DNA of 64,000 bases from contig DAHUXH010000004.1 of NCBI GenBank assembly GCA_027307235.1, positions 1 through 64,000 on the forward strand, in the 5' to 3' direction. Shown here piece after piece: positions 1-64,000 of the stretch; the stretch's first letter is position 1, and every line of letters starts with the position of its first letter. The translations under genes were made by a program, and so were the position numbers. The notes below the pieces were generated by a model that was not told where the DNA came from, ran no database searches, and worked only from the letters and a program-made list of their open reading frames with translations. This DNA is from Vulcanimicrobiota bacterium (GTDB lineage: Bacteria > Vulcanimicrobiota > Vulcanimicrobiia > Vulcanimicrobiales > Vulcanimicrobiaceae).

Positions 1-2
1 GT

Positions 3-242
3 TGCTCAGGCGTAAGTTTCTGGTTCAAAGATTCCATCGGGTCCCTTCGCTTGCGCTTCATAGCGCTGGAATTGGACCGCAGAGGCACCGACCCCCGGCA
101 GGAGGGCGGCGCCACTTTTACACACTTTTCCGGGCACTACCGCGGCAAACCGTTCTTCTCCCGCGCCCGAGCGCCGCTCCGCTTTGTCGGAAGCATTCCT
201 GTCGGCGAAGACGCAATCAAGCTGATGTTCGTTTCTGCGTGA
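3..242 (+). CDS. Unknown protein, C-terminal part only (cut by window start)
   Basis: An open frame enters from the left edge and ends at a TGA at 240-242, giving 79 residues without a start in view. Most codons end in G or C, as in coding DNA here, while the frame one base earlier gives an Arg/Pro-rich shadow. The last residues (PLRFVGSIPVGEDAIKLMF) look like an ordinary folded C-terminus. I recognise no family and no motif. Inference: the end of a larger gene lying left of the window. It is followed by about 240 bases without a convincing gene. Confidence 0.42.
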   Translation, partial: CSGVSFWFKDSIGSLRLRFIALELDRRGTDPRQEGGATFTHFSGHYRGKPFFSRARAPLRFVGSIPVGEDAIKLMFVSA

Positions 243-325
243 ACGGGCCAGTGCGCCGTGAATTTTGCGGTCCGACTCCCAAAATCAATCGAACGTCTAG
301 TACTGGCGAATTTGACTCTTAGTAA

Positions 326-451
326 CCCACTGGCTGGGCTGAGGTTGACCTGGCACCGGGTCTATCACGGTGGAAGCTTTCGGGAGAAACGATACGCTCC
401 GCGGCCATCGGTCTCTACGACGCCATTTTGTCGCAGGTGAAAGAGGAGTGA
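326..451 (+). other. Coding-like scrap without a start codon, in the 243-480 intergenic stretch
   Basis: Between a TAA at 323-325 and a TGA at 449-451 there is an open frame of about 41 codons. Its end reads like an amphipathic helix (SGETIRSAAIGLYDAILSQ, then VKEE). It has no ATG or GTG at a sensible place and no ribosome site. It could be the surviving tail of a decayed gene or chance. I see nothing else in 243-480. Confidence 0.2.
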
Positions 452-481
452 ACCTACGCGAGTAGGCCTGCAAATGAAATA

Positions 482-502
482 AGCCGGCGAAGTTCGTCGG
501 CT
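482..502 (-). terminator. Hairpin after the hypothetical gene at 507-1661
   Basis: AGCCGGCG and CGTCGGCT form an 8-bp stem (one G-T pair) around a 5-base loop, just past the minus-strand stop codon. On the minus strand it is followed by a T-rich stretch (TTATTTCATTT). On the plus strand it is also followed by TCTTTCATTTT, so it may work both ways. Confidence 0.55.
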
Positions 503-506
503 TCTT

Positions 507-1661
507 TCATTTTGCGAGGGGAATGCGTTCTTCGGAACTGCCATCGGGATGGTGACCGAACCTTGTGACCAATCGGGCGTTTTGACATAGCGGGTCCGAT
601 AAAAGCACCGGCATCATTGCAGCCTTCATCGTATCGGCGTTGGGGCCATGAAAGAACAGGGCCGTTTCACTATATCCGCGCCAGTGCGACCGGAACTCTT
701 CGAGAGATTGGTCAGTTAGTGCCTGCGTAAGGTTTTTCACCGTGACGTTGACGTCGCTGCTCCTATAGACTTCAGCCGGGAACGCAACGCCGTCTAGAAA
801 GATGGCAAGGCACTCGGTCGTTCCAAATGGTATGGCATCCTGACGCCCATTTCGCGTGAACTGAAGCTCTGAACCAATGGGTGCCCCGAGCCGGCCCAAC
901 TCGGCAGCGACTAGCTCAAGCGCATCGCTGGAATCCCGGAGGAAAAAAGTTACGTCCACGTACTCGATGCCAGGGGAATCGCCAAGTTGCATGCCGCCAC
1001 CATCTAGTTCCCCGAGTCCGTTGCGGATTAGGAAGGCATCGAGTGGGTCCTCGTAGCGTTCGCCACGTGCAATTGGCTCGATGTATTCCCACATCTTCGC
1101 GGTTACGAAGAGCGGGAACCGTCGCGAAGCCGAGGAGTGATTCTTAGCGACGAGATGACGATGAACGCCACTACCGGCAAACACCTCTAGCTCAAGAGTT
1201 GTGGTTTTTCCGAGCTTCCATTTGTCGCTGTCCTTGACCCAGACGTCTGCGGAGAGCGTTCGCAGACGCTTAGGCATGTGTGGGGCGACTGCATCGGTGG
1301 TATCCATGGAATAATGCTGGACCACCCGAGCGATGCCGTTGCTCTCCTCAAGGCTAACGATGGTCGTGGCGACGGTACGCTTGGAGCGGTCAACGTCCAG
1401 CTTGAGAACCGAATCTATCATCGCCTGCGGGCCCGTCTCATTGCCGTGGACGTCTACGGCAATGAAATGCTCGAAAAGAATGGATTGGATATTGGCGCCT
1501 TCGCCGCTCGCCATTGCAGCGCGCATGTCGAGGTAACGCTGGTCGAGTGCCTGACGGAGTGGGTGACTTACCGGCGTGAAGGTTCGCTCAAATAGCCCCG
1601 GCGAGCGTTTGCCAAAGCCAAGGCGGTTCAGAAGACTCTTGAAGAAGTTCACGTTCGCCAT
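507..1661 (-). CDS. Hypothetical two-part protein: NTF2/SnoaL-like N-terminus plus unassigned C-terminal domains
   Basis: The product has 384 residues and no signal peptide or membrane segment. Residues about 35-165 have the layout of an NTF2/SnoaL-like fold: a helical start (RYLDMRAAM), the phrase FIAVDVHGNETGPQAMI, then alternating strands ending near WKLGKTTTLELEV. Residues about 190-265 (ERYEDPLDAFLIRNGLGELD and on) resemble a small alpha/beta unit I have seen in proteins of unknown role, some linked to toxin-immunity loci. That last link is memory, not demonstrated here. The C-terminal 110 residues are unassigned. Codon use seems less GC-biased than in the housekeeping genes, and the neighbours to the left are fragments, so this may be accessory DNA. 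A hairpin terminator follows the stop codon. Confidence 0.6.
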   Translation of the reverse strand: MANVNFFKSLLNRLGFGKRSPGLFERTFTPVSHPLRQALDQRYLDMRAAMASGEGANIQSILFEHFIAVDVHGNETGPQAMIDSVLKLDVDRSKRTVATTIVSLEESNGIARVVQHYSMDTTDAVAPHMPKRLRTLSADVWVKDSDKWKLGKTTTLELEVFAGSGVHRHLVAKNHSSASRRFPLFVTAKMWEYIEPIARGERYEDPLDAFLIRNGLGELDGGGMQLGDSPGIEYVDVTFFLRDSSDALELVAAELGRLGAPIGSELQFTRNGRQDAIPFGTTECLAIFLDGVAFPAEVYRSSDVNVTVKNLTQALTDQSLEEFRSHWRGYSETALFFHGPNADTMKAAMMPVLLSDPLCQNARLVTRFGHHPDGSSEERIPLAK

Positions 1662-1693
1662 GGTTGTACCTTAGCTATTAGAGACTTGGCATG

Positions 1694-1724
1694 AAAACGG
1701 AGCCGATTTAAAGTCGGCTCCGTT
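1694..1724 (-). terminator. Strong intrinsic terminator downstream of nrdJ
   Basis: AACGGAGCCGA and its exact complement (1696-1706 / 1714-1724) make an 11-bp stem with a 7-base loop. On the minus strand this is followed by TTTTCATG, as expected for a Rho-independent terminator of the gene ending at 1836. A weaker AAAACG/CGTTTT pair sits nearer the stop codon. The rest of 1662-1835 shows nothing else. Confidence 0.75.
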
Positions 1725-1835
1725 CCGTTTCAATAGTCCTCGGTATACGAGTTCGTAAGTCCGAGTTTGCCATGAGCGAAGTTCATGAGCAGCATCTTTA
1801 CACTTCTTCAAATGTTAAAACGTTACCACAGCGTT

Positions 1836-4800
1836 TTACGAACACCCGCTCGTTGAGCCGCAGCTATCGCATTTTTCGCAGGAGCCGTTGCGGACCATGG
1901 TGAGTTGGCCGCATTCCGAACATGCATTGCCGGTGTAGCCCTTGGCCTTGGCTTCGTTGATCGCTTCGCTGCGTGTCAGTGTCGCCGTTGACGTCTGAAC
2001 GGAGCCGGCGACGGTGCCGGTTTCCGCGCGGCGCGCGGGTGCGGCTACGCTTGCCTGCGGTGCCGGCGCGGTGGGCTGTGCGGTTCCTGGGCGCAGATGA
2101 GAACTGACCGGTAGGAATTTCTCGGCGATACCGGCGGGGCGTACGTTCACTTCGCCTTCGGCTTCGTCGATGTAGTCCTCCGGGCTGCCCGCTCCCATCG
2201 AGTCCATTTCGAGACTCGGCTGCACGTGCGCGAGATCGTAGCGGCCGAGATAGCTCACGGCGAGTTCGCGGAAGATGTAGTCCAGCAGCGACGTGGCCAT
2301 CTTGATGTTCTGGTGGCCGACGACCGGACCGTTGGGCTCAAAGCGCGTGAATGTGAACGCTTCGACGAACTCTTCAAGCGGCACGCCGTACTGCAAGCCG
2401 ATCGACACGGCGATGGCGAAGTTGTTCATCAGCGAGCGGAACGCGGCGCCTTCCTTGTGCATGTCGATGAAGATCTCGCCGAGCTGTCCGTTCTCGTACT
2501 CGCCGGTGCGCAAGTAGACTTTGTGTCCGCCGACGATCGCCTTCTGCGTGTAGCCGCTGCGGCGTTCCGGCATGCGGCGGCGTTTTGCGATGTAGCGGTA
2601 GACGATCTTCTCGGCGATCTGCAAGGGCTGGTTGAACGGCTGCTGCGCGGTCATGACTTCGTCGTCAGCCGAGTCACCGCCCAGATCGTAGCTCGCCGCC
2701 AGCGGTTGCGAGAGCTTCGAGCCGTCGCGGTACAGAGCGACCGCTTTGATCATGCGCTCCCACGCATAGCGGTAGGCTTCTTTGACGTCGGCGATCGTCG
2801 CCGTCTGCGGCAGATTGATCGTTTTGGAGATCGCGCCGGAGATGAACGGCTGCGCCGCCGCCATCATGTCGACGTGTGCGAGCGGACGGATGAAGCGCGT
2901 GCCGTACTTGCCGCACGGTGTCGCGCAATCGAAGACCGGAAGGTGCTCGTCTTTGAGGTATGGCGCGCCTTCGAGCGTCATGCGTCCGCAGATGTGCGCG
3001 GAAGCTTCCTCGATCTGCTGCGAGCTGAAGCCGAGGCCGTCGCGCAGAATCGAGAACGACCAGTCGTTGAGTTGCGCGTCGGTGAGGCCGAGCTTATCCT
3101 TGCAGAATTCATCGCCGAGCACGAACTTATTGAACACGAACGGCAATTCGAAGGCGCCGGGCAGCGATGCTTCGACGCGGGCGATTACTTCGTCGTCGAA
3201 ACCCTTGGCGCGCAGCGTCGCCCGGTTGACGTGCGGCGCGGAGTCGAGCGTGCCGGTGCCCTTGGCGTAGTTCTCGATCGCGACGATCTGCTCTTCGCTG
3301 TAGCCGAGTTTGCGCAAGGCGGGCTCGACCGATTGATTGACGATCTTGAAGTAGCCGCCGCCGGCGAGTTTCTTGAACTTCACGAGCGCGAAATCGGGCT
3401 CGATACCGGTGGTGTCGCAATCCATCACCAAGCCGATCGTGCCGGTCGGCGCGATGACGGTGACTTGCGCATTGCGGTAGCCGGCGACTTCACCGATGGC
3501 AAGCGCTTCATCCCACGCTTTGCGCGCAAGCGCCCACGTCGACTCGGTGAAGAGCGTCGGTGCGTGCTGGACCGGATGGATCGAGAGACCTTCGAACTCG
3601 TCGTCGGAGGCTTGATAGGCGGCCCGGCGGTGATTGCGGATCACACGCAGCATCGAGTCGCGGTTGGCGTCATAGCGCGCGAACGCTCCGAGTTCTTGCG
3701 CCATCTCCGCCGACGCCCGATACGCGACGCCGTGCATGAGTGCCGTGATGGCCGCGCACCACCCGAAGCCTTCCTTGGAGTCGTAGGGCAGGCCCATGCG
3801 CATGAGCAGCGTCCCCAGATTCGCGTAGCCCAAGCCGAGCGTGCGGAAATCGAATGACTTGCGTGCGATGATCTGCGACGGGAACTGCGCCATCAAGACA
3901 CTGATCTCGAGCGTGAACGTCCAGATACGGCACGCGTCCGCGAACCGCTTCGCGTCGAATGCGCCGCGTTCGTCTTCGAACTTGACGAGGTTCAAACTCG
4001 CCAGGTTGCACGCGGTGTCATCGAGGAAGAGATATTCCGAGCACGGATTGCTGGCGTTGATTCGCCCGTCGGACGGGCACGTGTGCCACTCGTTGATCGT
4101 GGTGTCGAACTGCAAGCCGGGATCGGCGCATTGCCACGCCGCGACCGCGATGTGCTCCCAGAGATCGGCAGCGGGAATCGACTTGGCAACCGCGCCGTTG
4201 GTGCGGTTGATCGTCTTCCAATCCTCGCCGCGATCGAGCATGCCGAAGAAATCGTTGGGCACGCGCACCGAGTTGTTCGAGTTCTGGCCCGACACGGTGC
4301 CGTACGCATCGCCGTCCCAGTTGACGTCGTACGTGTCGATTTCAAGCGACTTGTAGCCTTGTTTGGCGAAGTCGAGCGCGTACTGAATGTTCCCCTGCGG
4401 AATGCCGGCATGGAGCGCCTGCCGCAGTGCCGTTTTCAAGCCGTGGTTGAGCGACGGGTCCAAACGCGCGCTCTCCGGCACGCCGGCGTCGTGCGCGGCG
4501 TGCATGATCGCGTTGAGATGCTTCTGCGCCGCGATCGACCCGGCGACCAGGTCGGAGACTTTCTGCTCTTCCTTGACCTTCCACGTGATGAATTGATCGA
4601 CGTCGGGGTGATCGAGATCGAGCACCACCATCTTGGCTGCGCGGCGCGTCGTGCCGCCGGACTTGATCGCACCGGCCGCACGGTCGCCGACGCGCAAGAA
4701 CGACATCAAGCCGGAGGAAGAACCGCCGCCCGAGAGCTTCTCGCCCGATCCGCGGATCTTTGAGAAATTCGTGCCCGACCCCGAGCCGTACTTGAAGATG

Positions 4801-5465
4801 CGCGCTTCACGCACCCACAAGTCCATGATGCCGCCCTCGTTCACGAGATCGTCATCGACGCTTTGGATGAAGCACGCATGCGGCGCAGGGTGCTCGTAGG
4901 CCGAGGTGGAGCGCTGCATCTCGTGGGTGACGGGATCGACGAAGTAGTGGCCTTGCGCGGGGCCGGAGATACCGTACGCCCAGTGCAAGCCGGTATTGAA
5001 CCATTGCGGGGAGTTCGGTGCGCCGATTTGGCGCGCGAGCATCGCGCACATCTCATCGAAGTAGATGCGCGCGTCGTCGTCGCTGTTGAAATAGCCGTGC
5101 TTGTAGCCCCAGTACGTCCAGCAGCCCGACAAGCGCTCGAAGACCATGCGGGCGTCGTTTTCCGCGCCGAACTGTTCGTTGCGCGGCAGGGTCGCGAGCT
5201 TCTCGTCGTCGGGAACGGAGCGCCACAACCACTCCGGAACGCCTTCCTCGGGCACGCGCTTGGTCTGCGCCGGCACACCCGCCTTGCGGCAGTACTTCTG
5301 GGCGAGCACATCCACGGCGACCTGGCTCCACGCTGCCGGTACCATGATGTCCTTGGCTTCGAAGATCACCGAGCCGTCGGGATTGACGATTCGTGAGGTG
5401 CGAGGCTCAAAAGCGACCCCCGCATAAGCGTTGCCGGGGGCCGAATACGTGCGCCGAAACTTCAT
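1836..5465 (-). CDS. nrdJ: Adenosylcobalamin-dependent (class II) ribonucleoside-diphosphate reductase
   Basis: Makes deoxyribonucleotides using B12 rather than a di-iron subunit, so it works with or without oxygen. The 1209-residue product has the class II layout. PHACFIQSV carries Cys198. A Gly-rich loop ([15 protein letters not shown]) and the active-site NPCSEY (Cys475) follow, with ACNLASLNL after it. Near the end are a TSCPD-type domain and a Cys-rich tail (CSECG...CEKCDSCG) that probably re-reduces the active-site disulfide. The ATG at 5463-5465 is chosen because AAGGAG lies 7 bases upstream; the frame stays open for 89 more codons, but these look like leader DNA. The leader holds a LexA-type palindrome and NrdR-like boxes. 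A strong terminator follows. It stands alone, with no nrdAB or nrdDG in view. Confidence 0.95.
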
Positions 5466-5478
5466 GTGCGCTCCTTGT

Positions 5479-5492
5479 CGAACAAGTGTTCG
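5479..5492. promoter_or_regulatory. LexA/DinR-type SOS box in the nrdJ leader
   Basis: CGAACAAGTGTTCG is a perfect palindrome and an exact match to the Gram-positive type LexA consensus CGAAC-N4-GTTCG. It lies immediately upstream of the AAGGAG ribosome site of nrdJ, where a bound repressor would block the transcript. Expected by chance only about once per million bases (10 fixed positions), it is suggestive but not proof of LexA binding. Confidence 0.6.
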
Positions 5493-5514
5493 ATTTTGCG
5501 AGGGAGAAACCTCT

Positions 5515-5562
5515 GGGGCATAGATTGTGCCACAGATCCCTGATTGATACAAGATATTGGGG
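5515..5562 (-). promoter_or_regulatory. Tandem NrdR-like boxes upstream of nrdJ
   Basis: Read on the minus strand, 5547-5562 is CCCCAATATCTTGTAT, which fits the NrdR box pattern (acaCwAtATaTwGtgt) at 12 of 16 positions with the core intact. A weaker partner at 5515-5530 keeps one good half (CACAATCTAT). Their centres are 32 bp apart, about three helical turns, which is the usual spacing of paired NrdR sites. A loose TTGTAT-N17-CACAAT promoter overlaps them. NrdR represses ribonucleotide reductase genes when dATP is high. Confidence 0.55.
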
Positions 5563-5704
5563 TTGGCGCTGTGGATTCCTTGTGGTTTGGCTGTGTCTCT
5601 CCGACGAAAATCGGAGGATAATGGGCGAAGAAGGTGTGGCCTTGGTGTAGTGCCTGTGTATGGACCTGAGGATGATGCGAATGGATCGCTCCGAAGAAGG
5701 GGGC

Positions 5705-6187
5705 ATGCTGGCTCCCGATCGCTTCGCTCCACGCCTGGCCGACGTGTCGCTCGACGACTTGCAGCGCGCCGGGTTTTGCGGGTTGATCGTCGATCTGGAC
5801 AACACGCTGGTCGGCTTCGGCGAGACCGAGCTCTGCCGCGAGCATCTGGCGTGGGTGCGCGACGCGCAAACCCGCGGCTTCGCCGTCGTGATGGTTTCGA
5901 ACAACTTCACCGAGCGTGTCACTGCGATCGCCGCGCAACTCGGCGTCGCGTGTGTGCCCAACGCGCTCAAACCCTTGCCGTTCGGGTTTCTGCGTGCGCT
6001 GCGTTGTCTGCGGCTTGCGCGCGCGCAGGTTGTGGTCGTCGGCGATCAACTCTTCACCGACGTCTTGGGCGCTAAGCTCTGCGGCCTGTACACGATTCTG
6101 ACCGAGCCCATCGAGCCGAAAGATTTTCCGGTGACGCGATTCTTCCGATTCTTCGAGCGTATCGCGCTCCCGGGCCGGCGCGTATGA
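5705..6187 (+). CDS. yqeG: YqeG-family HAD (subfamily IIIA) phosphatase
   Basis: A 160-residue cytoplasmic HAD-superfamily hydrolase. It carries the nucleophile motif DLDNT (about residues 30-34), motif II VSNN, and the acidic motif GDQLFTD near residue 114. Length and start match Bacillus YqeG when the ATG at 5705 is used. This start follows AAGGGGG and is preferred over an in-frame ATG 15 codons earlier, which would add a low-quality leader. Family members occur beside aroE or ribosome-assembly GTPase genes. Its stop overlaps the aroE start (ATGA), so the two are coupled. The substrate is not known from sequence. Confidence 0.88.
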
Positions 6188-6936
6188 TGAAGCTTGCGAT
6201 CATCGGCGATCCGGTCGCGCATAGCCGCAGTCCGAAACTCCATCGTCAATTTCTCGCCGAATCGGGGATCGACGGCGAATACGTTGCGATTCGCGTGCCG
6301 GTGGGCAACGGCATCGACGTCGTGCGCCGCATGCGTTTGGACGGTTACACCGGTATCAATGTCACGTTTCCGCTGAAAGAGGAAGTCGTGCGCGCCTGCG
6401 ACGTTCTCGAAGAAGAAGCGCGCATCGCGCAAGCGGTCAACACCATCTACTTCGGGCGCACGATCGTCGGCACGAACACCGACGGAATCGGTGCGCGGAC
6501 CGCGCTCGAAACGTTGATCGACGAAGAGATCGCGCTCAAGCGTGTCGGCGTGCTCGGGTACGGCGCGACCGCGCGCGCGATTCTCGCACAACTGCACCAA
6601 ACCGATGCGTACACCTACGTTTGGGGTCGCGATGAAGGAAAAGTCGGCGAAGTGTGCGCGCAGTTCGAAGCCGAGCCGTGGCCGCTCGACAATCCGCCCG
6701 AGATCGTCGTGAGCACGCTTCCGCCCGACGCGATCCTCCCGCACGAGATGCTCGACGCGCTGCAAAAGCCGGACTTGATCATGGACGCCAACTACGGAGA
6801 GCGCGCAACCCTCGGTCGCCGGTTGGAGCGCGAGGTCATCGACGGTTCACTCATGCTCGAGGCCCAAGCGCGCGCCTCATTCGACTTCTGGCTCGCCCAC
6901 ATCGAACGAGTCGACCCCGAGAGCCAGCCTCAATAA
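6184..6936 (+). CDS. aroE: Shikimate 5-dehydrogenase
   Basis: Reduces 3-dehydroshikimate to shikimate with NADPH in the aromatic amino acid pathway. The 250-residue protein begins with the substrate-binding signature GDPVAHSRSPKLH. It keeps the catalytic Lys in NVTFPLK and the Asp in NTDGIG. The nucleotide-binding loop is GYGATAR, a slight variant of the usual GAGGAAR. It starts inside the yqeG stop codon. The other shikimate genes of the window (aroC, aroK, aroB) lie about 48 kb away, so the pathway is split. Confidence 0.93.
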   Translation: MMKLAIIGDPVAHSRSPKLHRQFLAESGIDGEYVAIRVPVGNGIDVVRRMRLDGYTGINVTFPLKEEVVRACDVLEEEARIAQAVNTIYFGRTIVGTNTDGIGARTALETLIDEEIALKRVGVLGYGATARAILAQLHQTDAYTYVWGRDEGKVGEVCAQFEAEPWPLDNPPEIVVSTLPPDAILPHEMLDALQKPDLIMDANYGERATLGRRLEREVIDGSLMLEAQARASFDFWLAHIERVDPESQPQ

Positions 6937-6969
6937 GGCACTCTGGCTAGTCACCCGGTCAAGCTCTTC

Positions 6970-7015
6970 TTGACAAGGCGCTGGTTCGCTTGTATTGTAC
7001 TAGGCACGTAGTACA
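6970..7015 (+). promoter_or_regulatory. Sigma-70 promoter with overlapping GntR operator
   Basis: TTGACA (6970-6975), a 17-bp spacer and TATTGT (6993-6998) form a near-consensus promoter. A perfect inverted repeat TGTACTA-N6-TAGTACA (6996-7015) covers the -10 end and the expected start site. It sits 23 bases before the first gene of the GntR/ABC operon, as expected for autoregulation by that GntR protein. GTAC-containing palindromes are typical operators of YtrA-subfamily regulators. Confidence 0.8.
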
Positions 7016-7038
7016 TGCAGTAACCCATATGCAAGAAG

Positions 7039-7437
7039 ATGCCAATAGAGCTTACCGTGGATCCGCGCAGCGGATATCCCATCTACCTGCAGATCGTCGA
7101 ACAGATCCAGCGGGCGGTTGCCGTCGGGCGGCTGACGCCCGGCGAACAGTTGCCGACGGTCAAGCAGCTTGCCTCCGATCTGCTGGTGAACCCGAGCACG
7201 ATCGCTCGGGCATTGCGCGAGCTGGAGCATCTTGGGATCGTCGATTCGCTCGCGGGGCGCGGGAGCTGGGTGCGCCGCGACGGCGCGACCGCCGCAGCTT
7301 CCCGCGTAGCGGGCGATGCGGTCGCGTCGGCACTCGCCGCAGCCGTGCGGGAAGCGCGCGCGCTCGGCGTCGATCGCACGCAGTTGCGCGACCTGTTCAC
7401 CTCTGCTGTCGAGACGTGGTATCGCGATGACGCCTAA
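7039..7437 (+). CDS. YtrA-subfamily GntR transcriptional regulator
   Basis: A 132-residue protein with a GntR winged helix over residues 10-75 (YLQIVEQIQRAVAVGRLTPG, then LPTVKQLASDLLVNPSTIARAL) and only a short C-terminal dimerisation segment. This small form is the YtrA subfamily, which controls the ABC transporter encoded next to it. It is the first gene of an operon. The ABC ATPase gene starts inside its last codons, and a palindrome over the promoter is the likely target. The inducing signal cannot be read from sequence; in known cases it is often cell-envelope stress. Confidence 0.9.
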   Translation: MPIELTVDPRSGYPIYLQIVEQIQRAVAVGRLTPGEQLPTVKQLASDLLVNPSTIARALRELEHLGIVDSLAGRGSWVRRDGATAAASRVAGDAVASALAAAVREARALGVDRTQLRDLFTSAVETWYRDDA

Positions 7438-8245
7438 GCTTGCCATCGAGCATCTTCGCGTGCACTACCGCGACGTGCGGGCTGTGAATGATGTGTCCTT
7501 CAGCGTTCGGCCGGGCTGCATCTTCGGATTGATCGGGCGCAACGGAGCGGGCAAGACGACGACGTTTGGTTGCGCGCTCGGCTTGTTGCGGCCGACGTCG
7601 GGAACGGTGCTGTTCGATGGGAGCCCGCTCTCGCCGCGCACCCTCGCGGATGTGGCCTACCTGCCCGAAACGCCGGCACTGTTCGGATGGATGACGCCGA
7701 GTCAACACGTCGAGTTTTGGCGTCGTCTCTATCCGAACTTTTCGATCACGCGCGCCCACGAACTCGCGGAGATCTTCGAAGTGCCGCTGCAACGGCGCGT
7801 CGGCCGTCTCTCGAAAGGACAGCAAACCGCGGTCGGCTTGATGCTGGCATTCGCGCAGGGCGCTCAGCTGCTGTTTCTCGACGAGCCGGCATCGGGGCTC
7901 GATCCCGTCTTACAGCATCGCTTGCTCAATCTCATCGTGGACGCCGGATCGGAGGGCGTAACCGTATTTTCGTCGCATCAGATTGGGCACATCGAGCGTG
8001 CTGTCGAGGAACTTGCGATTCTGGATCGCGGTCGAGTGCTGTTGCAAGGCAACCTCGACGAACTCCGCGAGCGCAAGAAGGTCGTCGAAGCGATCGTCAA
8101 CGGATCGCTGGTGCGCCGTGCCGTCGACGGAGATGCCGACGCGGTCGCACTCGAGCTGTCGCGCGGCGGCGCGCATTCGGTGCGCATTCTCGACCAAACG
8201 CTGGAACAGCTGTTCTTTGCGACCATCGGTGGAGACCCCGTCTAG
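7427..8245 (+). CDS. ABC transporter ATP-binding protein (YtrB-like)
   Basis: A 272-residue ATPase of the drug/antibiotic-export type. Walker A is GRNGAGKTT, the signature LSKGQQ, Walker B LLFLDEPASGLDP, and the switch His lies in FSSHQIG. It powers the six-helix permease encoded directly downstream with no gap. The ATG at 7427 overlaps the end of the GntR gene and follows it in the same transcript. The C-terminal 60 residues are a small variable domain, as in other export ATPases. Confidence 0.93.
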   Translation: MTPKLAIEHLRVHYRDVRAVNDVSFSVRPGCIFGLIGRNGAGKTTTFGCALGLLRPTSGTVLFDGSPLSPRTLADVAYLPETPALFGWMTPSQHVEFWRRLYPNFSITRAHELAEIFEVPLQRRVGRLSKGQQTAVGLMLAFAQGAQLLFLDEPASGLDPVLQHRLLNLIVDAGSEGVTVFSSHQIGHIERAVEELAILDRGRVLLQGNLDELRERKKVVEAIVNGSLVRRAVDGDADAVALELSRGGAHSVRILDQTLEQLFFATIGGDPV

Positions 8246-8995
8246 ATGTATTACAAGGAACTGCTGGTCGTTCGGCGCGCGCTTGTCATCTACGCCATCG
8301 TGTTGGCGGTACTCAGCGTAGTGACCATCGTGTCGTGGGCGGGCGACAAAACAGCGTTTTCCAGCGCAAGCTGGACATTGGAAGCGATGGCCGGCACATG
8401 TGGCTGGGTCGTGTGTGGCTTCGCGCTCGTCCTGGGCACGGGTTTGGGAAACGAGCGGCGCGAGGCCGGACGCGCTGCGTTCATTCGACCGATGCCCCGC
8501 GAACGGTATGCGTGCGCCGTCATCGGCGTCGACGTGGCTGCTCTGATCGCCGCCTATTTTTTCACGGTGTTGGTGAATGCTCTGGCGTTCATCGTAGCGA
8601 CTCACCACGGGGTCACGATGACGCTTTCCCTCTTTAACGTGGTGATCATGCCGTTGAGCGGTGTGCTCGCATTCTACGGCGTCACGCTTGCGCTCGGCGT
8701 GCTCTTCACGCGCTCGACGCTGGTCGCGATCCTGGTGCTCCCGGTGTCCTTGCTGCTGTGGGGCGCTGTGAGCACGGACTGGTCGGCGGAGCCGGCCTTC
8801 ATACCGCTCAACGTCATCAATCCCGTTGCCTATTTTGCACCCGCGGTGTCGATGATGCAGGATCCGCACTTTCGGGGAATCGGCCCGTTCTGGCTGCTCT
8901 CGTCGGCCATGGATACCCTCATTCTGTATGGATTCTTCGCGGCTGGCGTGATCGTCGCCATCGTCGCGTGGAGCCGCGCTGAAATTCGCACGTAG
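8246..8995 (+). CDS. ABC transporter permease, six membrane helices
   Basis: A 249-residue integral membrane protein. Hydrophobic segments lie near residues 8-30, 50-70, 88-112, 122-145, 150-170 and 215-243. It resembles the permeases that pair with YtrB/CcmA-type ATPases, and its start codon directly follows the ATPase stop. No substrate-specific feature is visible. After 18 bases with a strong GGAGG site, the first of three secreted paralogs follows, so transporter and secreted proteins share one transcript. Confidence 0.85.
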   Translation: MYYKELLVVRRALVIYAIVLAVLSVVTIVSWAGDKTAFSSASWTLEAMAGTCGWVVCGFALVLGTGLGNERREAGRAAFIRPMPRERYACAVIGVDVAALIAAYFFTVLVNALAFIVATHHGVTMTLSLFNVVIMPLSGVLAFYGVTLALGVLFTRSTLVAILVLPVSLLLWGAVSTDWSAEPAFIPLNVINPVAYFAPAVSMMQDPHFRGIGPFWLLSSAMDTLILYGFFAAGVIVAIVAWSRAEIRT

Positions 8996-9013
8996 AGACG
9001 TAGGAGGAAGAAC

Positions 9014-9922
9014 GTGTTTCGTACGACGGTACGGATGCTGCGGCGCGCAGCATCCCTGGCATCGGTTTGCCTGAGCGCTGCGCTTGCGCTCACATGGTCT
9101 GCGCACGCAGCACAACCGCCCTCGGCAACGGCGTATTACGAGCGGGCTCTCGAGGTGATGAAGGCGTTGCCCGAGCCGACGTTTATGACCTACACCGAGA
9201 ATGTGTCCGCCACCGGCATCGGCGTCGGCATGTATCCGTCGCGGGTCGACGGCTCGGCGTATTTGTATATCGGCTGGGGGCCGGCGAATAAACCGGCAAT
9301 CTCCTGGAAGACGAACTATCGCGCAGTCAACATCGAAGCGATTACGCTGCCGGACGGCAGGCATATGCTCGGGCATTCGCCCGTCTACGATCCAAGCTGG
9401 AACGGCGCATATGATTGGCTGCGGTACGGATTGCATGGTCCGGTGCCGAGTTCACCGACACCGAGCCCGCACGCCGCGGGAGCAAGCGTAGCCACGGCGG
9501 CGGTGCCGACGATCGCGCTCGTCGAAGCGCTGGGTTCGGCGTCGTATCGCATCTACGAAGGCGGGAGCGCGACCTGTTCCAACGGCGATCCGGGACATCG
9601 ATTGAATCTCGCCGCGATCGGTAACGCCGATGGACATCCGCTCAACTACGTCGTCATCGACACGCGCAACGTGCGATTTTGCACGATGGGATTCCATCTT
9701 CCGCAAGAATCCGGCCTGGTCGCACTCACCGGTTCATTCGAATTGCATTTCGGAACGGTCGGTTCATATTGGATCATAACCGATGGCACCGGCGATCTTC
9801 TGATGCGCTCCTTCGGCGTCAGCGTCCACCATGCGCACCTGGCATTTTCTTTTCACGACGTCGCGTATCCGTCGATGCTCTCCGATCCGCTCTTCCCACC
9901 AGATTCAAAGGAGCAGTCATGA
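9014..9922 (+). CDS. Secreted protein, paralog 1 of 3 in tandem
   Basis: GTG start 7 bases after GGAGGAAGAAC-type spacing (AGGAGG upstream). The 302-residue product has an N-terminal signal peptide ending near SAHAA. The mature part begins with PSATAYYERAL..MKALP, shared by the next two genes. Other shared blocks are DPSWNGAYDWLRYG, a Pro/Ser linker (SSPTPSPH), a CSNGDPGHRL..FCTM segment with two Cys that may form a disulfide, and the ending TDGTGDLLMRSFG..HLAFSFHDV..P. I recognise no named family. It is the most divergent of the three. Its stop overlaps the start of the next copy. Confidence 0.8.
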   Translation: MFRTTVRMLRRAASLASVCLSAALALTWSAHAAQPPSATAYYERALEVMKALPEPTFMTYTENVSATGIGVGMYPSRVDGSAYLYIGWGPANKPAISWKTNYRAVNIEAITLPDGRHMLGHSPVYDPSWNGAYDWLRYGLHGPVPSSPTPSPHAAGASVATAAVPTIALVEALGSASYRIYEGGSATCSNGDPGHRLNLAAIGNADGHPLNYVVIDTRNVRFCTMGFHLPQESGLVALTGSFELHFGTVGSYWIITDGTGDLLMRSFGVSVHHAHLAFSFHDVAYPSMLSDPLFPPDSKEQS

Positions 9923-10809
9923 TGAAACAGTTCGCGGCACCTATCGCGATCGCGCTCGTCGCCGCGCTTGCGGTACCGGCGGGCGCGCAGAACGCGCCGT
10001 CGGCGACGGCATACTATGAAGCAGCATTGAGCGCGATGAAATCGCTGCCGCAACCTGCCTACGTCACCTTCACCGCGACGGTCAACGCCGAAGGGATGGG
10101 TTTTGCGGTCATTCCCGAGCATCACGTTGCCGATTTGGCAATCGGTTGGGGCGACGCTCTGAAACCGCAAACATCGTGGCAATCCGATCACCGCACGCAA
10201 ACCGACACGACAACGATCCTCACGGAGAAGGGAGAGCGTTTGCTTGGGGAGTCGCCGCTCTGGGACCCGACCTGGAACGGCGCCTACGATTGGTTGCGGT
10301 ACGGCGTCTTCGGCTCGCAGCAGCCGCAATTCAATGCAAACGTGAAGGCCGATGCGACGCCTGCACCGTCTGCGACACCGGTGCAGGGTGGTGCGATCAA
10401 GACGATAGCGGTGGTGAGTGCGATGGGAGCGCAGTACTACCGCATCACCGACGGCGGATCGGCGAGCTGTCCGAGCGGAGCGCCCGGACATGCGCTGCAT
10501 TTGAGTGCCGTTCGCGATCCAAGTGCGCACCCGCTCAGCGACGTCGTCGTCGAGGCGGGATCCTTGCGATTCTGCATGATGCGATTCAGCATCGCCGACA
10601 GCGGCGTGGTCGGACTGACCGGCTTCTCGGAACTGCACTTCAACGACGCCGGAGGATATTGGATGACGACCGACGCGACGACGACGCTCTTGATCCGCGC
10701 GTTCGGCATCGGCGTGAAAAAAGCCGTGCTGAGATTCAGCTATCGCAGCTTTGCGTTTCCCGCATCGCTCCCCGATTCACTCTTCGACTTCCCGGAGGTG
10801 ACACGATGA
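9919..10809 (+). CDS. Secreted protein, paralog 2 of 3 in tandem
   Basis: A 296-residue product starting MMKQ, with a clean signal peptide cut after AGAQ. The mature N-terminus is NAPSATAYYEAALSAMKSLP. It shares the DPTWNGAYDWLRYG block, a Pro/Ala linker, the Cys pair (ASCPSGAPGHAL and RFCMMRF), and the GLTG.SELHFNDAGGYWMTTD block with its neighbours. By eye it is far closer to copy 3 than to copy 1. The start ATG overlaps the stop of copy 1 and its TGA overlaps the start of copy 3, so all are translated as one chain. Function unknown. Confidence 0.8.
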   Translation: MMKQFAAPIAIALVAALAVPAGAQNAPSATAYYEAALSAMKSLPQPAYVTFTATVNAEGMGFAVIPEHHVADLAIGWGDALKPQTSWQSDHRTQTDTTTILTEKGERLLGESPLWDPTWNGAYDWLRYGVFGSQQPQFNANVKADATPAPSATPVQGGAIKTIAVVSAMGAQYYRITDGGSASCPSGAPGHALHLSAVRDPSAHPLSDVVVEAGSLRFCMMRFSIADSGVVGLTGFSELHFNDAGGYWMTTDATTTLLIRAFGIGVKKAVLRFSYRSFAFPASLPDSLFDFPEVTR

Positions 10810-11678
10810 AAATCGCATGCGGGGCCCTAGCGCTCGCCGGTGTCTTCGTCACGCCGGCGTTCGCGCAGAACGCACCCTCGGCAACGGCGTACTACGAAGC
10901 GGCGCTGAACACGACGAAATCATTGCCGCAACCGGCGTATATCGCCTTCACCACGACGGTCGTGGCCGAGGGGTTGACCTTTCACGTCACGCCATATCAT
11001 ACGCATGAGGCGTGGCTTGGGCTCGGGCTCGGAGACGGCAGCGCGCCCCACTCCTGGCAGTCGGATCATCGCGCGAGCACCGATACGACGGTCATCCTCA
11101 CCGGTGATGGTGAGCGTCTGCGCGCGCTTTCACCGCTCTACGACCCCACTTGGGATGGTGCGAACGACTGGATGCGCTACGGTGTCTTTAGCGCCGCGCA
11201 ACCTCCCTACGACCCGCAGCCGCACACGCAAGGATCACCGGTGCCGCAAGTGATGCCGAGCGACTCGACGATCAAGACCATCGCCGTGGTCAGCGTGATG
11301 GGAGCAAAGTTCTATCGCATCGACGATGGCGGGCGGGCAGCTTGCCCGAACGGTGCGCCCGGACATGCGTTGCGTCTGAGCGCAATTCGCGATCCGGATC
11401 TCCACCCGTTGACCGGCGTCATCGTCGATGTCGCATCGTCGCGATTCTGCTCCATGCAGTTTCGCATCGGGAACGGAAGCGCGCTCGGTCTGACCGGTTC
11501 CTCCGAGCTGCACTTCAACGACGTTGGCGGCTACTGGATGACCACCGACGGCACGACTACCTTCTTGGTGCGCGTGCTCGGCATCGGCGTCAAGAAAGCC
11601 GTGCTGCACTTCAGCTACCACGATGTCACCTTTCCGCCGGCGCTGCCCGATTCGCTCTTCGACTTTTCAAGTCAATAA
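10806..11678 (+). CDS. Secreted protein, paralog 3 of 3 in tandem
   Basis: A 290-residue product with a signal peptide ending at TPAFAQ and mature start NAPSATAYYEAAL. It repeats all conserved blocks of copies 1 and 2, including the Cys pair and the ELHFNDVGGYWMTTDGTTT segment, with a Pro/Gln-rich linker in the middle. It is the last gene of the GntR/ABC operon. The next gene converges from the minus strand 58 bases away. Copies 2 and 3 look like a recent duplication. Function unknown. Confidence 0.8.
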   Translation: MKIACGALALAGVFVTPAFAQNAPSATAYYEAALNTTKSLPQPAYIAFTTTVVAEGLTFHVTPYHTHEAWLGLGLGDGSAPHSWQSDHRASTDTTVILTGDGERLRALSPLYDPTWDGANDWMRYGVFSAAQPPYDPQPHTQGSPVPQVMPSDSTIKTIAVVSVMGAKFYRIDDGGRAACPNGAPGHALRLSAIRDPDLHPLTGVIVDVASSRFCSMQFRIGNGSALGLTGSSELHFNDVGGYWMTTDGTTTFLVRVLGIGVKKAVLHFSYHDVTFPPALPDSLFDFSSQ

Positions 11679-11736
11679 TACGTCTCTCAAAACCGTAAAG
11701 GAACAATCACCATGCGATCCCTTTGTGAACGTCCGC

Positions 11737-13167
11737 CTAGGAAGACGAGCTATCTGAATCGCTGAGTTCCGTCCAGACAATCGGCGCACCGTCGGCATGA
11801 ACGCTCGCGATGGGGGCGTTGCTCGAATAGATGGACACGCTGCCGCCCAGCACGTCGAAGTCCGGTCCCGGGAGGGGCCTCAGTGCAGCGCCGCGGGTCT
11901 CGTACGGACGTCCGACCTCGTCCTGCGTGTGCGCATAGAGGTTGAACAGGCCGCTTACGTACGGACTCCCATCAGGCGCGATGAGATAGCGTCCGAATTC
12001 ACGTAAGGCTTCGGAAAGCGCAATGGGGAGTGCATCTTGCATCGCTTTTATGCCGCCGCTATCTGTGTTCGTTACGGCGGTCAGGTAGTTGTCACCAAAA
12101 CGATCGTAGAGAAAGCGTTGCAGGAGATAGGCTCCGCCGTAGCAGGCCGTGCCGAATGGGTGGGCTTCGCGGCCGTTGTTGAGACTGAATGAAAGGAGGC
12201 TCACGGCGTTTGGGTCGCTCAGGTACACGCGCGCAGCATCCCCCGCTCCGAAAAGATCGTACGGCCGGCCAAAGAGGGCGGTCACGGCGAAATCTTGCGA
12301 TAGCTCCGACAACCCCTCATTGAGCAACGGCATCAGTTGTTCGGACCTGAATCCTCGAATCGTGCCACGCACGAAGCGCTGCAGATGCTGCAATTCCGGC
12401 GCATACACCAAGGTGCCATCTTGGAGTTCGGCTGGACGACGTCGCTCGAACGGCCACACGACCAGTCCGGGCATCTCGTTGGAGTGGATGGTCCTCGCAT
12501 AACAGTTGAGATTTGCCTGATAGCGATACGAGTTCACCAGCGCGCCGCCGTTCATGGCCTCCGAGCTGCCGACGATGAGAAAACTCAGTAACTCGCCGTT
12601 GGAGGGGACGAATGCGGGAACTTGGCCGACGATGCGACGCGCGAAGTCGCAGGCGTTGATCAGACCGTGTTTCGACACGTCGCCGCCGGTGTAACTCAGT
12701 GGGCCGAAGTGGCCGCGTTGCGACAGATATGCGTTCTCGACATCGCGCGGAAGCGCGGCCTCGAGGGCGGGATCGATCGTGCCGAGGTTGTCGTCAATCC
12801 AAATATCCGCGTGGTCGGTGGTGAAACGCAGCGTCGCAAACACCTGGCCCCACGTGACGTCCTTGTTTCGCCCGGTTGGGTCGAAGCGTTCAACCCAAAA
12901 CGTCCTGCGGTCGCCGACATGTCCGTGCCGCGGCGCAAATTCAGGCGCTGCATCCACGAGCGCTCTCTTCGGATCGGCGATCGGCGGGCTCGCCGAAGCC
13001 GCGTCATCCGTATGCGGCCCAAATGTCACATGAACGCGCTCTGCCCTTGGTGTAGAGGCGAGTGAAACGATCGCGAGACGATACGTTTGGGCGTCGGCGC
13101 GGCCCCCGCCGACGGCAAAGCAGTACGCAAACACCGCGAGAAGCAACGCGGCTGCACGCCTCTGCAC
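11737..13167 (-). CDS. Secreted hyicolysin (M30)-like protein, probably catalytically dead
   Basis: The 476-residue product begins at a GTG (13165-13167) that gives a proper signal peptide (QRRAAALLLAVFAYCFAVGG, then RADAQ). The frame stays open further upstream, but that part would run through the tRNA-Ser gene. Residues about 260-310 look like the zinc-protease region of M30/gluzincin enzymes: the downstream LLNEGLSELSQDF matches the family's third-ligand motif. The expected HExxH reads PELQH, so the first zinc-binding His is a Pro. Inference: a protease-like protein that has lost metal binding, or one with a rearranged site. It ends in a Ser/Asp-rich tail and faces the secreted-paralog operon. 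Confidence 0.72.
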   Translation of the reverse strand: MQRRAAALLLAVFAYCFAVGGGRADAQTYRLAIVSLASTPRAERVHVTFGPHTDDAASASPPIADPKRALVDAAPEFAPRHGHVGDRRTFWVERFDPTGRNKDVTWGQVFATLRFTTDHADIWIDDNLGTIDPALEAALPRDVENAYLSQRGHFGPLSYTGGDVSKHGLINACDFARRIVGQVPAFVPSNGELLSFLIVGSSEAMNGGALVNSYRYQANLNCYARTIHSNEMPGLVVWPFERRRPAELQDGTLVYAPELQHLQRFVRGTIRGFRSEQLMPLLNEGLSELSQDFAVTALFGRPYDLFGAGDAARVYLSDPNAVSLLSFSLNNGREAHPFGTACYGGAYLLQRFLYDRFGDNYLTAVTNTDSGGIKAMQDALPIALSEALREFGRYLIAPDGSPYVSGLFNLYAHTQDEVGRPYETRGAALRPLPGPDFDVLGGSVSIYSSNAPIASVHADGAPIVWTELSDSDSSSS

Positions 13168-13199
13168 ACGGGGACGCGTTTTGGAAACTAGTTTCGATT

Positions 13200-13286
13200 C
13201 GGAGAGGGGGAGATTCGAACTCCCGAGACCCGTGAAGGTCTGCTCGCTTTCCAAGCGAGTGCATTCGACCACTCTGCCACCTCTCC
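13200..13286 (-). tRNA. tRNA-Ser (GGA)
   Basis: Read on the minus strand, the 7-bp acceptor stem GGAGAGG/CCTCTCC, an anticodon stem CTCGC/GCGAG with loop TTGGAAA (anticodon GGA), a long variable arm and the T arm GGGAG-TTCGAAT-CTCCC are all present. The long variable arm and 87-base length fit a class II tRNA. The discriminator base is G and no CCA is encoded. It lies 1 base after a pair of overlapping hairpins and has no obvious promoter of its own. Confidence 0.96.
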
Positions 13287-13287
13287 A

Positions 13288-13342
13288 GGACTTTTTGCTT
13301 CGCGAAAAAGTCCCCTGACGGTTGGCCGCCAGGGGACTTTTT
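13288..13342 (-). terminator. Terminator hairpin overlapping an alternative hairpin before tRNA-Ser
   Basis: A 13-bp perfect stem (13305-13317 with 13330-13342, AAAAAGTCCCCTG type) ends in a T run on either strand and should stop transcription from the lipoprotein gene. Its distal arm can instead pair with 13288-13296 (9 bp, GGACTTTTT with AAAAAGTCC), giving a second hairpin ending next to the tRNA. The two folds exclude each other. Confidence 0.7.
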
Positions 13343-13362
13343 CCTCGGCTGATGCTCCGGAA

Positions 13363-14208
13363 CTACGTTTGCGGCGGATTCGCGCCGGTGAACGTCGCGA
13401 GATAGAAGCGGAACACGGTGCGATTTCCGGTCACGAACGGATTGTTCGCATCGGCAAAGTCGAGTTCGCCGTTCTCCAGCGTCGCAGGTCCCTGAATCGG
13501 AACGATCCTCGTGCGATCGTCTCCGTCATGTTCGCGGCGTTCGACCGCGACGATGAAGATGTTCGTCGACTGACCCGGACACTGTGTAGGCGTCGGTGCC
13601 GGCGTCGGCGTGATGCCCGGCGGGAACGTTTGCCCGGCAAGGGGTGTGACACCGCTTGCGCCGCCGCAGTTTCCGCTGGGAACCGCGCTCGGCGTGGACG
13701 TCGGCATCGGCGTCGGCGTCGGGCTGCCCACGACACCGGCGAGCGGGCTGACGCCCGTGTCGCGGCTGTCGTCATCGTCTGAACAGACGTTGGCGAGCTG
13801 TTCGGCCGGGACGGCGAGCGTGAGCGTGTGATCGGGGTCGAACCACGGCGCGCGGCCGTGGCCGGCACAGCGGTCATCGGCATCACTCAGGCGGAACGAG
13901 GCGGAATCGCCGGTCGAAGCGACGACGATCGTCAGGGGTGCGAGCAACGTGAAGCGCGAGCAATCGTCGTCGTCGTGGCGGCGAACGGCGCCGGGATCGC
14001 AATCGCGCGTGCGCTGCTCGCTCATCACGTCATCGGGACCGATGCCCGTGCCTTGGGAGATATGCGCGCCCTGCGCGGTGGGCAGCGTGGGCGCCATGCC
14101 GGTCGATCCGCCGCTGCATCCGGCGATGATCAGGGCTGCGGCGGCGACCACAGCCGAGCACGTCGCGAGCGCGGGTCGCGAAAACTTACGAATAGTCAAC
14201 GATGACAC
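13363..14208 (-). CDS. Putative lipoprotein with Asp-rich patches and Pro/Thr linker
   Basis: GTG start; 281 residues. A lipoprotein signal with lipobox LIIAGC puts the mature N-terminus at about residue 31. The protein has two acidic clusters (RRHDDDDC near 78 and CSDDDDSRD near 144) and low-complexity Pro/Thr linkers (SPTPTPMPTSTP). It ends with a strand-rich region (ENGELDFADANNPF, TVFRFYLATF). Paired Cys near both acidic clusters could form disulfides or hold metal; that is speculation. I recognise no family. A strong terminator hairpin begins 21 bases after the stop. Confidence 0.7.
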   Translation of the reverse strand: MSSLTIRKFSRPALATCSAVVAAAALIIAGCSGGSTGMAPTLPTAQGAHISQGTGIGPDDVMSEQRTRDCDPGAVRRHDDDDCSRFTLLAPLTIVVASTGDSASFRLSDADDRCAGHGRAPWFDPDHTLTLAVPAEQLANVCSDDDDSRDTGVSPLAGVVGSPTPTPMPTSTPSAVPSGNCGGASGVTPLAGQTFPPGITPTPAPTPTQCPGQSTNIFIVAVERREHDGDDRTRIVPIQGPATLENGELDFADANNPFVTGNRTVFRFYLATFTGANPPQT

Positions 14209-14245
14209 CCCCGGTTCAGAAGAATATGCGTGTGCTCGCTCGCTT

Positions 14246-15031
14246 TTACGCGGGAGCGGGCCGTTCCTGGAGCAACCTCTCTAGGTCTTCGGCCGGAACC
14301 GGCCGGCCGTACAGGAAGCCCTGCGCGTAGTCGCAGGAGCACTCGGCCAGAAACTGGGCCTGCGCCTCGGTCTCGACGCCTTCAGCCAAGACCTCCAGGC
14401 CAAGCGCGTGTCCCATCGCGATGATCGCGGTGACGATCGCCAAGTCGTTGGCATCCGCCGGGATGTCGCAGACGAACGACTTGTCGATCTTGAGCTTGTC
14501 GATCGGCAGCCGTTTGAGGTAGCTCAACGATGAATACCCGGTACCGAAGTCGTCGAGCGACAATCGAATCCCGAGGTTGCGCAATTGGCGCATGATGCCG
14601 ATCGCCTCGTCGGGACTGTGCATCGCCGCGCCTTCGGTAATTTCCAATTCGAGGTGGCGCGGATCGAGCTTGGAATGACGCAGTGCGCTTTCGATGTTCG
14701 CAACCAAGTTGAAGTGCAAGAATTGGCGGTTGGAGAGATTCACCGCTAGACGCACCGGATATCCGAACGTTGCATGCCAGCGCGCGACCTGTTCGGTTGC
14801 GGTGCGCAGCACCCAGTCGCCGAGTTGAATGATGAACCCAGACGATTCGGCCTGCGGGATGAACTGATCGGGCGGCGTGAACGTCGCGTCGGGATGGGGC
14901 CAGCGCAGCAGCGCTTCCACGGCAACCATCTGATGCGTCGCAAACGAGATGATCGGTTGGTAATAGATGCGGAATTCGCCGTAATTCAATGCATTCGCAA
15001 GACGCTGATGCAGTGGAAGACGATAACTCAC
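14246..15031 (-). CDS. Stand-alone EAL-domain c-di-GMP phosphodiesterase
   Basis: A 261-residue protein that is essentially one EAL domain. It would hydrolyse cyclic di-GMP to pGpG in the cytoplasm. The catalytic set looks intact: EAL in VEALLRW, Asn in AVNLSN, Glu in ELEITE, the Asp pair in DDFGTGYSSL, Lys in KIDKSF, Glu in EGVET and Gln in QGFLYGRP. No sensor or membrane segment precedes it, so control must come from partners or expression. The GTG start lies 6 bases after the class II aldolase stop, so it probably shares that transcript. Confidence 0.92.
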   Translation of the reverse strand: MSYRLPLHQRLANALNYGEFRIYYQPIISFATHQMVAVEALLRWPHPDATFTPPDQFIPQAESSGFIIQLGDWVLRTATEQVARWHATFGYPVRLAVNLSNRQFLHFNLVANIESALRHSKLDPRHLELEITEGAAMHSPDEAIGIMRQLRNLGIRLSLDDFGTGYSSLSYLKRLPIDKLKIDKSFVCDIPADANDLAIVTAIIAMGHALGLEVLAEGVETEAQAQFLAECSCDYAQGFLYGRPVPAEDLERLLQERPAPA

Positions 15032-15037
15032 AAACCG

Positions 15038-15646
15038 TCAAGTACCGTTCGCGCGGGTGTTTTCCTGTTCGCTTTTGCGCAGCGCCTCCGCGAGATATGC
15101 GACGCGTGCCGCTTCTTCGGCGAGATCGGAAAGCACGAAGGCCCGTTCGAGCGTTGCGCCGATGGCGGAGAGGCCGTGCCGCTCCATGATCACCACGTCG
15201 ATCCCGCGCTCGAACTCCGCGGCCGTGATCGCACCGAGTTCGAGCGAGCCCGCCGGGTGGTACGGCGTCCAAGCGACCGGGCCCAGCGTTTCGCGCGCGC
15301 CGACGGTATCTTGGGGGAAGCAGCGGCCCACGAGCGACCAGGCCACGCAATAGGTGGGATGGGTGTGCACGACGCAGCCGATGTCCGCGCGTGCACCGTA
15401 CGCGGCAAGATGCAGCGGCAGTTCGCTTGTCGGCGCCGCATGCGGCTGGCGTGGCGTGCCGTCGGGCGCGACGCGCACGAGTTCGCCCGGCGAGAGATTG
15501 CGCAGCGAGCGGGCGGCGGGCGTCACCACGATGTCGCCGTCCGCGAGCCGCACGCTGACGTTTCCGCTGGTCCCGGTGATAAGCCGGCGTTCCCACAGCA
15601 GTGCGCCGTAGGCGACGATCTCCTCGCGTGCTTGGTGTTCGTTCAC
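15038..15646 (-). CDS. Class II aldolase/adducin family protein (fuculose-phosphate aldolase type)
   Basis: A 202-residue zinc-dependent aldolase. The metal-binding His pair is in VHTHPTYC, a third His in MERHG, and the catalytic Glu in TSELPLH. GTSGNVSVR forms the phosphate-binding loop. The GTG start overlaps the stop of the preceding ALDH-like gene (GTGA), so the two are coupled. Members cleave sugar phosphates such as fuculose- or rhamnulose-1-phosphate to DHAP and an aldehyde. The substrate here is unknown; an aldehyde product would fit the ALDH-type partner. Confidence 0.88.
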   Translation of the reverse strand: MNEHQAREEIVAYGALLWERRLITGTSGNVSVRLADGDIVVTPAARSLRNLSPGELVRVAPDGTPRQPHAAPTSELPLHLAAYGARADIGCVVHTHPTYCVAWSLVGRCFPQDTVGARETLGPVAWTPYHPAGSLELGAITAAEFERGIDVVIMERHGLSAIGATLERAFVLSDLAEEAARVAYLAEALRKSEQENTRANGT

Positions 15647-16527
15647 ACGCCGGCGGGGTGCCAGATCGTCTTGATCTCGCAGTACGCCGCGATCATGTCG
15701 AGCGACTGGGACGAGTCGTCGAACCAGGCATCGCGGGTGCTCTGCGACCAAACGTGCGTACGCTTCAGATTTTCCGCCGCATCACGTCGCAGTTCCGTGG
15801 TAAACGCGCCGTCGCCGGCGCAGAAACCGATGGCCTCAACGTCCATGTGTTTTGCGAGAATCGGTCCCAGTTCGCTGCGATAGCCGGTGAGGATGTTCAC
15901 GGCTCCGGCCGGGAGGTCGCTCACGGCAAGGGCTTCGGCGAACACGACAGCGGTACGCGGATCGCGTTCGCTTGCCACCATAACCACGCTGTTGCCCGCG
16001 ACGAGCGCCGGCAACAGCACGCTGATCAATCCGAGCAGCGATGGTTCATCGGGCGCGAGCAGCCCGACTACACCCATCGGTTCGGGACTCGACGCATTGA
16101 AGTGCGGCCCGGCGACGGGATTTCGCGTCGAGAGCAGCGCCCCGTACTTGTCGCACCAGCCCGCATACCACACGACGCGATCGATCGCTGCGTCGAGCTC
16201 TCGTCGCGCGGCGTCGTCGTCGAGCCGGGTGCCTTCGCGAAGACGCTCGATGAACTCGGCGCGCCGCGCTTCCATCATCTCGGCCAAACGGTAGAGCATC
16301 AACCCGCGAAGCGCAGGCGTGAGTTTCCACCATTTCGTCTGCGCGGCATGCGCGGCGACCACCGCGTCGCGAACGTCCTTGCGCGACGCACGCGCGATGT
16401 TGGCGCCGAACGATTTACCGTCCCAGAGCGCATCGCTGCGGCCCGACTCGGAGCGCACGAACGCACCGTTGATGAACAGCTTGTACATCTTGCGAACATC
16501 GAGGCGAGCGTCCTGGTCTTTAGCCAC
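15643..16527 (-). CDS. Half-length aldehyde dehydrogenase-like protein (no catalytic Cys domain)
   Basis: A 294-residue protein covering only the NAD-binding part of an aldehyde dehydrogenase (usual length 480-500). The N-terminus YKLFINGAFVRSESGR and the PEPMGVVGLLAPDEPSLLGL region are family-like. The catalytic Glu (ELGG) and the FxxxGQxC active-site region are absent; the protein ends at AYCEIKTIWHPAG. Short ALDH-like proteins of this kind are often found near full ALDH and deoC genes; the window has such a pair at 26.7-29.0 kb. Likely a structural or regulatory partner rather than an enzyme. It is not a broken gene: no remnant of the missing half lies downstream, where the aldolase begins. 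Confidence 0.82.
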   Translation of the reverse strand: MAKDQDARLDVRKMYKLFINGAFVRSESGRSDALWDGKSFGANIARASRKDVRDAVVAAHAAQTKWWKLTPALRGLMLYRLAEMMEARRAEFIERLREGTRLDDDAARRELDAAIDRVVWYAGWCDKYGALLSTRNPVAGPHFNASSPEPMGVVGLLAPDEPSLLGLISVLLPALVAGNSVVMVASERDPRTAVVFAEALAVSDLPAGAVNILTGYRSELGPILAKHMDVEAIGFCAGDGAFTTELRRDAAENLKRTHVWSQSTRDAWFDDSSQSLDMIAAYCEIKTIWHPAGV

Positions 16528-16581
16528 GAAAGCGAGCTACTACGCAAGGCCGCGCCGGACCTCGGGCGAAGGTCCGAAAAC

Positions 16582-17214
16582 GTGTCAACCAACGGCCGCC
16601 AGACCGAATTCGTCCTGATTCGCCACGGCGCCACCGCGCTCAACGCGCAGGGGCGCTTCCAAGGGCAGAGCGACATCGCGCTCTCGCATCTGGGGGTCGC
16701 GCAGGCGCAGATTCTTGCGCGCGTGCTCGCGCATGATGCGCTTGACGCCGTCGTCGCAAGCGATCTGGTACGCGCCGTTGAAACCGCGCGCGCGCTGGCT
16801 CAAGCCCACGGCTTGCCGGTGAAGACCGACGTGCGTCTGCGCGAATTTGATTTCGGGAAGTGGGAGGGTCTCACGTGGAGCGAGATCGTCGCTCGCTGGC
16901 CCGCGGCCGGTGCACACAACGTCAAGGAGGCGCGCAGCTACGCTCCTGAGGGCGGCGAGACCTTCGAAGCGGTGTGCGCACGCGTGGCGTCATTCTTGGA
17001 GGACAGTACGTCCTGGGGCTATCGGCGGCTTGCGGTCGTGACGCATGCCGGAGTGCTGCATGCGTTGATCCGCACGGCGCTTGGCAAGGATTTCGACGCG
17101 ACATCGTTGCGCTTCGACAACGGTTCGGTCACACGGCTTGCGATGGAAGGCGGACGCGCGCGGCTTATCAGCCTCAACGACGTCTCGCATTTCGATCATG
17201 TCCCCGACCGGTGA
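16582..17214 (+). CDS. Histidine phosphatase (phosphoglycerate-mutase-like)
   Basis: A 210-residue cytoplasmic phosphatase of the RHG superfamily. The nucleophile is in LIRHGATALN, with GRFQGQSDIALS after it, an Arg in SDLVRAVETA, the acid Glu in REFDFGKWEG and the second His in VVTHAGVLHAL. This is the pattern of GpmB/CobC-like enzymes. The GTG at 16582 follows GAAGG and gives the correct short lead before the RHG motif. Transcribed divergently from the half-ALDH gene. Its last 19 bases overlap the end of the converging cobalamin-binding gene. A CobC role (alpha-ribazole phosphatase) is tempting beside that gene but unproven. Confidence 0.88.
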   Translation: MSTNGRQTEFVLIRHGATALNAQGRFQGQSDIALSHLGVAQAQILARVLAHDALDAVVASDLVRAVETARALAQAHGLPVKTDVRLREFDFGKWEGLTWSEIVARWPAAGAHNVKEARSYAPEGGETFEAVCARVASFLEDSTSWGYRRLAVVTHAGVLHALIRTALGKDFDATSLRFDNGSVTRLAMEGGRARLISLNDVSHFDHVPDR

Positions 17215-18074
17215 GCCTCAACGAACCCGGCGATCATCTCGGCGGTGTCGACCAAGCGCGGTCCGGGGCGGTTCAGATAGGCATTGCCGTCGATGAGGTG
17301 GACCGCGTCGCTTCGCACGGCGCGCAGTGACCGCCACACGGCGTTGCTCGACAGTTCGGCTACCGCTGCCCGCGTCTGCTCGAGATTGAAGCCGCACGGG
17401 CCGACGACAATCATGTCCGGATCTTCGCGCGCGATCATGTCCCAGGTGAGCGTTTGCGAATTGGCGCCCGGATTGCCGAGAACGGGCGTGCCGCCCGCGA
17501 GTTCGACCAGTCCCGGCGTCCAGTGTCCGCCGCTCATCGGCGGATCGGTCCACTCCAATACCAGCACGCGCGGCTTCGCCGTCGCATGCAATGTTCGCTC
17601 GCGCACGGCCGCGATGCGTGTTTCGAGCGCGGCGATGACGCGCCGTGCGCGGTCGGCGTGTCCGGTGAGTTCCCCGACGTAGCGGATAGTGTCGAAGACG
17701 TCGGCGAGCGATGAGGGTTCGAGCGAGACGACGCGCGGATCGACGGTGAGGCGCTTGGCGGCGCGATCGACGATCTCATACGAGACGGCGCATACTTTGC
17801 AGAGTTCCTGGGTGATGATGAGGTCGGGAGCAAGCCGCTCCAGCAGCGCCGAGTCCAGATGATACAGACTCGAACCGGCATGGAGACTGGCGCGCACGTG
17901 GCGATCGATCTCGCCCGATGAGGCGCCGTGCGCGAGCGCGGATGACGTCAGGCGCGGCAGCGTGAGCGCTTGCGCCGGGAAGTCGCACTCATGCGTGACG
18001 CCGACGACATCGTCGCCGGCGCCGATCGCAAAGAGTATCTCGGTTGAGCTTGGGAGCAGACTGACGACGCGCAT
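17196..18074 (-). CDS. BtuF-like cobalamin-binding protein without a signal peptide
   Basis: A 292-residue TroA/BtuF-type substrate-binding fold (MRVVSLLPSSTEILFAIGAG, then VVGVTHECDFP). It starts straight into the first strand, without a signal peptide, so it should stay in the cytoplasm. The conserved ITQELCKVC segment and the EWTDPPMSGGHW segment match a subgroup annotated as cobalamin-binding proteins. No BtuC or BtuD gene is nearby. In a cell that relies on B12 for its ribonucleotide reductase it may act as a cobalamin or corrinoid handling protein. It sits 9 bases after icd on the same strand and overlaps the converging phosphatase gene. Confidence 0.82.
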   Translation of the reverse strand: MRVVSLLPSSTEILFAIGAGDDVVGVTHECDFPAQALTLPRLTSSALAHGASSGEIDRHVRASLHAGSSLYHLDSALLERLAPDLIITQELCKVCAVSYEIVDRAAKRLTVDPRVVSLEPSSLADVFDTIRYVGELTGHADRARRVIAALETRIAAVRERTLHATAKPRVLVLEWTDPPMSGGHWTPGLVELAGGTPVLGNPGANSQTLTWDMIAREDPDMIVVGPCGFNLEQTRAAVAELSSNAVWRSLRAVRSDAVHLIDGNAYLNRPGPRLVDTAEMIAGFVEAHRSGT

Positions 18075-18083
18075 CGCGCGGCG

Positions 18084-19529
18084 CTATTGACCCTGGGCCA
18101 GCGAATACTGGCGCTCGCCGTCGAAGGTGAACAGCCCCTCGGTCTTCACGACGTCGAAACCAGCCTTATCGAGGGCGTCGATAATGCGCAGCGTGGTTTG
18201 CGTCGTGAACGGTTTTCCGTCGCCTTCAAAGCGGCAGGACCAGTGATCGCTCCAGAACGTATCGGGGTCACCGTTGGGCCACACTTTCGTGCCGCGATTG
18301 GCGATGACGACGAGCTTCGCGCCTTCGATGGTCAGCGATGCGATCTTGGCGGCGATGTCGTTGGGGTTAGCGTTCGGACGGTCGATGAAGACGTCGGTTC
18401 CGATGCATTCTTTCTTCGCGGGTGCCGCCGCGGCGCGCACCGCGAGATTGAGGCTTACGCCCTTTGCATAGCGTGCGGCGGGGAGATGCTGCGGCTCTTG
18501 TCCGAGACGTGCGATGATCGCGTCGGCAAATTCTCGGGTGCCGACTTTCTGCTTTGAGACGCCTTCTTTGAAGATGTCGTAGGTGTGAATGCCGTCTTCG
18601 ATGGTCCGCAGCCAAGCGTTGTGCGCGCGCTCGGCGACGTCCCCTTGCCCGATGTGGACGAGCATGAGCTGCGCACCGTGAAACAGGCCGGAGGGGTTGG
18701 CGAGGTTCTGTCCGGCACGGCGCGGCGCCGATCCGTGAATCGCTTCGAACATCGAGCAGTGGTCACCGATGTTCGCCGAGCCGGCGAGTCCGACCGAACC
18801 GGTGATCTGCGCCGCGACGTCGGAAAGCACGTCGCCGTAGAGATTCGGCATCACCAGCACGTCGAACGCCTCTGGCGTATCGGCGAGCTTCGCCGCACCG
18901 ATGTCGACGATCCAATGCTCGTTCTCGATCTCCGGGTACTCTTTGGCGATCTCGTCAAAGACTTTGTGAAACAGACCGTCGGTCAATTTCATGATGTTGT
19001 CTTTGGTGAAGCATGTCACTTTTTTGCGCTTGTTGGCGCGCGCGTACTCGAAGGCATAGCGCACGATGCGCTCGCTGCCCGGTCGCGAGATGAGCTTGAG
19101 GCACTGCACGACCTGCTGCGTCTGCCGATGCTCGATTCCGCCGTACACGTCTTCCTCGTTCTCACGCACGATGACGAGGTTCATGTTCGGGTGTTTGGTC
19201 GCGACGTAAGGATGCAGTGACGAACACGGGCGCACGTTGGCATACATGCCGAGCGTCTTGCGCACGGTGACGTTGAGGCTCTTGAACCCGCCGCCTTGCG
19301 GCGTCGTGATCGGTGCCTTGAGAAACACCTTGGTGCGGCGCAGGGACTCCCAGGCGGATGGTTCGATGCCGCTCTGCTGTCCGCGGTTGTAGACCGATTC
19401 GCCGATATCGATAGTCTCGATGTCGAGCGCCGCGCCGGCGGCTTGTATGATGCGCAGCGTCGCATCCATGATCTCAGGGCCTATGCCGTCACCAGAGGCA
19501 ACGGTGATGGGAACATTTTTTGTACTCAT
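18084..19529 (-). CDS. icd: NADP-dependent isocitrate dehydrogenase, long Thermus-type
   Basis: Converts isocitrate to 2-oxoglutarate in the TCA cycle. The 481-residue product begins ITVASGDGIGPEIM. It contains the substrate loop LNVTVRKTLGMYANVRP, the phosphate/Arg region IVRENEEDVYGGIEHRQT, the metal-binding NLYGDVLSDVAAQITG and the adenine-site EAIHGSAPRRAG. About 140 extra C-terminal residues (after ARYAKGVSLNLA) are typical of the Thermus/alphaproteobacterial long form. No clear ribosome site precedes the ATG. It is divergent from the GMC oxidoreductase gene with 66 bases between the starts. Confidence 0.93.
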   Translation of the reverse strand: MSTKNVPITVASGDGIGPEIMDATLRIIQAAGAALDIETIDIGESVYNRGQQSGIEPSAWESLRRTKVFLKAPITTPQGGGFKSLNVTVRKTLGMYANVRPCSSLHPYVATKHPNMNLVIVRENEEDVYGGIEHRQTQQVVQCLKLISRPGSERIVRYAFEYARANKRKKVTCFTKDNIMKLTDGLFHKVFDEIAKEYPEIENEHWIVDIGAAKLADTPEAFDVLVMPNLYGDVLSDVAAQITGSVGLAGSANIGDHCSMFEAIHGSAPRRAGQNLANPSGLFHGAQLMLVHIGQGDVAERAHNAWLRTIEDGIHTYDIFKEGVSKQKVGTREFADAIIARLGQEPQHLPAARYAKGVSLNLAVRAAAAPAKKECIGTDVFIDRPNANPNDIAAKIASLTIEGAKLVVIANRGTKVWPNGDPDTFWSDHWSCRFEGDGKPFTTQTTLRIIDALDKAGFDVVKTEGLFTFDGERQYSLAQGQ

Positions 19530-19595
19530 ACGTGCAAGCCGAAGATTGGCGTTCGACCGGAAGATTCTTCTCCTGGAAAAGTCGAAGTGGGGTCG

Positions 19596-21497
19596 ATGCC
19601 CCTATCTGACGCGCGGCGCTCGTTGCTCGACGCTGTCTACACCACGTTTGCCCCGCAAGCCGCGCCGCGTCGCGGCGGCCAACTCATGGCCGAGTCGCTG
19701 GAGGGGCTGAGCCCCGGCCGGCTCGCGCGGTTGAGGCGCTTCCTTTCGCTGCTGCGCTCGCCGCTTGCGGGACTCCTGACCATCGGCCGGCCGCAGGCGT
19801 TCGAGCGCCTCGCGCACCGGGATCGCGAGCGCGTGCTGCGCGCGTTCGGCGACAGCGGGCTTGCCGATCTCCGAAGCGGTTTTCAGGCGCTCAAGCGCCT
19901 CTCGCTCTTTTTGGCGTATGCCGCGGTCGACGACGACGCCGTACCGCGCAATCGGCTCTGGGACGCGATGGGGTATCCGGGACCGCGCAACGATGCCGGT
20001 CCGGTGCCCGAGCCGATCGCGCCGGTGCAGCACGATCTTCCCGCGCGCGTTGATGCGATCGTGGTCGGCTCGGGCGCGGGCGGCGGCGTGGCCGCTAGCG
20101 TGCTGGCCGCCGCCGGGATGCGCGTGCTGGTGCTCGAGGCGGGGCCGTGGCCGTATGCGACGATGGCGCAACAGCGTGAACTCAACGCGTTCTCGACGCT
20201 GTATCTCGAGAGCGGATTGTGCGCGAGCGACGATCTGTCGTTTGCGATTTTAGCCGGCGCGTGCGTCGGCGGCGGCACGACCGTCAATTGGACGACCTCA
20301 TTGCGGATGAGTGACGTGGTGGCCGCCCAGTGGTCAACGTCGAGCGGCGGAATCGACTTCGGCGCCGGTCTGGCGCCGCATTACGATGCGGTCGCCGCGC
20401 GCATGGGCATCACACCCACCGATACGCACAATGAAAACAACCGTGTCATCGCGCGCGGCTGCGATGCGCTCGGCTGGTCGTGGAAAGCCCATCCGCGCAA
20501 TGCGCGCGACTGCGGTGACGGGTGCGGTTACTGCGGCTTCGGCTGCAGCTACGGACGCAAACAATCGACGACAGCGTCGTTCTTAGCCGATGCCGTTGCC
20601 GGCGGTGCGACGGTGATCGCCGACGCGCCGGTCGAGCGCGTGATCGTGAAGCGTGGACGCGCAACCGGTGTCGTTGTGCGCATCGGCGGCTCCGCGCGCA
20701 CGGTGCGCGCGAACGTGGTCGTGGTCGCGGCCGGTGCGTTGCGCACGCCGCAGGTGCTCGGACGCAGCGGCATCGTCAACGCACACCTCGGCAAACATCT
20801 GCATCTGCACCCGACGGCGGCGCTGATTGCGCAGTTCGATCATCCGATCGAAACCTGGAACGGGCCGATGCAGTCGATTCTCTCCGATCACTTCGGCGAC
20901 TTGGGCGAAGGGTATGGTGTGAAGCTCGAAGCGGTTCCGATTCATCCGGGGCTGGCCGCGCTCGCGGTGCCGTGGCGCAGCCGCGACGATCATGCCGAAG
21001 TGATGCGCGGCGTGCGCAACACGGCGGCGTTGATCGCACTCGTGCGCGACCGCGGCGAAGGCAGCGTGTCGACCACGGACGACGCGACGATTCGCTATCG
21101 CCTCGATCCGCATGACGCGCACCACATGCGCGTGGGACTCGCGCGGCTTGCCGAGATGGCGGCCGCCGCCGGGGCGACGCGGATGCAGACGCTGCACGAG
21201 CGTCCGATGCGTCTCGATGCACCGTTTTCCGGCGCGAAGCGCGATGCGTTCATCGCCGAGGTCGAGCAGTGCGATCTCACGCCGAACCGCTCGGGCCTCT
21301 ACTCCGCGCACCAAATGGGAACCGCGCGCATGAGCGCACACCGAAACGACGGCGTGGTCGATGCGCGCGGACGTGTGTGGGGCGTCGAAAATCTCGCGAT
21401 CTGCGACTCATCGGTCTTTCCGCTGTCGTCAGGCGTCAACCCGATGCTCACGATTCAAGCGCTCGCGCACCGAACCGCAACCGGACTCATCGCATGA
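19596..21497 (+). CDS. GMC-family FAD oxidoreductase, long-chain alcohol oxidase-like
   Basis: A 633-residue flavoprotein. Residues 1-145 are an Arg/Leu-rich helical domain. The FAD-binding motif VVGSGAGGGVAASVLAAAG follows near 150, then GGGTTVNWT. A Cys-rich patch DCGDGCGYCGFGCSYGRKQS lies near 310. The C-terminal GMC block contains the active-site His in SAHQMGTARM and the Asn in SGVNPMLTIQALA. The Cys-rich patch and helical N-terminus resemble the FAO long-chain fatty alcohol oxidases rather than choline or glucose oxidases. The ATG at 19596 is the first sensible start after icd; no signal peptide is seen. The Cys patch could hold an iron-sulfur centre or zinc, which is inference. Confidence 0.85.
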   Translation: MPLSDARRSLLDAVYTTFAPQAAPRRGGQLMAESLEGLSPGRLARLRRFLSLLRSPLAGLLTIGRPQAFERLAHRDRERVLRAFGDSGLADLRSGFQALKRLSLFLAYAAVDDDAVPRNRLWDAMGYPGPRNDAGPVPEPIAPVQHDLPARVDAIVVGSGAGGGVAASVLAAAGMRVLVLEAGPWPYATMAQQRELNAFSTLYLESGLCASDDLSFAILAGACVGGGTTVNWTTSLRMSDVVAAQWSTSSGGIDFGAGLAPHYDAVAARMGITPTDTHNENNRVIARGCDALGWSWKAHPRNARDCGDGCGYCGFGCSYGRKQSTTASFLADAVAGGATVIADAPVERVIVKRGRATGVVVRIGGSARTVRANVVVVAAGALRTPQVLGRSGIVNAHLGKHLHLHPTAALIAQFDHPIETWNGPMQSILSDHFGDLGEGYGVKLEAVPIHPGLAALAVPWRSRDDHAEVMRGVRNTAALIALVRDRGEGSVSTTDDATIRYRLDPHDAHHMRVGLARLAEMAAAAGATRMQTLHERPMRLDAPFSGAKRDAFIAEVEQCDLTPNRSGLYSAHQMGTARMSAHRNDGVVDARGRVWGVENLAICDSSVFPLSSGVNPMLTIQALAHRTATGLIA

Positions 21498-21504
21498 GAT
21501 GACT

Positions 21505-22416
21505 TCAGCAGCGTTGAGGCTGCGCGTCGAGCCATGTGCCGAAGTTGTCGACGCGGAATGTTCGCAGGGCGCCGTTTTGATAGCTGTGCGTGAGTTCGTC
21601 GCGGAAGGCTGCGGCGTCGGCGCGTGCCGCCCGAGGTTGCACGAGATCACTGCGGCCGCTGGCGAAGAAGAGCGTGCGGCCGTCGGGGGAGAGCCCGGTG
21701 GCGATTGCCGGAGATCCTCCGTTGACCGGCGCGTCGATGTGGATGGGTGCGCACCACGTATCGTTGTTCCGGAAACTCACGTAGAGGTCGCGCCCGCCTT
21801 TTGTGTCCGGACGCAGGCCGGAAAACACGATGAAACGCTGATCGGCCGAGATCGTGGGATCGGTGCTGAGCGTCGCCGGTCCGTCGCCGGGGAACGCAAT
21901 CGGCTGCGGCGTTTGGTAGGTTCCGCCTTTGAGGGCGGCGCGATAGATGTGTGACGTCCTGCCGGTTCCGCCCAAAAAGTACAACGTGCCGTCACGTGCG
22001 ATGCTGGGGTAGACTTCGCTACCTTCGCTGTTGACGGTGTCGGGTAGCGGCTCGACGGTTCCTTTCTTCGGGCCTTTGATGTAGGCGATGAAGAGCGCGT
22101 AGTTGTACGGCGCGCTGCCTTTGGGCGGGCGCGTCGATGCGAAGATCACGGCATCGCCGTCCGGCGTCACGGCCGGATCGGTATCCCGATAGATTCCCGA
22201 GAACGGAGCGACCTCCGGCGCAGACCATGAATCACCGGTGCGATGCGATTCGAAGATGGTGAGGCCGTTCCAACCCGGCTGCGACTTGCTGTAGTACACG
22301 GTGGTGCCGTCGGGCGAAAATGCGGCGTTGATGGTGTAAGACGGATCGGCTGCGTCGAACAGTCCAAAACCCGAGGGCGCGACCGTGAGCAGCGTGGCCA
22401 GGGCGAGAGCGAGCAA
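21505..22416 (-). CDS. Secreted PD40/TolB-like beta-propeller protein
   Basis: TTG start 8 bases after AGGAG; 303 residues. A short signal peptide (LALALATLLTVAPSG) is followed by repeated WD40-like PD40 units: INAAFSPDGTTVYYSKS, PAVTPDGDAVIFAST, PSIARDGTLYFLGG, PTISADQRFIVFSG and TGLSPDGRTLFFAS. These form a beta-propeller in the periplasm or outside. No catalytic domain is attached. A paralog with the same repeat wording lies at 53.0-54.0 kb. The role is unknown; TolB-like propellers usually bind proteins or glycans. Confidence 0.85.
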   Translation of the reverse strand: MLALALATLLTVAPSGFGLFDAADPSYTINAAFSPDGTTVYYSKSQPGWNGLTIFESHRTGDSWSAPEVAPFSGIYRDTDPAVTPDGDAVIFASTRPPKGSAPYNYALFIAYIKGPKKGTVEPLPDTVNSEGSEVYPSIARDGTLYFLGGTGRTSHIYRAALKGGTYQTPQPIAFPGDGPATLSTDPTISADQRFIVFSGLRPDTKGGRDLYVSFRNNDTWCAPIHIDAPVNGGSPAIATGLSPDGRTLFFASGRSDLVQPRAARADAAAFRDELTHSYQNGALRTFRVDNFGTWLDAQPQRC

Positions 22417-22503
22417 CGGCTATACTCCTAGTTTGTGGTAGTATTTGTCGTGCTCGTACTCGTCGTGTCGCCGTGAATCCTCTAGATACCCCGCGACAGG
22501 CTC

Positions 22504-23772
22504 CTAGCGCACCGCCACGCAGCGGAATTTGGCGTACATGTAGGGATAGCCGGCGTAGAACCAGTTGCGGAAGGAGCGCCTGATCAACTCGACGGCGGTG
22601 ACCGGCGACGCGCCCTTCATCACGTAATGCTTGCCGTCAAAGAAGTCGGCGGAATACTGCGGGTACGACGCCATCGGCTCGAATCCGCGAAACGGCGCGA
22701 AGACCGACGAGGTCCACTCCCAGCCGTTGCCGACGAGATCGGCGATGCCCCACGCACTTGCGCCGGCGGGGTGCGCGTCGACGGGTTCGGGATCGAAGCG
22801 AACCATACCGAAGTTGCCGTGACGATACGATGGCGCTTCGTCGCCCCACGGGTGCGGGCGTTCGGTTCCGGCCGGTGTTGCATAGGCGGCGCGGTGGAAC
22901 TGCGCTTCGCTCGGCAGGCGCAGACCGGCCCATTGCGCGTACGCCTGCGCCAGATCGTGTGAAGCATAGACCGGCCAGGATTTTGGCAACGGGAGTTCCT
23001 CGAAGACCCCGCGCAGGCGCCACTCGCCGTCCCGTTCGAGCCAAAACGGCGGCGGCGTACCGCCGTCTTCCACGAAGCGCAAAAACGCGCCGTTGGTGAC
23101 GGGAAAACGTTGCATCGCAAATGCCGGAACGTGCCGGGTGTCGCGTTCGAACTCGTTATCCCATCCGAACGCTATCTCGTTGCGAGCGGCGCCGAGTGTC
23201 GCCATTCCGGCATCGACGTCGACCAGATCGTTGGCCGGCTGCGCGCCGTCACGGTGATGTTGTGTAATCGGCGCCTTGTGCGCGGGATCGAGTTGATGGA
23301 TGATGTAGAGCAATGTCTCGTGGTGCATGGGCTCGTGCTCGAGGACCGCGAAGACCGCTTGACCGCCGGCCAATTGCGGAACGTCGGCGTTGTCGAGTTG
23401 CGCGGTGGCGAGAGCCGCTAAGACCCGTTCGTCACAGGCGCGTCCGAATGCTTGGACGACCTCACGTGACGGCCAATCGTCACGAGCCAGCTGTTGCGCG
23501 GCTTGCTCTGACGCGGGATCGATGCCGCGTTCGAACAATCGCTCGAGCCGTTCGTCGATATGCGGTTCGCGCAGCGCCCGGTGGTTGATCGTCAGAAAGC
23601 TGAACGCCGGGAGATGACCTTCATAGAAGATGAAGGGATGACGTAACGGAATCGGCCGTTGCGCGAAGCCCGCGGGATCGATCAGCGCGAAGACTTGTGC
23701 CGAGACTTCCCGGTTACGACGGTAGCGGTGAGAGAGCGCCTGGCGATCGAGCGCCGACGAGGTGAGCGGCAT
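22504..23772 (-). CDS. egtB: EgtB-type non-haem iron sulfoxide synthase (DinB plus FGE-sulfatase domains)
   Basis: A 422-residue enzyme. Residues 1-160 form a DinB-like four-helix domain with the iron-binding HEPMHHE cluster near 150. Residues 185-422 form an FGE-sulfatase/SUMF1 domain with LVGNGWEWTSSVF and the ending FRCV. Such enzymes couple hercynine or histidine to a thiol with oxygen in ergothioneine or ovothiol synthesis. The first helix wording (RHPFIFYEGHLPAF) lies between EgtB and OvoA types, and no methyltransferase (egtD) is in view, so the exact thiol pathway is open. The start is 3 bases after the PAS-GGDEF-EAL gene, implying one transcript. Confidence 0.85.
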   Translation of the reverse strand: MPLTSSALDRQALSHRYRRNREVSAQVFALIDPAGFAQRPIPLRHPFIFYEGHLPAFSFLTINHRALREPHIDERLERLFERGIDPASEQAAQQLARDDWPSREVVQAFGRACDERVLAALATAQLDNADVPQLAGGQAVFAVLEHEPMHHETLLYIIHQLDPAHKAPITQHHRDGAQPANDLVDVDAGMATLGAARNEIAFGWDNEFERDTRHVPAFAMQRFPVTNGAFLRFVEDGGTPPPFWLERDGEWRLRGVFEELPLPKSWPVYASHDLAQAYAQWAGLRLPSEAQFHRAAYATPAGTERPHPWGDEAPSYRHGNFGMVRFDPEPVDAHPAGASAWGIADLVGNGWEWTSSVFAPFRGFEPMASYPQYSADFFDGKHYVMKGASPVTAVELIRRSFRNWFYAGYPYMYAKFRCVAVR

Positions 23773-23775
23773 CGA

Positions 23776-26727
23776 TCACCCATTCGCCGCTTCGCGCTGG
23801 AGCAGCGCGAGGACGCTCTGGGCGTCGGTCGGGCGAGCGATCAGGAAACCTTGAATAAAATCGCAGCCTTCTTCGCGCAGAAAATCGAGCTGTTGTTGCG
23901 TTTCGACGCCTTCGGCCACGACTTTGAGCCCGAGGCTGTGCCCCATGCCGATGATCGTGCGGACGATGGTCTCGTCATTGGATTCGCTTCCGATGCCGTC
24001 GACGAACGAACGATCGATCTTGATTTCGTCAACGTCGAACCGGCGCAGATAACTCAACGAGGAGTAGCCGGTTCCAAAATCGTCAACGGAGACTTTTGCT
24101 CCGATGGCTTTGAGCGCGCCGACGACGTGCATCGCTTGTTCCAGATCGACCATGGCAACGCTCTCCGTGATCTCGATCTCTAAGCGTTGCGGCGGAAATT
24201 TGGCCGCTGCCAGGGCGCGTTCCACGGACGTTACCAAATCCGGTCGCTGCAATTGTTTGGCCGACAGGTTGACCGCGAGGCGAAGATACGGATAGTCCGC
24301 CAACGTTTCGGCCACCGTGGCGGCTGCCGTGCGCAGCACCCAATCACCGAGCGGCACGATGAGTCCGCTGATCTCGGCGCTCGGAACAAACTGCGAGGGC
24401 AGAATGATGCCGCTAGCCGGATGGTTCCAGCGGACGAGCGCTTCCAACGCGACGATCCGTCCGGTGCGGGCGTCCGAGATCGGCTGGTAGTGGACGATGA
24501 ACTCCTCGCGTTCGAGCGCGCGGCGCAGCAACTTCTCTTGTGAGAGCCGCATCTGCACGGTCGCTTCTAGACTCGGATGGTAGAACACGTAGCCGTTGCG
24601 GCCGCGTTCCTTCGCACGGTAGAGCGCGATGTCGAGGTTCTTCATCAGCGTTTCATCGTCGCGGCCGTCTTCGGGATAGATGGCGATGCCGGCGCTGGCG
24701 GTGATGAACTGCTCGTATTCGTCGATGCGGTACGTGTTTTCGACGGTGTGCAGAAGGCGCGCGATGATCGGCTCGACCTGCGACACGTCGCCGACCGACG
24801 GCAGCAGCACGGCGAACTCGTCGCCGCCCAGACGCGCGACCGTAGCATCGGGTCCCGAGGCCTGCAGCAGACGACCGGAGATTTGACGCAACATCGCATC
24901 GCCGCGCCCATGACCGAGCGTTTCGTTGACGGATTTGAACCCGTCGAGGTCGACGACCATCACGGCCAAGCGCGTGAAGCGCGATTGGGCGACTTCCAAC
25001 GATTCGCGCAAGCGTTCCTGGAAGAGCGTGCGATTGGCAAGTCCGGTGAGCGCGTCAGTGTAGGCCAGTTGGCGCAGGTGTTCGCGCGAGCGGCGAAGCG
25101 ACAGGCCGTTGCTCGACAACTCGGCGGTCAATGCCAGCAGATCGCGGTGCTCGTCCGGAACGCTCGCATCTTTGCGGTCGCGCGAGAGGAAGACCAGGAT
25201 ACCGTACGGTCCTTCGTCGATGCTGACGAATGTGCCGAGACAGCGCTGAATCGCCGAATCTCCGGGGATCGAGCGAAATGTCGCGATCGGTTCATGCGCT
25301 TGTGATACGGCTTCGGCCGCCGCGAGCACGCTCTCGAGCGGCATCGGATCGGCCGGATCGCGGTCGAAGCGAAGATCGACGCGCGGCTCGAAATCGTGCT
25401 GAACGATCGCACCGCACTCCATCTCGAAGATGCGGCAGCCGGCTTCCAGAATCGCAATCAGTTGCGCGTTCGAACTCGAGCTCGACGCGGCTGCGAGCGA
25501 GAGTTCGCGAATCTGCCGCGTCTGTTCGCGTGCCTTGCGTTCGGCGAGGCGGCGCGCGGTGATGTCTTGCGCGAAGAAATAGATGCCGGCGATGTTGCCG
25601 TCGACGATCGCCGGGAAAAAGGCGGACTGCAAGGTAAGTTGACGGCCGCCGCCGAGCAGCGGGCGAAACTCAAACGAGAGCCGTTCGCCGCGCCGCGCGC
25701 GTTCAAAACGGTCGCGCACCATCGTCTGGTCGTCGTTGCGCACGAACTCGAAGAGCGAGTGGCCGGTGACTTGATCCTTGGCGAAACCGCTGATGAGCAG
25801 CGCGCTCTGGTTCACGTCCAGAATCGTTCCCCGATCGTCGAGCGAGAAAACCGCCGCCGGATTCTGGTCGAAGAGCGAGCGCAGGCGCTGCTCGCTTTCC
25901 AACAACTCGCCTTCTTGCTCGATGATGCGGCGTCGCGCCTGGCGCTCGGTGGTCTCGTCACGAATCAAAGAGAAGAGGCCGTCGATCGTGCCGTTGCGCC
26001 GAATCGGAATGGTCGTGATCAAGAGTTCCAGTTCGCGGCCTTCGATGGTGTGAGCGCGCGATTCGTACCGCAGCACCTCCCCGTTGAGCGCGCGCTGGAT
26101 GTACTCGCGGTGCTGCTGGACGTCTTCTTCGTACAGAAATTCTTCGAATCTATGCCCGATGGTGTCTTCACGGTTCATCGGTCCGTACCGCTCGATCGCG
26201 CGGTTGACGTCGACGATCCTTCCATCGGGCGAGAAGATGACGATGATGTCGGGATTGTTCGCGAAGAGCGAGCGAAAACGTTCTTCACTTTGTTCCAAGC
26301 CGGCAATAGCGGCTTGTTCGTCGGTCACGTTCTCCACGAACGAGATGATGCGATACGTTGGATTCTCTTGCGTGAACGCTACATACCAGCGGCAGTAGAT
26401 GACGTTGCCGTTCTTGTGGTAATTGCGATTGGTCCTGGTCTCGATATGTGTGTCGCCAGCGTTCAGACGGCGCACGATGGAAGCAATCTCTTCCCGATCG
26501 TCGTCGTGGATGAAGTGGAAGTCTTCGGTGCGCTTGCCGAGGACGTCGTCGGGCGTGTAGCCGAACATCTCGACTGCGTTCGATGACCAATAGGAGACGC
26601 GATTGTCGCCGTCCCAGGCGACCAGCGCCAGCGGCGAATGGTGCAGCATCGACTCGAAGAGAGACAGGCACGTCTCATTGATGACACGAGCCGGGTCGCT
26701 CACGTCGTCAGTGCGCAAGGTACTCAT
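23776..26727 (-). CDS. PAS(x3)-GAF-GGDEF-EAL cyclic di-GMP signalling protein
   Basis: A 983-residue soluble sensor. Three PAS domains (about 20-145, 150-275 and 280-400) are followed by a GAF-like domain (415-560). A GGDEF cyclase domain spans about 570-730 (TDALTGLANR, ARLGGDEFAVL intact). An EAL phosphodiesterase domain spans 740-983 (EALVRW, DDFGTGYSSL, EGVET, QGFLIARP intact). The inhibitory RxxD site just before GGDEF reads GPDA, so product feedback is probably absent. No membrane segment. ATG at 26725-26727 lies inside the end of the ALDH gene; an upstream in-frame start would add 36 unlikely residues. Both enzymatic halves look competent, so the net activity depends on the PAS/GAF inputs. 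Confidence 0.93.
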   Translation of the reverse strand: MSTLRTDDVSDPARVINETCLSLFESMLHHSPLALVAWDGDNRVSYWSSNAVEMFGYTPDDVLGKRTEDFHFIHDDDREEIASIVRRLNAGDTHIETRTNRNYHKNGNVIYCRWYVAFTQENPTYRIISFVENVTDEQAAIAGLEQSEERFRSLFANNPDIIVIFSPDGRIVDVNRAIERYGPMNREDTIGHRFEEFLYEEDVQQHREYIQRALNGEVLRYESRAHTIEGRELELLITTIPIRRNGTIDGLFSLIRDETTERQARRRIIEQEGELLESEQRLRSLFDQNPAAVFSLDDRGTILDVNQSALLISGFAKDQVTGHSLFEFVRNDDQTMVRDRFERARRGERLSFEFRPLLGGGRQLTLQSAFFPAIVDGNIAGIYFFAQDITARRLAERKAREQTRQIRELSLAAASSSSSNAQLIAILEAGCRIFEMECGAIVQHDFEPRVDLRFDRDPADPMPLESVLAAAEAVSQAHEPIATFRSIPGDSAIQRCLGTFVSIDEGPYGILVFLSRDRKDASVPDEHRDLLALTAELSSNGLSLRRSREHLRQLAYTDALTGLANRTLFQERLRESLEVAQSRFTRLAVMVVDLDGFKSVNETLGHGRGDAMLRQISGRLLQASGPDATVARLGGDEFAVLLPSVGDVSQVEPIIARLLHTVENTYRIDEYEQFITASAGIAIYPEDGRDDETLMKNLDIALYRAKERGRNGYVFYHPSLEATVQMRLSQEKLLRRALEREEFIVHYQPISDARTGRIVALEALVRWNHPASGIILPSQFVPSAEISGLIVPLGDWVLRTAAATVAETLADYPYLRLAVNLSAKQLQRPDLVTSVERALAAAKFPPQRLEIEITESVAMVDLEQAMHVVGALKAIGAKVSVDDFGTGYSSLSYLRRFDVDEIKIDRSFVDGIGSESNDETIVRTIIGMGHSLGLKVVAEGVETQQQLDFLREEGCDFIQGFLIARPTDAQSVLALLQREAANG

Positions 26728-28144
26728 GCAGCCCGTGTACTCCGCCCTCGCGGCCGAAGCCCGATTCGCGGTAGCCGCCGAAAGGTGAGGCGGGATCGAA
26801 TTGATTGAAGGTATTGCACCACACGACTCCGGCACGCAACTGCTGGGCGATCCACATATTCTTGCTCCCCTTGTCCGTCCACACGCCGGCGGAGAGACCG
26901 TACGGCGTGTTGTTCGCCTTTTCGACGGCCTCTTCCGGCGTGCGGAAGGTCATCACCGAGAGGACTGGGCCGAAAATCTCCTCGCGGGCGATGCGATGCG
27001 AGGGTTGGACACCGGTGAAGAACGAGGCAGGAAAGAAGAAGCCGCGCTCCGGGAGCCAGCAGCTCTGCTGCACCAGCGTCGCGCCGGCTTCGACGCCGCT
27101 GTCGACGAGTTCGTGAATCTTGTCGAGCTGCGCGCGCGAGTTGATCGCGCCGATGTCGGTGTTCTTGTCGAGGGGGTCGCCGAGGCGCAGCGTTTCGATG
27201 CGGGCACGCAAGCGTTCGATGATCTCGTCGTGGATGCGTTCCTCTACCAATAAGCGCGAGCCCGCGCAACACACGTGTCCCTGATTGAAGTAGATCCCGT
27301 TGACGATGCCTTCCATCGCTTGATCCAGCGGCGCATCGGCACAGACGATGTTGGCGGCCTTCCCGCCCAACTCCAGCGTCAGTCGTTTGGCCGTTCCCGC
27401 GGTGGCGCGAGCGATGATCTTCCCGACCTCGGTTGAGCCCGTGAAGGCGATCTTGTCGACGTCATCGTGCTCGACGAGGGCAGCGCCGGTCGAGCCGTCG
27501 CCGGTGACCACGTTGACGACGCCCGGCGGAAGGTCGGCTTCGGCGACGATCTGCGCCAGCGCGAGCGCGGTGAGCGGTGTCGTTTCAGCGGGTTTGAGCA
27601 CGACCGTGTTCCCGCAGGCCAGCGCCGGGGCGAGCTTCCACGCCGCCATCAGGAGCGGAAAATTCCACGGAACGATCTGCCCGCACACGCCGATCGGATG
27701 CGCCGTGCGTCCGGCGCGCAGCGCCCATTCGAGCTTGTCCGCCCAACCGGCATAATAGAAGAAGTGCGCGGCGGCGGCCGGCACGTCGAAGTCGCGCGAC
27801 TCGCGGATCGGCTTGCCGCCATTGAGTGTCTCCAGCACGGCCAGCTCGCGCGAACGCTCGGTGATCGCACGCGCGATACGATACACGTATTTCGCGCGCG
27901 CCGCGCCGCTGAGTTTCCTCCAGTACTTGTCGTAGGCTTTGCGCGCTGCGCGCACCGCGCGGTCGACGTCGGCCGCCTCGGCGAACGCAACCTCTGCGAG
28001 CACCGACTCGTCGGCCGGATTGATGGTCGGGACGTAGCGGCCGCTCGCGGGCGAGACCCAGCGCCCCTCGATGAACAGGCCGTACCGCTCGCGGATGTGC
28101 GGTGCGGTGGTCTCCGGCGATGGCGCGTATTCGAGGATCGACAT
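26708..28144 (-). CDS. NAD(P)-dependent aldehyde dehydrogenase
   Basis: A full-length 478-residue ALDH. The catalytic Glu is in LELGGKAANIV, the nucleophile Cys in FNQGHVCCAGSRL, and the cofactor-binding FTGSTEVGKII and PWNFPLLMAAWKL are present. It oxidises an aldehyde to the acid. Next to deoC, which releases acetaldehyde from deoxyribose-5-phosphate, acetaldehyde is a natural guess. The ATG at 28142-28144 follows AGGA and is preferred to a start 20 codons upstream that would overlap the deoC end. Its last 20 bases overlap the start of the PAS-GGDEF-EAL gene. Confidence 0.92.
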   Translation of the reverse strand: MSILEYAPSPETTAPHIRERYGLFIEGRWVSPASGRYVPTINPADESVLAEVAFAEAADVDRAVRAARKAYDKYWRKLSGAARAKYVYRIARAITERSRELAVLETLNGGKPIRESRDFDVPAAAAHFFYYAGWADKLEWALRAGRTAHPIGVCGQIVPWNFPLLMAAWKLAPALACGNTVVLKPAETTPLTALALAQIVAEADLPPGVVNVVTGDGSTGAALVEHDDVDKIAFTGSTEVGKIIARATAGTAKRLTLELGGKAANIVCADAPLDQAMEGIVNGIYFNQGHVCCAGSRLLVEERIHDEIIERLRARIETLRLGDPLDKNTDIGAINSRAQLDKIHELVDSGVEAGATLVQQSCWLPERGFFFPASFFTGVQPSHRIAREEIFGPVLSVMTFRTPEEAVEKANNTPYGLSAGVWTDKGSKNMWIAQQLRAGVVWCNTFNQFDPASPFGGYRESGFGREGGVHGLHEYLAH

Positions 28145-28157
28145 CGTATCGTGCTTC

Positions 28158-29042
28158 CTACCCGAGCGGTATGTAGTCGGCACCGGCGTAGCGACCGGTG
28201 ACATCTTTTTCGAGTTGCATCAGCAGATCGTCGAGCAGCGAACTGGCGCCGATGCGAAACAACTCCGGTGACAGCCACGGCTCGCCGAGCGTCTCTTTCA
28301 CCACGACCAAGTACGACAATGCCTGTTTGGTCGTGCGTACACCGCCGGCGACTTTGAGCCCACGCCGCTGACCGGTCGCGCGATGGAAGTCGCGAATCGC
28401 CTCGCACATCAGCAGTGCCGTCGGGAGCGTCGCGCTCACGCCGATCTTCCCGGTCGACGTCTTGATGAAGTCCGCGCCCGCCGCGAGCGCAAGATCGCTC
28501 GCACGCCGGATGTTGTCGTAGGTTCCGAGTTCGCCGGTCTCCAAAATCACTTTGAGATGCACGTCGCCGCACACGCGCTTGACGGCGGCGATCTGATCGA
28601 AGACGACGTCCTCTTTACCGGAGAGAAACGCGCCGCGATCGATCACCATGTCAATCTCGTCGGCTCCGGCGTCGATGGCGGCTTGCGTGTCGGCGAGCTT
28701 CACGCCGAGACTGGACAGACCGCTCGGAAATGCGGTTGCCACCGACGCGACCTTGACGCTCGACCCGCGCACGGCATCTTTTGCCGCCGCGACCAGGCTC
28801 GGATAGACGCAGACGGCGGCAACGCTCGGAACGCCGGGCCAGCCCGGACGCGGAGCGATCGCTTTCGCGCACAGCGAGCGCACGCGGCCTTCGGAATCTT
28901 TGCCTTCGAGTGTGGTGAGATCGCAGCACGCGATTGCGAGGTGTATACCCGCGCGTTTGGCAGTGCTCTTGATGGAGCGTTTCGCGAGATCGGCGGCCCG
29001 CTGTTCGAGCATGACCGCCTCGACGGGCGCATACGACAGCAT
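28158..29042 (-). CDS. deoC: Deoxyribose-phosphate aldolase
   Basis: Splits 2-deoxyribose-5-phosphate into glyceraldehyde-3-phosphate and acetaldehyde through a Schiff base. The 294-residue TIM barrel shows VCVYPSLV, the proton-relay region AGADEIDMVIDRG, the Schiff-base Lys in DFIKTSTGK and the second Lys in LKVAGGVRT. It is longer than E. coli DeoC because of N- and C-terminal extensions of the eukaryote/actinobacterial kind. It starts 5 bases after hpd and ends 13 bases before the ALDH gene, so acetaldehyde can be passed on. Confidence 0.92.
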   Translation of the reverse strand: MLSYAPVEAVMLEQRAADLAKRSIKSTAKRAGIHLAIACCDLTTLEGKDSEGRVRSLCAKAIAPRPGWPGVPSVAAVCVYPSLVAAAKDAVRGSSVKVASVATAFPSGLSSLGVKLADTQAAIDAGADEIDMVIDRGAFLSGKEDVVFDQIAAVKRVCGDVHLKVILETGELGTYDNIRRASDLALAAGADFIKTSTGKIGVSATLPTALLMCEAIRDFHRATGQRRGLKVAGGVRTTKQALSYLVVVKETLGEPWLSPELFRIGASSLLDDLLMQLEKDVTGRYAGADYIPLG

Positions 29043-29047
29043 CGAGG

Positions 29048-30163
29048 CTACAGTGTTCCGCGCTTTTCTTGTTCCCGTTCGATCGAGACGAAGAGCGCCT
29101 TGAAGTTCCCTTTGCCGAACGACAGGCTGCCCTTGCGCTGGATGATCTCGAAGAAGAGCGTCGGGCGGTCTTGCAGCGGTTTCGTGAAGATCTGCAGCAT
29201 GTATCCTTGATCGTCGCGATCGACGAGAATGCGACGCTCGCGCAGCACGTCGATGGCCTCGTCGATCGTACCGACGCGCTCGGCGAGCATGTCGTAATAG
29301 GTATCGGGCGTGTCGAGAAAATCGACGCCGTTGGCGCTGAGCGCGTCGATGGTGGCCGCTATGTCGTCGGTGCGGATCGCGAGGTGTTGCACGCCGGGAC
29401 CGCGGTAAAAATCGAGGTACTCCTCGATCTGCGATTTCTTCTTTCCGTGCGCAGGTTCGTTGATCGGAAACTTTACGCGATGACGAGCATCGGTCATCAC
29501 CTTCGAGCGCAGTGCGGTGTAGTCGGTCGAGATGTCTGTATCGTCGAACGAGACCAGTTGCGAGAAGCCGAAGACGCGATGGTAGAACTCGCCCCATGCA
29601 TCCATCTCGCCCCATCCGACGTTGCCCACGCAGTGATCGACGAAGAGCAGGTTCGGCTTGGCGGCGTTGGGATAGCTCTTGCGCGCCTCGACGAAACCCG
29701 GCAGAAAGATGCCGCGATAGTCGCCGCGCTGGATGAACGAGTGCACCGTGTCGCCGTAGGCGGCGACCGTTGCTTTGACGATGCAGCCGCTTCCGTCGCG
29801 CAGTTCCGTGGGCGCGAGCACCGAACGGGCGCCGCCCCGCATCGCCATATCGTAGGCTGCACGCGCATCCTCAACGAGGATGGCGACGTCCTTGACGCCG
29901 TCGCCGTGCTCGCGGACGTGCGTCGCGATGTCGTCGTCGGGGCGCAGGCTCGCGGTGAGGACGAAGCGCAGATTGTTCTGCACGAGCACGTAGCTCACAC
30001 GGTCCTTGACGCCGGTTTCCGGGCCCGCGTAGGCGACCTGATCGAATCCGAAGGCGGTGCAGTAGAAATGCGCTGCTTGTTTGGCATTCCCGACGTAGAA
30101 TTCGATGAAATCCCAGTCAATCTGCGCGAGCGGATTGCGTTCGGTCTGGGCGGGCGTGCTCAT
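29048..30163 (-). CDS. hpd: 4-hydroxyphenylpyruvate dioxygenase
   Basis: Converts 4-hydroxyphenylpyruvate to homogentisate in tyrosine breakdown. The 371-residue product has two VOC-type domains. The iron ligands are His in LFVDHCVGNV, His in GVQHLAIRTDD and Glu in LFFEIIQRKG. The C-terminal helix with GKGNFKALF is present. ATG at 30161-30163 gives the normal family start (IDWDFIEFYVGNA). It is divergent from the conserved hypothetical and fahA, with only 56 bases between the starts. Confidence 0.95.
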   Translation of the reverse strand: MSTPAQTERNPLAQIDWDFIEFYVGNAKQAAHFYCTAFGFDQVAYAGPETGVKDRVSYVLVQNNLRFVLTASLRPDDDIATHVREHGDGVKDVAILVEDARAAYDMAMRGGARSVLAPTELRDGSGCIVKATVAAYGDTVHSFIQRGDYRGIFLPGFVEARKSYPNAAKPNLLFVDHCVGNVGWGEMDAWGEFYHRVFGFSQLVSFDDTDISTDYTALRSKVMTDARHRVKFPINEPAHGKKKSQIEEYLDFYRGPGVQHLAIRTDDIAATIDALSANGVDFLDTPDTYYDMLAERVGTIDEAIDVLRERRILVDRDDQGYMLQIFTKPLQDRPTLFFEIIQRKGSLSFGKGNFKALFVSIEREQEKRGTL

Positions 30164-30219
30164 GATCAGCCGATTCGCGGGTGCAGGCGAGCGCCCTGCG
30201 CAGGCATAACGACGCCGCA

Positions 30220-31158
30220 ATGACCGTAGCGCAGACCTTGTTCTCACGTGCGATCGATTACGCCGGGTTGTTCCCTCCGGCCGGGCTTGCGATGCCCGAT
30301 GCGCTCGCGGAGTACGACATCGCGCGAAACGGACCTCACGCATGGATGCTTGGGCGTTTTGTCGTGCCCCTCTCGCGCATGACCGAGTTGCTCGAAGCCC
30401 TCAGTGAGGGAACACCGCGCGCGCTCTCGGTGATCATTGACACGGCGCAGGACGCGCGGACGTGGTTTGCGCGCACGCAGTCGGCGCTCGGGCGTCTGGC
30501 CGAGGTTCGGCGCGAGGAGCGCGGTGTGCGGATCGAGGCGCTGGAAGTGCCGCTGCCGGTCCCGCAGGCGGCACGTGAGACCCTCGACGCGCCGATCGCG
30601 CAGTTCGGGGCGCTCTGCGAGCAGACGGGGTTGCGCGACCTTCCTATCTATATCGAGTTCCCGCGCGACGCGGCCTTTGCCGAGCGGCTGCCGGCGGGGA
30701 TCAAGGCCGTTCTGCGCGCGCGCATGCACGCCAAGATTCGCTGCGGGAGCGTCGATCCGTCGGCGGTGCCGTCGCCTGCGGAACTAGCGGCCTTTCTCGA
30801 TGAGGCCGCTGCCGCAGACGTGGCCTTCAAAGCCACCGCCGGGCTGCATCATCCGGTGCGCGCGCGCAACGGCGACGCGGGCTATACGATGCACGGCTTC
30901 CTGAACCTGCTGGTCGCGACGCTGTGTGCGCGGGCGCGCGCGCCGCGCGATATGATTGAGGCTGCGGTGAGCGAAGAAGATGCCGCTGCGTTTCGGGTGA
31001 CGAGTGACGCCGTCGCGTGGCGCGCATCGACCTGGGACGACGCCGCCGTGACGTTGATGCGCGATCGCGGGTTCGTTGCCTTCGGAAGCTGCAGTTTCGA
31101 AGAACCGGTAGCGGACCTGACGCAGCTTGGGATTGCGCTGAACGGGCGCGCGGCATGA
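30220..31158 (+). CDS. Conserved hypothetical protein paired with fumarylacetoacetase
   Basis: A 312-residue soluble protein of unknown function. It begins LFSRAIDYAGLFPPAGLAMP and contains DLPIYIEFPRD, HAKIRCGS, FKATAGLHHPVR and GYTMHGFLNLLVATLCAR. The alternating strand/helix pattern with GLHH and KIRCG motifs resembles a TIM-barrel-like fold, which is a guess. Its stop overlaps the fahA start (ATGA). From memory, similar unnamed genes accompany fahA elsewhere; this needs a database check. The conserved Lys and His motifs suggest an enzyme or binding protein acting on a tyrosine-pathway intermediate. Confidence 0.75.
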   Translation: MTVAQTLFSRAIDYAGLFPPAGLAMPDALAEYDIARNGPHAWMLGRFVVPLSRMTELLEALSEGTPRALSVIIDTAQDARTWFARTQSALGRLAEVRREERGVRIEALEVPLPVPQAARETLDAPIAQFGALCEQTGLRDLPIYIEFPRDAAFAERLPAGIKAVLRARMHAKIRCGSVDPSAVPSPAELAAFLDEAAAADVAFKATAGLHHPVRARNGDAGYTMHGFLNLLVATLCARARAPRDMIEAAVSEEDAAAFRVTSDAVAWRASTWDDAAVTLMRDRGFVAFGSCSFEEPVADLTQLGIALNGRAA

Positions 31159-32465
31159 CCGAACTGGTCGTGGTCGCGCCGGAGGTGCGCTCGTGGATCG
31201 ACCTGCCGTCTCATTCGGATTTTCCGATACAAAATCTCCCCTACGGCGTGTTCGCGCGCGGCGAAGGTCCGCCGCGCATCGGGGTCGCGATCGGCGAGTC
31301 GATCGTCGATCTGTACGCGCTCGCGCAGGCCGGATTCTTTGAAGGCGTCTGCGATCGCGCGCTGTTGACGGCGCCGTCGCTCGAAGGCTTCTTGGCGGCG
31401 GGGCGCGCGACATGGAGCGCGGTGCGGCGGCTGCTCGTCGAACTGCTGCGCATCGGCGGCGACGCGCGCGTGCGCGAGAACGCCGCCGCCTTCATCATGC
31501 CGCAGCAGAGTGCGACGATGTGTCTCCCGACGAGGATCGGCGATTACGTCGATTTTTATTCATCGCTCGAACATGCGACCAACATGGGCAAGATGCTGCG
31601 GCCGGCCGGTGAGGCGCTCTTGCCCAATTGGCGCTGGATTCCGATTGGGTACCATGGGCGTTCGAGCACGATCGTCGTCGACGGGACGCCGATCGTTCGC
31701 CCCAACGGCCAACGCAAAGCCGCCGACGCCGATGCACCGGCGTTTGGCCCGACGCGCTTGCTCGACATCGAACTCGAGATGGGTTTTTTCACCGGACCGC
31801 CCAATGAGATGGGCGAACCGATCGCGCTCTCGCAGGCGCGCGAGCACATCTTCGGGCTGGTGTTGGTGAACGACTGGAGCGCACGCGACATTCAAGCGTG
31901 GGAATACCAGCCGCTCGGGCCGTTCCTCGGCAAATCGTTCGCGACGACGATCTCGCCGTGGATCGTGACGCTCGATGCGCTCGAACCGTATCGCGTCGCC
32001 GGTCCGCGGCAAGAACCGCCGCCGCTAGACTACCTGCGCCAGCATGAAGCTTGGAATTACGACGTGTCGCTCGCGATCGATATCGAGAGCGCCGAGATGC
32101 GCGAACGCGGCATCGCGCCCTACACGATCGTGCGCTCCAACTTCAAGCAGATGTACTGGTCGATGGCGCAGCAACTCGCGCACGTCACCAGCAACGGCAC
32201 CAACACGCGCCCCGGCGATCTCTACGCATCCGGCACGATCAGCGGCGAAGAACGCGACGCAGCCGGCAGCTTCATGGAACTCACCTGGCGCGGCGCGCAC
32301 CCGCTGGTGCTGCCGACCGGCGAGACGCGCGCATTTCTCGAAGACGGCGATGACATCACGCTGCGCGGCTTTTGCGAACGGCCCGGCTCCCCACGGATCG
32401 GCTTCGGCTACGCACGCGGCCGCATCGAACCCGCCCACGCGGTGCCCGCCGCGACTCAACGATGA
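31155..32465 (+). CDS. fahA: Fumarylacetoacetase
   Basis: Hydrolyses fumarylacetoacetate to fumarate and acetoacetate, the last step of the homogentisate route. The 436-residue protein has the metal and catalytic residues of the family: YVDFYSSLEHATNMG (Asp ligand and general-base His), LDIELEMGFF (two Glu ligands), NDWSARDIQAWEYQPLGPFL (Asp ligand), GKSFATTISPW (Lys) and NGTNTRPGDLYASGTISG. Length and motifs match the mammalian and bacterial enzymes. Homogentisate dioxygenase, the step between hpd and this gene, is not in the window. Confidence 0.95.
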   Translation: MTELVVVAPEVRSWIDLPSHSDFPIQNLPYGVFARGEGPPRIGVAIGESIVDLYALAQAGFFEGVCDRALLTAPSLEGFLAAGRATWSAVRRLLVELLRIGGDARVRENAAAFIMPQQSATMCLPTRIGDYVDFYSSLEHATNMGKMLRPAGEALLPNWRWIPIGYHGRSSTIVVDGTPIVRPNGQRKAADADAPAFGPTRLLDIELEMGFFTGPPNEMGEPIALSQAREHIFGLVLVNDWSARDIQAWEYQPLGPFLGKSFATTISPWIVTLDALEPYRVAGPRQEPPPLDYLRQHEAWNYDVSLAIDIESAEMRERGIAPYTIVRSNFKQMYWSMAQQLAHVTSNGTNTRPGDLYASGTISGEERDAAGSFMELTWRGAHPLVLPTGETRAFLEDGDDITLRGFCERPGSPRIGFGYARGRIEPAHAVPAATQR

Positions 32466-32566
32466 GAAGCTCGGAGTTGAAGCGGTTTATCGTTCGCGCC
32501 GTGCTCGAGGAAACTCGACCGCAGTGGATCGTCAGATACGGCCGCAAACCGGCGGAGCCTCGATAG
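32462..32566 (+). CDS. Possible small protein coupled to fahA (34 codons)
   Basis: An ATG overlaps the fahA stop codon (ATGA) and opens a frame for a basic 34-residue peptide (SELKRFIVRAVLEETRP and on). The ATGA overlap is the same arrangement used by real neighbours in this genome, but there is no other support. It may be chance. Confidence 0.22.
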   Translation: MRSSELKRFIVRAVLEETRPQWIVRYGRKPAEPR

Positions 32567-32709
32567 CACCGCGCTGATGAAAAGGATCGTCCTTCGGCGG
32601 TGCGGGCCCGAATCTACAACCTATTCCCCAAATGCGGAGCGTTGCGACAAGTTTCTGTTAGGCGAAAAAAATGTGTTGCCAGAACGTGAGCGATGTGATC
32701 AAATTGTGA

Positions 32710-32747
32710 CCATCCGCCGAAAGTAATCGAGCGGACGGTAGCTTTTT
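32710..32747 (+). terminator. Terminator-like hairpin in the pilus operon leader
   Basis: CCATCCGC (32710-32717) pairs with GCGGACGG (32731-32738) over 8 positions with one mismatch, followed 4 bases later by TTTTT. It ends 19 bases before the pilB start and could attenuate the pilus operon, or simply end transcripts from fahA. A weak TTGCCA-N17-TCAAAT promoter at 32676-32704 lies upstream. The rest of 32567-32766 shows nothing else I can name. Confidence 0.45.
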
Positions 32748-32766
32748 CTTCGGAAAGAGGTCGGGT

Positions 32767-34230
32767 GTGTCGCTGATGACGAGTCGGCGAAGCGAACTCG
32801 AGGTGGATCTAGCGGGTGTCGTCATCGACCCAGCGCTGATCGGCATTATCCCGAGGTCGCTCGCCTTTCGGCACGACGTTCTTGCAATTGAGCGCCGCGC
32901 CGACGAACTGTCGGTCGCCGTTTCGGACGAGACCACGTCTGAGGTCTTAGATCGGGTTCGTTCATTGAGCGGAATGCGCGTGCGAGTGTTCCGGGCTTCG
33001 CGCGAAGCGATTCGTGAACGTCTCGTCAGCGCATATGGTGAGTCACTGCACGATGCGGGCGATCGGACTGACGACGTGCCGGCTGTGCGCGCCGTCGAAG
33101 AGGTTCACGAAAGCGCTCTGCGCGCACGCGCATCCGACGTCCATCTCGAACCGGCGCCGTCGGGCGGGCGTATGCGCCAACGGATAGACGGCATCTTGCG
33201 TTCGGTGCGCGAGTACGACTGTGATTTGTATGCGCGCATGATCTCGCGTATCAAAGTATTGGCCGGCATGGACGTCGCCGACCGTCGTCAACCGCAGGAC
33301 GGCCGCTATTCCATCGATGTGCGCGGCCGCTCGCTGGATATTCGCGTCTCCTCGATTCCGACGTTGCACGGTGAACGTCTCGTGCTCCGCTTCCTCGATC
33401 TTCATGCGCGCGTACCGGGTTTGGCGGCCTTGGGAATGCCCGAAACCGTGTTCCGGTCGTTTCGCGATGCGGTGCGGGCTCCGCATGGATTCATCGTCGT
33501 CTGCGGTCCGACGGGGAGCGGGAAGACAACGACGCTGTATGCCGCGATGAGTGAGCGCAACGTCGATGCTCAGAACCTGTGCAGCGTTGAAGACCCCGTG
33601 GAAGTTCGGATTCCTGGCGTGAGTCAAGTGCAGGTGAACGTGCGAGCCGGCTTGACCTTCTCGGGCGCGTTGCGTGCCTTCTTGCGTCAGGATCCAAACG
33701 TCGTCATGGTCGGTGAGATGCGCGATGAGGAGACCGCGCGCATCGCCGCATCAGCCGCGCTGGCTGGACAACTCGTCTTGACGACCGTACACGCCAACGA
33801 CGCACCGCGTTGTGTGGCCCGCCTGCGTGAACTCGGGGTCGATGCGGCAACGATCGCGGCGACGCTCAGCGCCGTGGTCGCGCAACGGTTGGTTCGGCGC
33901 CTGTGCTTGGATTGCCGCGAGCCGATCATCGTGCGCGAAGGTCCGGCTCTTCTCGGTCTGGAGGAAGGGAGCCGCATTTTTCGCGCGGCCGGCTGTCCGG
34001 CGTGCGATGGCACGGGGTATCGCGATCGCACCGGAATTTTCGAGATGATGGTGCTGGACGGAACGTTGCGTGACGCGATCGCTCATGATGCCGGAACCGT
34101 GGAGGTGCGCGAGCGTGCTGCGCTCGTCGGCTTTCGCCCGATGATCCATCATGGCGTCGAGCGGGTACTCGCGGGTGAAACGACCGTCGAGGAACTCTTG
34201 CGCGTCGTCGCCCTTGAGTCGATCGCGTGA
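32767..34230 (+). CDS. pilB: Type IV pilus assembly ATPase PilB (GspE family)
   Basis: Hexameric motor that drives pilus extension. The 487-residue product starts at a GTG 7 bases after AGAGG. After a short N-terminal MshEN/GspE-N-like region come the ASDVHLEP motif, Walker A GPTGSGKTTTL, the Asp box SVEDPVE, Walker B LRQDPNVVMVGEMRDEETA and the His box LTTVHANDA. A zinc-binding Cys set follows (CLDC...CPAC near residue 385-415), which marks it as PilB rather than PilT. It is the first gene of the pilus operon, and its stop overlaps the pilT start. Confidence 0.93.
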   Translation: MSLMTSRRSELEVDLAGVVIDPALIGIIPRSLAFRHDVLAIERRADELSVAVSDETTSEVLDRVRSLSGMRVRVFRASREAIRERLVSAYGESLHDAGDRTDDVPAVRAVEEVHESALRARASDVHLEPAPSGGRMRQRIDGILRSVREYDCDLYARMISRIKVLAGMDVADRRQPQDGRYSIDVRGRSLDIRVSSIPTLHGERLVLRFLDLHARVPGLAALGMPETVFRSFRDAVRAPHGFIVVCGPTGSGKTTTLYAAMSERNVDAQNLCSVEDPVEVRIPGVSQVQVNVRAGLTFSGALRAFLRQDPNVVMVGEMRDEETARIAASAALAGQLVLTTVHANDAPRCVARLRELGVDAATIAATLSAVVAQRLVRRLCLDCREPIIVREGPALLGLEEGSRIFRAAGCPACDGTGYRDRTGIFEMMVLDGTLRDAIAHDAGTVEVRERAALVGFRPMIHHGVERVLAGETTVEELLRVVALESIA

Positions 34231-35273
34231 ACGCCGCCTTCGTTCACGTTCGCTTTGATGAATCGGTTCGGGCGGCGCGTCTTCGCAATGCATCCGATGT
34301 CCATTTACAACCGGGCTGCGTGCCGGTGGCGCGCGTGGACGGTGAACTGGAAACGCTTCGCGGTGCCGGCTGGACGAGCGACGATGCCCTGGCGGTGGTG
34401 GAGCGATTTCTTGGAACACGAGAGCGCGCGCAGTTGGAATCGGCGGGCGACGTTTCGATTGCGCTTGCGCTTGAGGGTTGCGGCGCGGTGCGTCTGCACG
34501 CATTTCGAACCGCTCGCGGGGTCGCACTTGCGGTGCGACTGCTTGCGCAGAATGTGCCGAGTCTCGAAGCCTTGCAGCTTCCGCCGGTTGTGACGGCTTT
34601 CGCACAGCAGACGCACGGCCTGCTGCTCGTCGCCGGACCGACGGGAAGCGGAAAGTCGACGACGCTTGCGGCGCTGGTCGACCACATCAATGCGACGAGC
34701 GCGCGGCACATCATGACCGTCGAGGATCCGATCGAATACCGGCACGAACCCAAACGCTCGATCGTCACCCAGCGAGAGGCTGGGCGCGACGTGGCGAGCT
34801 GCGCCGACGCCGTATACGGAGCGCTTCGATCCGATCCCAACGTACTGCTGGTCGGCGAGATGCGCGATACGGCGACGATGCGTGCGGTGCTGACCGCCGC
34901 GGAGACAGGGCATCTCGTCTTGAGCACCCTGCACACGGGCGATGCCCCGCAGACCATAGATCGGATCGTCGATGCGTTTGACGGTGCGGCACAGCCCAAC
35001 GTGCGATCACAGATCGCGCAAACATTGATAGGCGTCGTGTGTCAGCGCCTGTTTCGTCGTCCTGGCGGCGGGCGGCGCGCTGCGGTAGAGATCATGGTTG
35101 CCACCGACGCCGTGAGAAATCTCATCCGTGAGGGCAAGACGCATCTCTTGCGTAACGCGATCTCAACCAATCGCGATGCGGGCATGATTGCGCTCGATCT
35201 CCATATCTCCGAACTCCGTTCAATGGGCGAGATCGACACCGGGTCGCAGGTGTTCGCCGGAAGCCGCGCATAG
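34227..35273 (+). CDS. pilT: Pilus retraction ATPase PilT
   Basis: A 348-residue ATPase with ASDVHLQPG, Walker A GPTGSGKSTTL, the Asp box TVEDPIEYRH, Walker B LRSDPNVLLVGEMRD and the His box LSTLHTGDAPQ. The zinc Cys motif is absent. The C-terminal AIRNLIREGK-like helix reads AVRNLIREGKTHLL, the PilT hallmark. It retracts pili for twitching or DNA uptake. GTG start, overlapping the pilB stop (GTGA). The N-terminal domain is short and diverged. Confidence 0.93.
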   Translation: MNAAFVHVRFDESVRAARLRNASDVHLQPGCVPVARVDGELETLRGAGWTSDDALAVVERFLGTRERAQLESAGDVSIALALEGCGAVRLHAFRTARGVALAVRLLAQNVPSLEALQLPPVVTAFAQQTHGLLLVAGPTGSGKSTTLAALVDHINATSARHIMTVEDPIEYRHEPKRSIVTQREAGRDVASCADAVYGALRSDPNVLLVGEMRDTATMRAVLTAAETGHLVLSTLHTGDAPQTIDRIVDAFDGAAQPNVRSQIAQTLIGVVCQRLFRRPGGGRRAAVEIMVATDAVRNLIREGKTHLLRNAISTNRDAGMIALDLHISELRSMGEIDTGSQVFAGSRA

Positions 35274-35275
35274 CC

Positions 35276-36496
35276 GTGGCACTGCTCTTTGCCTATACGG
35301 CGCGCGCACGGGACGGCCGGTTCGTCAGCGGAACCGTCGCCGCAGGTTCGCGCGACTCGGCGCTGTTTGACCTACGCTCACGGGCGTTATTCGTGACGGC
35401 GCTTGAAGCCACGGACTCCGCACGGTCCGCGCTTCCTCGGGTGTTCTCGGTGCTGCCGGTCGCCCACGGCGCCTATGTGGCGCTCTTCCGTTCCCTCGCG
35501 ACGCTCGTACACGCCGGCGTCACATTGCAGCGCGCCTTGGACGTTTCCGTCGAGCAATGCGCGGACCGGCGCTTGTACGAGGCGCTGTCGGCGGCGGCTT
35601 TCGATGTGAGGAATGGCAGTCCGCTCAGCGATGCGCTCGCGCGCCATCCGCGAGAATTTCCGCGCATGCACGTCGCGATGATTCGGGCCGGTGAAGTGGG
35701 GGGCGTGCTCGACGACGTGTTGGAACGGCTGGCCGCATTGCTCGAGCAGGAACGATCGCTGCGAAAGCGGATCTCGTCGGCACTGGCATACCCGGCGGTG
35801 GTCGGAGTGTCGGCGCTCGGTCTGCTGCTGTTCCTGATCGGAAGCACGGTGCCGGCCTTCGCCGGCATCTTTCGCCAGATGCAGATCGAGCTTCCGCCGA
35901 CGACGCGTATGTTGCTGGCAGCCGGGAATCTCATGAGCAGCCCGCTCGCATTCCCGGTGTTCGCTGCAGCCGTTCTGGTGGTCGTCTTCCTTGTGATGTT
36001 CCTTCGAAACCGTCCGGGCGTACGCGCGCATATGGATCGCATCGCTCTACTGTTGCCCCTGATCGGCTCGATCATCCGAAAATCTACCTGTGCCCGATTG
36101 GCACGCATGTTCGGCAGCCTCATCCGCTCCGGCGTCGCGATCGATACGGCGTTCACTGTCGCCTGTGACGTGATAGGCAGCGCGGTATACCGGGCACACC
36201 TCGAACAATCGGCTGACTTGTTGCGTCAAGGCGAGCGCATCTCGCGCTGCTTTGAGGCGCGCGGTCTCTTCGAGCCGTTGTTTCGGCAATTGGTCCATGT
36301 CGGGGAAGAGACCGGAACCTTGGACGCCATGTTGCTGCGGCTGGCCGAGTACTACGACGTCGACGTCGATGCGGCGCTCACGGCGCTTGCGAGCATCGTC
36401 GAGCCGGCTCTCATTGTTGGGCTCGGCGCCATAGTCGGCGTTATCGTCGGCTCGATTCTTTTACCACTCTATTCCGTGATCGGGAGCATTCGATGA
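35276..36496 (+). CDS. pilC: Inner-membrane platform protein PilC (GspF family)
   Basis: A 406-residue protein with two GspF domains (about 70-190 and 275-395). Each carries the LATLVHAGVTLQRAL or FGSLIRSGVAIDTAF signature. Three membrane segments lie near residues 175-200, 220-245 and 375-400. It forms the platform that couples the ATPases to the growing pilus. GTG start 2 bases after the pilT stop. Its stop overlaps the ATG of the sigma factor gene. Confidence 0.92.
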   Translation: MALLFAYTARARDGRFVSGTVAAGSRDSALFDLRSRALFVTALEATDSARSALPRVFSVLPVAHGAYVALFRSLATLVHAGVTLQRALDVSVEQCADRRLYEALSAAAFDVRNGSPLSDALARHPREFPRMHVAMIRAGEVGGVLDDVLERLAALLEQERSLRKRISSALAYPAVVGVSALGLLLFLIGSTVPAFAGIFRQMQIELPPTTRMLLAAGNLMSSPLAFPVFAAAVLVVVFLVMFLRNRPGVRAHMDRIALLLPLIGSIIRKSTCARLARMFGSLIRSGVAIDTAFTVACDVIGSAVYRAHLEQSADLLRQGERISRCFEARGLFEPLFRQLVHVGEETGTLDAMLLRLAEYYDVDVDAALTALASIVEPALIVGLGAIVGVIVGSILLPLYSVIGSIR

Positions 36497-37194
36497 TTGG
36501 CGAGGAAAGCGCCTTGGAGTCCTGGCTGCATTCGAGGAACCATGAAGACCGTGAGCAGGTCGTGGCTGAATATCAATGGCTATGCCGCCGTGCGACGCGG
36601 CGCTTTCGTAATAAGCGCGAGGTTGACGACATCGCGCAGGTAGCGGCGATCGGCCTGATCAAGGCGGTCGATCGCTACGATCATACAGTCGGCTCGCCGT
36701 TCGGAGCGTTCGCCTGGCTGATCATCTGCGGGGAGGTCATGCATTACTTGCGTGACTCCGTTCACATGCTCAGGCCGCCGCGGCGTATTGTCGATCTTGA
36801 ATCGAAGATGAAACGGGTTCGCGCCGATCTGCGACAACGTTGCGGTCGCGAGGTAACACTTGACGAAGTGTTTGATGCCATGGATGCTACAGAGCGCGAT
36901 CGCCGTGACCTGGAGGCGTTTCTCAACGGACGCCGTGTCGATTCATTGGAGAACTATCATGGACGAGCGGATGACGCGTCGGCTCGCGAAATGAACACCT
37001 GCATCGAACGGATGACGCTGGAAAGACTCGTGTCCGGGCTGTCGGGTGTTGAGCGAACCGTCATCTTCGGGTTGTATTCTCAAAACCTTTCGCAAGGTGA
37101 GATCGCATCGCGCATCGGCTACTCAAAGAGACAGATCAATCGCATTCATCGCTCGGCGTTGGAAAAGATCGCGCCGCATGTCACTACTTCCTAA
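36493..37194 (+). CDS. SigB/SigF-class (group 3) sigma factor inside the pilus operon
   Basis: A 233-residue RNA polymerase sigma factor. Region 2 contains DDIAQVAAIGLIKAVDRYD and FGAFAWLIICGEVMHYLRD, close to the SigB/SigF pattern. RPPRRIVDLESKM marks the start of region 3. Region 4 is a helix-turn-helix (LSQGEIASRIGYSKRQINRI). Region 1 is missing, as expected for group 3. It is translationally coupled to pilC and precedes the pilin gene by 49 bases. In Synechocystis, SigF controls pilin genes, so self-control of the operon is plausible. No anti-sigma factor gene is adjacent. Confidence 0.9.
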   Translation: MIGEESALESWLHSRNHEDREQVVAEYQWLCRRATRRFRNKREVDDIAQVAAIGLIKAVDRYDHTVGSPFGAFAWLIICGEVMHYLRDSVHMLRPPRRIVDLESKMKRVRADLRQRCGREVTLDEVFDAMDATERDRRDLEAFLNGRRVDSLENYHGRADDASAREMNTCIERMTLERLVSGLSGVERTVIFGLYSQNLSQGEIASRIGYSKRQINRIHRSALEKIAPHVTTS

Positions 37195-37243
37195 ATAGTG
37201 GGCATAACCTTCATAGAACCGCAGCGCGGTCTATGGAGGACAG

Positions 37244-37708
37244 ATGATCGAACCACGAGGTCAACGCGGCTTCACGTTGATCGAAATGATGATCGTTGTC
37301 GCGATCATCGCGATTCTCGTAGGTCTTCTCGTGCCGAATTTTATGCGGGCTCGCGCTCAGGCGCAGACAGCCGCATGCGAGTCAAACCTCAAAGAGATCG
37401 CTACCGCGCTCGAACTGTATCAGACCGATCACGATGCGTACCCGACATCGAGCGGAACGAACGTCGACGGCACGCCAAGCGATCCGCTTTCCTCGTATTA
37501 CAAACAGGCGCCGATCGACCCGGCCGCCGGTGCGGGGCAATTCTACCGGTACACGGTAACCGATGCCGGCCAGGGCGATGCGACGTATACGATCTCATGT
37601 CCGGGAAGCCACGATCCGGCGACCCTGCAGAACATCTCGCCCGGGACGACCAATAAACATCTGCAGTATTCGTCCAACGGCGGATTCGCTTCCGCGGCAG
37701 CGCAATAA
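37244..37708 (+). CDS. pilA: Type IV major pilin
   Basis: A 154-residue prepilin. A 9-residue leader ends at Gly9 before FTLIE, so the mature protein starts at Phe10 with Glu5. The hydrophobic helix (residues 15-33) continues into an amphipathic stalk. The globular part has Cys45 and Cys119 and is Gly/Thr/Ser rich, with the DPAAGAGQFYRYTV strand region. GGAGG sits 6 bases before the ATG, the best ribosome site in the operon, as suits a major subunit. It is the only prepilin gene in the cluster; minor pilins must be elsewhere or missing. Confidence 0.95.
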   Translation: MIEPRGQRGFTLIEMMIVVAIIAILVGLLVPNFMRARAQAQTAACESNLKEIATALELYQTDHDAYPTSSGTNVDGTPSDPLSSYYKQAPIDPAAGAGQFYRYTVTDAGQGDATYTISCPGSHDPATLQNISPGTTNKHLQYSSNGGFASAAAQ

Positions 37709-37709
37709 C

Positions 37710-38390
37710 ATGATCGACGCCGTCGGCATGACCTATCGCGCGATCGGAACGATGTCGCCGCTCGCGTGGCCGCTGGCGTTCGCATGCGGCGCCGCGGGGA
37801 GCGTCGGGCCCTGTGTCGCGCCCCGATTCATTGCGCTGGCGGGTTTCACGTTCGGCGTTCATCGTACGAAGGCGCTTGCAATCACCGCGGCATTTGCCGG
37901 CGGCATCATGACGGCCTACGCTTGCCTCGGGAGTGTGGTTTCTCTTCTATCGCACGTCGCGGCGTTCTCAACGGTCATGTATGCGGCGATAGCGATCGCG
38001 CTCGTCGTGTACGGCGGCGCGATGTTGCTGCGCGAACCGAAGGATCATGCGCCAGGCTGCGGGGGTGAAGCGTCTAGTGATTGTAAGCCGCATGCGCATT
38101 CCCTGGGCGGCGTGTTTCTTCTCGGGGCTGCTAGCACGCTCGTCATCTCACCATGCTGTACGCCCGTGGCGTTGGGAATTCTCGCGTTGGCGGCGAGTTC
38201 AGGCAACGCGGTCTACGGCAGTGCGTTGTTGGCGGTCTTTGCGCTCGGACACGCGCTGCCTTTGCTCTTCATCGGATCCTGCTCGGGGTTGCGCGTGGTA
38301 CGCCCGTCGCTCGAATGGCGGACGGCCGGCGCAACTGTCGCTGGATCGCTTCTACTTGCGCTCGGCGCATATTATGGGCTGCTCGCATGA
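37710..38390 (+). CDS. CcdA/DsbD-like thiol-electron transporter
   Basis: A 226-residue membrane protein with six predicted helices. The paired Cys-Pro motifs SVGPCVAPRF (first helix) and VISPCCTPVAL (fourth helix) are the redox Cys of CcdA-type proteins, which pass reducing power across the membrane. A loop between the halves is rich in Cys and His (GCGGEASSDCKPHAH). It begins 1 base after the pilA stop and is coupled to the TPR gene. Since the pilin has two Cys, a job in disulfide control of pilin or pilus proteins is reasonable inference. Cytochrome c maturation is the other usual role. Confidence 0.85.
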   Translation: MIDAVGMTYRAIGTMSPLAWPLAFACGAAGSVGPCVAPRFIALAGFTFGVHRTKALAITAAFAGGIMTAYACLGSVVSLLSHVAAFSTVMYAAIAIALVVYGGAMLLREPKDHAPGCGGEASSDCKPHAHSLGGVFLLGAASTLVISPCCTPVALGILALAASSGNAVYGSALLAVFALGHALPLLFIGSCSGLRVVRPSLEWRTAGATVAGSLLLALGAYYGLLA

Positions 38391-38926
38391 ACGCGCCCCT
38401 GTGCCTCTGGCGACGATGCCTGTGCGCCGTCACGGCGATCGGTGCAGCATTCCTCGTGTTGCGACCGCAGCTTGCGCAGGCGCTGGTCGTTCGCGGGGAT
38501 GGGTTGCTCTATCAAGGGCGCAGCGATCTCGCGATCGGCTATTACCGGCGCGCGCTCTCCGTCGAGGGTGATTCCGAAGCAGCCGTCGATCGCCTCGCCT
38601 CCTTCGCATTCGAAAGCCATAATCGCTCGATCATCACGCGTGTTCTCCCGGACATCTCTGCCTTCATCCGGCGGCACGGCGATCGAGTCGCGATTCGATT
38701 CGATCGCGGTCTGTGTTATGAGTCGCTACGGGATTTTCGTCATGCTGAGGCCGACTTCGCATCCGCCGGGTACGCAGGGCACGACGCACGCAGTTTGGAG
38801 TTCGCCGGGTTTGCCGCGCTGCACCAAGTGAAGCCGGCCAGAGCGCGGCGCTACTTTCGTGATGCACTCCGATTCGACGCATCGCTTCGTCCGGCGAAAC
38901 GCGCGCTTGTGAGGATTCCCTCATGA
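38387..38926 (+). CDS. Membrane-anchored TPR protein of the pilus operon
   Basis: A 179-residue protein with one N-terminal membrane segment (about 9-28) and at least two TPR-like helix pairs (YQGRSDLAIGYYRRAL near 45; PARARRYFRDALRFDASLRP near 150). It may play the part of PilF/PilW-type pilotin TPRs that help the secretin, although those are lipoproteins and this one has a plain anchor. Both ends overlap neighbouring genes (ATGA), which ties it to the operon. Confidence 0.75.
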   Translation: MNAPLCLWRRCLCAVTAIGAAFLVLRPQLAQALVVRGDGLLYQGRSDLAIGYYRRALSVEGDSEAAVDRLASFAFESHNRSIITRVLPDISAFIRRHGDRVAIRFDRGLCYESLRDFRHAEADFASAGYAGHDARSLEFAGFAALHQVKPARARRYFRDALRFDASLRPAKRALVRIPS

Positions 38927-39531
38927 TCGTCGCGGGCACCGTTGGATGCACTAGCTTGGCATCATTTATTGTTCTAGCGAAGAGTGCGGCTCTGTCGTAT
39001 CGCTTGCACATCACCTTTATGCGGTTGGACAGCATGGCGATCGTCGTGCTCTCTGCCTTGACTCCATGTTTGGCAACTGCCGGCAGTCACGATGTCGTGC
39101 GCTCCATCACCGAAAGTATCGCGCTGGCATGCACGGCGGTCTGTTGCGTCACCGACGCGCAACGCGGCTACGTCTTCGATCGCGTGACGTATCCGGGGCT
39201 GCTCGCGGTCTTGATCGCTGCCGCAGCCCTCGGAAACGGCATCCTTGCGCTCGCCGGAGCCCTAACATGCGGTGCTGCGCTCGGCTCCTTGTTCGCGGCG
39301 ACCCGCGGCGGCGGCATGGGGCTCGGCGACGTCAAACTCGCCGCGGTCATCGGGGCGGGCTTTGGGCCGTGGCTCGGGCTCGCCGCGCTCGGCTTAAGCT
39401 TTGTGTGTGGTGGCGCCTACGGTGCCGCGTTGCTGTTCGCGGGTCGCGCGCAGCGACAGGCACGCCTTCCGCTTGTGCCGTTTCTCATGATCGCGCTAGC
39501 GGCCGTCGACATTGCGCGGGGCTTCCTATGA
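38923..39531 (+). CDS. pilD: Prepilin peptidase (A24), short form without methyltransferase domain
   Basis: A 202-residue aspartic membrane protease that would cut the pilin leader after Gly9. The catalytic Asps are in CCVTDAQRGYVFDRVTYPG and in GGGMGLGDVKLAAVIG. The N-terminal Cys-rich methyltransferase domain of classical PilD is absent, so the protein resembles CpaA/TadV or archaeal-type peptidases. Six to eight hydrophobic segments are present. Overlaps both neighbours. Whether the mature pilin is N-methylated here is therefore uncertain. Confidence 0.88.
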   Translation: MIVAGTVGCTSLASFIVLAKSAALSYRLHITFMRLDSMAIVVLSALTPCLATAGSHDVVRSITESIALACTAVCCVTDAQRGYVFDRVTYPGLLAVLIAAAALGNGILALAGALTCGAALGSLFAATRGGGMGLGDVKLAAVIGAGFGPWLGLAALGLSFVCGGAYGAALLFAGRAQRQARLPLVPFLMIALAAVDIARGFL

Positions 39532-40481
39532 AAGCTCGGGTGCTTCCATTAGGCGTGGACATCGGAGCGACGCGCATTCGCGTCGCAGCGAGTCAAAGAT
39601 CGACTGACGGCGTCGCGCTTCGCGGCGTCGCCGTTCGCGACGTCTACGACGGTCACGAGCGCGAGGACCTCGCCGACGACCATCTTTCCGGCCTTCTGGC
39701 GGATGCGGTCGACGAGCTTGGCGTTCGCGAACGCCGCGTCGTGGCCGGCGTCGGTCTGCCCGACGCCTTTCTTCGAAGTGTGGATTTTCCAAAGATGACG
39801 GCAGTGGAGCGCCGACGCGCCGCGCAGTTCGAGGCACAACGGCTCGTGCCGCTAGAGCCCGATCAGATCATCGTGCGTGTTGCGGACGGCGAGGCTCCAA
39901 CCGTGCTCGGTGTCGCCCGCCGGGAATCGATTGCACGGCGAGCTGCGATCATACGCAAAGCCGGACTCATTCCAATTGCGATCGATAACGAGGCGCTCGC
40001 GTTGCGCCGGGTGTTGACGGAGTGCGACGCGATCGTGGACATCGGCTGCGATCGCACGATCGTTCACGTGTTCGGCGAACATCTGCCGCTCTCGCAACTC
40101 GTGCATGCGGGCGGCAGAAGCGTGACCGACGGCATCGCACACGATCTCGCTATCGATACGCTCAGCGCCGAGCGACGAAAGAAGATCCTGGGGGTAGCCG
40201 GGGCAGGAGAGAACGCTCGCGCCGAACTGGTCGGTGAAATCGTCGCATCGCTGGCCGTTGCGCGCGAGCGCAGGAGCGCGCCCGGTCGCATTGCGCTCGT
40301 CGGCAACGGCGCACGGCTGGCCGGGCTCGCAAGTGAGATCAGTGCAAACCTCGGCGCGCAGGTCGAGTGCGGAATCGCTGCGTTTCTGCGCGCCGGAACG
40401 TACCCCGACGACGTCATTCGCGCAGCCGCGCCCGACTGGACACTGGCCTGTGGTCTCTCGCTGTGGGAAAGCTCCGGATGA
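39528..40481 (+). CDS. pilM: Pilus assembly protein PilM (actin-like ATPase)
   Basis: A 317-residue cytoplasmic protein with an actin/FtsA-type fold: LGVDIGATRIRVA near the start, VGLPDAFLRSVDFPKMTAVE, IVDIGCDRTIVHVF and IALVGNGARLAGLA. It binds the short N-terminal tail of PilN and links the inner-membrane subcomplex to the motor. Starts in the pilD stop (ATGA) and is coupled to pilN. Confidence 0.9.
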   Translation: MKARVLPLGVDIGATRIRVAASQRSTDGVALRGVAVRDVYDGHEREDLADDHLSGLLADAVDELGVRERRVVAGVGLPDAFLRSVDFPKMTAVERRRAAQFEAQRLVPLEPDQIIVRVADGEAPTVLGVARRESIARRAAIIRKAGLIPIAIDNEALALRRVLTECDAIVDIGCDRTIVHVFGEHLPLSQLVHAGGRSVTDGIAHDLAIDTLSAERRKKILGVAGAGENARAELVGEIVASLAVARERRSAPGRIALVGNGARLAGLASEISANLGAQVECGIAAFLRAGTYPDDVIRAAAPDWTLACGLSLWESSG

Positions 40482-41032
40482 AACGCTTCGACTACTTATG
40501 CGATCCGCGCGGTCGCGCGCTCAACCGTATCGTCGAACTGCGGATTGCTCCGCGCTTTCAAATGCCGCTCATCGTGCTGACGGCGGCCGTCGTGACGTTG
40601 ATGGCGGTGTACGGCATCGAGCGGCACCGCCGCCTCGAAGCCGGCACGTTGGTGGCCGCGTATCGTGTCGAGCTGCAACGCAGCGAGATAGCACTGCGCC
40701 GGGCCAAGGTGCGCGATCAGCAGATCGATCGGCTCGTGCTGCTCGACGAACACGTCACGCGCATCGAGCGGTCGGGTGACCTCGAGTCGGCCCGGCTCGT
40801 TTTGTTAGCGAACCGGCTGCCGCGCCGCTCGTGGCTGACCTCCATCGACGACGAATCATCGGCGGTGACGTTGTCGGGCCGGGCTATCGATCTCAACACC
40901 GTCGGTGCCGTATTGGCAAGGCTCGTTCAAAACTCGCCGTTTGCGAATGCGATGCTCACGTCGGCGAACATCGACCCGAACCTTCATCCCCAAGCATACG
41001 ACTACGAAGTGCGAAGCGAGGTGCGGCCGTGA
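40478..41032 (+). CDS. pilN: Pilus assembly protein PilN
   Basis: A 184-residue bitopic protein: a cytoplasmic tail (KRFDYLCDPRGRALNRI), one membrane helix (about 30-48), a coiled coil and a small periplasmic ferredoxin-like domain (RSWLTSIDDESSAVTLSGRA). The usual PilM-binding INLLP tail motif is not recognisable; the tail reads FDYLCDP instead. Position between pilM and pilO and the topology fix the call. Coupled to both neighbours by ATGA and GTGA overlaps. Confidence 0.82.
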   Translation: MKRFDYLCDPRGRALNRIVELRIAPRFQMPLIVLTAAVVTLMAVYGIERHRRLEAGTLVAAYRVELQRSEIALRRAKVRDQQIDRLVLLDEHVTRIERSGDLESARLVLLANRLPRRSWLTSIDDESSAVTLSGRAIDLNTVGAVLARLVQNSPFANAMLTSANIDPNLHPQAYDYEVRSEVRP

Positions 41033-41643
41033 ACATCATCGCCTGGATTCGGTATCATGACACCCGGCTCGTGTGGCTCATCGTGGCTCTGGCGGTCGCT
41101 GCCGGCTATGGTGTGGCCGTGCAGCGCGAAGAGCACCGTATCTATCGCCTGACGCAGACGGCGCAGGATCTCTTCAACCATATTTCTCTGAACGATGGTT
41201 TGCTGCGGCGAGCAGCTCGGATGCGGGAACGAGAGCGCGAAATACGTAGCCATCTGCGCCGCATCGAAGCCGATCGAAGTGCAACGCTTACGACGGCCCA
41301 GATGCTTGTGGTATTGCAGCGAACGGGGCGCTCGGCAGGCGTTCGAATCGATCGTTTTTCTCCGGCTTCCCCCGTGAGCGATGCATCCGCCTTGTCGGGC
41401 GCAAAGGAGCAGGATCGCCGCCTCTTCGCGACGAGCTTCAGCATCGACTTGCGCGGGCATTTCGAACGCCTCGTGACGTTCATTCGCATGCTGTCCCATC
41501 AGCGCGTGCTGATCGACATTCAAAACGCGCGATTTTCCGTTGACGGCACCGGTTCGCAGAAGACGGCAGTGGTGGCCGCGACGATAAACGGCCGGTTCTA
41601 TCGCTTGAGTCCCGAGCTCCTATCGGATGGAGGAGGCCGCTAA
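41029..41643 (+). CDS. pilO: Pilus assembly protein PilO
   Basis: A 204-residue bitopic protein with a membrane helix at residues 15-31, a coiled coil (about 35-90, EREREIRSHLRRIEA) and a periplasmic domain (FSIDLRGHFERLVTFIRML, QRVLIDIQNARFSV) typical of PilO/GspM. It pairs with PilN to form the inner-membrane alignment complex. GTG start overlapping the pilN stop. Confidence 0.85.
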   Translation: MNIIAWIRYHDTRLVWLIVALAVAAGYGVAVQREEHRIYRLTQTAQDLFNHISLNDGLLRRAARMREREREIRSHLRRIEADRSATLTTAQMLVVLQRTGRSAGVRIDRFSPASPVSDASALSGAKEQDRRLFATSFSIDLRGHFERLVTFIRMLSHQRVLIDIQNARFSVDGTGSQKTAVVAATINGRFYRLSPELLSDGGGR

Positions 41644-41645
41644 AA

Positions 41646-42170
41646 ATGATGCGTGCCCTAACTGATGACGAACGACGAGGGCTCGCGCGGGTGTGCGCGG
41701 TTCTTTGCACGACGTCGCTCTTACTTATGCCGCTGGCATCGAGCGGTTCGGCCGGTATCGATGCCGATCAGGTGATCGTCGCGCGGCAAGCTGTGCGCGA
41801 TGCGGTGCTGCACTCGCTCAGACCCGAGCCGGAGCCGATCTTATTGCGCGATCCGTTCGTCGTGCCGGCAGGCGAATTCATGCCGGCTCACGATGCAGCC
41901 GAGCCGGCTACCGCCGGCATCCCGGTCGGCATGCATGTGACGGCCGGGACGCCGATCGCCAGCGCGCGCAGTAGGACAGCATTCAGCACGCGCGTTCGCG
42001 CCATCATTCTCGGCGACCATCCTCGGGCGCTGGTAGAGATAGGCGGAATCCCGCGCGTGGTCGCGCCGGGTGATCGGATTGCCAATGCCTTGGTGGTCAG
42101 GGTGGACGCGCTGGGCGTGAAGCTCAGTAACGGCGTCGATCTGAAGCTTGAAGCGGAGCGTGTCCCATGA
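41646..42170 (+). CDS. PilP-like periplasmic protein
   Basis: A 174-residue protein with an N-terminal signal or anchor (LARVCAVLCTTSLLLMPLAS), then LLRDPFVVP, a flexible Ala/Thr stretch and a small beta domain (TRVRAIILGDHPRALVEIGG, VVAPGDRIANALVVRV). Size, position before the secretin and the HOP/GspC-like beta domain suggest the PilP role of joining PilNO to PilQ. No lipobox is visible, unlike classical PilP. GGAGG precedes the ATG; the stop overlaps pilQ. Confidence 0.7.
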   Translation: MMRALTDDERRGLARVCAVLCTTSLLLMPLASSGSAGIDADQVIVARQAVRDAVLHSLRPEPEPILLRDPFVVPAGEFMPAHDAAEPATAGIPVGMHVTAGTPIASARSRTAFSTRVRAIILGDHPRALVEIGGIPRVVAPGDRIANALVVRVDALGVKLSNGVDLKLEAERVP

Positions 42171-43567
42171 AAAAGCTGCGTACCTTGGCGATCGTTCTGG
42201 CGCTCGTGGTGGCGACGCACGTGTCGTGCATTGGAAAACCTGCTTCCGTCATCGATATCGACGTCCGGGGCGCGGACATTGTTGAGGTGTTGGAACTGCT
42301 CGCGTCGGAATCGGCGACGAACATCGTTGCCGATGCGTCGCTGAAGCCGATGCGCGTGACCTTGCACCTGCACGGAATCACGTTTGAAACCGCCTTGCAC
42401 GTGCTGCTGCAGTCATATGGTTTGCAGGCGCGATATTCCGGCACGGTATTGATCGTGGGGAATGCAGACGACATGGGGCGGCGATACGGCGACGGGACCG
42501 ACGGCTCCGGGTCGCGCACCAACGTCTTCACGCTCGTGCATAGTGACCCCGATGACGTCGCCAAAGAGCTGCAGGCAGCCCTTCCCGCCGACACGATCAT
42601 CGTCGCCGACAAGCGGACCGGCTCGATCGTGATGACGGCCGCGCCGGCGACGCTCGATAGGGCCAAGCGATTGATCGCCGCCCTCGACCTTCAAGATACG
42701 CAGAATCGCTCGGCTGGCGTCAGCCGAGCCTACGCATTGCGGTTCGACAAACCCGCCGACGTTGTCAAGCAACTGAAAGACGTCTTGCCGAGTGCGCCGC
42801 TGAGCGCCGATGACGCGCAGAATGCGGTCATCGTGACCGGTGCCGAGCAGACGCAGGCGATCGCCAAGAGCTTCATCAAGAGCGTTGACCAGCCATCCGC
42901 GCAAGTGCTTTTCGAAGTGAAGGTCGCCGACGTGACACCGATCAACGAAAACAGTAACTTCGGCGTGGAATTCGGCGGCATCGACCTGCAAGGTCAACCA
43001 ATCAGCAATGCAACCACCTATAGCTTCACCGGCGGTTCGGCAACGGTCAACGTGCGCCTGAATGCGCTCGTCTCGCAAGGTCGCGCACAAATCTTGGCTA
43101 CCCCAAAACTCGTCACGCTCAACAATCACGAAGCAAACTTGCTCATCGGGCAGACGTATCCCATATCGTATTTCAGCGGCGGCGCGTTCGGTGGACAAAC
43201 GGTGCAATTTGTGGACATCGGTGTGAAGTTGAAGCTCACGCCCACCATCGGGTCAGATGGTACGGTCACCGCCGACCTTCATCCGGAGTACAGTGAGATT
43301 CAAGGGTTCAATGCTTCCGGGTTGCCGATCATCGCGAACCGAAAGATCGATTCGGTGCTGCGCGTTCGCAACGATCAGACCATCGTGCTCGGCGGCCTGC
43401 TGCGCGACGTCGATTCAGAGACGATCACCAAGGTTCCGGCGCTCGGTGACCTGCCGGTGCTTGGCGGATTCTTCAAGAACAAACAGCATGCGCACGAGCG
43501 CGATGAGATCGTCTTCCTGATTACTCCGCACGTGATCTTTCCCAACACGCCTCCGCCAACGCACTAG
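42167..43567 (+). CDS. pilQ: Secretin PilQ, short form
   Basis: Outer-membrane gate for the pilus. The 466-residue product has a signal peptide, a STN/secretin N0 region (IDIDVRGADIVEVLELLASE), two N-type modules (TLVHSDPDDVAKELQAALP and ALRFDKPADVVKQLKDVLP) and the secretin core (QVLFEVKVADV, QILATPKLVTLNNHEANLLI and the terminal VPALGDLPVLGGFFKN followed by IVFLITPHVI). It lacks the AMIN domains that bind peptidoglycan in longer PilQs. It closes the pilus operon; the tolC-like gene converges 10 bases away. Confidence 0.93.
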   Translation: MKKLRTLAIVLALVVATHVSCIGKPASVIDIDVRGADIVEVLELLASESATNIVADASLKPMRVTLHLHGITFETALHVLLQSYGLQARYSGTVLIVGNADDMGRRYGDGTDGSGSRTNVFTLVHSDPDDVAKELQAALPADTIIVADKRTGSIVMTAAPATLDRAKRLIAALDLQDTQNRSAGVSRAYALRFDKPADVVKQLKDVLPSAPLSADDAQNAVIVTGAEQTQAIAKSFIKSVDQPSAQVLFEVKVADVTPINENSNFGVEFGGIDLQGQPISNATTYSFTGGSATVNVRLNALVSQGRAQILATPKLVTLNNHEANLLIGQTYPISYFSGGAFGGQTVQFVDIGVKLKLTPTIGSDGTVTADLHPEYSEIQGFNASGLPIIANRKIDSVLRVRNDQTIVLGGLLRDVDSETITKVPALGDLPVLGGFFKNKQHAHERDEIVFLITPHVIFPNTPPPTH

Positions 43568-43577
43568 CCGCCTGGCC

Positions 43578-44873
43578 TCACAGATCGCCTAATGCGAAGC
43601 GATAGCCCTCCTCGGCTTGACGCAGCGCGTAGACGGCCGTGAGGCGATCGTTCTGCGCTTGGGTGAGGCCGCTCTGGGCGTTGAGTAGCTGGAGCAGTTG
43701 GGTTACACCGGCGCGATACTGATCTTGCGTGTCGTTGACGACTTGCTGGGCGTTGGCAAGCTCTGATTGGGTTTCGGCAAGCGCGGCTTGAGCGCTCGTC
43801 AGCGTTGCCAGCGCCTGGCGCACCTGCACCTCGACGCCGAGCTGTTGCTCTTTGAGCAGCGCATTCGATCGATCGAGAGCAATCTGCGCTTGCGCGGTTT
43901 GGGTGTGGGTCACGCCTTGATCGAAGATGGGAATACTCACCGTTGCGCCGATGGTGTTGTTCTGTTGCAGACCTCCGCCGGTCACCAGCGTCGACGAAAA
44001 GCCGGTGCTCGTGATCACGTCAACCGTCGGCGCAATGCCTCGCCGGGCGGCTTGCACGTTTGCCTGTGCGGCCGCGATACTGCGCTCCGCCGCGAGATAG
44101 TCGGGCCGAAGAAGAAGCGCGCGCTTGACCGCGCTCTCATAATCGGCCGGCTCATCGCTGTGAGCGCTCGGCGCGGATGCCGAGGCATCGTCCACGGGCG
44201 CGACCGCGGCGTCGGCGTGCAAACCGAGTTGATTGGCGAACGCGGCATCCGCCGCGATCTCTTGGCCTTGCGCCTGCACGAGTTGAACCTGCGCGCGCGC
44301 GGTCGGCAAGTGCGCCGTCGCCAGATCCACGCGCGTCGCGACGCCAGCCCTCATCTGCGCGCGGATGAGGGCTTCCTGCGCGATGTTCTGCTTGAGGATG
44401 TTCTGGATCAGTTCCACGTTGGCGCGCGCTTCCAACGCATTGTAGTAGGCCTGCGCCACGTTGAAACTCAGTTGTTGCGCGCTTCGTTGGTACGTTTCGC
44501 CGGCAGCGTCGGCCGAGTCTTGCGCAGCATGAATCTGCGCGAGCACGCGGCCGCCGTCAAAGATAAGCTGCCGGATCGACGCATTGAGCAGGGTGCTCGC
44601 CGAGCCGCTTTGAGCGGCGAAACTGCCGTGCGTGTTTTGCCCCGAGAGTCCGATCGACGGCAGTGCGGGCGTACGCGCTTGCGCGACCTCTTCTTGAACG
44701 GTGCGATAGTCGTCACGTGCCGCCGCCAGGACCGGCGACTGCGCGGCGGCGATGGCGATTGCTTGTGCAAGCGTGACGTGCTGGACCGGCGCAGCCGCTT
44801 GCGCTTGTACCGCCAAGGGTGTGATGAACGAGAGCCAGGCCGCAAGAGCGATGGCTGTGTGCGATGTCTTCAT
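43578..44873 (-). CDS. TolC-family outer-membrane efflux protein
   Basis: A 431-residue protein with a signal peptide (ending VQAQA) and two outer-membrane efflux (OEP) repeats rich in Ala/Gln helices. Motifs include SLTLAQAI-like HVTLAQAIAIAAAQSP at the start and RQLIFDGGRVLAQI in the first repeat, and VSIPIFDQGVTHTQ and YRAGVTQLLQLLNAQ in the second. It would form the trimeric exit duct for the exporter encoded upstream. Its start is 5 bases after the ATPase gene, and it is the last gene of the operon. Confidence 0.92.
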   Translation of the reverse strand: MKTSHTAIALAAWLSFITPLAVQAQAAAPVQHVTLAQAIAIAAAQSPVLAAARDDYRTVQEEVAQARTPALPSIGLSGQNTHGSFAAQSGSASTLLNASIRQLIFDGGRVLAQIHAAQDSADAAGETYQRSAQQLSFNVAQAYYNALEARANVELIQNILKQNIAQEALIRAQMRAGVATRVDLATAHLPTARAQVQLVQAQGQEIAADAAFANQLGLHADAAVAPVDDASASAPSAHSDEPADYESAVKRALLLRPDYLAAERSIAAAQANVQAARRGIAPTVDVITSTGFSSTLVTGGGLQQNNTIGATVSIPIFDQGVTHTQTAQAQIALDRSNALLKEQQLGVEVQVRQALATLTSAQAALAETQSELANAQQVVNDTQDQYRAGVTQLLQLLNAQSGLTQAQNDRLTAVYALRQAEEGYRFALGDL

Positions 44874-44878
44874 GGTGG

Positions 44879-45568
44879 TTACAGTGCGCTCGCTGCTACC
44901 TGTTCGTTCACGAGTTGACCGTCGAGCAGGCCGATGGCGCGCTTGCCGCGCTTGGCGAACCGAAAGTCGTGCGTGACCATGATGATGGTCGAGCCCGACT
45001 CGTGCAGTTCCGAGAGCAGGTCCATGACGGCCTCACCGTTGCGCGTGTCAAGGTTTCCGGTGGGTTCGTCGGCCAGCAGAATCGACGGATCGCCGGCCAG
45101 CGCCCGGGCGACCGCGACGCGCTGCTGTTCACCGCCGGAGAGCTGCATCGGGAAGTGTTTGGCGCGATGCGACATGTGAACGCGTTCGAGGACTTCGGCC
45201 ACGCGCGACTTGCGTTCTCCCTTGGTCATGCCGCGATAGACCAGCGGCAGTTCGACGTTTTCGAAGATGGAGAGATCGCCGATCAGATTAAAGCTCTGGA
45301 AGATGAAGCCGATTTCACGATTGCGAATCATCGCGCGTTCGGCCGAGTTCAAGTTTTCGACGGAACGACCGTTGAGGCGGTAGGTTCCGGATGTGGGTGT
45401 ATCCAGCAGACCGAGAATCGACAGGAGCGTCGACTTTCCGCAGCCCGATGGTCCTTCGATCGCGACATATTCGCCGCGGTCGATTTGAAACGTGATCCCG
45501 CGGAGGGCCCGAGTCTCCACGTCTTCCATGACAAAGCTTTTTCCAAGATCCTGCAGATCGACTAACAT
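44879..45568 (-). CDS. MacB/LolD-type ABC transporter ATPase
   Basis: A 229-residue ATPase with Walker A GPSGCGKSTLL, the signature LSGGEQQRVAVARAL and Walker B ILLADEPTGNLD, and NRSIGFIFQ-like Q-loop NREIGFIFQSFNL. These are hallmarks of type VII (MacB/LolCDE) systems. The ADOP permease two genes upstream lacks an ATPase domain and is the natural partner. Lies 12 bases after the MacA-like gene. Confidence 0.93.
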   Translation of the reverse strand: MLVDLQDLGKSFVMEDVETRALRGITFQIDRGEYVAIEGPSGCGKSTLLSILGLLDTPTSGTYRLNGRSVENLNSAERAMIRNREIGFIFQSFNLIGDLSIFENVELPLVYRGMTKGERKSRVAEVLERVHMSHRAKHFPMQLSGGEQQRVAVARALAGDPSILLADEPTGNLDTRNGEAVMDLLSELHESGSTIIMVTHDFRFAKRGKRAIGLLDGQLVNEQVAASAL

Positions 45569-45580
45569 TCGGGGAGCCTC

Positions 45581-46879
45581 CTAGTGTAGTTTCAGTTGGG
45601 TTTGATCGAGGTAGTTGGACATGTCGGACACGATCACGATATCGCCCGGATCGATACCCGAGAGCACTTGCACGCGATCGTTTGAACCTTGACCGAGATG
45701 GGCGTGGACGCGCACCGCGCGCGTTCCGTTGTCGACGATCTTGAAGAGATCGGGCGAACTGCCGTCCGAGGCGCCGGCCGGTCGAGCAATCGAGATCGCA
45801 TTGGGAATCGACGAGATCGCGATCGTCCCGTCCACGTTGGCGTCGGGGCGGGCGCCTGAGGGCAGCGGGCGCGAGAACGTCACGTCGATGGCAACCGTTC
45901 CGTTTTGCGCCGACGGTGCGATACGCGCGACACGTCCCGTAATGCTGCCGTTGCCGGTGTCGATGGTCGCGGCCATTCCGACGATCACCGAATGCACGTC
46001 GCTCTCGGCAACCTGAAGCACCGCTTTGAGCGAATGGGTGTCCGCGATGCGAGCAATCTCGGTGTTTTGCGAGACGCTCATGCCGGGATCGATGTCGACC
46101 GCTTGCACGATGCCGCTCTCGGCGGAGCGCACGGTCAGCGCTTGGACTTGAGCGATGTCGGCGTTCAATTGCGCCGCTGCCTGATCCACCTGAGCTTGCG
46201 CGGCGGCAACCCTGGCGGCGGCCTCTGCCGAACTGACTCCGACCTGCGCGTGGCTGCTGCGCACATCGTTGGCGCTCTTCTGAGCTTGAATCTGCGCCTG
46301 CTGGTAGGCGATGTCCGATACGAGCCCTTTGCGATGGAGCGTGTCGAGCGATTGCGCCTGCAAGCGATCCTGCTGCATTTGCGCCTGCTGATCGTCGTAG
46401 GCGGTCTGTTGCGTGAGCACCGAGGCCTGCGCTTGCTGGCGCGCGCTTGCGAGATTAGCCTGCGCGACTTGCAACTGCGAGCGCGCCGCGATCACCGTGG
46501 CGTCGAGCGCCGGGTTTTGCATCTGCGCGAGCACCGTGCCCGGCTCGACGACGCTTCCGGGTTTGACGAAGACCTGGTTCACGACGCCGCTTTGCGTGGC
46601 CGATGCGACACGCACGCGTTCCGGTGCGAACGCACCTTGGGCGCTCACCGATCGCAAGAGTGTTCCGTGCCGAGCGACGTCGGTCACCAGTGTCGAACGG
46701 TCGACGACCGTGCCGCCCGCGCTTCCGTGCGAGAGCGTTGCGAGTGCCCAAGCAGCGACCGCTGCGAGGACGATGGCGCCGCCCGCACCGTAGACGACTT
46801 TTGGAATACCGCGCCGGCGCTCGCGCACCACATCCATTTGCGCCGGTTGGTCGAAGAGAGACTTTCGTGTGCTATTCAT
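45581..46879 (-). CDS. MacA-like periplasmic adaptor (HlyD/RND fusion family)
   Basis: A 432-residue membrane fusion protein: a cytoplasmic tail, a membrane helix (about 26-47), a barrel-sandwich start (GVVNQVFVKPGSVVEPGTVL), a long coiled-coil hairpin rich in Gln/Ala (about 135-245), the return strand (SGIVQAVDIDPGMSVSQNTE) and beta-barrel domains. It bridges the inner-membrane permease and the TolC-like duct. Its start overlaps the last 8 bases of the ADOP gene, which ties the two. Confidence 0.92.
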   Translation of the reverse strand: MNSTRKSLFDQPAQMDVVRERRRGIPKVVYGAGGAIVLAAVAAWALATLSHGSAGGTVVDRSTLVTDVARHGTLLRSVSAQGAFAPERVRVASATQSGVVNQVFVKPGSVVEPGTVLAQMQNPALDATVIAARSQLQVAQANLASARQQAQASVLTQQTAYDDQQAQMQQDRLQAQSLDTLHRKGLVSDIAYQQAQIQAQKSANDVRSSHAQVGVSSAEAAARVAAAQAQVDQAAAQLNADIAQVQALTVRSAESGIVQAVDIDPGMSVSQNTEIARIADTHSLKAVLQVAESDVHSVIVGMAATIDTGNGSITGRVARIAPSAQNGTVAIDVTFSRPLPSGARPDANVDGTIAISSIPNAISIARPAGASDGSSPDLFKIVDNGTRAVRVHAHLGQGSNDRVQVLSGIDPGDIVIVSDMSNYLDQTQLKLH

Positions 46880-49445
46880 AGCGTAATGCCACCGCAGGTT
46901 GGAGACGTGAGCCGCGCAGCGCCGGAATCAGCGATGCGAGGGTCACGCTTGCAAGTAAGATGATGATCACCGCGACGAGGGTGATCGGGTCGAGGGCGGA
47001 GACGTTGAACAGAAGTCCCGAGATCAGTTGCGTTCCGAGCGCGGCCAGAGCCAGGCCAAGTGCCACCCCGAAAAGACCCAAGCGCACCGCGCCGCCGAGC
47101 ACGTTCCCGAGGACGTCGCGCGAGCGAGCGCCGATGGCCATGCGAATCCCGAATTCGTGCCGGCGTTGCTCGACGGCGTACGACAGGATCGCATAGATGC
47201 CGGCGAGCGCGAGCAGAAGCGCAACCGCTGCCAAAACTGCCATGAGCGTCGCGCTCGTGCGTTGCGGCGTGAGGAGCTTGGCAACGTCCTCGTTGAGAGA
47301 GGTGAAAGTTTCCACGGCCTGCATGCGGTCGGCGGTTGCCACGGCCGAGCCGACTTGCTGCGCGAGCGCAGCGGGCGCATGCGAAGCGTGGAGCACGATT
47401 TGGAAGGCCGGTTCCGGAAGTTGATCGAGCGGCAGGTAAAACATCGGTTGGACCGGCGAGTCCGGTGAACGATGTATGTCGCCGACGATGCCGACAATGG
47501 TGCGCGCAATCGAGTTCGGTCCGCCGAACTGCACCACGATGCGCTTGCCGATGGCGGCAGGGCCGCCAAGCAGCTGTGCGACCGCGGCGCTCACCACGAT
47601 GACGGGCTGCGACCCGGCGCGGTCTTGAGCGGTGAATGCTCGCCCTGCCACCAGCGGAATGCCCATGACGTGGAAGTATCCGTCTGAGATCGAGTCAAAC
47701 GCCGCTTTTTGATTCGGGTCCGCCGGAGCACCGATCTGCGTGAATGGAATCAGCCCGCTATTTGCGCCGTTCGTTCCCGGGACGGAGAAGGAGAGCGCCG
47801 CATCGTCGACCCCCGGGATCAGGCGAACTTGTGCCAGCGTGCTCTGTGCGAAAGTTCGTATGTTTGCCGTATCGTTATAGCGGTCGGAGAAGAGCAGCAA
47901 TGACGCCGAGTACACGCCGGTCGGAGTATAGCCGAGGTCGACGTGCGTGAGTGCGGACAAGCTGCGAACGAGCAACGCGCAACCGGCGAGTACCGTGAAG
48001 GCGAGCGCGACTTCGCTCACGCCGAGCGCCGAACGAAAACGTTTTGAGGCAGCCGACTCGCCGGAACGGCTTCCGGCTTTTAGCGCGCCGGTCAGATTCC
48101 GATTCCAGGTGGAGAGCGCCGGCGCGAATCCGGCGATGAGCGTCGCGACGATCACGATCGCCAGGATGAAGCCGACGCTTGCAAGATCGATACCGACGTG
48201 CGTCAAGCGGGGAAGCATATCCGGCTGGAGCACGAGCAATGCCCGCAGTTCACCGGCCGCGAGAAGGAGCGCAATCGCGCCTGCGGCGGTGGTCAGCACG
48301 GCCAGTTCGGTCATCACCTGACTGATGATGTGCGAACGCGATGCGCCGAGGGCGTTGCGAAGCGCGAACTCCTTTCGCCGCGCCGCTGCGCGGACGAGCA
48401 ACAGATTCACGACGTTCGCGCAGGCGATCAGCAGTACGAGACCAACAGCAGCGGACACCGCGAGAATGAGGGAGCGCGCATAGCCCAAGAAGCGGTCTTG
48501 CAGGCTGCGAACGTTGACGGAGAACTGATGATCGGGAAGGCGAGCCGCGAGGCCCGCTGAGATGCGGTCCAAATCGGCTTGCGCGGCCGCGACGCTGACG
48601 CCGGGGCGCAAACGGGCGGTTGCGTATGCGGACCCGCTGCTCTTGCTCAAGAACGCGCTCGCCGGCAGACACTTCCAGATGTCGAAGCGGTCGACTGCGG
48701 CGAGCTGGTTGCGAAGATCCGGGGATTGAAACTCCGGTTGCGCAACGCCCACGATGCGTGCCGGGTGACCGTCGAGTGTCAAAGTGCGGCCGATGACACT
48801 CGGGTCAGCGTTCAACGTCGTTCGCCAGAAGCGATCGGAGATAACGATGCTGCTCGTACCGGGCCGCTCGTCGTCTTGCGTAAACAATCGTCCGAGTTGC
48901 GCGTGGGCGCCGGTGATCTCAAAGAAATTCCATGACGTGTTGTCGGCCTGGACCACGCGCGGAACGCCGAGGCCGGTCAGCGTGGCCGGGAGCGAATCGT
49001 AAGCGGCGATGTCATCGAGTGTCGTCGAACCGTTCCGGTAGTAGGGGATATCGGACTTCCCGACGGTGTAGGCAATCGGCGACCCCGCCACGTGGCCGGT
49101 CAGGAAGACCAACCGATCGGCGTGCGCGAACGGCAACGGGGCGAAGAGCGCGGCGTTGGCGATGCTGAACACCGCAACGTTCACGCTCATCGCGATCGCG
49201 AGCGTCGCAATGGTGATGAAGGCGAAGAGCGGCGCTTGTACGAGCGTGCGAACGGCCAAGGCGAGGTTACGTCGCAAGCCTTCGAGGCGCAATGCGATGC
49301 CTGACCAGGCGACGTCGAGAAACTCGGTGATGGACGGATTCGAAGCGACGTCGCCGTAGAACTGGCGACGGTATTCTTCACGAAATTCACGCGGGCCGAA
49401 TGCCAGCGCCGCATCGAGAAGAAGATTACGTTTTGAGTCATTCAC
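46872..49445 (-). CDS. ADOP-family ABC permease (FtsX/MacB-PCD type)
   Basis: An 857-residue permease with the duplicated FtsX layout: an N-terminal soluble region, a membrane segment near 65-90, a MacB-type periplasmic domain, three helices near 325-445, then a second membrane-periplasm-membrane repeat ending ALRGSRLQPAVALRYE. This ending is the mark of acidobacterial duplicated orphan permeases. Here it is not orphan: the MacA-like, ATPase and TolC-like genes follow without gaps, so it should work as a tripartite exporter. GTG start 1 base after the padR stop. The cargo is unknown. Confidence 0.92.
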   Translation of the reverse strand: MNDSKRNLLLDAALAFGPREFREEYRRQFYGDVASNPSITEFLDVAWSGIALRLEGLRRNLALAVRTLVQAPLFAFITIATLAIAMSVNVAVFSIANAALFAPLPFAHADRLVFLTGHVAGSPIAYTVGKSDIPYYRNGSTTLDDIAAYDSLPATLTGLGVPRVVQADNTSWNFFEITGAHAQLGRLFTQDDERPGTSSIVISDRFWRTTLNADPSVIGRTLTLDGHPARIVGVAQPEFQSPDLRNQLAAVDRFDIWKCLPASAFLSKSSGSAYATARLRPGVSVAAAQADLDRISAGLAARLPDHQFSVNVRSLQDRFLGYARSLILAVSAAVGLVLLIACANVVNLLLVRAAARRKEFALRNALGASRSHIISQVMTELAVLTTAAGAIALLLAAGELRALLVLQPDMLPRLTHVGIDLASVGFILAIVIVATLIAGFAPALSTWNRNLTGALKAGSRSGESAASKRFRSALGVSEVALAFTVLAGCALLVRSLSALTHVDLGYTPTGVYSASLLLFSDRYNDTANIRTFAQSTLAQVRLIPGVDDAALSFSVPGTNGANSGLIPFTQIGAPADPNQKAAFDSISDGYFHVMGIPLVAGRAFTAQDRAGSQPVIVVSAAVAQLLGGPAAIGKRIVVQFGGPNSIARTIVGIVGDIHRSPDSPVQPMFYLPLDQLPEPAFQIVLHASHAPAALAQQVGSAVATADRMQAVETFTSLNEDVAKLLTPQRTSATLMAVLAAVALLLALAGIYAILSYAVEQRRHEFGIRMAIGARSRDVLGNVLGGAVRLGLFGVALGLALAALGTQLISGLLFNVSALDPITLVAVIIILLASVTLASLIPALRGSRLQPAVALRYE

Positions 49446-49446
49446 T

Positions 49447-49803
49447 TTAGTGCACCCCTAGGGGAAGTAATTGGCGCGAGCGCGCCAACGCAACGAGTTC
49501 CTCGAGGCGAACTGCCTCGGCTTGGGCGATTTTGCGACCCCAGGGGGTCAGCCGGTAGTATCGGCGACCCATCGCGTCGGCGTCGTCGCGCTCGATCTCG
49601 GCGATCCAGCCGTCCGTGCACATCTGTTTGAGCTGCCGGTAGAGCGTGCCGGAACCGAGGCGAATCTTGCCTTGAGTCGAGGTCGTCACTTCCTTGGTGA
49701 TGCTGTACCCATGACGTTCGCCGTCAGCGAGCGCGAGCAGAATGTGGAAGGCGCTGAGCGGAAGCGGAAGGAGCTCGGTTGGGTCCTGGCGTCGGTTGAG
49801 CAT
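49447..49803 (-). CDS. PadR-family regulator of the ADOP exporter operon
   Basis: A 118-residue PadR repressor: winged helix at about 12-80 (FHILLALADGERHGYSITKE, SGTLYRQLKQMCTDGWI) and a C-terminal helix. ATG at 49801-49803 gives the normal length. It leads the exporter operon. A promoter with TTGACA/TATAGT and two inverted copies of a PadR-like box lies directly upstream, implying autoregulation. The inducing ligand is unknown. Confidence 0.92.
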   Translation of the reverse strand: MLNRRQDPTELLPLPLSAFHILLALADGERHGYSITKEVTTSTQGKIRLGSGTLYRQLKQMCTDGWIAEIERDDADAMGRRYYRLTPWGRKIAQAEAVRLEELVALARSRQLLPLGVH

Positions 49804-49833
49804 GGTTCCAAACCTCGTAGGGTAATGTTCGAC

Positions 49834-49888
49834 ATGTCCATTTGCGACATATCTGGGCCTACTATATCGCAAATGGACAGGTTGTCAA
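49834..49888 (-). promoter_or_regulatory. Promoter and PadR operator of the exporter operon
   Basis: On the minus strand, TTGACA (49883-49888), a 16-bp spacer and TATAGT (49861-49866) form a strong promoter. A perfect 13-bp inverted repeat, TGTCCATTTGCGA (49835-49847) with TCGCAAATGGACA (49867-49879), flanks the -10 box. The first arm extends to ATGT-N9-ACAT, close to the known PadR operator pattern. Confidence 0.8.
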
Positions 49889-49903
49889 GCATCCCGTGAG
49901 GCT

Positions 49904-52471
49904 CTACTCGTAGCGCAGGGCCACGGCCGGCTGGACCCTCATCGCCCGTACGGCCGGGATCAGCGCGGCGAGCGCGGCGCAGATCAGCAAGAGGACGGCC
50001 ACCGCCGAATAGATGCGCCCATCCAAGGGCGAGGTCTGGAACAAGATCGAGACCATGAGCCGCGAGAAGGCCGCCGCGAGCCCCAGGCCGAGGGCGATGC
50101 CCACTGCGCTTTGTCCGAGAGCCCTGAGTAACACGTCGCGGACGATCGTCCCGTCGCCGGCGCCGATGGCTTTGCGGATGCCGAACTCGTGCGTGCGCTG
50201 CGCAACGCCGTACGCCGAAACGGCATAGATACCGGCTAGCGCCAAGAGCAGCGCGATGGTCGCCAGAACGCCGAAGAGCATGACGCTCTCCTGGGCTTTG
50301 CGCGCATCGCGCGCCAGAAGACCGGAAAACGACTGCACATCGGGTGAGGCCAAATTCGGATCGGTCGACGCAAAGGCGGTGTCAACCGCTTTCGCAAATC
50401 CCGCGCTGTGCCCGTCAGTGCGAACGACAAACCTGTCGAAATTCGGGAATTGCGAGACCGGTAGATAATATTCGGGAACAATTGGATCGGCGTAGGAACT
50501 GCGTGTGTCACCGACGACGCCGACGATCCGACCAGGCAAACCGATGAACGACGACGTCATCTGTTTTCCTACAACGTCGAGCGTGCCGAACCACGTCCGA
50601 GCAAAATCGGCATTCACGATAACGACACGTTGCGAGTGCGGGCTGTCCGAATCGGTGAAAGAGCGCCCCCGAACGAGCGGTATTCGAAGGCTTGAAAAAT
50701 AGGCAGGCCCGACGGCGTGTGTCTGAATGTCCGGCTCGGGCTTGTGTTCCTTCCCCAAGCTGAACGCGGTCATCACCTTCATACCCGTGAACGGGACAGC
50801 CCAGGCCGCCGAAACGCCGGTTACGCCGGGAAGTGCGGAAAGCCGTGAGCGAATAGCCCGTTCGAATTGAAGTTTTGCAGCATCGCTCTGATATCGCAAC
50901 CCGCTCAACCCGCCGAAATTCACTACGTATGTATCGGTTGCATCAAACCCCACGTCGACGTGGGTCAGCGTCGAAAAACTCTGGACGACTAGACCAGCCG
51001 AAAGCACCAGGCTGAGTGCCAATGCCACTTCGACGGCAACCAAGCCAGACCGTAAGCGTTTTACGCCGCCGTGGTCGTCCGACCGGCCCGCGGTTTTCAA
51101 CGTCTCAGCTAAATTGCGACGATGAATGAGTGCCGGAACCAATCCGCTCAATAGCGTTGTCAATCCGACCAATCCGATCGCATACCACAAGACGGCGCCG
51201 TCAATTTGAACCTCCTCCCAGCGCGGAATGGGTGGCGAATCGGCAGTTGCGAAGAGCGTGAGCGCAATCCATCCGACGAAAAGCCCGACCGTACCGCCGG
51301 CGATCGCGAGCAACGCCGTCTCGGTTACCAATTGCGTCACGACGCGCCCGCGCGAGGCACCAAGTGCCGCGCGAACGGCAAGTTCGCCTTGACGCGCCGC
51401 GAGCCGCATGAGTTGCAGGTTGGTAAGATTCGCGCAGGCTAAGAGCAGCACCATCGCGACCGCCGCATAGAGCAGCCAGAGCAGCGGGCGAACCGGTCCG
51501 ACGATGCGCGGCACCAATGCGGACAATCCGCCGCCGTGAAAAGTCCGGAATGTTTGACCCGCACCGTCGACGTACCGGAATGCATCAGGATAGCGATGTG
51601 CCAGCGTGCCGAATATGCGGTCGAGATCGGATTGTGCGGTGGTCGCATTGACGCCGTCGCGCAGTCGAGCGATACCCGTCCAAATCCGATACCCGCGTAC
51701 GGATGCCGTAGGTGAGTGCGGGTCCATGGGCAGCCAGTACTGGTTTTGAACCAGACCGCTTGGTTCCGGATCGCGTATGCTCGGCAGAGCAACGCCCACG
51801 ATGCGATAGCCGATCCCGTTGAGCACCATCGTCCGGCTGAGGACTGTGGGGTCAGCGCCGAAGTACGTGCGCCAGACGCCGTCCGAAATGACCACGCTGC
51901 GCGAACCGATATCGTGTGTGTCGAGGAAACGCCCCAGTTCGGGGCGCACGCCCAGCACCGCGAAATAGTAGCCGTCTACGAGCAACCCTTTGAGACTGAC
52001 CGCACGTCCCCGGCCCGTCATCGTCTCTGGAAAGTCAAATCCCGACGCTCCGAGTTCAGAGAGCGTGCGGTTTTGCGCGCGGACGTCTTGGATATTCGGC
52101 TGCGAAAAATCGGACTCAATCAACGGATTCTGCGAAACGAAAACCAGCTGTTGCGGTGAGGGATACGGCAGCGAGCGGAACAGCACGCCTTCCAGCACGC
52201 TTGCCACGGCGACGTTCGCGCCGATGGCGAGCGAGATCGCTAGAATTGCGACGGCGGTATAGAGCGGCGCCCCGCGCAGCGTGCGCAGCGCGTAGGCGAG
52301 ATCGCGTGCGACGAATTCCACGTGCATGCGAATCCCCGCACACATCACGTCGGTCGCGGCGGCGAGCGGGTGAAGACCGCGCGCGCGAACATCCGAAGCG
52401 ATAGAATAGGCATAGCCACGTCTGTAGTCGGCAGGGCAAAAGAGCAGCGCGAAGCGCAGGAACGGATGCAT
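49904..52471 (-). CDS. ADOP-family ABC permease, second copy
   Basis: An 855-residue permease with the same duplicated FtsX/MacB-PCD plan as the gene at 46.9 kb and the same ending (RAMRVQPAVALRYE). The N-terminus carries the short ADOP lead (FLRFALLFCPADYRRGYAYS) before the first membrane helix. Unlike the first copy, no adaptor or ATPase gene follows; the next gene downstream is padR of the other operon. It may use the ATPase encoded at 44.9 kb or one elsewhere. ATG at 52469-52471, 5 bases after padR. Confidence 0.9.
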   Translation of the reverse strand: MHPFLRFALLFCPADYRRGYAYSIASDVRARGLHPLAAATDVMCAGIRMHVEFVARDLAYALRTLRGAPLYTAVAILAISLAIGANVAVASVLEGVLFRSLPYPSPQQLVFVSQNPLIESDFSQPNIQDVRAQNRTLSELGASGFDFPETMTGRGRAVSLKGLLVDGYYFAVLGVRPELGRFLDTHDIGSRSVVISDGVWRTYFGADPTVLSRTMVLNGIGYRIVGVALPSIRDPEPSGLVQNQYWLPMDPHSPTASVRGYRIWTGIARLRDGVNATTAQSDLDRIFGTLAHRYPDAFRYVDGAGQTFRTFHGGGLSALVPRIVGPVRPLLWLLYAAVAMVLLLACANLTNLQLMRLAARQGELAVRAALGASRGRVVTQLVTETALLAIAGGTVGLFVGWIALTLFATADSPPIPRWEEVQIDGAVLWYAIGLVGLTTLLSGLVPALIHRRNLAETLKTAGRSDDHGGVKRLRSGLVAVEVALALSLVLSAGLVVQSFSTLTHVDVGFDATDTYVVNFGGLSGLRYQSDAAKLQFERAIRSRLSALPGVTGVSAAWAVPFTGMKVMTAFSLGKEHKPEPDIQTHAVGPAYFSSLRIPLVRGRSFTDSDSPHSQRVVIVNADFARTWFGTLDVVGKQMTSSFIGLPGRIVGVVGDTRSSYADPIVPEYYLPVSQFPNFDRFVVRTDGHSAGFAKAVDTAFASTDPNLASPDVQSFSGLLARDARKAQESVMLFGVLATIALLLALAGIYAVSAYGVAQRTHEFGIRKAIGAGDGTIVRDVLLRALGQSAVGIALGLGLAAAFSRLMVSILFQTSPLDGRIYSAVAVLLLICAALAALIPAVRAMRVQPAVALRYE

Positions 52472-52476
52472 TCGGC

Positions 52477-52827
52477 TTACCCGAGCGCCGGCAGCAGGTG
52501 CCGCGATCGTGCCAGCTTCACGACGCTGTCGAGACGCTGCGCTTCGGCTTGCGCAATTTTCCGGCCCCAAGGAGTGAGCCGGTAGTAACGTCGCCGGCCG
52601 TCGTCGTCGTCCGATTCGCTCTCGACGATCCAGCCATCCGTTGCCATCTGTTTCAAGTAGCGGTAGAGCGCGCCGGGCATGAGCCGGATTGCGCCTGCGG
52701 TGGTTGTCTCGACTTCCTCGGCAATGTCGGCGCCATGCCGCTCACCGTCGGCAAGCGCCAGCAGCACGTAAAAAGCGCTCGCGCCGAGCGGCAATAAGGA
52801 CGACGGGTCCTGACGAGTACGGAGCAT
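52477..52827 (-). CDS. PadR-family regulator, second copy
   Basis: A 116-residue PadR protein similar along its length to the one at 49.4 kb (ALADGERHG, ALYRYLKQMATDGWI, YYRLTPWGRKIAQAEA). The ATG at 52825-52827 follows GAGG by 6 bases; a GTG two codons earlier is possible. It leads the second ADOP gene. Its leader has a strong promoter and a 13-bp imperfect palindrome, so it probably represses itself and the permease. Confidence 0.92.
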   Translation of the reverse strand: MLRTRQDPSSLLPLGASAFYVLLALADGERHGADIAEEVETTTAGAIRLMPGALYRYLKQMATDGWIVESESDDDDGRRRYYRLTPWGRKIAQAEAQRLDSVVKLARSRHLLPALG

Positions 52828-52846
52828 GACCACCTCACGAGAACAG

Positions 52847-52901
52847 TATCACAAATGCGTTATATCGCAGTTATGATATATCTCGCCGGTGCCGCTGTCA
52901 A
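52847..52901 (-). promoter_or_regulatory. Promoter and operator of the second padR-ADOP pair
   Basis: On the minus strand, TTGACA (52896-52901), a 17-bp spacer and TATCAT (52873-52878) form a near-consensus promoter. TATCACAAATGCG (52847-52859) and CGCAGTTATGATA (52866-52878) are inverted with 11 of 13 positions matching and 6 bases between. The repeat overlaps the -10 box and start site. The rest of 52828-53032 contains nothing I can support. Confidence 0.75.
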
Positions 52902-53032
52902 TCGGCTTCGCCCAGACGTTAGCGCAAGAAGCCCGACGACGAGCAGACTTCAGGATCGGCCCGCTGTAGCGAGCGTTCGTCAATGCCGATGCATGGCCAA
53001 TGATGTCGCCGCGCCGGAGAAGGATCGTCTCG

Positions 53033-53998
53033 TTATTGCGGCAGCGGCAAGTTGTTCGCGCGGGCGGTGAGCCAGGGGGTGAGGTCGACGCTCCACAGCT
53101 TTCCAAGCGCCGTCGGAGCCGGTGTTGCCTCGGGGTGAGACATGTCGGCGGCGGAGGTGAAGTAGAGCGTCTTCGCGTCGGGCGAGAGGCGTGGTTCGAT
53201 GGCGTCACCCGCCGGATTGATCGTCCGTCCCATGTCGCGTGCAGGGCTCCAAGTCCCACGACGACGGAAGCTGATGAACAGATCGGCTGTCCCCTTTCGC
53301 GCCGGCGGCCGCGTCGAACTGAAGATCACGAACGAGTTGTCGGGAGCCACCGTGGGATCGAACTCCGCATAGCGCGGATCGCCGAAGGGAGCGGGTGCGC
53401 TCGAGCGATAGCTTCCGGCTTCTCGCCGCGACGTGAACAGGTGAAAGACGCCCTTCTTGCCCGAAGCGCGCATGAAATAGAGTGTACCGTCGGCGGCGAT
53501 TGCCGGACTGTAGGTCGACGTGTTCGCGTTGATCGCGTCGGGCAGCCGTTGCGGCGTTCCCCATCCCGCTCCCGAACGCCGCACGATCCAGAGGTTTCCG
53601 CCGCGTTTGGGGAGATAGCGGCCGTAATAAAACGCATCGAGCGGCCTGCCGCCCATTGCGACGGGGCGGTTCGAAGCGAAGATCATCGCCGATCCATCCG
53701 GCGTGATGACCTCTTCGAGGTCGCGCCAGGTGCCGGAAAATGGGACCACGCGCGGCGCAGACCAGCCACCGCCGCTGCGCGTCGATTCCAGGATCGTGTC
53801 GTCCTTGCCGGCTTTGCTCGTGATGTAGAGTGTCTGCGCCGATGATGTGAAGGCAACGTCAATCAACTGTTTGCCCGGGGGCACCGGAAACGGTTGGAAC
53901 AGGGTAGGCGTCGCGACGCGCACAGCGGCGACAGCAACCGCGCCGATGGCGGTAACTGCGACGATGATGATGCGGAGGAAACGGAACCAACGCGTCAT
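53033..53998 (-). CDS. PD40 beta-propeller protein, paralog of the gene at 21.5 kb
   Basis: A 321-residue protein with an N-terminal membrane anchor or signal (FLRIIIVAVTAIGAVAVAA). PD40 repeats include VAFTSSAQTLYITSK, EVITPDGSAMIFASNRP, PAIAADGTLYFMRA, PTVAPDNSFVIFSSTRP and PRLSPDAKTLYFTSA. The repeat order and phrases (GGWSAPRVVPFSGTWRD against SWSAPEVAPFSGIYRD) show common descent with the 21.5 kb gene. GGGAG precedes the ATG by 9 bases. Probably a periplasmic propeller; no enzyme domain. Confidence 0.85.
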   Translation of the reverse strand: MTRWFRFLRIIIVAVTAIGAVAVAAVRVATPTLFQPFPVPPGKQLIDVAFTSSAQTLYITSKAGKDDTILESTRSGGGWSAPRVVPFSGTWRDLEEVITPDGSAMIFASNRPVAMGGRPLDAFYYGRYLPKRGGNLWIVRRSGAGWGTPQRLPDAINANTSTYSPAIAADGTLYFMRASGKKGVFHLFTSRREAGSYRSSAPAPFGDPRYAEFDPTVAPDNSFVIFSSTRPPARKGTADLFISFRRRGTWSPARDMGRTINPAGDAIEPRLSPDAKTLYFTSAADMSHPEATPAPTALGKLWSVDLTPWLTARANNLPLPQ

Positions 53999-54114
53999 AA
54001 AAAATTCTCCCGGGCGCGGAAAGCAGCCGGTCGATTCTGGTCCTGCCACCTCTTCTCCTACGTTGTGGGTGAAATGCAAGGCAGCGGGTAGGGCGGCGCG
54101 AATGTGTGAGACTC

Positions 54115-54465
54115 ATGATCGACGACGAGCGAATGACGTTGGAAGAAGCCGCGAGTGCCGCGCCGGGAGCGGTGACGTTCATTGACGTGCGCAAGAAGCC
54201 CGACGACAAACAGATACCCGGCTCGATCCGTTACGATCAGCAAGCGTTGCTCGATGCCGATGCACCGACGGTTGCGTTGCCGCGGCAGGGAAAGGTCGTC
54301 ATTTATTGCGGCAGCGGCAATTCGTGCGTGCGCGTCGCCGAGCATCTGCGCTCGATCGGGTATGAGAACGCGGTCGCGCTCGACGGCGGCTACGCATCGT
54401 GGCGAGAAGCGGGATTGCCGCTCGAAGATCTGGGCGAACAGCAGACCCCGCCACAGGCAACGTAA
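54115..54465 (+). CDS. Rhodanese-like sulfurtransferase
   Basis: A 116-residue single rhodanese domain. TFIDVRKKPDDKQIPGSI is the N-terminal signature, and the active-site loop YCGSGNSCVRVAEHL holds the catalytic Cys after VIY. The ending (LDGGYASWREAGLPL) is typical. It transfers sulfur from thiosulfate or persulfides to thiol acceptors. The ATG at 54115 is used; a GTG at 54106 would add three residues. Followed after 24 bases by aroC on the same strand. Confidence 0.88.
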   Translation: MIDDERMTLEEAASAAPGAVTFIDVRKKPDDKQIPGSIRYDQQALLDADAPTVALPRQGKVVIYCGSGNSCVRVAEHLRSIGYENAVALDGGYASWREAGLPLEDLGEQQTPPQAT

Positions 54466-54489
54466 CGCGCGAACGCCAACCAAGGCGGG

Positions 54490-55653
54490 GTGTTCCGTTA
54501 TCTGACCGCCGGTGAGTCGCATGGACCGGCGCTCGTCGGCATCCTCGACGGCTTGCCCGCGCAGCTCGAGCTCGACGTCGCCCGCATCAACGAAACGCTC
54601 GCGCGCCGCCAAGGCGGGTACGGGCGAGGTGGGCGCATGAAGATCGAGCGCGACGAAATCGAATTTCTGGCCGGCCTGCGCGGCGGGAAGACGCTCGGGT
54701 CGCCGGTCGCGGTGATGATCCGCAATCGCGACTTCGAGAACGTCCGCGAGCTGATGGACCCGCTGACCGGCCACGGCAAGCCGCTCACCAATCCGCGCCC
54801 CGGTCATGCCGACTATGCGGGTTCGTTGAAATACCGCCATCGCGATCTGCGCAACGTGCTCGAACGAGCGAGCGCGCGCGAGACGGCGATGCGCGTCGGC
54901 CTGGGGGCGATCTGCGCGCAGTTTCTTGAAGCGCTCGGCATCGTCACGCACAGTTACGTGCATCGCATCGGCGACGTGGAAGCGCCCGACCTGGGCGCGT
55001 TCTCGCAAGACGACGTCGAGGCGAGCGACGTGCGCTGCCCGCACGCACCGACCGCGCAGAAGATGATCGCGGCAATCGACACGGCCAAAGCCGCCGGTGA
55101 TACCCTCGGCGGGCAATTCATCGTGCGTGTCGACGGCGTCCCGGCCGGCATCGGCAGCAACCGGCAGCCGGAGACGCGACTCGACGGCGTGCTCGCCGGT
55201 GCCTTGATGGGGATGCAGACCGTCAAAGCGGTTGAAGTCGGGCTCGGTGCCGACGTTGCCGCCAAGCCGGGCTCGCAAGCGCACGACGTCTTCTCGCTGG
55301 AAGCCGGTGATGTCGTTCGCGGCAGCAATCGCGCGGGCGGCATCGAAGGCGGCATGTCCAATGGTCAGCCGATCGTGCTGCGCGTCTCGGTCAAACCGAT
55401 TCCCACGCTGATGAAAGCGCTGCCGTCCGTGAACTTGCACGAGCAGACCGATGCCCCGGCGTCGATCGTGCGCAGCGACGTGTGCGTCGTTCCGGCCGGT
55501 GCCATCGTGGGCGAAGCGATGGTGCGGCTTGCGCTCGTCGCACCGATCCTCGAAAAATACGGTGGCGATTCGATGGAAGAGACGCTCGACAATCTGCGGC
55601 GATCGAACGACGCCGCGGCCGCGCTCTTCGCCAAGCACACGGAGGGTGTATGA
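54490..55653 (+). CDS. aroC: Chorismate synthase
   Basis: Converts EPSP to chorismate, using reduced FMN. The 387-residue protein shows the three family signatures: GESHGPALVGILDGLP with ARRQGGYGRGGRM, RHRDLRNVLERASARETAMRV-type core (first 20 bases of the block visible as RHRDLRNVLERASARET), and GSNRAGGIEGGMSNGQPI. GTG start just after AAGGCGG. Its stop overlaps the aroK start, placing it first in the aroC-aroK-aroB set. Confidence 0.95.
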   Translation: MFRYLTAGESHGPALVGILDGLPAQLELDVARINETLARRQGGYGRGGRMKIERDEIEFLAGLRGGKTLGSPVAVMIRNRDFENVRELMDPLTGHGKPLTNPRPGHADYAGSLKYRHRDLRNVLERASARETAMRVGLGAICAQFLEALGIVTHSYVHRIGDVEAPDLGAFSQDDVEASDVRCPHAPTAQKMIAAIDTAKAAGDTLGGQFIVRVDGVPAGIGSNRQPETRLDGVLAGALMGMQTVKAVEVGLGADVAAKPGSQAHDVFSLEAGDVVRGSNRAGGIEGGMSNGQPIVLRVSVKPIPTLMKALPSVNLHEQTDAPASIVRSDVCVVPAGAIVGEAMVRLALVAPILEKYGGDSMEETLDNLRRSNDAAAALFAKHTEGV

Positions 55654-56174
55654 GAAAGCATCTTGCGCTCGTCGGCTTCATGGCGGCGGGCAAGTCGACG
55701 ATCGGTAAGAAGCTCGCGCGCGAAATCGGCTGCGCGTTCTTCGATTCCGATGACATGGTCGTCAAAGAGCACGGCCAGATCAGCGACATCTTCTACGCTG
55801 AAGGCGAAGCGGCGTTTCGCCGGTACGAGCACGCGGCGATCGCGCAGGTGATCGAAGACGGCGAACCCGGCGTCATCGCGCTCGGCGGCGGTGCCGTCAC
55901 CCACGAGCCGACGCAGAAGCTGCTCAAGAAGCGAGCCTATCGCATCTTCGTGAAAGTGACGCCCGAGCAGGTGCTCGAACGTCTGAAGCGCAGCAAGGAG
56001 ATTCGCCCGCTCATCGGGCCAACGCCGTCGCTCGCGCGCATCAAGGAACTCTACGCTAAACGCATGCCGGCGTATGCGCATGCCGATCTTGTCGTCGAAG
56101 CCGACACCATGACCGGCAAGCAGATCATCGAATCGATCGTCACGTGGATGCACAAGAAGAAGATCCAACTCTGA
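55650..56174 (+). CDS. aroK: Shikimate kinase
   Basis: Phosphorylates shikimate with ATP. The 174-residue P-loop kinase has Walker A GFMAAGKSTIG, the substrate-binding FFDSDDMVVKEHG, the FRRYEHAAI region, IALGGGAVT and the lid Arg in KEIRPLIG. The start overlaps the aroC stop (ATGA), and the aroB frame begins inside its last 31 bases. Confidence 0.94.
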   Translation: MRKHLALVGFMAAGKSTIGKKLAREIGCAFFDSDDMVVKEHGQISDIFYAEGEAAFRRYEHAAIAQVIEDGEPGVIALGGGAVTHEPTQKLLKKRAYRIFVKVTPEQVLERLKRSKEIRPLIGPTPSLARIKELYAKRMPAYAHADLVVEADTMTGKQIIESIVTWMHKKKIQL

Positions 56175-57238
56175 CGATCGACGATCGGCTCGGATACCCG
56201 ATCGTCGTCGCTGCCAACGTCCGTCAACAACTGGTGCAGTTCTTGCGCGCATGCGGACGCTTTGTCGTGCTCTGCGATGCCAATCGTCACGTTCGTACCT
56301 ACGCGCAATCGCTCACGCGCGGCGTGCGCGGTCGCATCGACGTGATTCCCGTTCAACTCGGCGAGCCGCGCAAACGCTTAGCGACGGTGGAGCGCGTCCT
56401 TGAGCGGCTCGCGGCATGCGGCGCGGATCGTGAAACGCTCGTACTCGGGGTCGGAGGCGGTGTTGCGAGCGACCTTTTCGGGTTCGCAGCGGCGACGTTC
56501 ATGCGCGGCGTTCCCTACGCGCACGTGGCGACGAGTTTGGTTGCGATGGTCGATGCCGCGATCGGCGGCAAGACGGGCGTCGATTTGGACGCGGGAAAAA
56601 ATCTTGCCGGCGTCTTTCGCGATCCGATCGCCGTGTTCGCTCACGTCGATGCGATGCGAACGCTCGCACCCAAGCACGTTCGTGAAGGTTTGGCCGAGAT
56701 CGTCAAGGCGAGCATCATCGAGGGCGGCGAGTTCTTCGAGATGCTGGAGTGGCTGTCGGCGCATCCGAGCTCGCGTTGGCCGTGGGCGCGTATCGTTGCC
56801 GACTCGATCGCCGTCAAGGCGGCAATCGTCGCCGAGGATCATCTCGAACATGGCGCGCGAGAGGTGTTGAACTTGGGACACACGTTCGCGCACGCATACG
56901 AGCGCGCAAGCGGGTACCGCGTGTCGCACGGCGCCGCCGTGTCGGTCGGCTTGCGCGCAGCCGGGATCATGGCGCAGCGTCTGACGGGTTTCGACAACGG
57001 CGAACATCTGCGCGTTGCGACGCTACTTACGCTGCTCGGCATGCCGGTGCGTCTCGAACTCGACCCGAAGACGGTCTATGCCGCGATGAGCACCGATAAG
57101 AAGAAGCGCGCGGGCGTGCTGCGCTTCGTGCTCCCACGCGCGATCGGCGATGTGGAATTCGGTGTGCGCGTCCCGGCGCGGACCCTACTCGACACGCTCG
57201 CGCGCTGCACGCAGCTCCCCGGCGCCGCTGACCGTTAG
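56144..57238 (+). CDS. aroB: 3-dehydroquinate synthase
   Basis: Closes the ring of DAHP to 3-dehydroquinate, needing NAD and a divalent metal. The 364-residue protein has the NAD-binding GVGGGVASDLFGFAAATFMRG, the catalytic IGGKTGVDL with KNLAG, and the metal ligands in IVAEDHLEHGAREVLNLGHTF and VSHGAAVSVGLR. The usual HGEAV reads HGAAV, a small departure. The GTG at 56144 overlaps aroK by 31 bases and has a poor ribosome site, so the true start may be a few codons later. Confidence 0.93.
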   Translation: MDAQEEDPTLTIDDRLGYPIVVAANVRQQLVQFLRACGRFVVLCDANRHVRTYAQSLTRGVRGRIDVIPVQLGEPRKRLATVERVLERLAACGADRETLVLGVGGGVASDLFGFAAATFMRGVPYAHVATSLVAMVDAAIGGKTGVDLDAGKNLAGVFRDPIAVFAHVDAMRTLAPKHVREGLAEIVKASIIEGGEFFEMLEWLSAHPSSRWPWARIVADSIAVKAAIVAEDHLEHGAREVLNLGHTFAHAYERASGYRVSHGAAVSVGLRAAGIMAQRLTGFDNGEHLRVATLLTLLGMPVRLELDPKTVYAAMSTDKKKRAGVLRFVLPRAIGDVEFGVRVPARTLLDTLARCTQLPGAADR

Positions 57239-57242
57239 TCGC

Positions 57243-59639
57243 GTGCGCGCATCGGTGCGCGTCGTCGACGTGCTCGCGACGATACGATCGTCCCGCTTCG
57301 ACGTCCCGCTCTCGTATGACGCGGGTGACCTTGCGTTACGCGTGGGCGACGTGGTGCGCGTGCCGCTCGGCAATCGCGACGTCTTCGGATTTGTGGTCGC
57401 GGACGTGCGTGAGGAGCCCGTGACCGATCGCGCCCTCAAGCCGGTGCGCGAGCGATGCGACGTGCCGCGCGCGTTCGATGAATCGGGGCTCGCTCTCGCG
57501 CGATTCGTTGCCGATGCTTACCTGTGCACGCTCGGTGAGGCGCTCGGCGCGGTGGTGCTGGCCGATGCGGTTCCGCGCGTCGTGGAACGATTCGAGCCGG
57601 TCGCGGACGCGGGCACGCTCCCCGATACCGCCGTACCGGCTCGCTTTCAAACCTTCGTTCGCGAGGTCTTCAGCGACGGGTTCGCACTCGAAGCGTTGCT
57701 GCGCCATCCCGAAGCACGACGTATCGGCGACCGGCGCACCCTGCTGCGCTACGTTGCGACGTTGCAGCGCAAGAATGTGCTGCGTCGCGTGCGGCGCTTC
57801 CCCGGACCGAAGACGCACGAGTATCGTGTGGCGGTGCTCGACCTCGGCGATGCAAGCGTGCGCGGTCCCAAAGCGAATGCGCTCGTCGACTTCGTTCGCG
57901 CGCAGCGCGGCGTGCCGCGCGCCGATGCCGTGCTCGCCGGGTTTTCGCGCGCGATCATCGCCCGCGCGCTCGCTGCCGGTGCGCTCGTCGAACGTGCCGT
58001 CGACGCCCGCGCGCGCCGGGTTTCACGCTCGGCGACATTGCCGCCGCACGTGCCGACCGGCGAACAATCCGCGGCGATCGATCGCGTGTGCGCGCTCCTG
58101 GCAGCGCAGTCGTTCGGCGAAGTCCTGCTCTTCGGTGCGACCGGAAGCGGAAAGACGCTCGTCTATCTCCATGCGATAGCAGGCGTCGTGCAGGCCGGCG
58201 GCCGTGCGATCGTCTTGGTGCCCGAGATATCGCTGACGCCGCAGACCGCGCGCCGCTTCGAGGACGCCTTCGGCGAGCGGGTCGCGGTCCTGCATTCCGC
58301 GCTCTCCGATCGTGAGCGCTTCGACGCCTGGCAAGCGTGCGCACGCGGCGAGATCGACGTGGTCGTCGGCGCGCGCAGCGCGGTGTTCGCGCCGCTTCCC
58401 GACGTGAAGCTGATCGTGGTCGACGAGGCGCACGAAACGTCCTATAAACAGGACAATGTGCCGCGCTACAGTGCGGTGGCGGTCGCGCGCGAGCGGATGC
58501 GGCGCAGCGGCGGCGTGCTCGTGCTCGGAAGCGCGACGCCCTCGCTCGAATCTTACGCGCTCGCGAAGGCTGGGCGCATCGAGATGCTGACGCTGCGCGA
58601 ACGCGCGACCGGACAACCGTTTCCGTCGGTCCGGATCGTCGACATGAAAGCCGAGCTCGAAGCGGGCAACAAGCGCATCTTCTCAACGTCGCTGACGCAG
58701 GGCATGCACGATTGCCTGGCGCGTGGTGAGAAGAGCGTGCTTTTTGTGAATCGTCGCGGGAGCGCCCGCTTCGTGCTGTGCCGCACCTGCGGCCACGTTC
58801 CCGAATGTCCGCGCTGCAGCGTCACGCTCGCGGTGCATCGCGGCGAGAAGCTGCTGCGTTGCCACTACTGCGACTGGCAAGCCGCGCTCACCGGACACTG
58901 CCCGGCCTGCGGCGCCGACGCCTATCGCGAATTCGGGGTTGGCACGGAGCGGGTGGTGGAAGAGATCGCACGACTGTTTCCGCATGCGCGCGTGGTGCGA
59001 CTCGACAGCGATGCGGCAACGCGCATCGGCGACCACGCGCGCTTGCTCGCGCAGTTCGAACGTGACGGCGACATCTTGGTCGGCACGCAGATGGTGGCCA
59101 AAGGGTTGGATTATCCAACCGTCACGCTGGTCGGCGTGGTGGCCGCCGACATCGGATTGCACGTCGCCGACTTCCGTGCCGCCGAACGCACCTTCGCCTT
59201 GATCGCGCAGGTGTGCGGCCGCAGCGGACGAGCGCGTCCCGGCGAGGCGATCGTGCAAACCTACTCACCAACGCATCCCGCCGTGCTCTTCGCCGCACAG
59301 CACGACTACGAGGGCTTTGCTCGTGAAGAGCTTGCCGATCGCAAAGCTCTTGGCTTCCCGCCGTATCGCCGCTTGGTCTATGTCGGTGTTGCCGCCCGCG
59401 ATCGCACTCGCGCGCTGGCCGTGGCGCAGTCGTACGCCGATGTGCTGACGGGCGCATTCGACGGCGACGTTCTCGGGCCGGCGCCGCACCCGATCGCGCG
59501 ACTCAACGACGAATGGCGTTTCCGCATGGCGCTTCGCACGCGCACCATCGACGCGGCCCGAACCGCCATCCGCGAGAAGATTCTCCCGCTCGCGCACGCC
59601 GACCGCACCACGCGCATCGCTATCAACGTCGACCCGTAG
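57243..59639 (+). CDS. priA: Primosomal replication-restart helicase PriA
   Basis: Reloads the replisome at stalled forks. The 798-residue product has the N-terminal 3'-OH binding domain (VVDVLATIRSSRFDVPLSY), a winged helix, Walker A FGATGSGKT, DEAH box VVDEAHETSYKQ and GSATPSLES. The zinc cluster (CRTCGHVPECPRCSVTL, CHYCDWQ, CPACGADAYREFGVGTE) and helicase motif QVCGRSGRA follow. The frame runs back into aroB, but the first reasonable start is the GTG at 57243, 5 bases after the aroB stop. A GTG four codons later is also possible. Confidence 0.94.
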   Translation: MRASVRVVDVLATIRSSRFDVPLSYDAGDLALRVGDVVRVPLGNRDVFGFVVADVREEPVTDRALKPVRERCDVPRAFDESGLALARFVADAYLCTLGEALGAVVLADAVPRVVERFEPVADAGTLPDTAVPARFQTFVREVFSDGFALEALLRHPEARRIGDRRTLLRYVATLQRKNVLRRVRRFPGPKTHEYRVAVLDLGDASVRGPKANALVDFVRAQRGVPRADAVLAGFSRAIIARALAAGALVERAVDARARRVSRSATLPPHVPTGEQSAAIDRVCALLAAQSFGEVLLFGATGSGKTLVYLHAIAGVVQAGGRAIVLVPEISLTPQTARRFEDAFGERVAVLHSALSDRERFDAWQACARGEIDVVVGARSAVFAPLPDVKLIVVDEAHETSYKQDNVPRYSAVAVARERMRRSGGVLVLGSATPSLESYALAKAGRIEMLTLRERATGQPFPSVRIVDMKAELEAGNKRIFSTSLTQGMHDCLARGEKSVLFVNRRGSARFVLCRTCGHVPECPRCSVTLAVHRGEKLLRCHYCDWQAALTGHCPACGADAYREFGVGTERVVEEIARLFPHARVVRLDSDAATRIGDHARLLAQFERDGDILVGTQMVAKGLDYPTVTLVGVVAADIGLHVADFRAAERTFALIAQVCGRSGRARPGEAIVQTYSPTHPAVLFAAQHDYEGFAREELADRKALGFPPYRRLVYVGVAARDRTRALAVAQSYADVLTGAFDGDVLGPAPHPIARLNDEWRFRMALRTRTIDAARTAIREKILPLAHADRTTRIAINVDP

Positions 59640-59684
59640 GGCGTCGCCTCGCTGATCGTACGGCGTGCGGTCAAGGATCGCAGC

Positions 59685-60929
59685 TTACTCAGGGCGAGTC
59701 ACGTTGTTGATAGTGAGCGGTGTCGTCGGGAAGAGCAGTTGAGTGAGCAGCAGACCGGCGACAATTTGCACGGAACCGATCGCGGCGTTGGCCGCGAAGG
59801 TGAGTGATTGATCGATGTTCTGCTGGAAGGCGAAGAGTACGCTTTCGTAGCTCAAGCTCCCGGGAACCAGCGTGAGCAAGGCTGGAACCAGCATGATCGG
59901 CTGCGGGATGCGCACCAAGCGCGCGCCGAGATTGGCGACGATGCCGCACACGAAGGCCGAGCCGAACGCGCTGATCTCGTGCAGCGGTGAATTCGAGAGC
60001 ACATGCGCGGTCATGATCGCGACGAAGCTTGCGAGAAAGACCCACACCACGTCGCGCCGGCGCGCGTCGAGGTCGACGGCGAGACCGGCGGCCATGAATG
60101 CGATGGCAAGCAAGAGCCGCACGAACGTGACCGGCAGCGGCTCGATGCGTGCTCCGGCAAAAAGCGACGGCCCGACGACGGCGAGGCCGAGCAGCACGCC
60201 GCAACCGAGTGCGAGCAGCGTCGAGAGCACTTTCCCCAGACGCGCCACGCCCGCGACGAGATCGCGATTGGCGAGTTCGTGCAGCGCCTGCGTGAGCGAA
60301 TATCCGGGAAGCAAGACGACCACGCCGGCGATGATCGAGATATACGTGTTGGTCGGTCCGAAGAATTTGGCGAATTCGCCGACGATCACCGTTCCCACAA
60401 ACGCGGCGATCACTTCAAAGAGCCGGTCGACGATTCTGTTCTTGGCGGCGAATGCTGCGATGATGCCAGTCGTCAGACCAATGGAGGTCGCAACCACGAG
60501 TTCACGCGTTCCTCCGCCGAGCAAGAGCGCGACGCCGAGCGCGAGCATCGCGAGCGCGGGAATCTCGAGCCACGGTGCGATGCCGTGCATGCGCCGGTCC
60601 AAGGCGGAGAGCGCATCGGCCGCGTCGCGATAGCCGAGCGTGCCCGAGCGCACCCGATCGTAGATGTCGTTGAGATAGGCGATGCGCCGCAGGTTGACGC
60701 GTCCTGGACTCAAGCGCAAGAGCACGAGCTTCTGACGCCAGCGTGGTCCGATCGCGAGCGTGATGCTGGTCGGTGTCGCGAGAATCTGCAGCGGGAGCGA
60801 CATCGTCTCGGCGATCGCGTTGACGGTGGATTCGAGTTCGTTGGTCGCAAGGCCGGCGACGTGCAATTCGCGCGCGAGCGTTGCGATGAACACGGCTTGC
60901 GGATCGTCGGCGACTGCGGAGATCGCCAC
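59685..60929 (-). CDS. ThrE-type threonine/serine exporter family protein
   Basis: About 414 residues. An N-terminal soluble domain (FIATLARELHVAGLATNELE to ALSALDRR) matches the ThrE DUF1212 region. Some ten hydrophobic helices follow, including IIAGVVVLLPGYSLTQALHELANRDLVAG, here in shortened view VVVLLPGYSLTQALHELA, a family signature. It exports small amino acids or similar. The start is uncertain: a GTG at 60927-60929 is used. An in-frame CTG at 60951-60953 has GGGGAGG 5 bases upstream and would add 8 residues. It follows rpsT on the same strand. Confidence 0.85.
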   Translation of the reverse strand: MAISAVADDPQAVFIATLARELHVAGLATNELESTVNAIAETMSLPLQILATPTSITLAIGPRWRQKLVLLRLSPGRVNLRRIAYLNDIYDRVRSGTLGYRDAADALSALDRRMHGIAPWLEIPALAMLALGVALLLGGGTRELVVATSIGLTTGIIAAFAAKNRIVDRLFEVIAAFVGTVIVGEFAKFFGPTNTYISIIAGVVVLLPGYSLTQALHELANRDLVAGVARLGKVLSTLLALGCGVLLGLAVVGPSLFAGARIEPLPVTFVRLLLAIAFMAAGLAVDLDARRRDVVWVFLASFVAIMTAHVLSNSPLHEISAFGSAFVCGIVANLGARLVRIPQPIMLVPALLTLVPGSLSYESVLFAFQQNIDQSLTFAANAAIGSVQIVAGLLLTQLLFPTTPLTINNVTRPE

Positions 60930-60994
60930 GTCGTGCTGCGTCGGAACGTTCAGGTCAGCCTCCCCGGACGCGCCCGCGGAAAGAAGAACGCGAG

Positions 60995-61321
60995 CTACTT
61001 GCTCGCGGTTTTCTTCGACGTCTTTGCGGCGCTGCCGCTCTTGGACTTGGCTTTGGTTGATTTCACCGGCTTGACGGTCGTGGCCGCGGTTTTCATCGCC
61101 TTGGCGAGCCGCGACTTCTTGCGCGCCGCTTTGTTCGGATGGATCACGCCGCGCTTGGCCGCCTTGTCGAGCTGGCTCTCGGTCAGCCGCGCCGCTTCGG
61201 GATCTTGTGAGGCGGCGGCTTTCTTGAAGAGCGTCTTCAGGCGCGTCTTCGTGTCGAGATTTTGCGTCGTGCGCTTCGACGATTGCCGCACCCACTTCTC
61301 GGCGGCTTTGATATTCGGCAA
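60995..61321 (-). CDS. rpsT: Ribosomal protein S20, TTG start, Lys/Thr-rich tail
   Basis: A 108-residue 30S subunit protein (PNIKAAEKWVRQSSKR, then RGVIHPNKAARKKSRLAKAM). It starts at TTG (61319-61321), 9 bases after AAGGAG; no ATG exists in the right place. E. coli rpsT also uses UUG, as part of S20 self-control, so this may be a retained regulatory feature. The tail of about 25 residues rich in Lys, Ser and Thr is longer than in E. coli. A good promoter lies upstream. Confidence 0.95.
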   Translation of the reverse strand: MPNIKAAEKWVRQSSKRTTQNLDTKTRLKTLFKKAAASQDPEAARLTESQLDKAAKRGVIHPNKAARKKSRLAKAMKTAATTVKPVKSTKAKSKSGSAAKTSKKTASK

Positions 61322-61359
61322 AAGAGGTACTCCTTAGGCTGGTCCGGGCACGAGCGCGA

Positions 61360-61387
61360 GTATAGCACAGGCCCCAGGCCGGGTCCA
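61360..61387 (-). promoter_or_regulatory. Promoter of rpsT with extended -10
   Basis: On the minus strand, TGGACC (61382-61387), a 16-bp spacer and TATACT (61360-61365) preceded by TGC (extended -10). The predicted transcript starts about 30 bases before the TTG of rpsT. Confidence 0.65.
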
Positions 61388-61398
61388 GGCCCGAGGCA

Positions 61399-62277
61399 TC
61401 ACGTGGGATTGAGCAGCATGTGGCGGTAGCTGTCGTAGCGGCTGCGAGCGATGCGCCCGCCGGCGACGGCCGCGTGAACGCCGCAGTCCGGCTCTTGCAG
61501 GTGCTTGCAGTCGGTGAAGCGGCAATGGGCGGCCTGAGGGAATTCGACAAAGGCTCGCGTGAGATCGTCGTGCGTGACCGCGCCGAGCCCGAATTCATTG
61601 ACGCCGGGGCTGTCGATGAGGAAACCATCATTCATACGGTAGAGGCGCGCGGCCGTCGTGGTCTGCCGCCCGAGGCCGTGGCGCGAGACCTCGCCGACGA
61701 TCGCCTCGCCGCCCAGAGCGCGGAAGATGGAACTCTTGCCGACGCCCGAGTTTCCGGTCAGGAGCGCTCGGCGCCCGGCCAGAGCCGCGCGCAGGCCGTC
61801 GACGTTCCCACCGTGCTTGGGGTCGACCAGCACCACCCGGTACCCGATGCGCGCGTAGAGCGCCAGCAGCGCGTCGCGCACGGCCGGCTCGCCGAGGTCG
61901 GGCTTGGTGAACACCACCAGCGCCTCGATCTCATCTAAAGAGGCGAAGGCCAGCAACTGATCGAGCGTCAGCAGACGCGGCGGCGGATCGGCGAGCGCGG
62001 TCACGGTCACCAGCAGATCGACGTTGGCGGCCATGATCTTGGTTCGGCCGTCCACGCTGCGGCGCAGTAATTCAAAACGGCGCGGTGCGAGATGTTCGAC
62101 CACGACGCTGCCGTCTTCGAGAAGCCGGACCTCGGCTTCGTCCCCCGGGACCGGCATGGCACGCCGGCCGCTCGCGCGTCGCAACTGCGCGAGCCGGGGA
62201 AGCTGCTCGCCCTCAAGCGACACCCACGCGGCGTTCTTTCCGACCGAAACGACCAGCGCGTGCAGTTCTTCGCTCAT
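61399..62277 (-). CDS. rsgA: Ribosome small-subunit GTPase RsgA
   Basis: Checks late 30S assembly. The 292-residue protein has an N-terminal OB domain, then the circularly permuted G motifs in the order G4 (FTKPD), G1 (LTGNSGVGKSS) and G3 (IDSPGVNEF). A C-terminal zinc site (CRFTDCKHLQEPDCGVHAAV) closes it. ATG at 62275-62277 is used; a TTG two codons earlier is possible. It precedes rpsT on the same strand with 77 bases between, so two 30S-related genes are adjacent. Confidence 0.93.
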   Translation of the reverse strand: MSEELHALVVSVGKNAAWVSLEGEQLPRLAQLRRASGRRAMPVPGDEAEVRLLEDGSVVVEHLAPRRFELLRRSVDGRTKIMAANVDLLVTVTALADPPPRLLTLDQLLAFASLDEIEALVVFTKPDLGEPAVRDALLALYARIGYRVVLVDPKHGGNVDGLRAALAGRRALLTGNSGVGKSSIFRALGGEAIVGEVSRHGLGRQTTTAARLYRMNDGFLIDSPGVNEFGLGAVTHDDLTRAFVEFPQAAHCRFTDCKHLQEPDCGVHAAVAGGRIARSRYDSYRHMLLNPT

Positions 62278-62319
62278 TCGCAAGAGAGATGCGCAGCGAC
62301 GGCTAACGAACAGCCCAGC

Positions 62320-62655
62320 GTGTCCACCATCGTCCTCGCGGTTTCACTTCGCCCAAGCGAAGCCTGCCCGCTCGTTCAAGAAGCATTGTGCGGACCCGGT
62401 GCCCCGGTCGGTCTGGTTTCGTGCGTGCCCGACGGTACCGATCGCTTGCGCATCGAGTTCGCGCCCGACGTAACCCCGATCGAACTCTTCCTGCGCATCA
62501 TCGACGTGGAACTCCATCGTTTCGGCGGGAGCCGCACGGTCGAACCCATCGGCGAACTGCCCATCGACGTCCTGGCGGCGATTGCCGCTCGTGGATTGAT
62601 GACGCCGGACCTGACTGCCGGCCGCGTGCTCGAAACGTATATGGACGCACCATGA
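62320..62655 (+). CDS. Hypothetical protein coupled to cdaA
   Basis: GTG start; 111 residues, soluble and acidic. It opens STIVLAVSLRPSEACPLVQE and includes DGTDRLRIEFAPDVTPIELF and a C-terminal helix. I do not recognise a family. The strand-helix pattern could be a small ACT- or ferredoxin-like fold, which is only a guess. Its TGA overlaps the cdaA ATG, so it is made together with the cyclase. Divergent from rsgA, with 42 bases between the starts. Confidence 0.6.
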   Translation: MSTIVLAVSLRPSEACPLVQEALCGPGAPVGLVSCVPDGTDRLRIEFAPDVTPIELFLRIIDVELHRFGGSRTVEPIGELPIDVLAAIAARGLMTPDLTAGRVLETYMDAP

Positions 62656-63536
62656 GCATGATCGCACACTTGCTCGGATACTTCGGACCAACCGACGTTT
62701 TGGACATCATCGCAACCAGCGTGCTGATCTATTACGTGCTGTTGTTGATTCGCGGCACGCGCGCCGTGCAGATTCTGATCGGCGTGCTCGTGCTCGCCGG
62801 TTTGCTCGCGATCGCGTCGCTCTTGCACCTGCGCTTGCTCGGAACGATCTTGCAATTGATCGTCGTCGGCGCGGCGGTGACGCTGCCGATCGTCTTTCAG
62901 CCCGAGCTTCGCCGCGCGCTTGAGCAGATCGGCCGCGGCGGTCTGTTGCGGCTCGGAAATGACGAAACCAATGGATTGCGTACCGAAGACTTCGCGATCG
63001 CTGCCGTCGCGAAGGCGGCGTTCGCGCTTTCGCGCAGCCGTTTGGGCGCGTTGATCGTCATCGAGCAGCAGACCGGCCTCAAAGAATTCGTCGAAAGCGG
63101 CACGGTGCTCGACGCCAAGCTCTCGGCGGAGCTGCTGATCTCGATTTTCGGGCCGCGCTCGCCGCTGCACGACGGCGCGGCAATCGTCCGCGACAACCTC
63201 ATCGAAGCCGCCGGATGTTTCTTGCCCCTTGCGGAACAGTCGCTTGCCGAACGCGGACTGGGCACCCGCCATCGCGCCGCGCTCGGGTTGTCGGAGCAGA
63301 CGGACGCGGTGGTCGTTATCGTCTCCGAGGAGAGCGGCGGCATTCGCGTCGCACGCGAAGGCAAGCTGACGCGCCCGATCGAGGAAGAGCCGCGTTTGGT
63401 GCACTCGCTGCTCGCCGTGACGCGCGCGCCGCGCGGACCGCGCGAACTTCGTAACGACATCGTCGCGCACGTTCGTGCGCGTCTGCTCACACACCGAGAG
63501 AAACGTGCAGATCATCCGCAGGAACTTCACACTTAA
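62652..63536 (+). CDS. cdaA: Membrane diadenylate cyclase CdaA
   Basis: Makes cyclic di-AMP from ATP. The 294-residue protein has three N-terminal membrane helices (about 15-90), then the DAC domain. SPLHDGAAIV is the metal-binding DGA motif, and GTRHRAALGLSEQTDAVVVI the RHR/substrate motif; both are intact. About 40 extra C-terminal residues are Arg/His rich. The gene overlaps the ybbR-like gene, reproducing the widespread cdaA-cdaR order. c-di-AMP typically controls potassium and osmolyte uptake. Confidence 0.94.
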   Translation: MSMIAHLLGYFGPTDVLDIIATSVLIYYVLLLIRGTRAVQILIGVLVLAGLLAIASLLHLRLLGTILQLIVVGAAVTLPIVFQPELRRALEQIGRGGLLRLGNDETNGLRTEDFAIAAVAKAAFALSRSRLGALIVIEQQTGLKEFVESGTVLDAKLSAELLISIFGPRSPLHDGAAIVRDNLIEAAGCFLPLAEQSLAERGLGTRHRAALGLSEQTDAVVVIVSEESGGIRVAREGKLTRPIEEEPRLVHSLLAVTRAPRGPRELRNDIVAHVRARLLTHREKRADHPQELHT

Positions 63537-64000
63537 GGTTCTCGCGCTCGTGCTGGCGGTGACCGGCTGGGCGTATTTCCGCTTCGCGAATAATCCGGCG
63601 CTGGCCGCGCATTTCGATCAGCAACTCAGCGTTCCGATCGAAGCCGTCAACGTGCCGCTCGGCGAGGTCGCGCACTTCGATCAAAAGGAAGCCCTGGTCA
63701 CGGTGGACGCCAAGGCGGGTGAGTCTCCGGTGAAGCCCGATCAAATCAAAGTCGTGATCGATCTCGCCGGCTACACCGCGGGCGCGACCAACGCCGGCGT
63801 GCGCGTGATCGCGCCGGATGTGACCGTGCAATCGCTGAGCCCCGCGTCGATTCCGGTGACGATCGAAGACATCGTGCAGCGTGAAGTTCCGATCGCCATT
63901 CACTACCTCGATCAGCGTCCGAGCGTGGTCGTCGGCAAGATCGTCACCGATCCCTCGAATGTGACCTTGCGCGGCGGCTCGAATGAAATCGCGCAGGTGA
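63505..64000 (+). CDS. YbbR/CdaR-like regulator of CdaA, 3' end outside the window
   Basis: GTG start at 63505, inside the last 32 bases of cdaA. The first 165 residues are seen: a short basic start (QIIRRNFTLKVLALVLAVTG, an N-terminal anchor helix) and YbbR-type repeats (LSVPIEAVNVPLGEV; VVIDLAGYTAGATNAGVRV; REVPIAIHYLDQRP). YbbR domains face outside and regulate the cyclase in Firmicutes. glmM is the usual next gene and would lie beyond the window. Confidence 0.88.
   Translation, partial: MQIIRRNFTLKVLALVLAVTGWAYFRFANNPALAAHFDQQLSVPIEAVNVPLGEVAHFDQKEALVTVDAKAGESPVKPDQIKVVIDLAGYTAGATNAGVRVIAPDVTVQSLSPASIPVTIEDIVQREVPIAIHYLDQRPSVVVGKIVTDPSNVTLRGGSNEIAQV

What the first reader, a model, noticed from the sequence alone, without database searches (positions are those of the whole stretch)
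7039..11678. GntR/ABC stress module fused to three tandem secreted paralogs of unknown family
One promoter with a perfect operator drives a YtrA-type repressor, ATPase, permease, then three signal-peptide proteins sharing PSATAYYE, NGAYDWLRYG and a Cys pair. All three paralogs are joined by 4-base overlaps. YtrA operons usually encode transporter parts only. This looks like an undescribed envelope defence or export cassette in which the secreted proteins may be cargo or act with the transporter.
Basis: partly seen in the sequence, partly recalled or inferred. Interest (0 to 1): 0.72.

Follow-up and report, generated by a model that had tools for sequence, protein, structure and literature searches.

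The report
Stress-type transporter operon with LolA-fold proteins
In an uncultured bacterium of the phylum Eremiobacterota, a common self-regulated membrane-transporter operon carries three extra genes for secreted proteins that are predicted to have the lipid-carrier (LolA) fold; the operon and the protein family are each widespread in the phylum, and only their joining in this way is rare.

Summary
In detail: six co-directional genes at 7039-11678 (YtrA-type GntR, ABC ATPase, 6-TM permease, three secreted paralogues S1-S3), two ATGA overlaps and a palindromic operator over the -10 box. The GntR-ATPase-permease trio is a standing operon of Eremiobacterota: GntR relatives are in 121 of 149 genomes, and the operator (GTACTA-N6-TAGTAC, at most 1 mismatch) precedes 45 of 61 read, against 0 of 1220 shuffles. 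In this genome the operator marks only the two copies of the trio. S1-S3 have no Pfam, NCBIfam or PDB sequence match, but two AlphaFold models both return LolA-superfamily structures on top (prob 1.00), and a same-genome protein links the family to Pfam LolA_like. Relatives occur in 65 of 149 genomes, mostly away from such operons; only 6 genomes have them beside one, from at least two origins. Two are fused to hydrolases. Best reading: an accessory YtrA-type exporter operon that captured and amplified periplasmic LolA-fold, probably lipid-binding, proteins. Joint function with the transporter is inferred, not shown.

The parts
6970..6998 (+). sigma-70-like promoter TTGACA-17-TATTGT
   Evidence: 10 of 12 matches; about one such site is expected by chance in the region, but position and operator overlap support it
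6996..7015 (.). operator TGTACTA-N6-TAGTACA, overlapping the -10 box
   Evidence: 0-1 mismatches before 45 of 61 GntR relatives, 0 of 1220 shuffles; only two sites with up to 2 mismatches in the own genome, both before this type of operon
7039..7437 (+). YtrA-type GntR repressor, 132 aa
   Evidence: Pfam GntR 9.9e-15; nearest NCBIfam models Rv1152 and PmtR, below cut-off; PDB relatives 3by6, 4ham
7427..8245 (+). ABC ATPase, 272 aa, Walker A GRNGAGKT, signature LSKGQ, Walker B LLFLDE, H-loop
   Evidence: Pfam ABC_tran 1.1e-23; motifs
8246..8995 (+). ABC-2-like permease, 249 aa, six hydrophobic segments, no large periplasmic domain
   Evidence: Pfam ABC2_membrane_4 E 0.0035, below cut-off; segments
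9014..9922 (+). S1, secreted LolA-fold protein, 302 aa, signal peptide
   Evidence: AlphaFold on mature S1, pTM 0.71; top five Foldseek hits all LolA superfamily, E 4.4e-6 to 1.1e-3
9919..10809 (+). S2, secreted LolA-fold protein, 296 aa
   Evidence: AlphaFold pTM 0.67; Foldseek 3buu E 1.2e-5 and 9tp6 E 4.2e-5, prob 1.00
10806..11678 (+). S3, secreted paralogue of S2 (62% identity), 290 aa
   Evidence: alignment; tree, S2+S3 100/99

Best explanation
The locus is an accessory copy of the YtrA-type transporter operon that most members of this class carry. Shown by comparison: a GntR repressor of YtrA size, with a conserved operator over its own -10 box, heads an ATPase-permease pair. Inferred: the repressor blocks its own promoter until an envelope signal releases it; the ATPase and the six-TM permease then move a lipophilic or amphiphilic molecule out of the inner membrane. 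Specific to this genome: three secreted paralogues with a predicted LolA fold have been added at the end of the operon, so they should be made together with the exporter. Inferred: they act in the periplasm, each half-barrel binding a lipid-like ligand, and either take up or sequester what the exporter releases or protect the envelope under the same stress. Direct contact with the permease is possible but not indicated, since the permease lacks the periplasmic domain with which LolC docks LolA.
For: GntR relatives in 121 of 149 genomes and ATPase plus permease behind them in nearly all of about 60 loci read. Operator conserved: 45 of 61 at 0-1 mismatch, 0 of 1220 shuffles; own genome has two sites, before the C4 and C20 copies, the C20 copy without secreted genes. 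LolA fold: two models with different lead sequences (S2, mature S1) give LolA-superfamily structures on top, and a protein of the same genome (C13:67010-67390) is hit by the family profile (7e-11) and, inside that stretch, by Pfam LolA_like (2e-4, below cut-off). Co-occurring cysteine pair. Ribosome sites and ATGA overlaps support translational coupling. Adjacency to such operons arose at least twice; against a rough expectation of 0.02-0.2 cases that is more than chance (P about 2e-4 to 0.02). LolA-fold proteins known to bind lipids or lipoproteins: LolA/LolB, MucB/RseB (PMC7400510, PMC8496864). The cultivated member of the phylum is diderm (PMC9758169).
Against: Most relatives of S1-S3 stand apart from any such operon, so they do not need the transporter. 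The closest relatives of this operon copy (G096:C14, G088:C8) lack them. Model confidence is moderate (mean pLDDT 67, only 11 sequences) and TM-scores of the Foldseek hits are low (0.33-0.36). No transcript evidence; the six-gene unit is known from a single genome.
Confidence: 0.55

Rival explanations
1. Hitch-hiking: S1-S3 only use the operon's promoter. The family has its own envelope role (as an accessory of hydrolases or in lipid handling) and the downstream slot of the transporter operon was a chance landing site that gives regulated expression; no shared substrate with the transporter.
For: Relatives are mostly apart from such operons; domain fusions to a beta-lactamase-family enzyme (L060) and an alpha/beta hydrolase (L071), not to transporter parts; the sister operon copies lack them; a LolA-fold protein that works with an enzyme is known, GerS with CwlD (PMC8496864).
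Against: At least two separate origins of the adjacency (window copy; G084 and genus g11) are more than the rough chance expectation; the three genes stay tightly coupled by overlaps after tandem duplication.
Confidence: 0.3
2. Lol-type relay: the exporter hands a lipid or lipoprotein directly to S1-S3, which carry it across the periplasm, as LolCDE-LolA do.
For: LolA-type fold, top hits of S1 include E. coli LolA in complex with LolC; no canonical LolA (PF03548) is found in the genome; an ABC transporter with a LolA-like protein in one cluster is proposed in Borrelia (BBJ26-28, PMC13078400).
Against: The permease is a 249-aa ABC-2-like protein with no LolC/MacB-like periplasmic domain; the transporter is kept in most genomes without S genes; most S relatives lack the transporter.
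Confidence: 0.1
3. One reading: a dedicated envelope-defence or export cassette in which the secreted proteins are cargo or obligate partners.
For: Operon layout; YtrA systems respond to cell-wall antibiotics in Bacillus subtilis (PMC12772383, PMC8060467).
Against: The partnership is not conserved; Sec signal peptides make ABC export needless; no defence-family match to S1-S3 or the permease.
Confidence: 0.05

Closest known systems
YtrA operon of Bacillus subtilis (ytrGABCDEF)
   Same: small GntR repressor, inverted-repeat operator, ABC transporter parts downstream, very small regulon of two operons (PMC8060467, PMC12772383)
   Different: B. subtilis site is AGTGTA-13-TACACT, here GTACTA-N6-TAGTAC; extra genes there are a second ATPase, the FtsX-like YtrF and the small YtrG, here LolA-fold secreted proteins
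LolA superfamily (LolA, LolB, MucB/RseB, NE2245, LolA3)
   Same: predicted N-terminal helix plus antiparallel half-barrel; secreted; top structure hits
   Different: no sequence match to PF03548; weak link to PF17131 only through a paralogue; conserved cysteine pair; extra low-confidence linker (residues 132-171 of S2)
Borrelia BBJ23-29 cluster (PMC13078400)
   Same: ABC ATPase, permease and a LolA-like protein in one cluster
   Different: permease there is type VII (MacB/LolE-like) with Omp85 and TPR partners; here ABC-2-like, with a GntR repressor and three LolA-fold paralogues
GerS-CwlD (Clostridioides difficile, PMC8496864)
   Same: LolA-fold protein working with a cell-wall enzyme, comparable to the hydrolase fusions of this family
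   Different: lipoprotein, separate genes, no transporter

Membership tests
YtrA subfamily of GntR regulators | GntR winged helix at the N terminus with a very short C-terminal part (about 120-130 aa in all) | tested here: met
   132 aa, GntR residues 16-77; best PDB relatives of 125-134 aa
YtrA subfamily of GntR regulators | own operon with ABC transporter genes and a palindromic operator | tested here: met
YtrA subfamily of GntR regulators | response to cell-wall-active antibiotics (as in B. subtilis) | not testable with these tools
   needs expression data
LolA superfamily (fold) | N-terminal helix and open antiparallel half-barrel | tested here: met
   helix then two blocks of strands in S2, same order in S1; Foldseek matches under E 0.001 all LolA superfamily; moderate model confidence, low TM-scores
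LolA superfamily (function) | binds lipid or lipoprotein acyl chains in the half-barrel | not testable with these tools
   needs purified protein
LolA proper (PF03548) | sequence match to the family model | tested here: not met
   no match for S1-S3 nor anywhere in the genome
LolA_like (PF17131) | sequence match above cut-off | tested here: not met
   none for S1-S3; paralogue on C13 at E 2e-4, below cut-off
LolCDE/MacB-type (type VII) transporter | permease with large periplasmic domain | tested here: not met
   249 aa, six hydrophobic segments, short loops
Known anti-phage defence systems | specific PADLOC model match | tested here: not met
   only generic ATPase and winged-helix matches

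The most novel reading that the evidence does not exclude
A YtrA-controlled exporter coupled with three periplasmic LolA-fold carriers that bind the exported lipid-like molecule: a stress-inducible lipid extraction and sequestration relay that uses an ABC-2-like permease in place of a LolCDE-type one.
Probability: 0.2. Interest if true: 0.65.

Novelty: new variant of a known kind. Interest (0 to 1): 0.36.

Why it matters
It gives a fold and a phylum-wide distribution to a secreted family of Eremiobacterota that has no family model, and a well supported operator for the phylum's YtrA-type regulon. If the secreted proteins work with the exporter, it would be a lipid relay built on a kind of ABC transporter not known to use LolA-fold carriers.

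Tried and rejected
Pfam, NCBIfam and PDB sequence searches for S1-S3 and for a 43-member alignment: nothing. Defence reading: rejected on PADLOC. Operator regulon outside this operon type: only two sites in the genome, both before the trio; the reversed control pattern also gave two matches at up to 2 mismatches, so the evidence is position and low mismatch, not count. Phage or plasmid origin: no match to S2 in phage or plasmid records, no relative of the GntR in viral contigs. Common neighbour of the solitary relatives: only shared synteny within genera, no functional partner repeated across genera. Terminator after S3: none found on the + strand by consensus scan.

Full report
What is there. 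GntR 7039-7437 and the ATPase 7427-8245 overlap by 11 bases, permease 8246-8995 follows without gap, S1 starts with GTG at 9014 behind AGGAGGA, and S1/S2 and S2/S3 overlap by ATGA. The promoter-like TTGACA-17-TATTGT (6970-6998) is overlapped by TGTACTA-N6-TAGTACA (6996-7015). The window lies in a 2.41-Mb genome, 96.6% complete, of the phylum Eremiobacterota, judged from the title of a related contig.

The regulator and transporter are ordinary for the phylum. Relatives of the GntR protein occur in 121 of 149 genomes of the phylum. In the roughly 60 loci read, an ATPase and one or more permeases follow in nearly all, and in most the same-strand run then ends. GTACTA-N6-TAGTAC is found with at most one mismatch before 45 of 61 of these genes and in 0 of 1220 shuffled upstream regions. 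In the window's own genome the only two sites with up to two mismatches are those before this operon and before a second copy of the trio at C20:72301; that second copy has no secreted genes. In a tree of GntR plus ATPase the window copy groups with two other copies (G096:C14, G088:C8; support 100/99), apart from the large clade that holds the C20 copy, so it looks like an accessory copy (the branch is long, so its exact place is unsure).

The secreted proteins. S1-S3 have Sec-type signal peptides without a lipobox and exactly two cysteines in the mature part. In 43 family members these cysteines are both present (38) or both absent (5), which points to a disulfide (inference). No family model or PDB sequence matches. 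AlphaFold models of S2 (mean pLDDT 67, pTM 0.67) and of mature S1 (67, 0.71) both show an N-terminal helix, a first block of strands, a helix, a low-confidence linker, and a second block of strands. Foldseek gives LolA-superfamily structures as the only matches under E 0.001 for both: 3buu and 9tp6 for S2, 3bk5, 3buu and 9tp6 for S1, followed by E. coli LolA bound to LolC. TM-scores are low (0.33-0.36), so the statement is about fold class. The two models share most of their alignment and are not fully independent. A bridge by sequence exists: a protein at C13:67010-67390 is hit by the family profile (7e-11) and, inside the same stretch, by Pfam LolA_like.

Distribution. The family is found in 65 of 149 genomes of the phylum, all in the same class, and not in phage or plasmid records. 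Of about 60 family loci read, only the window, G084 and G067 had the GntR/ATPase pair alongside; with the GntR-centred loci the list grows to six genomes (window, G084, and G061, G065, G066, G067 of one genus). Some further members sit on short contigs, so a few cases may be missed. The window is the only case with three copies. The S proteins of G084 and of that genus are not sisters of each other or of S1-S3, and the genus form lacks the cysteines, so the link arose at least twice. A rough calculation gives 0.02-0.2 expected cases, so a functional attraction is likely but not proven. Two relatives are fused to enzymes, a beta-lactamase-family protein and an alpha/beta hydrolase.

How it likely works. 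Shown by comparison: autoregulation layout, operator, transporter type, secretion signals, fold class. Inferred: envelope signal, derepression, export of an amphiphilic compound, binding of lipid-like ligands by S1-S3 in the periplasm. Precedents: the B. subtilis ytr operon, induced by lipid-II-binding antibiotics (PMC12772383, PMC8060467); lipid effects on MucB (PMC7400510); an ABC plus LolA-like cluster in Borrelia (PMC13078400); LolA-fold GerS activating an amidase (PMC8496864). The permease has no LolC-like periplasmic domain, which argues against a literal Lol relay.

Verdict. A real and neat gene arrangement: a known kind of operon with an unusual, lineage-specific addition. The secreted family is unnamed but its fold class is known. 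The library holds no paper that treats YtrA together with LolA. Interest moderate to low.

Noticed in passing
G000:C20:72301-72687 (locus L096): Second copy of the GntR-ATPase-permease trio in the same genome, with operator at C20:72866-72885 and no secreted genes behind it.
   Followed up: yes
L060:6204-8132 and L071:6745-8577: Family members fused to a beta-lactamase-family domain (PF00144, 2.6e-68) and to an alpha/beta hydrolase: the LolA-fold domain may serve envelope hydrolases.
   Followed up: partly
upstream of GntR genes in L096-L155: The operator lies about 155-200 bases before the called start codon in most genomes but 32-68 bases before it in the window, G096:C14, G088:C8 and genus g11.
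   Followed up: no
window 13199-13287: tRNA-Ser (GGA) on the - strand overlaps the start of the 511-aa ORF 11737-13272, so the true start of that protein must lie further in; the protein has no Pfam match.
   Followed up: partly
genome G000: No PF03548 LolA match in a genome 96.6% complete from a diderm phylum; only weak LolA_like matches and one MucB/RseB-type protein (C10:38760).
   Followed up: partly
L106, L107, L111, L129, L152: In several genomes the YtrA-type operon has two or three tandem permease genes in place of one.
   Followed up: no
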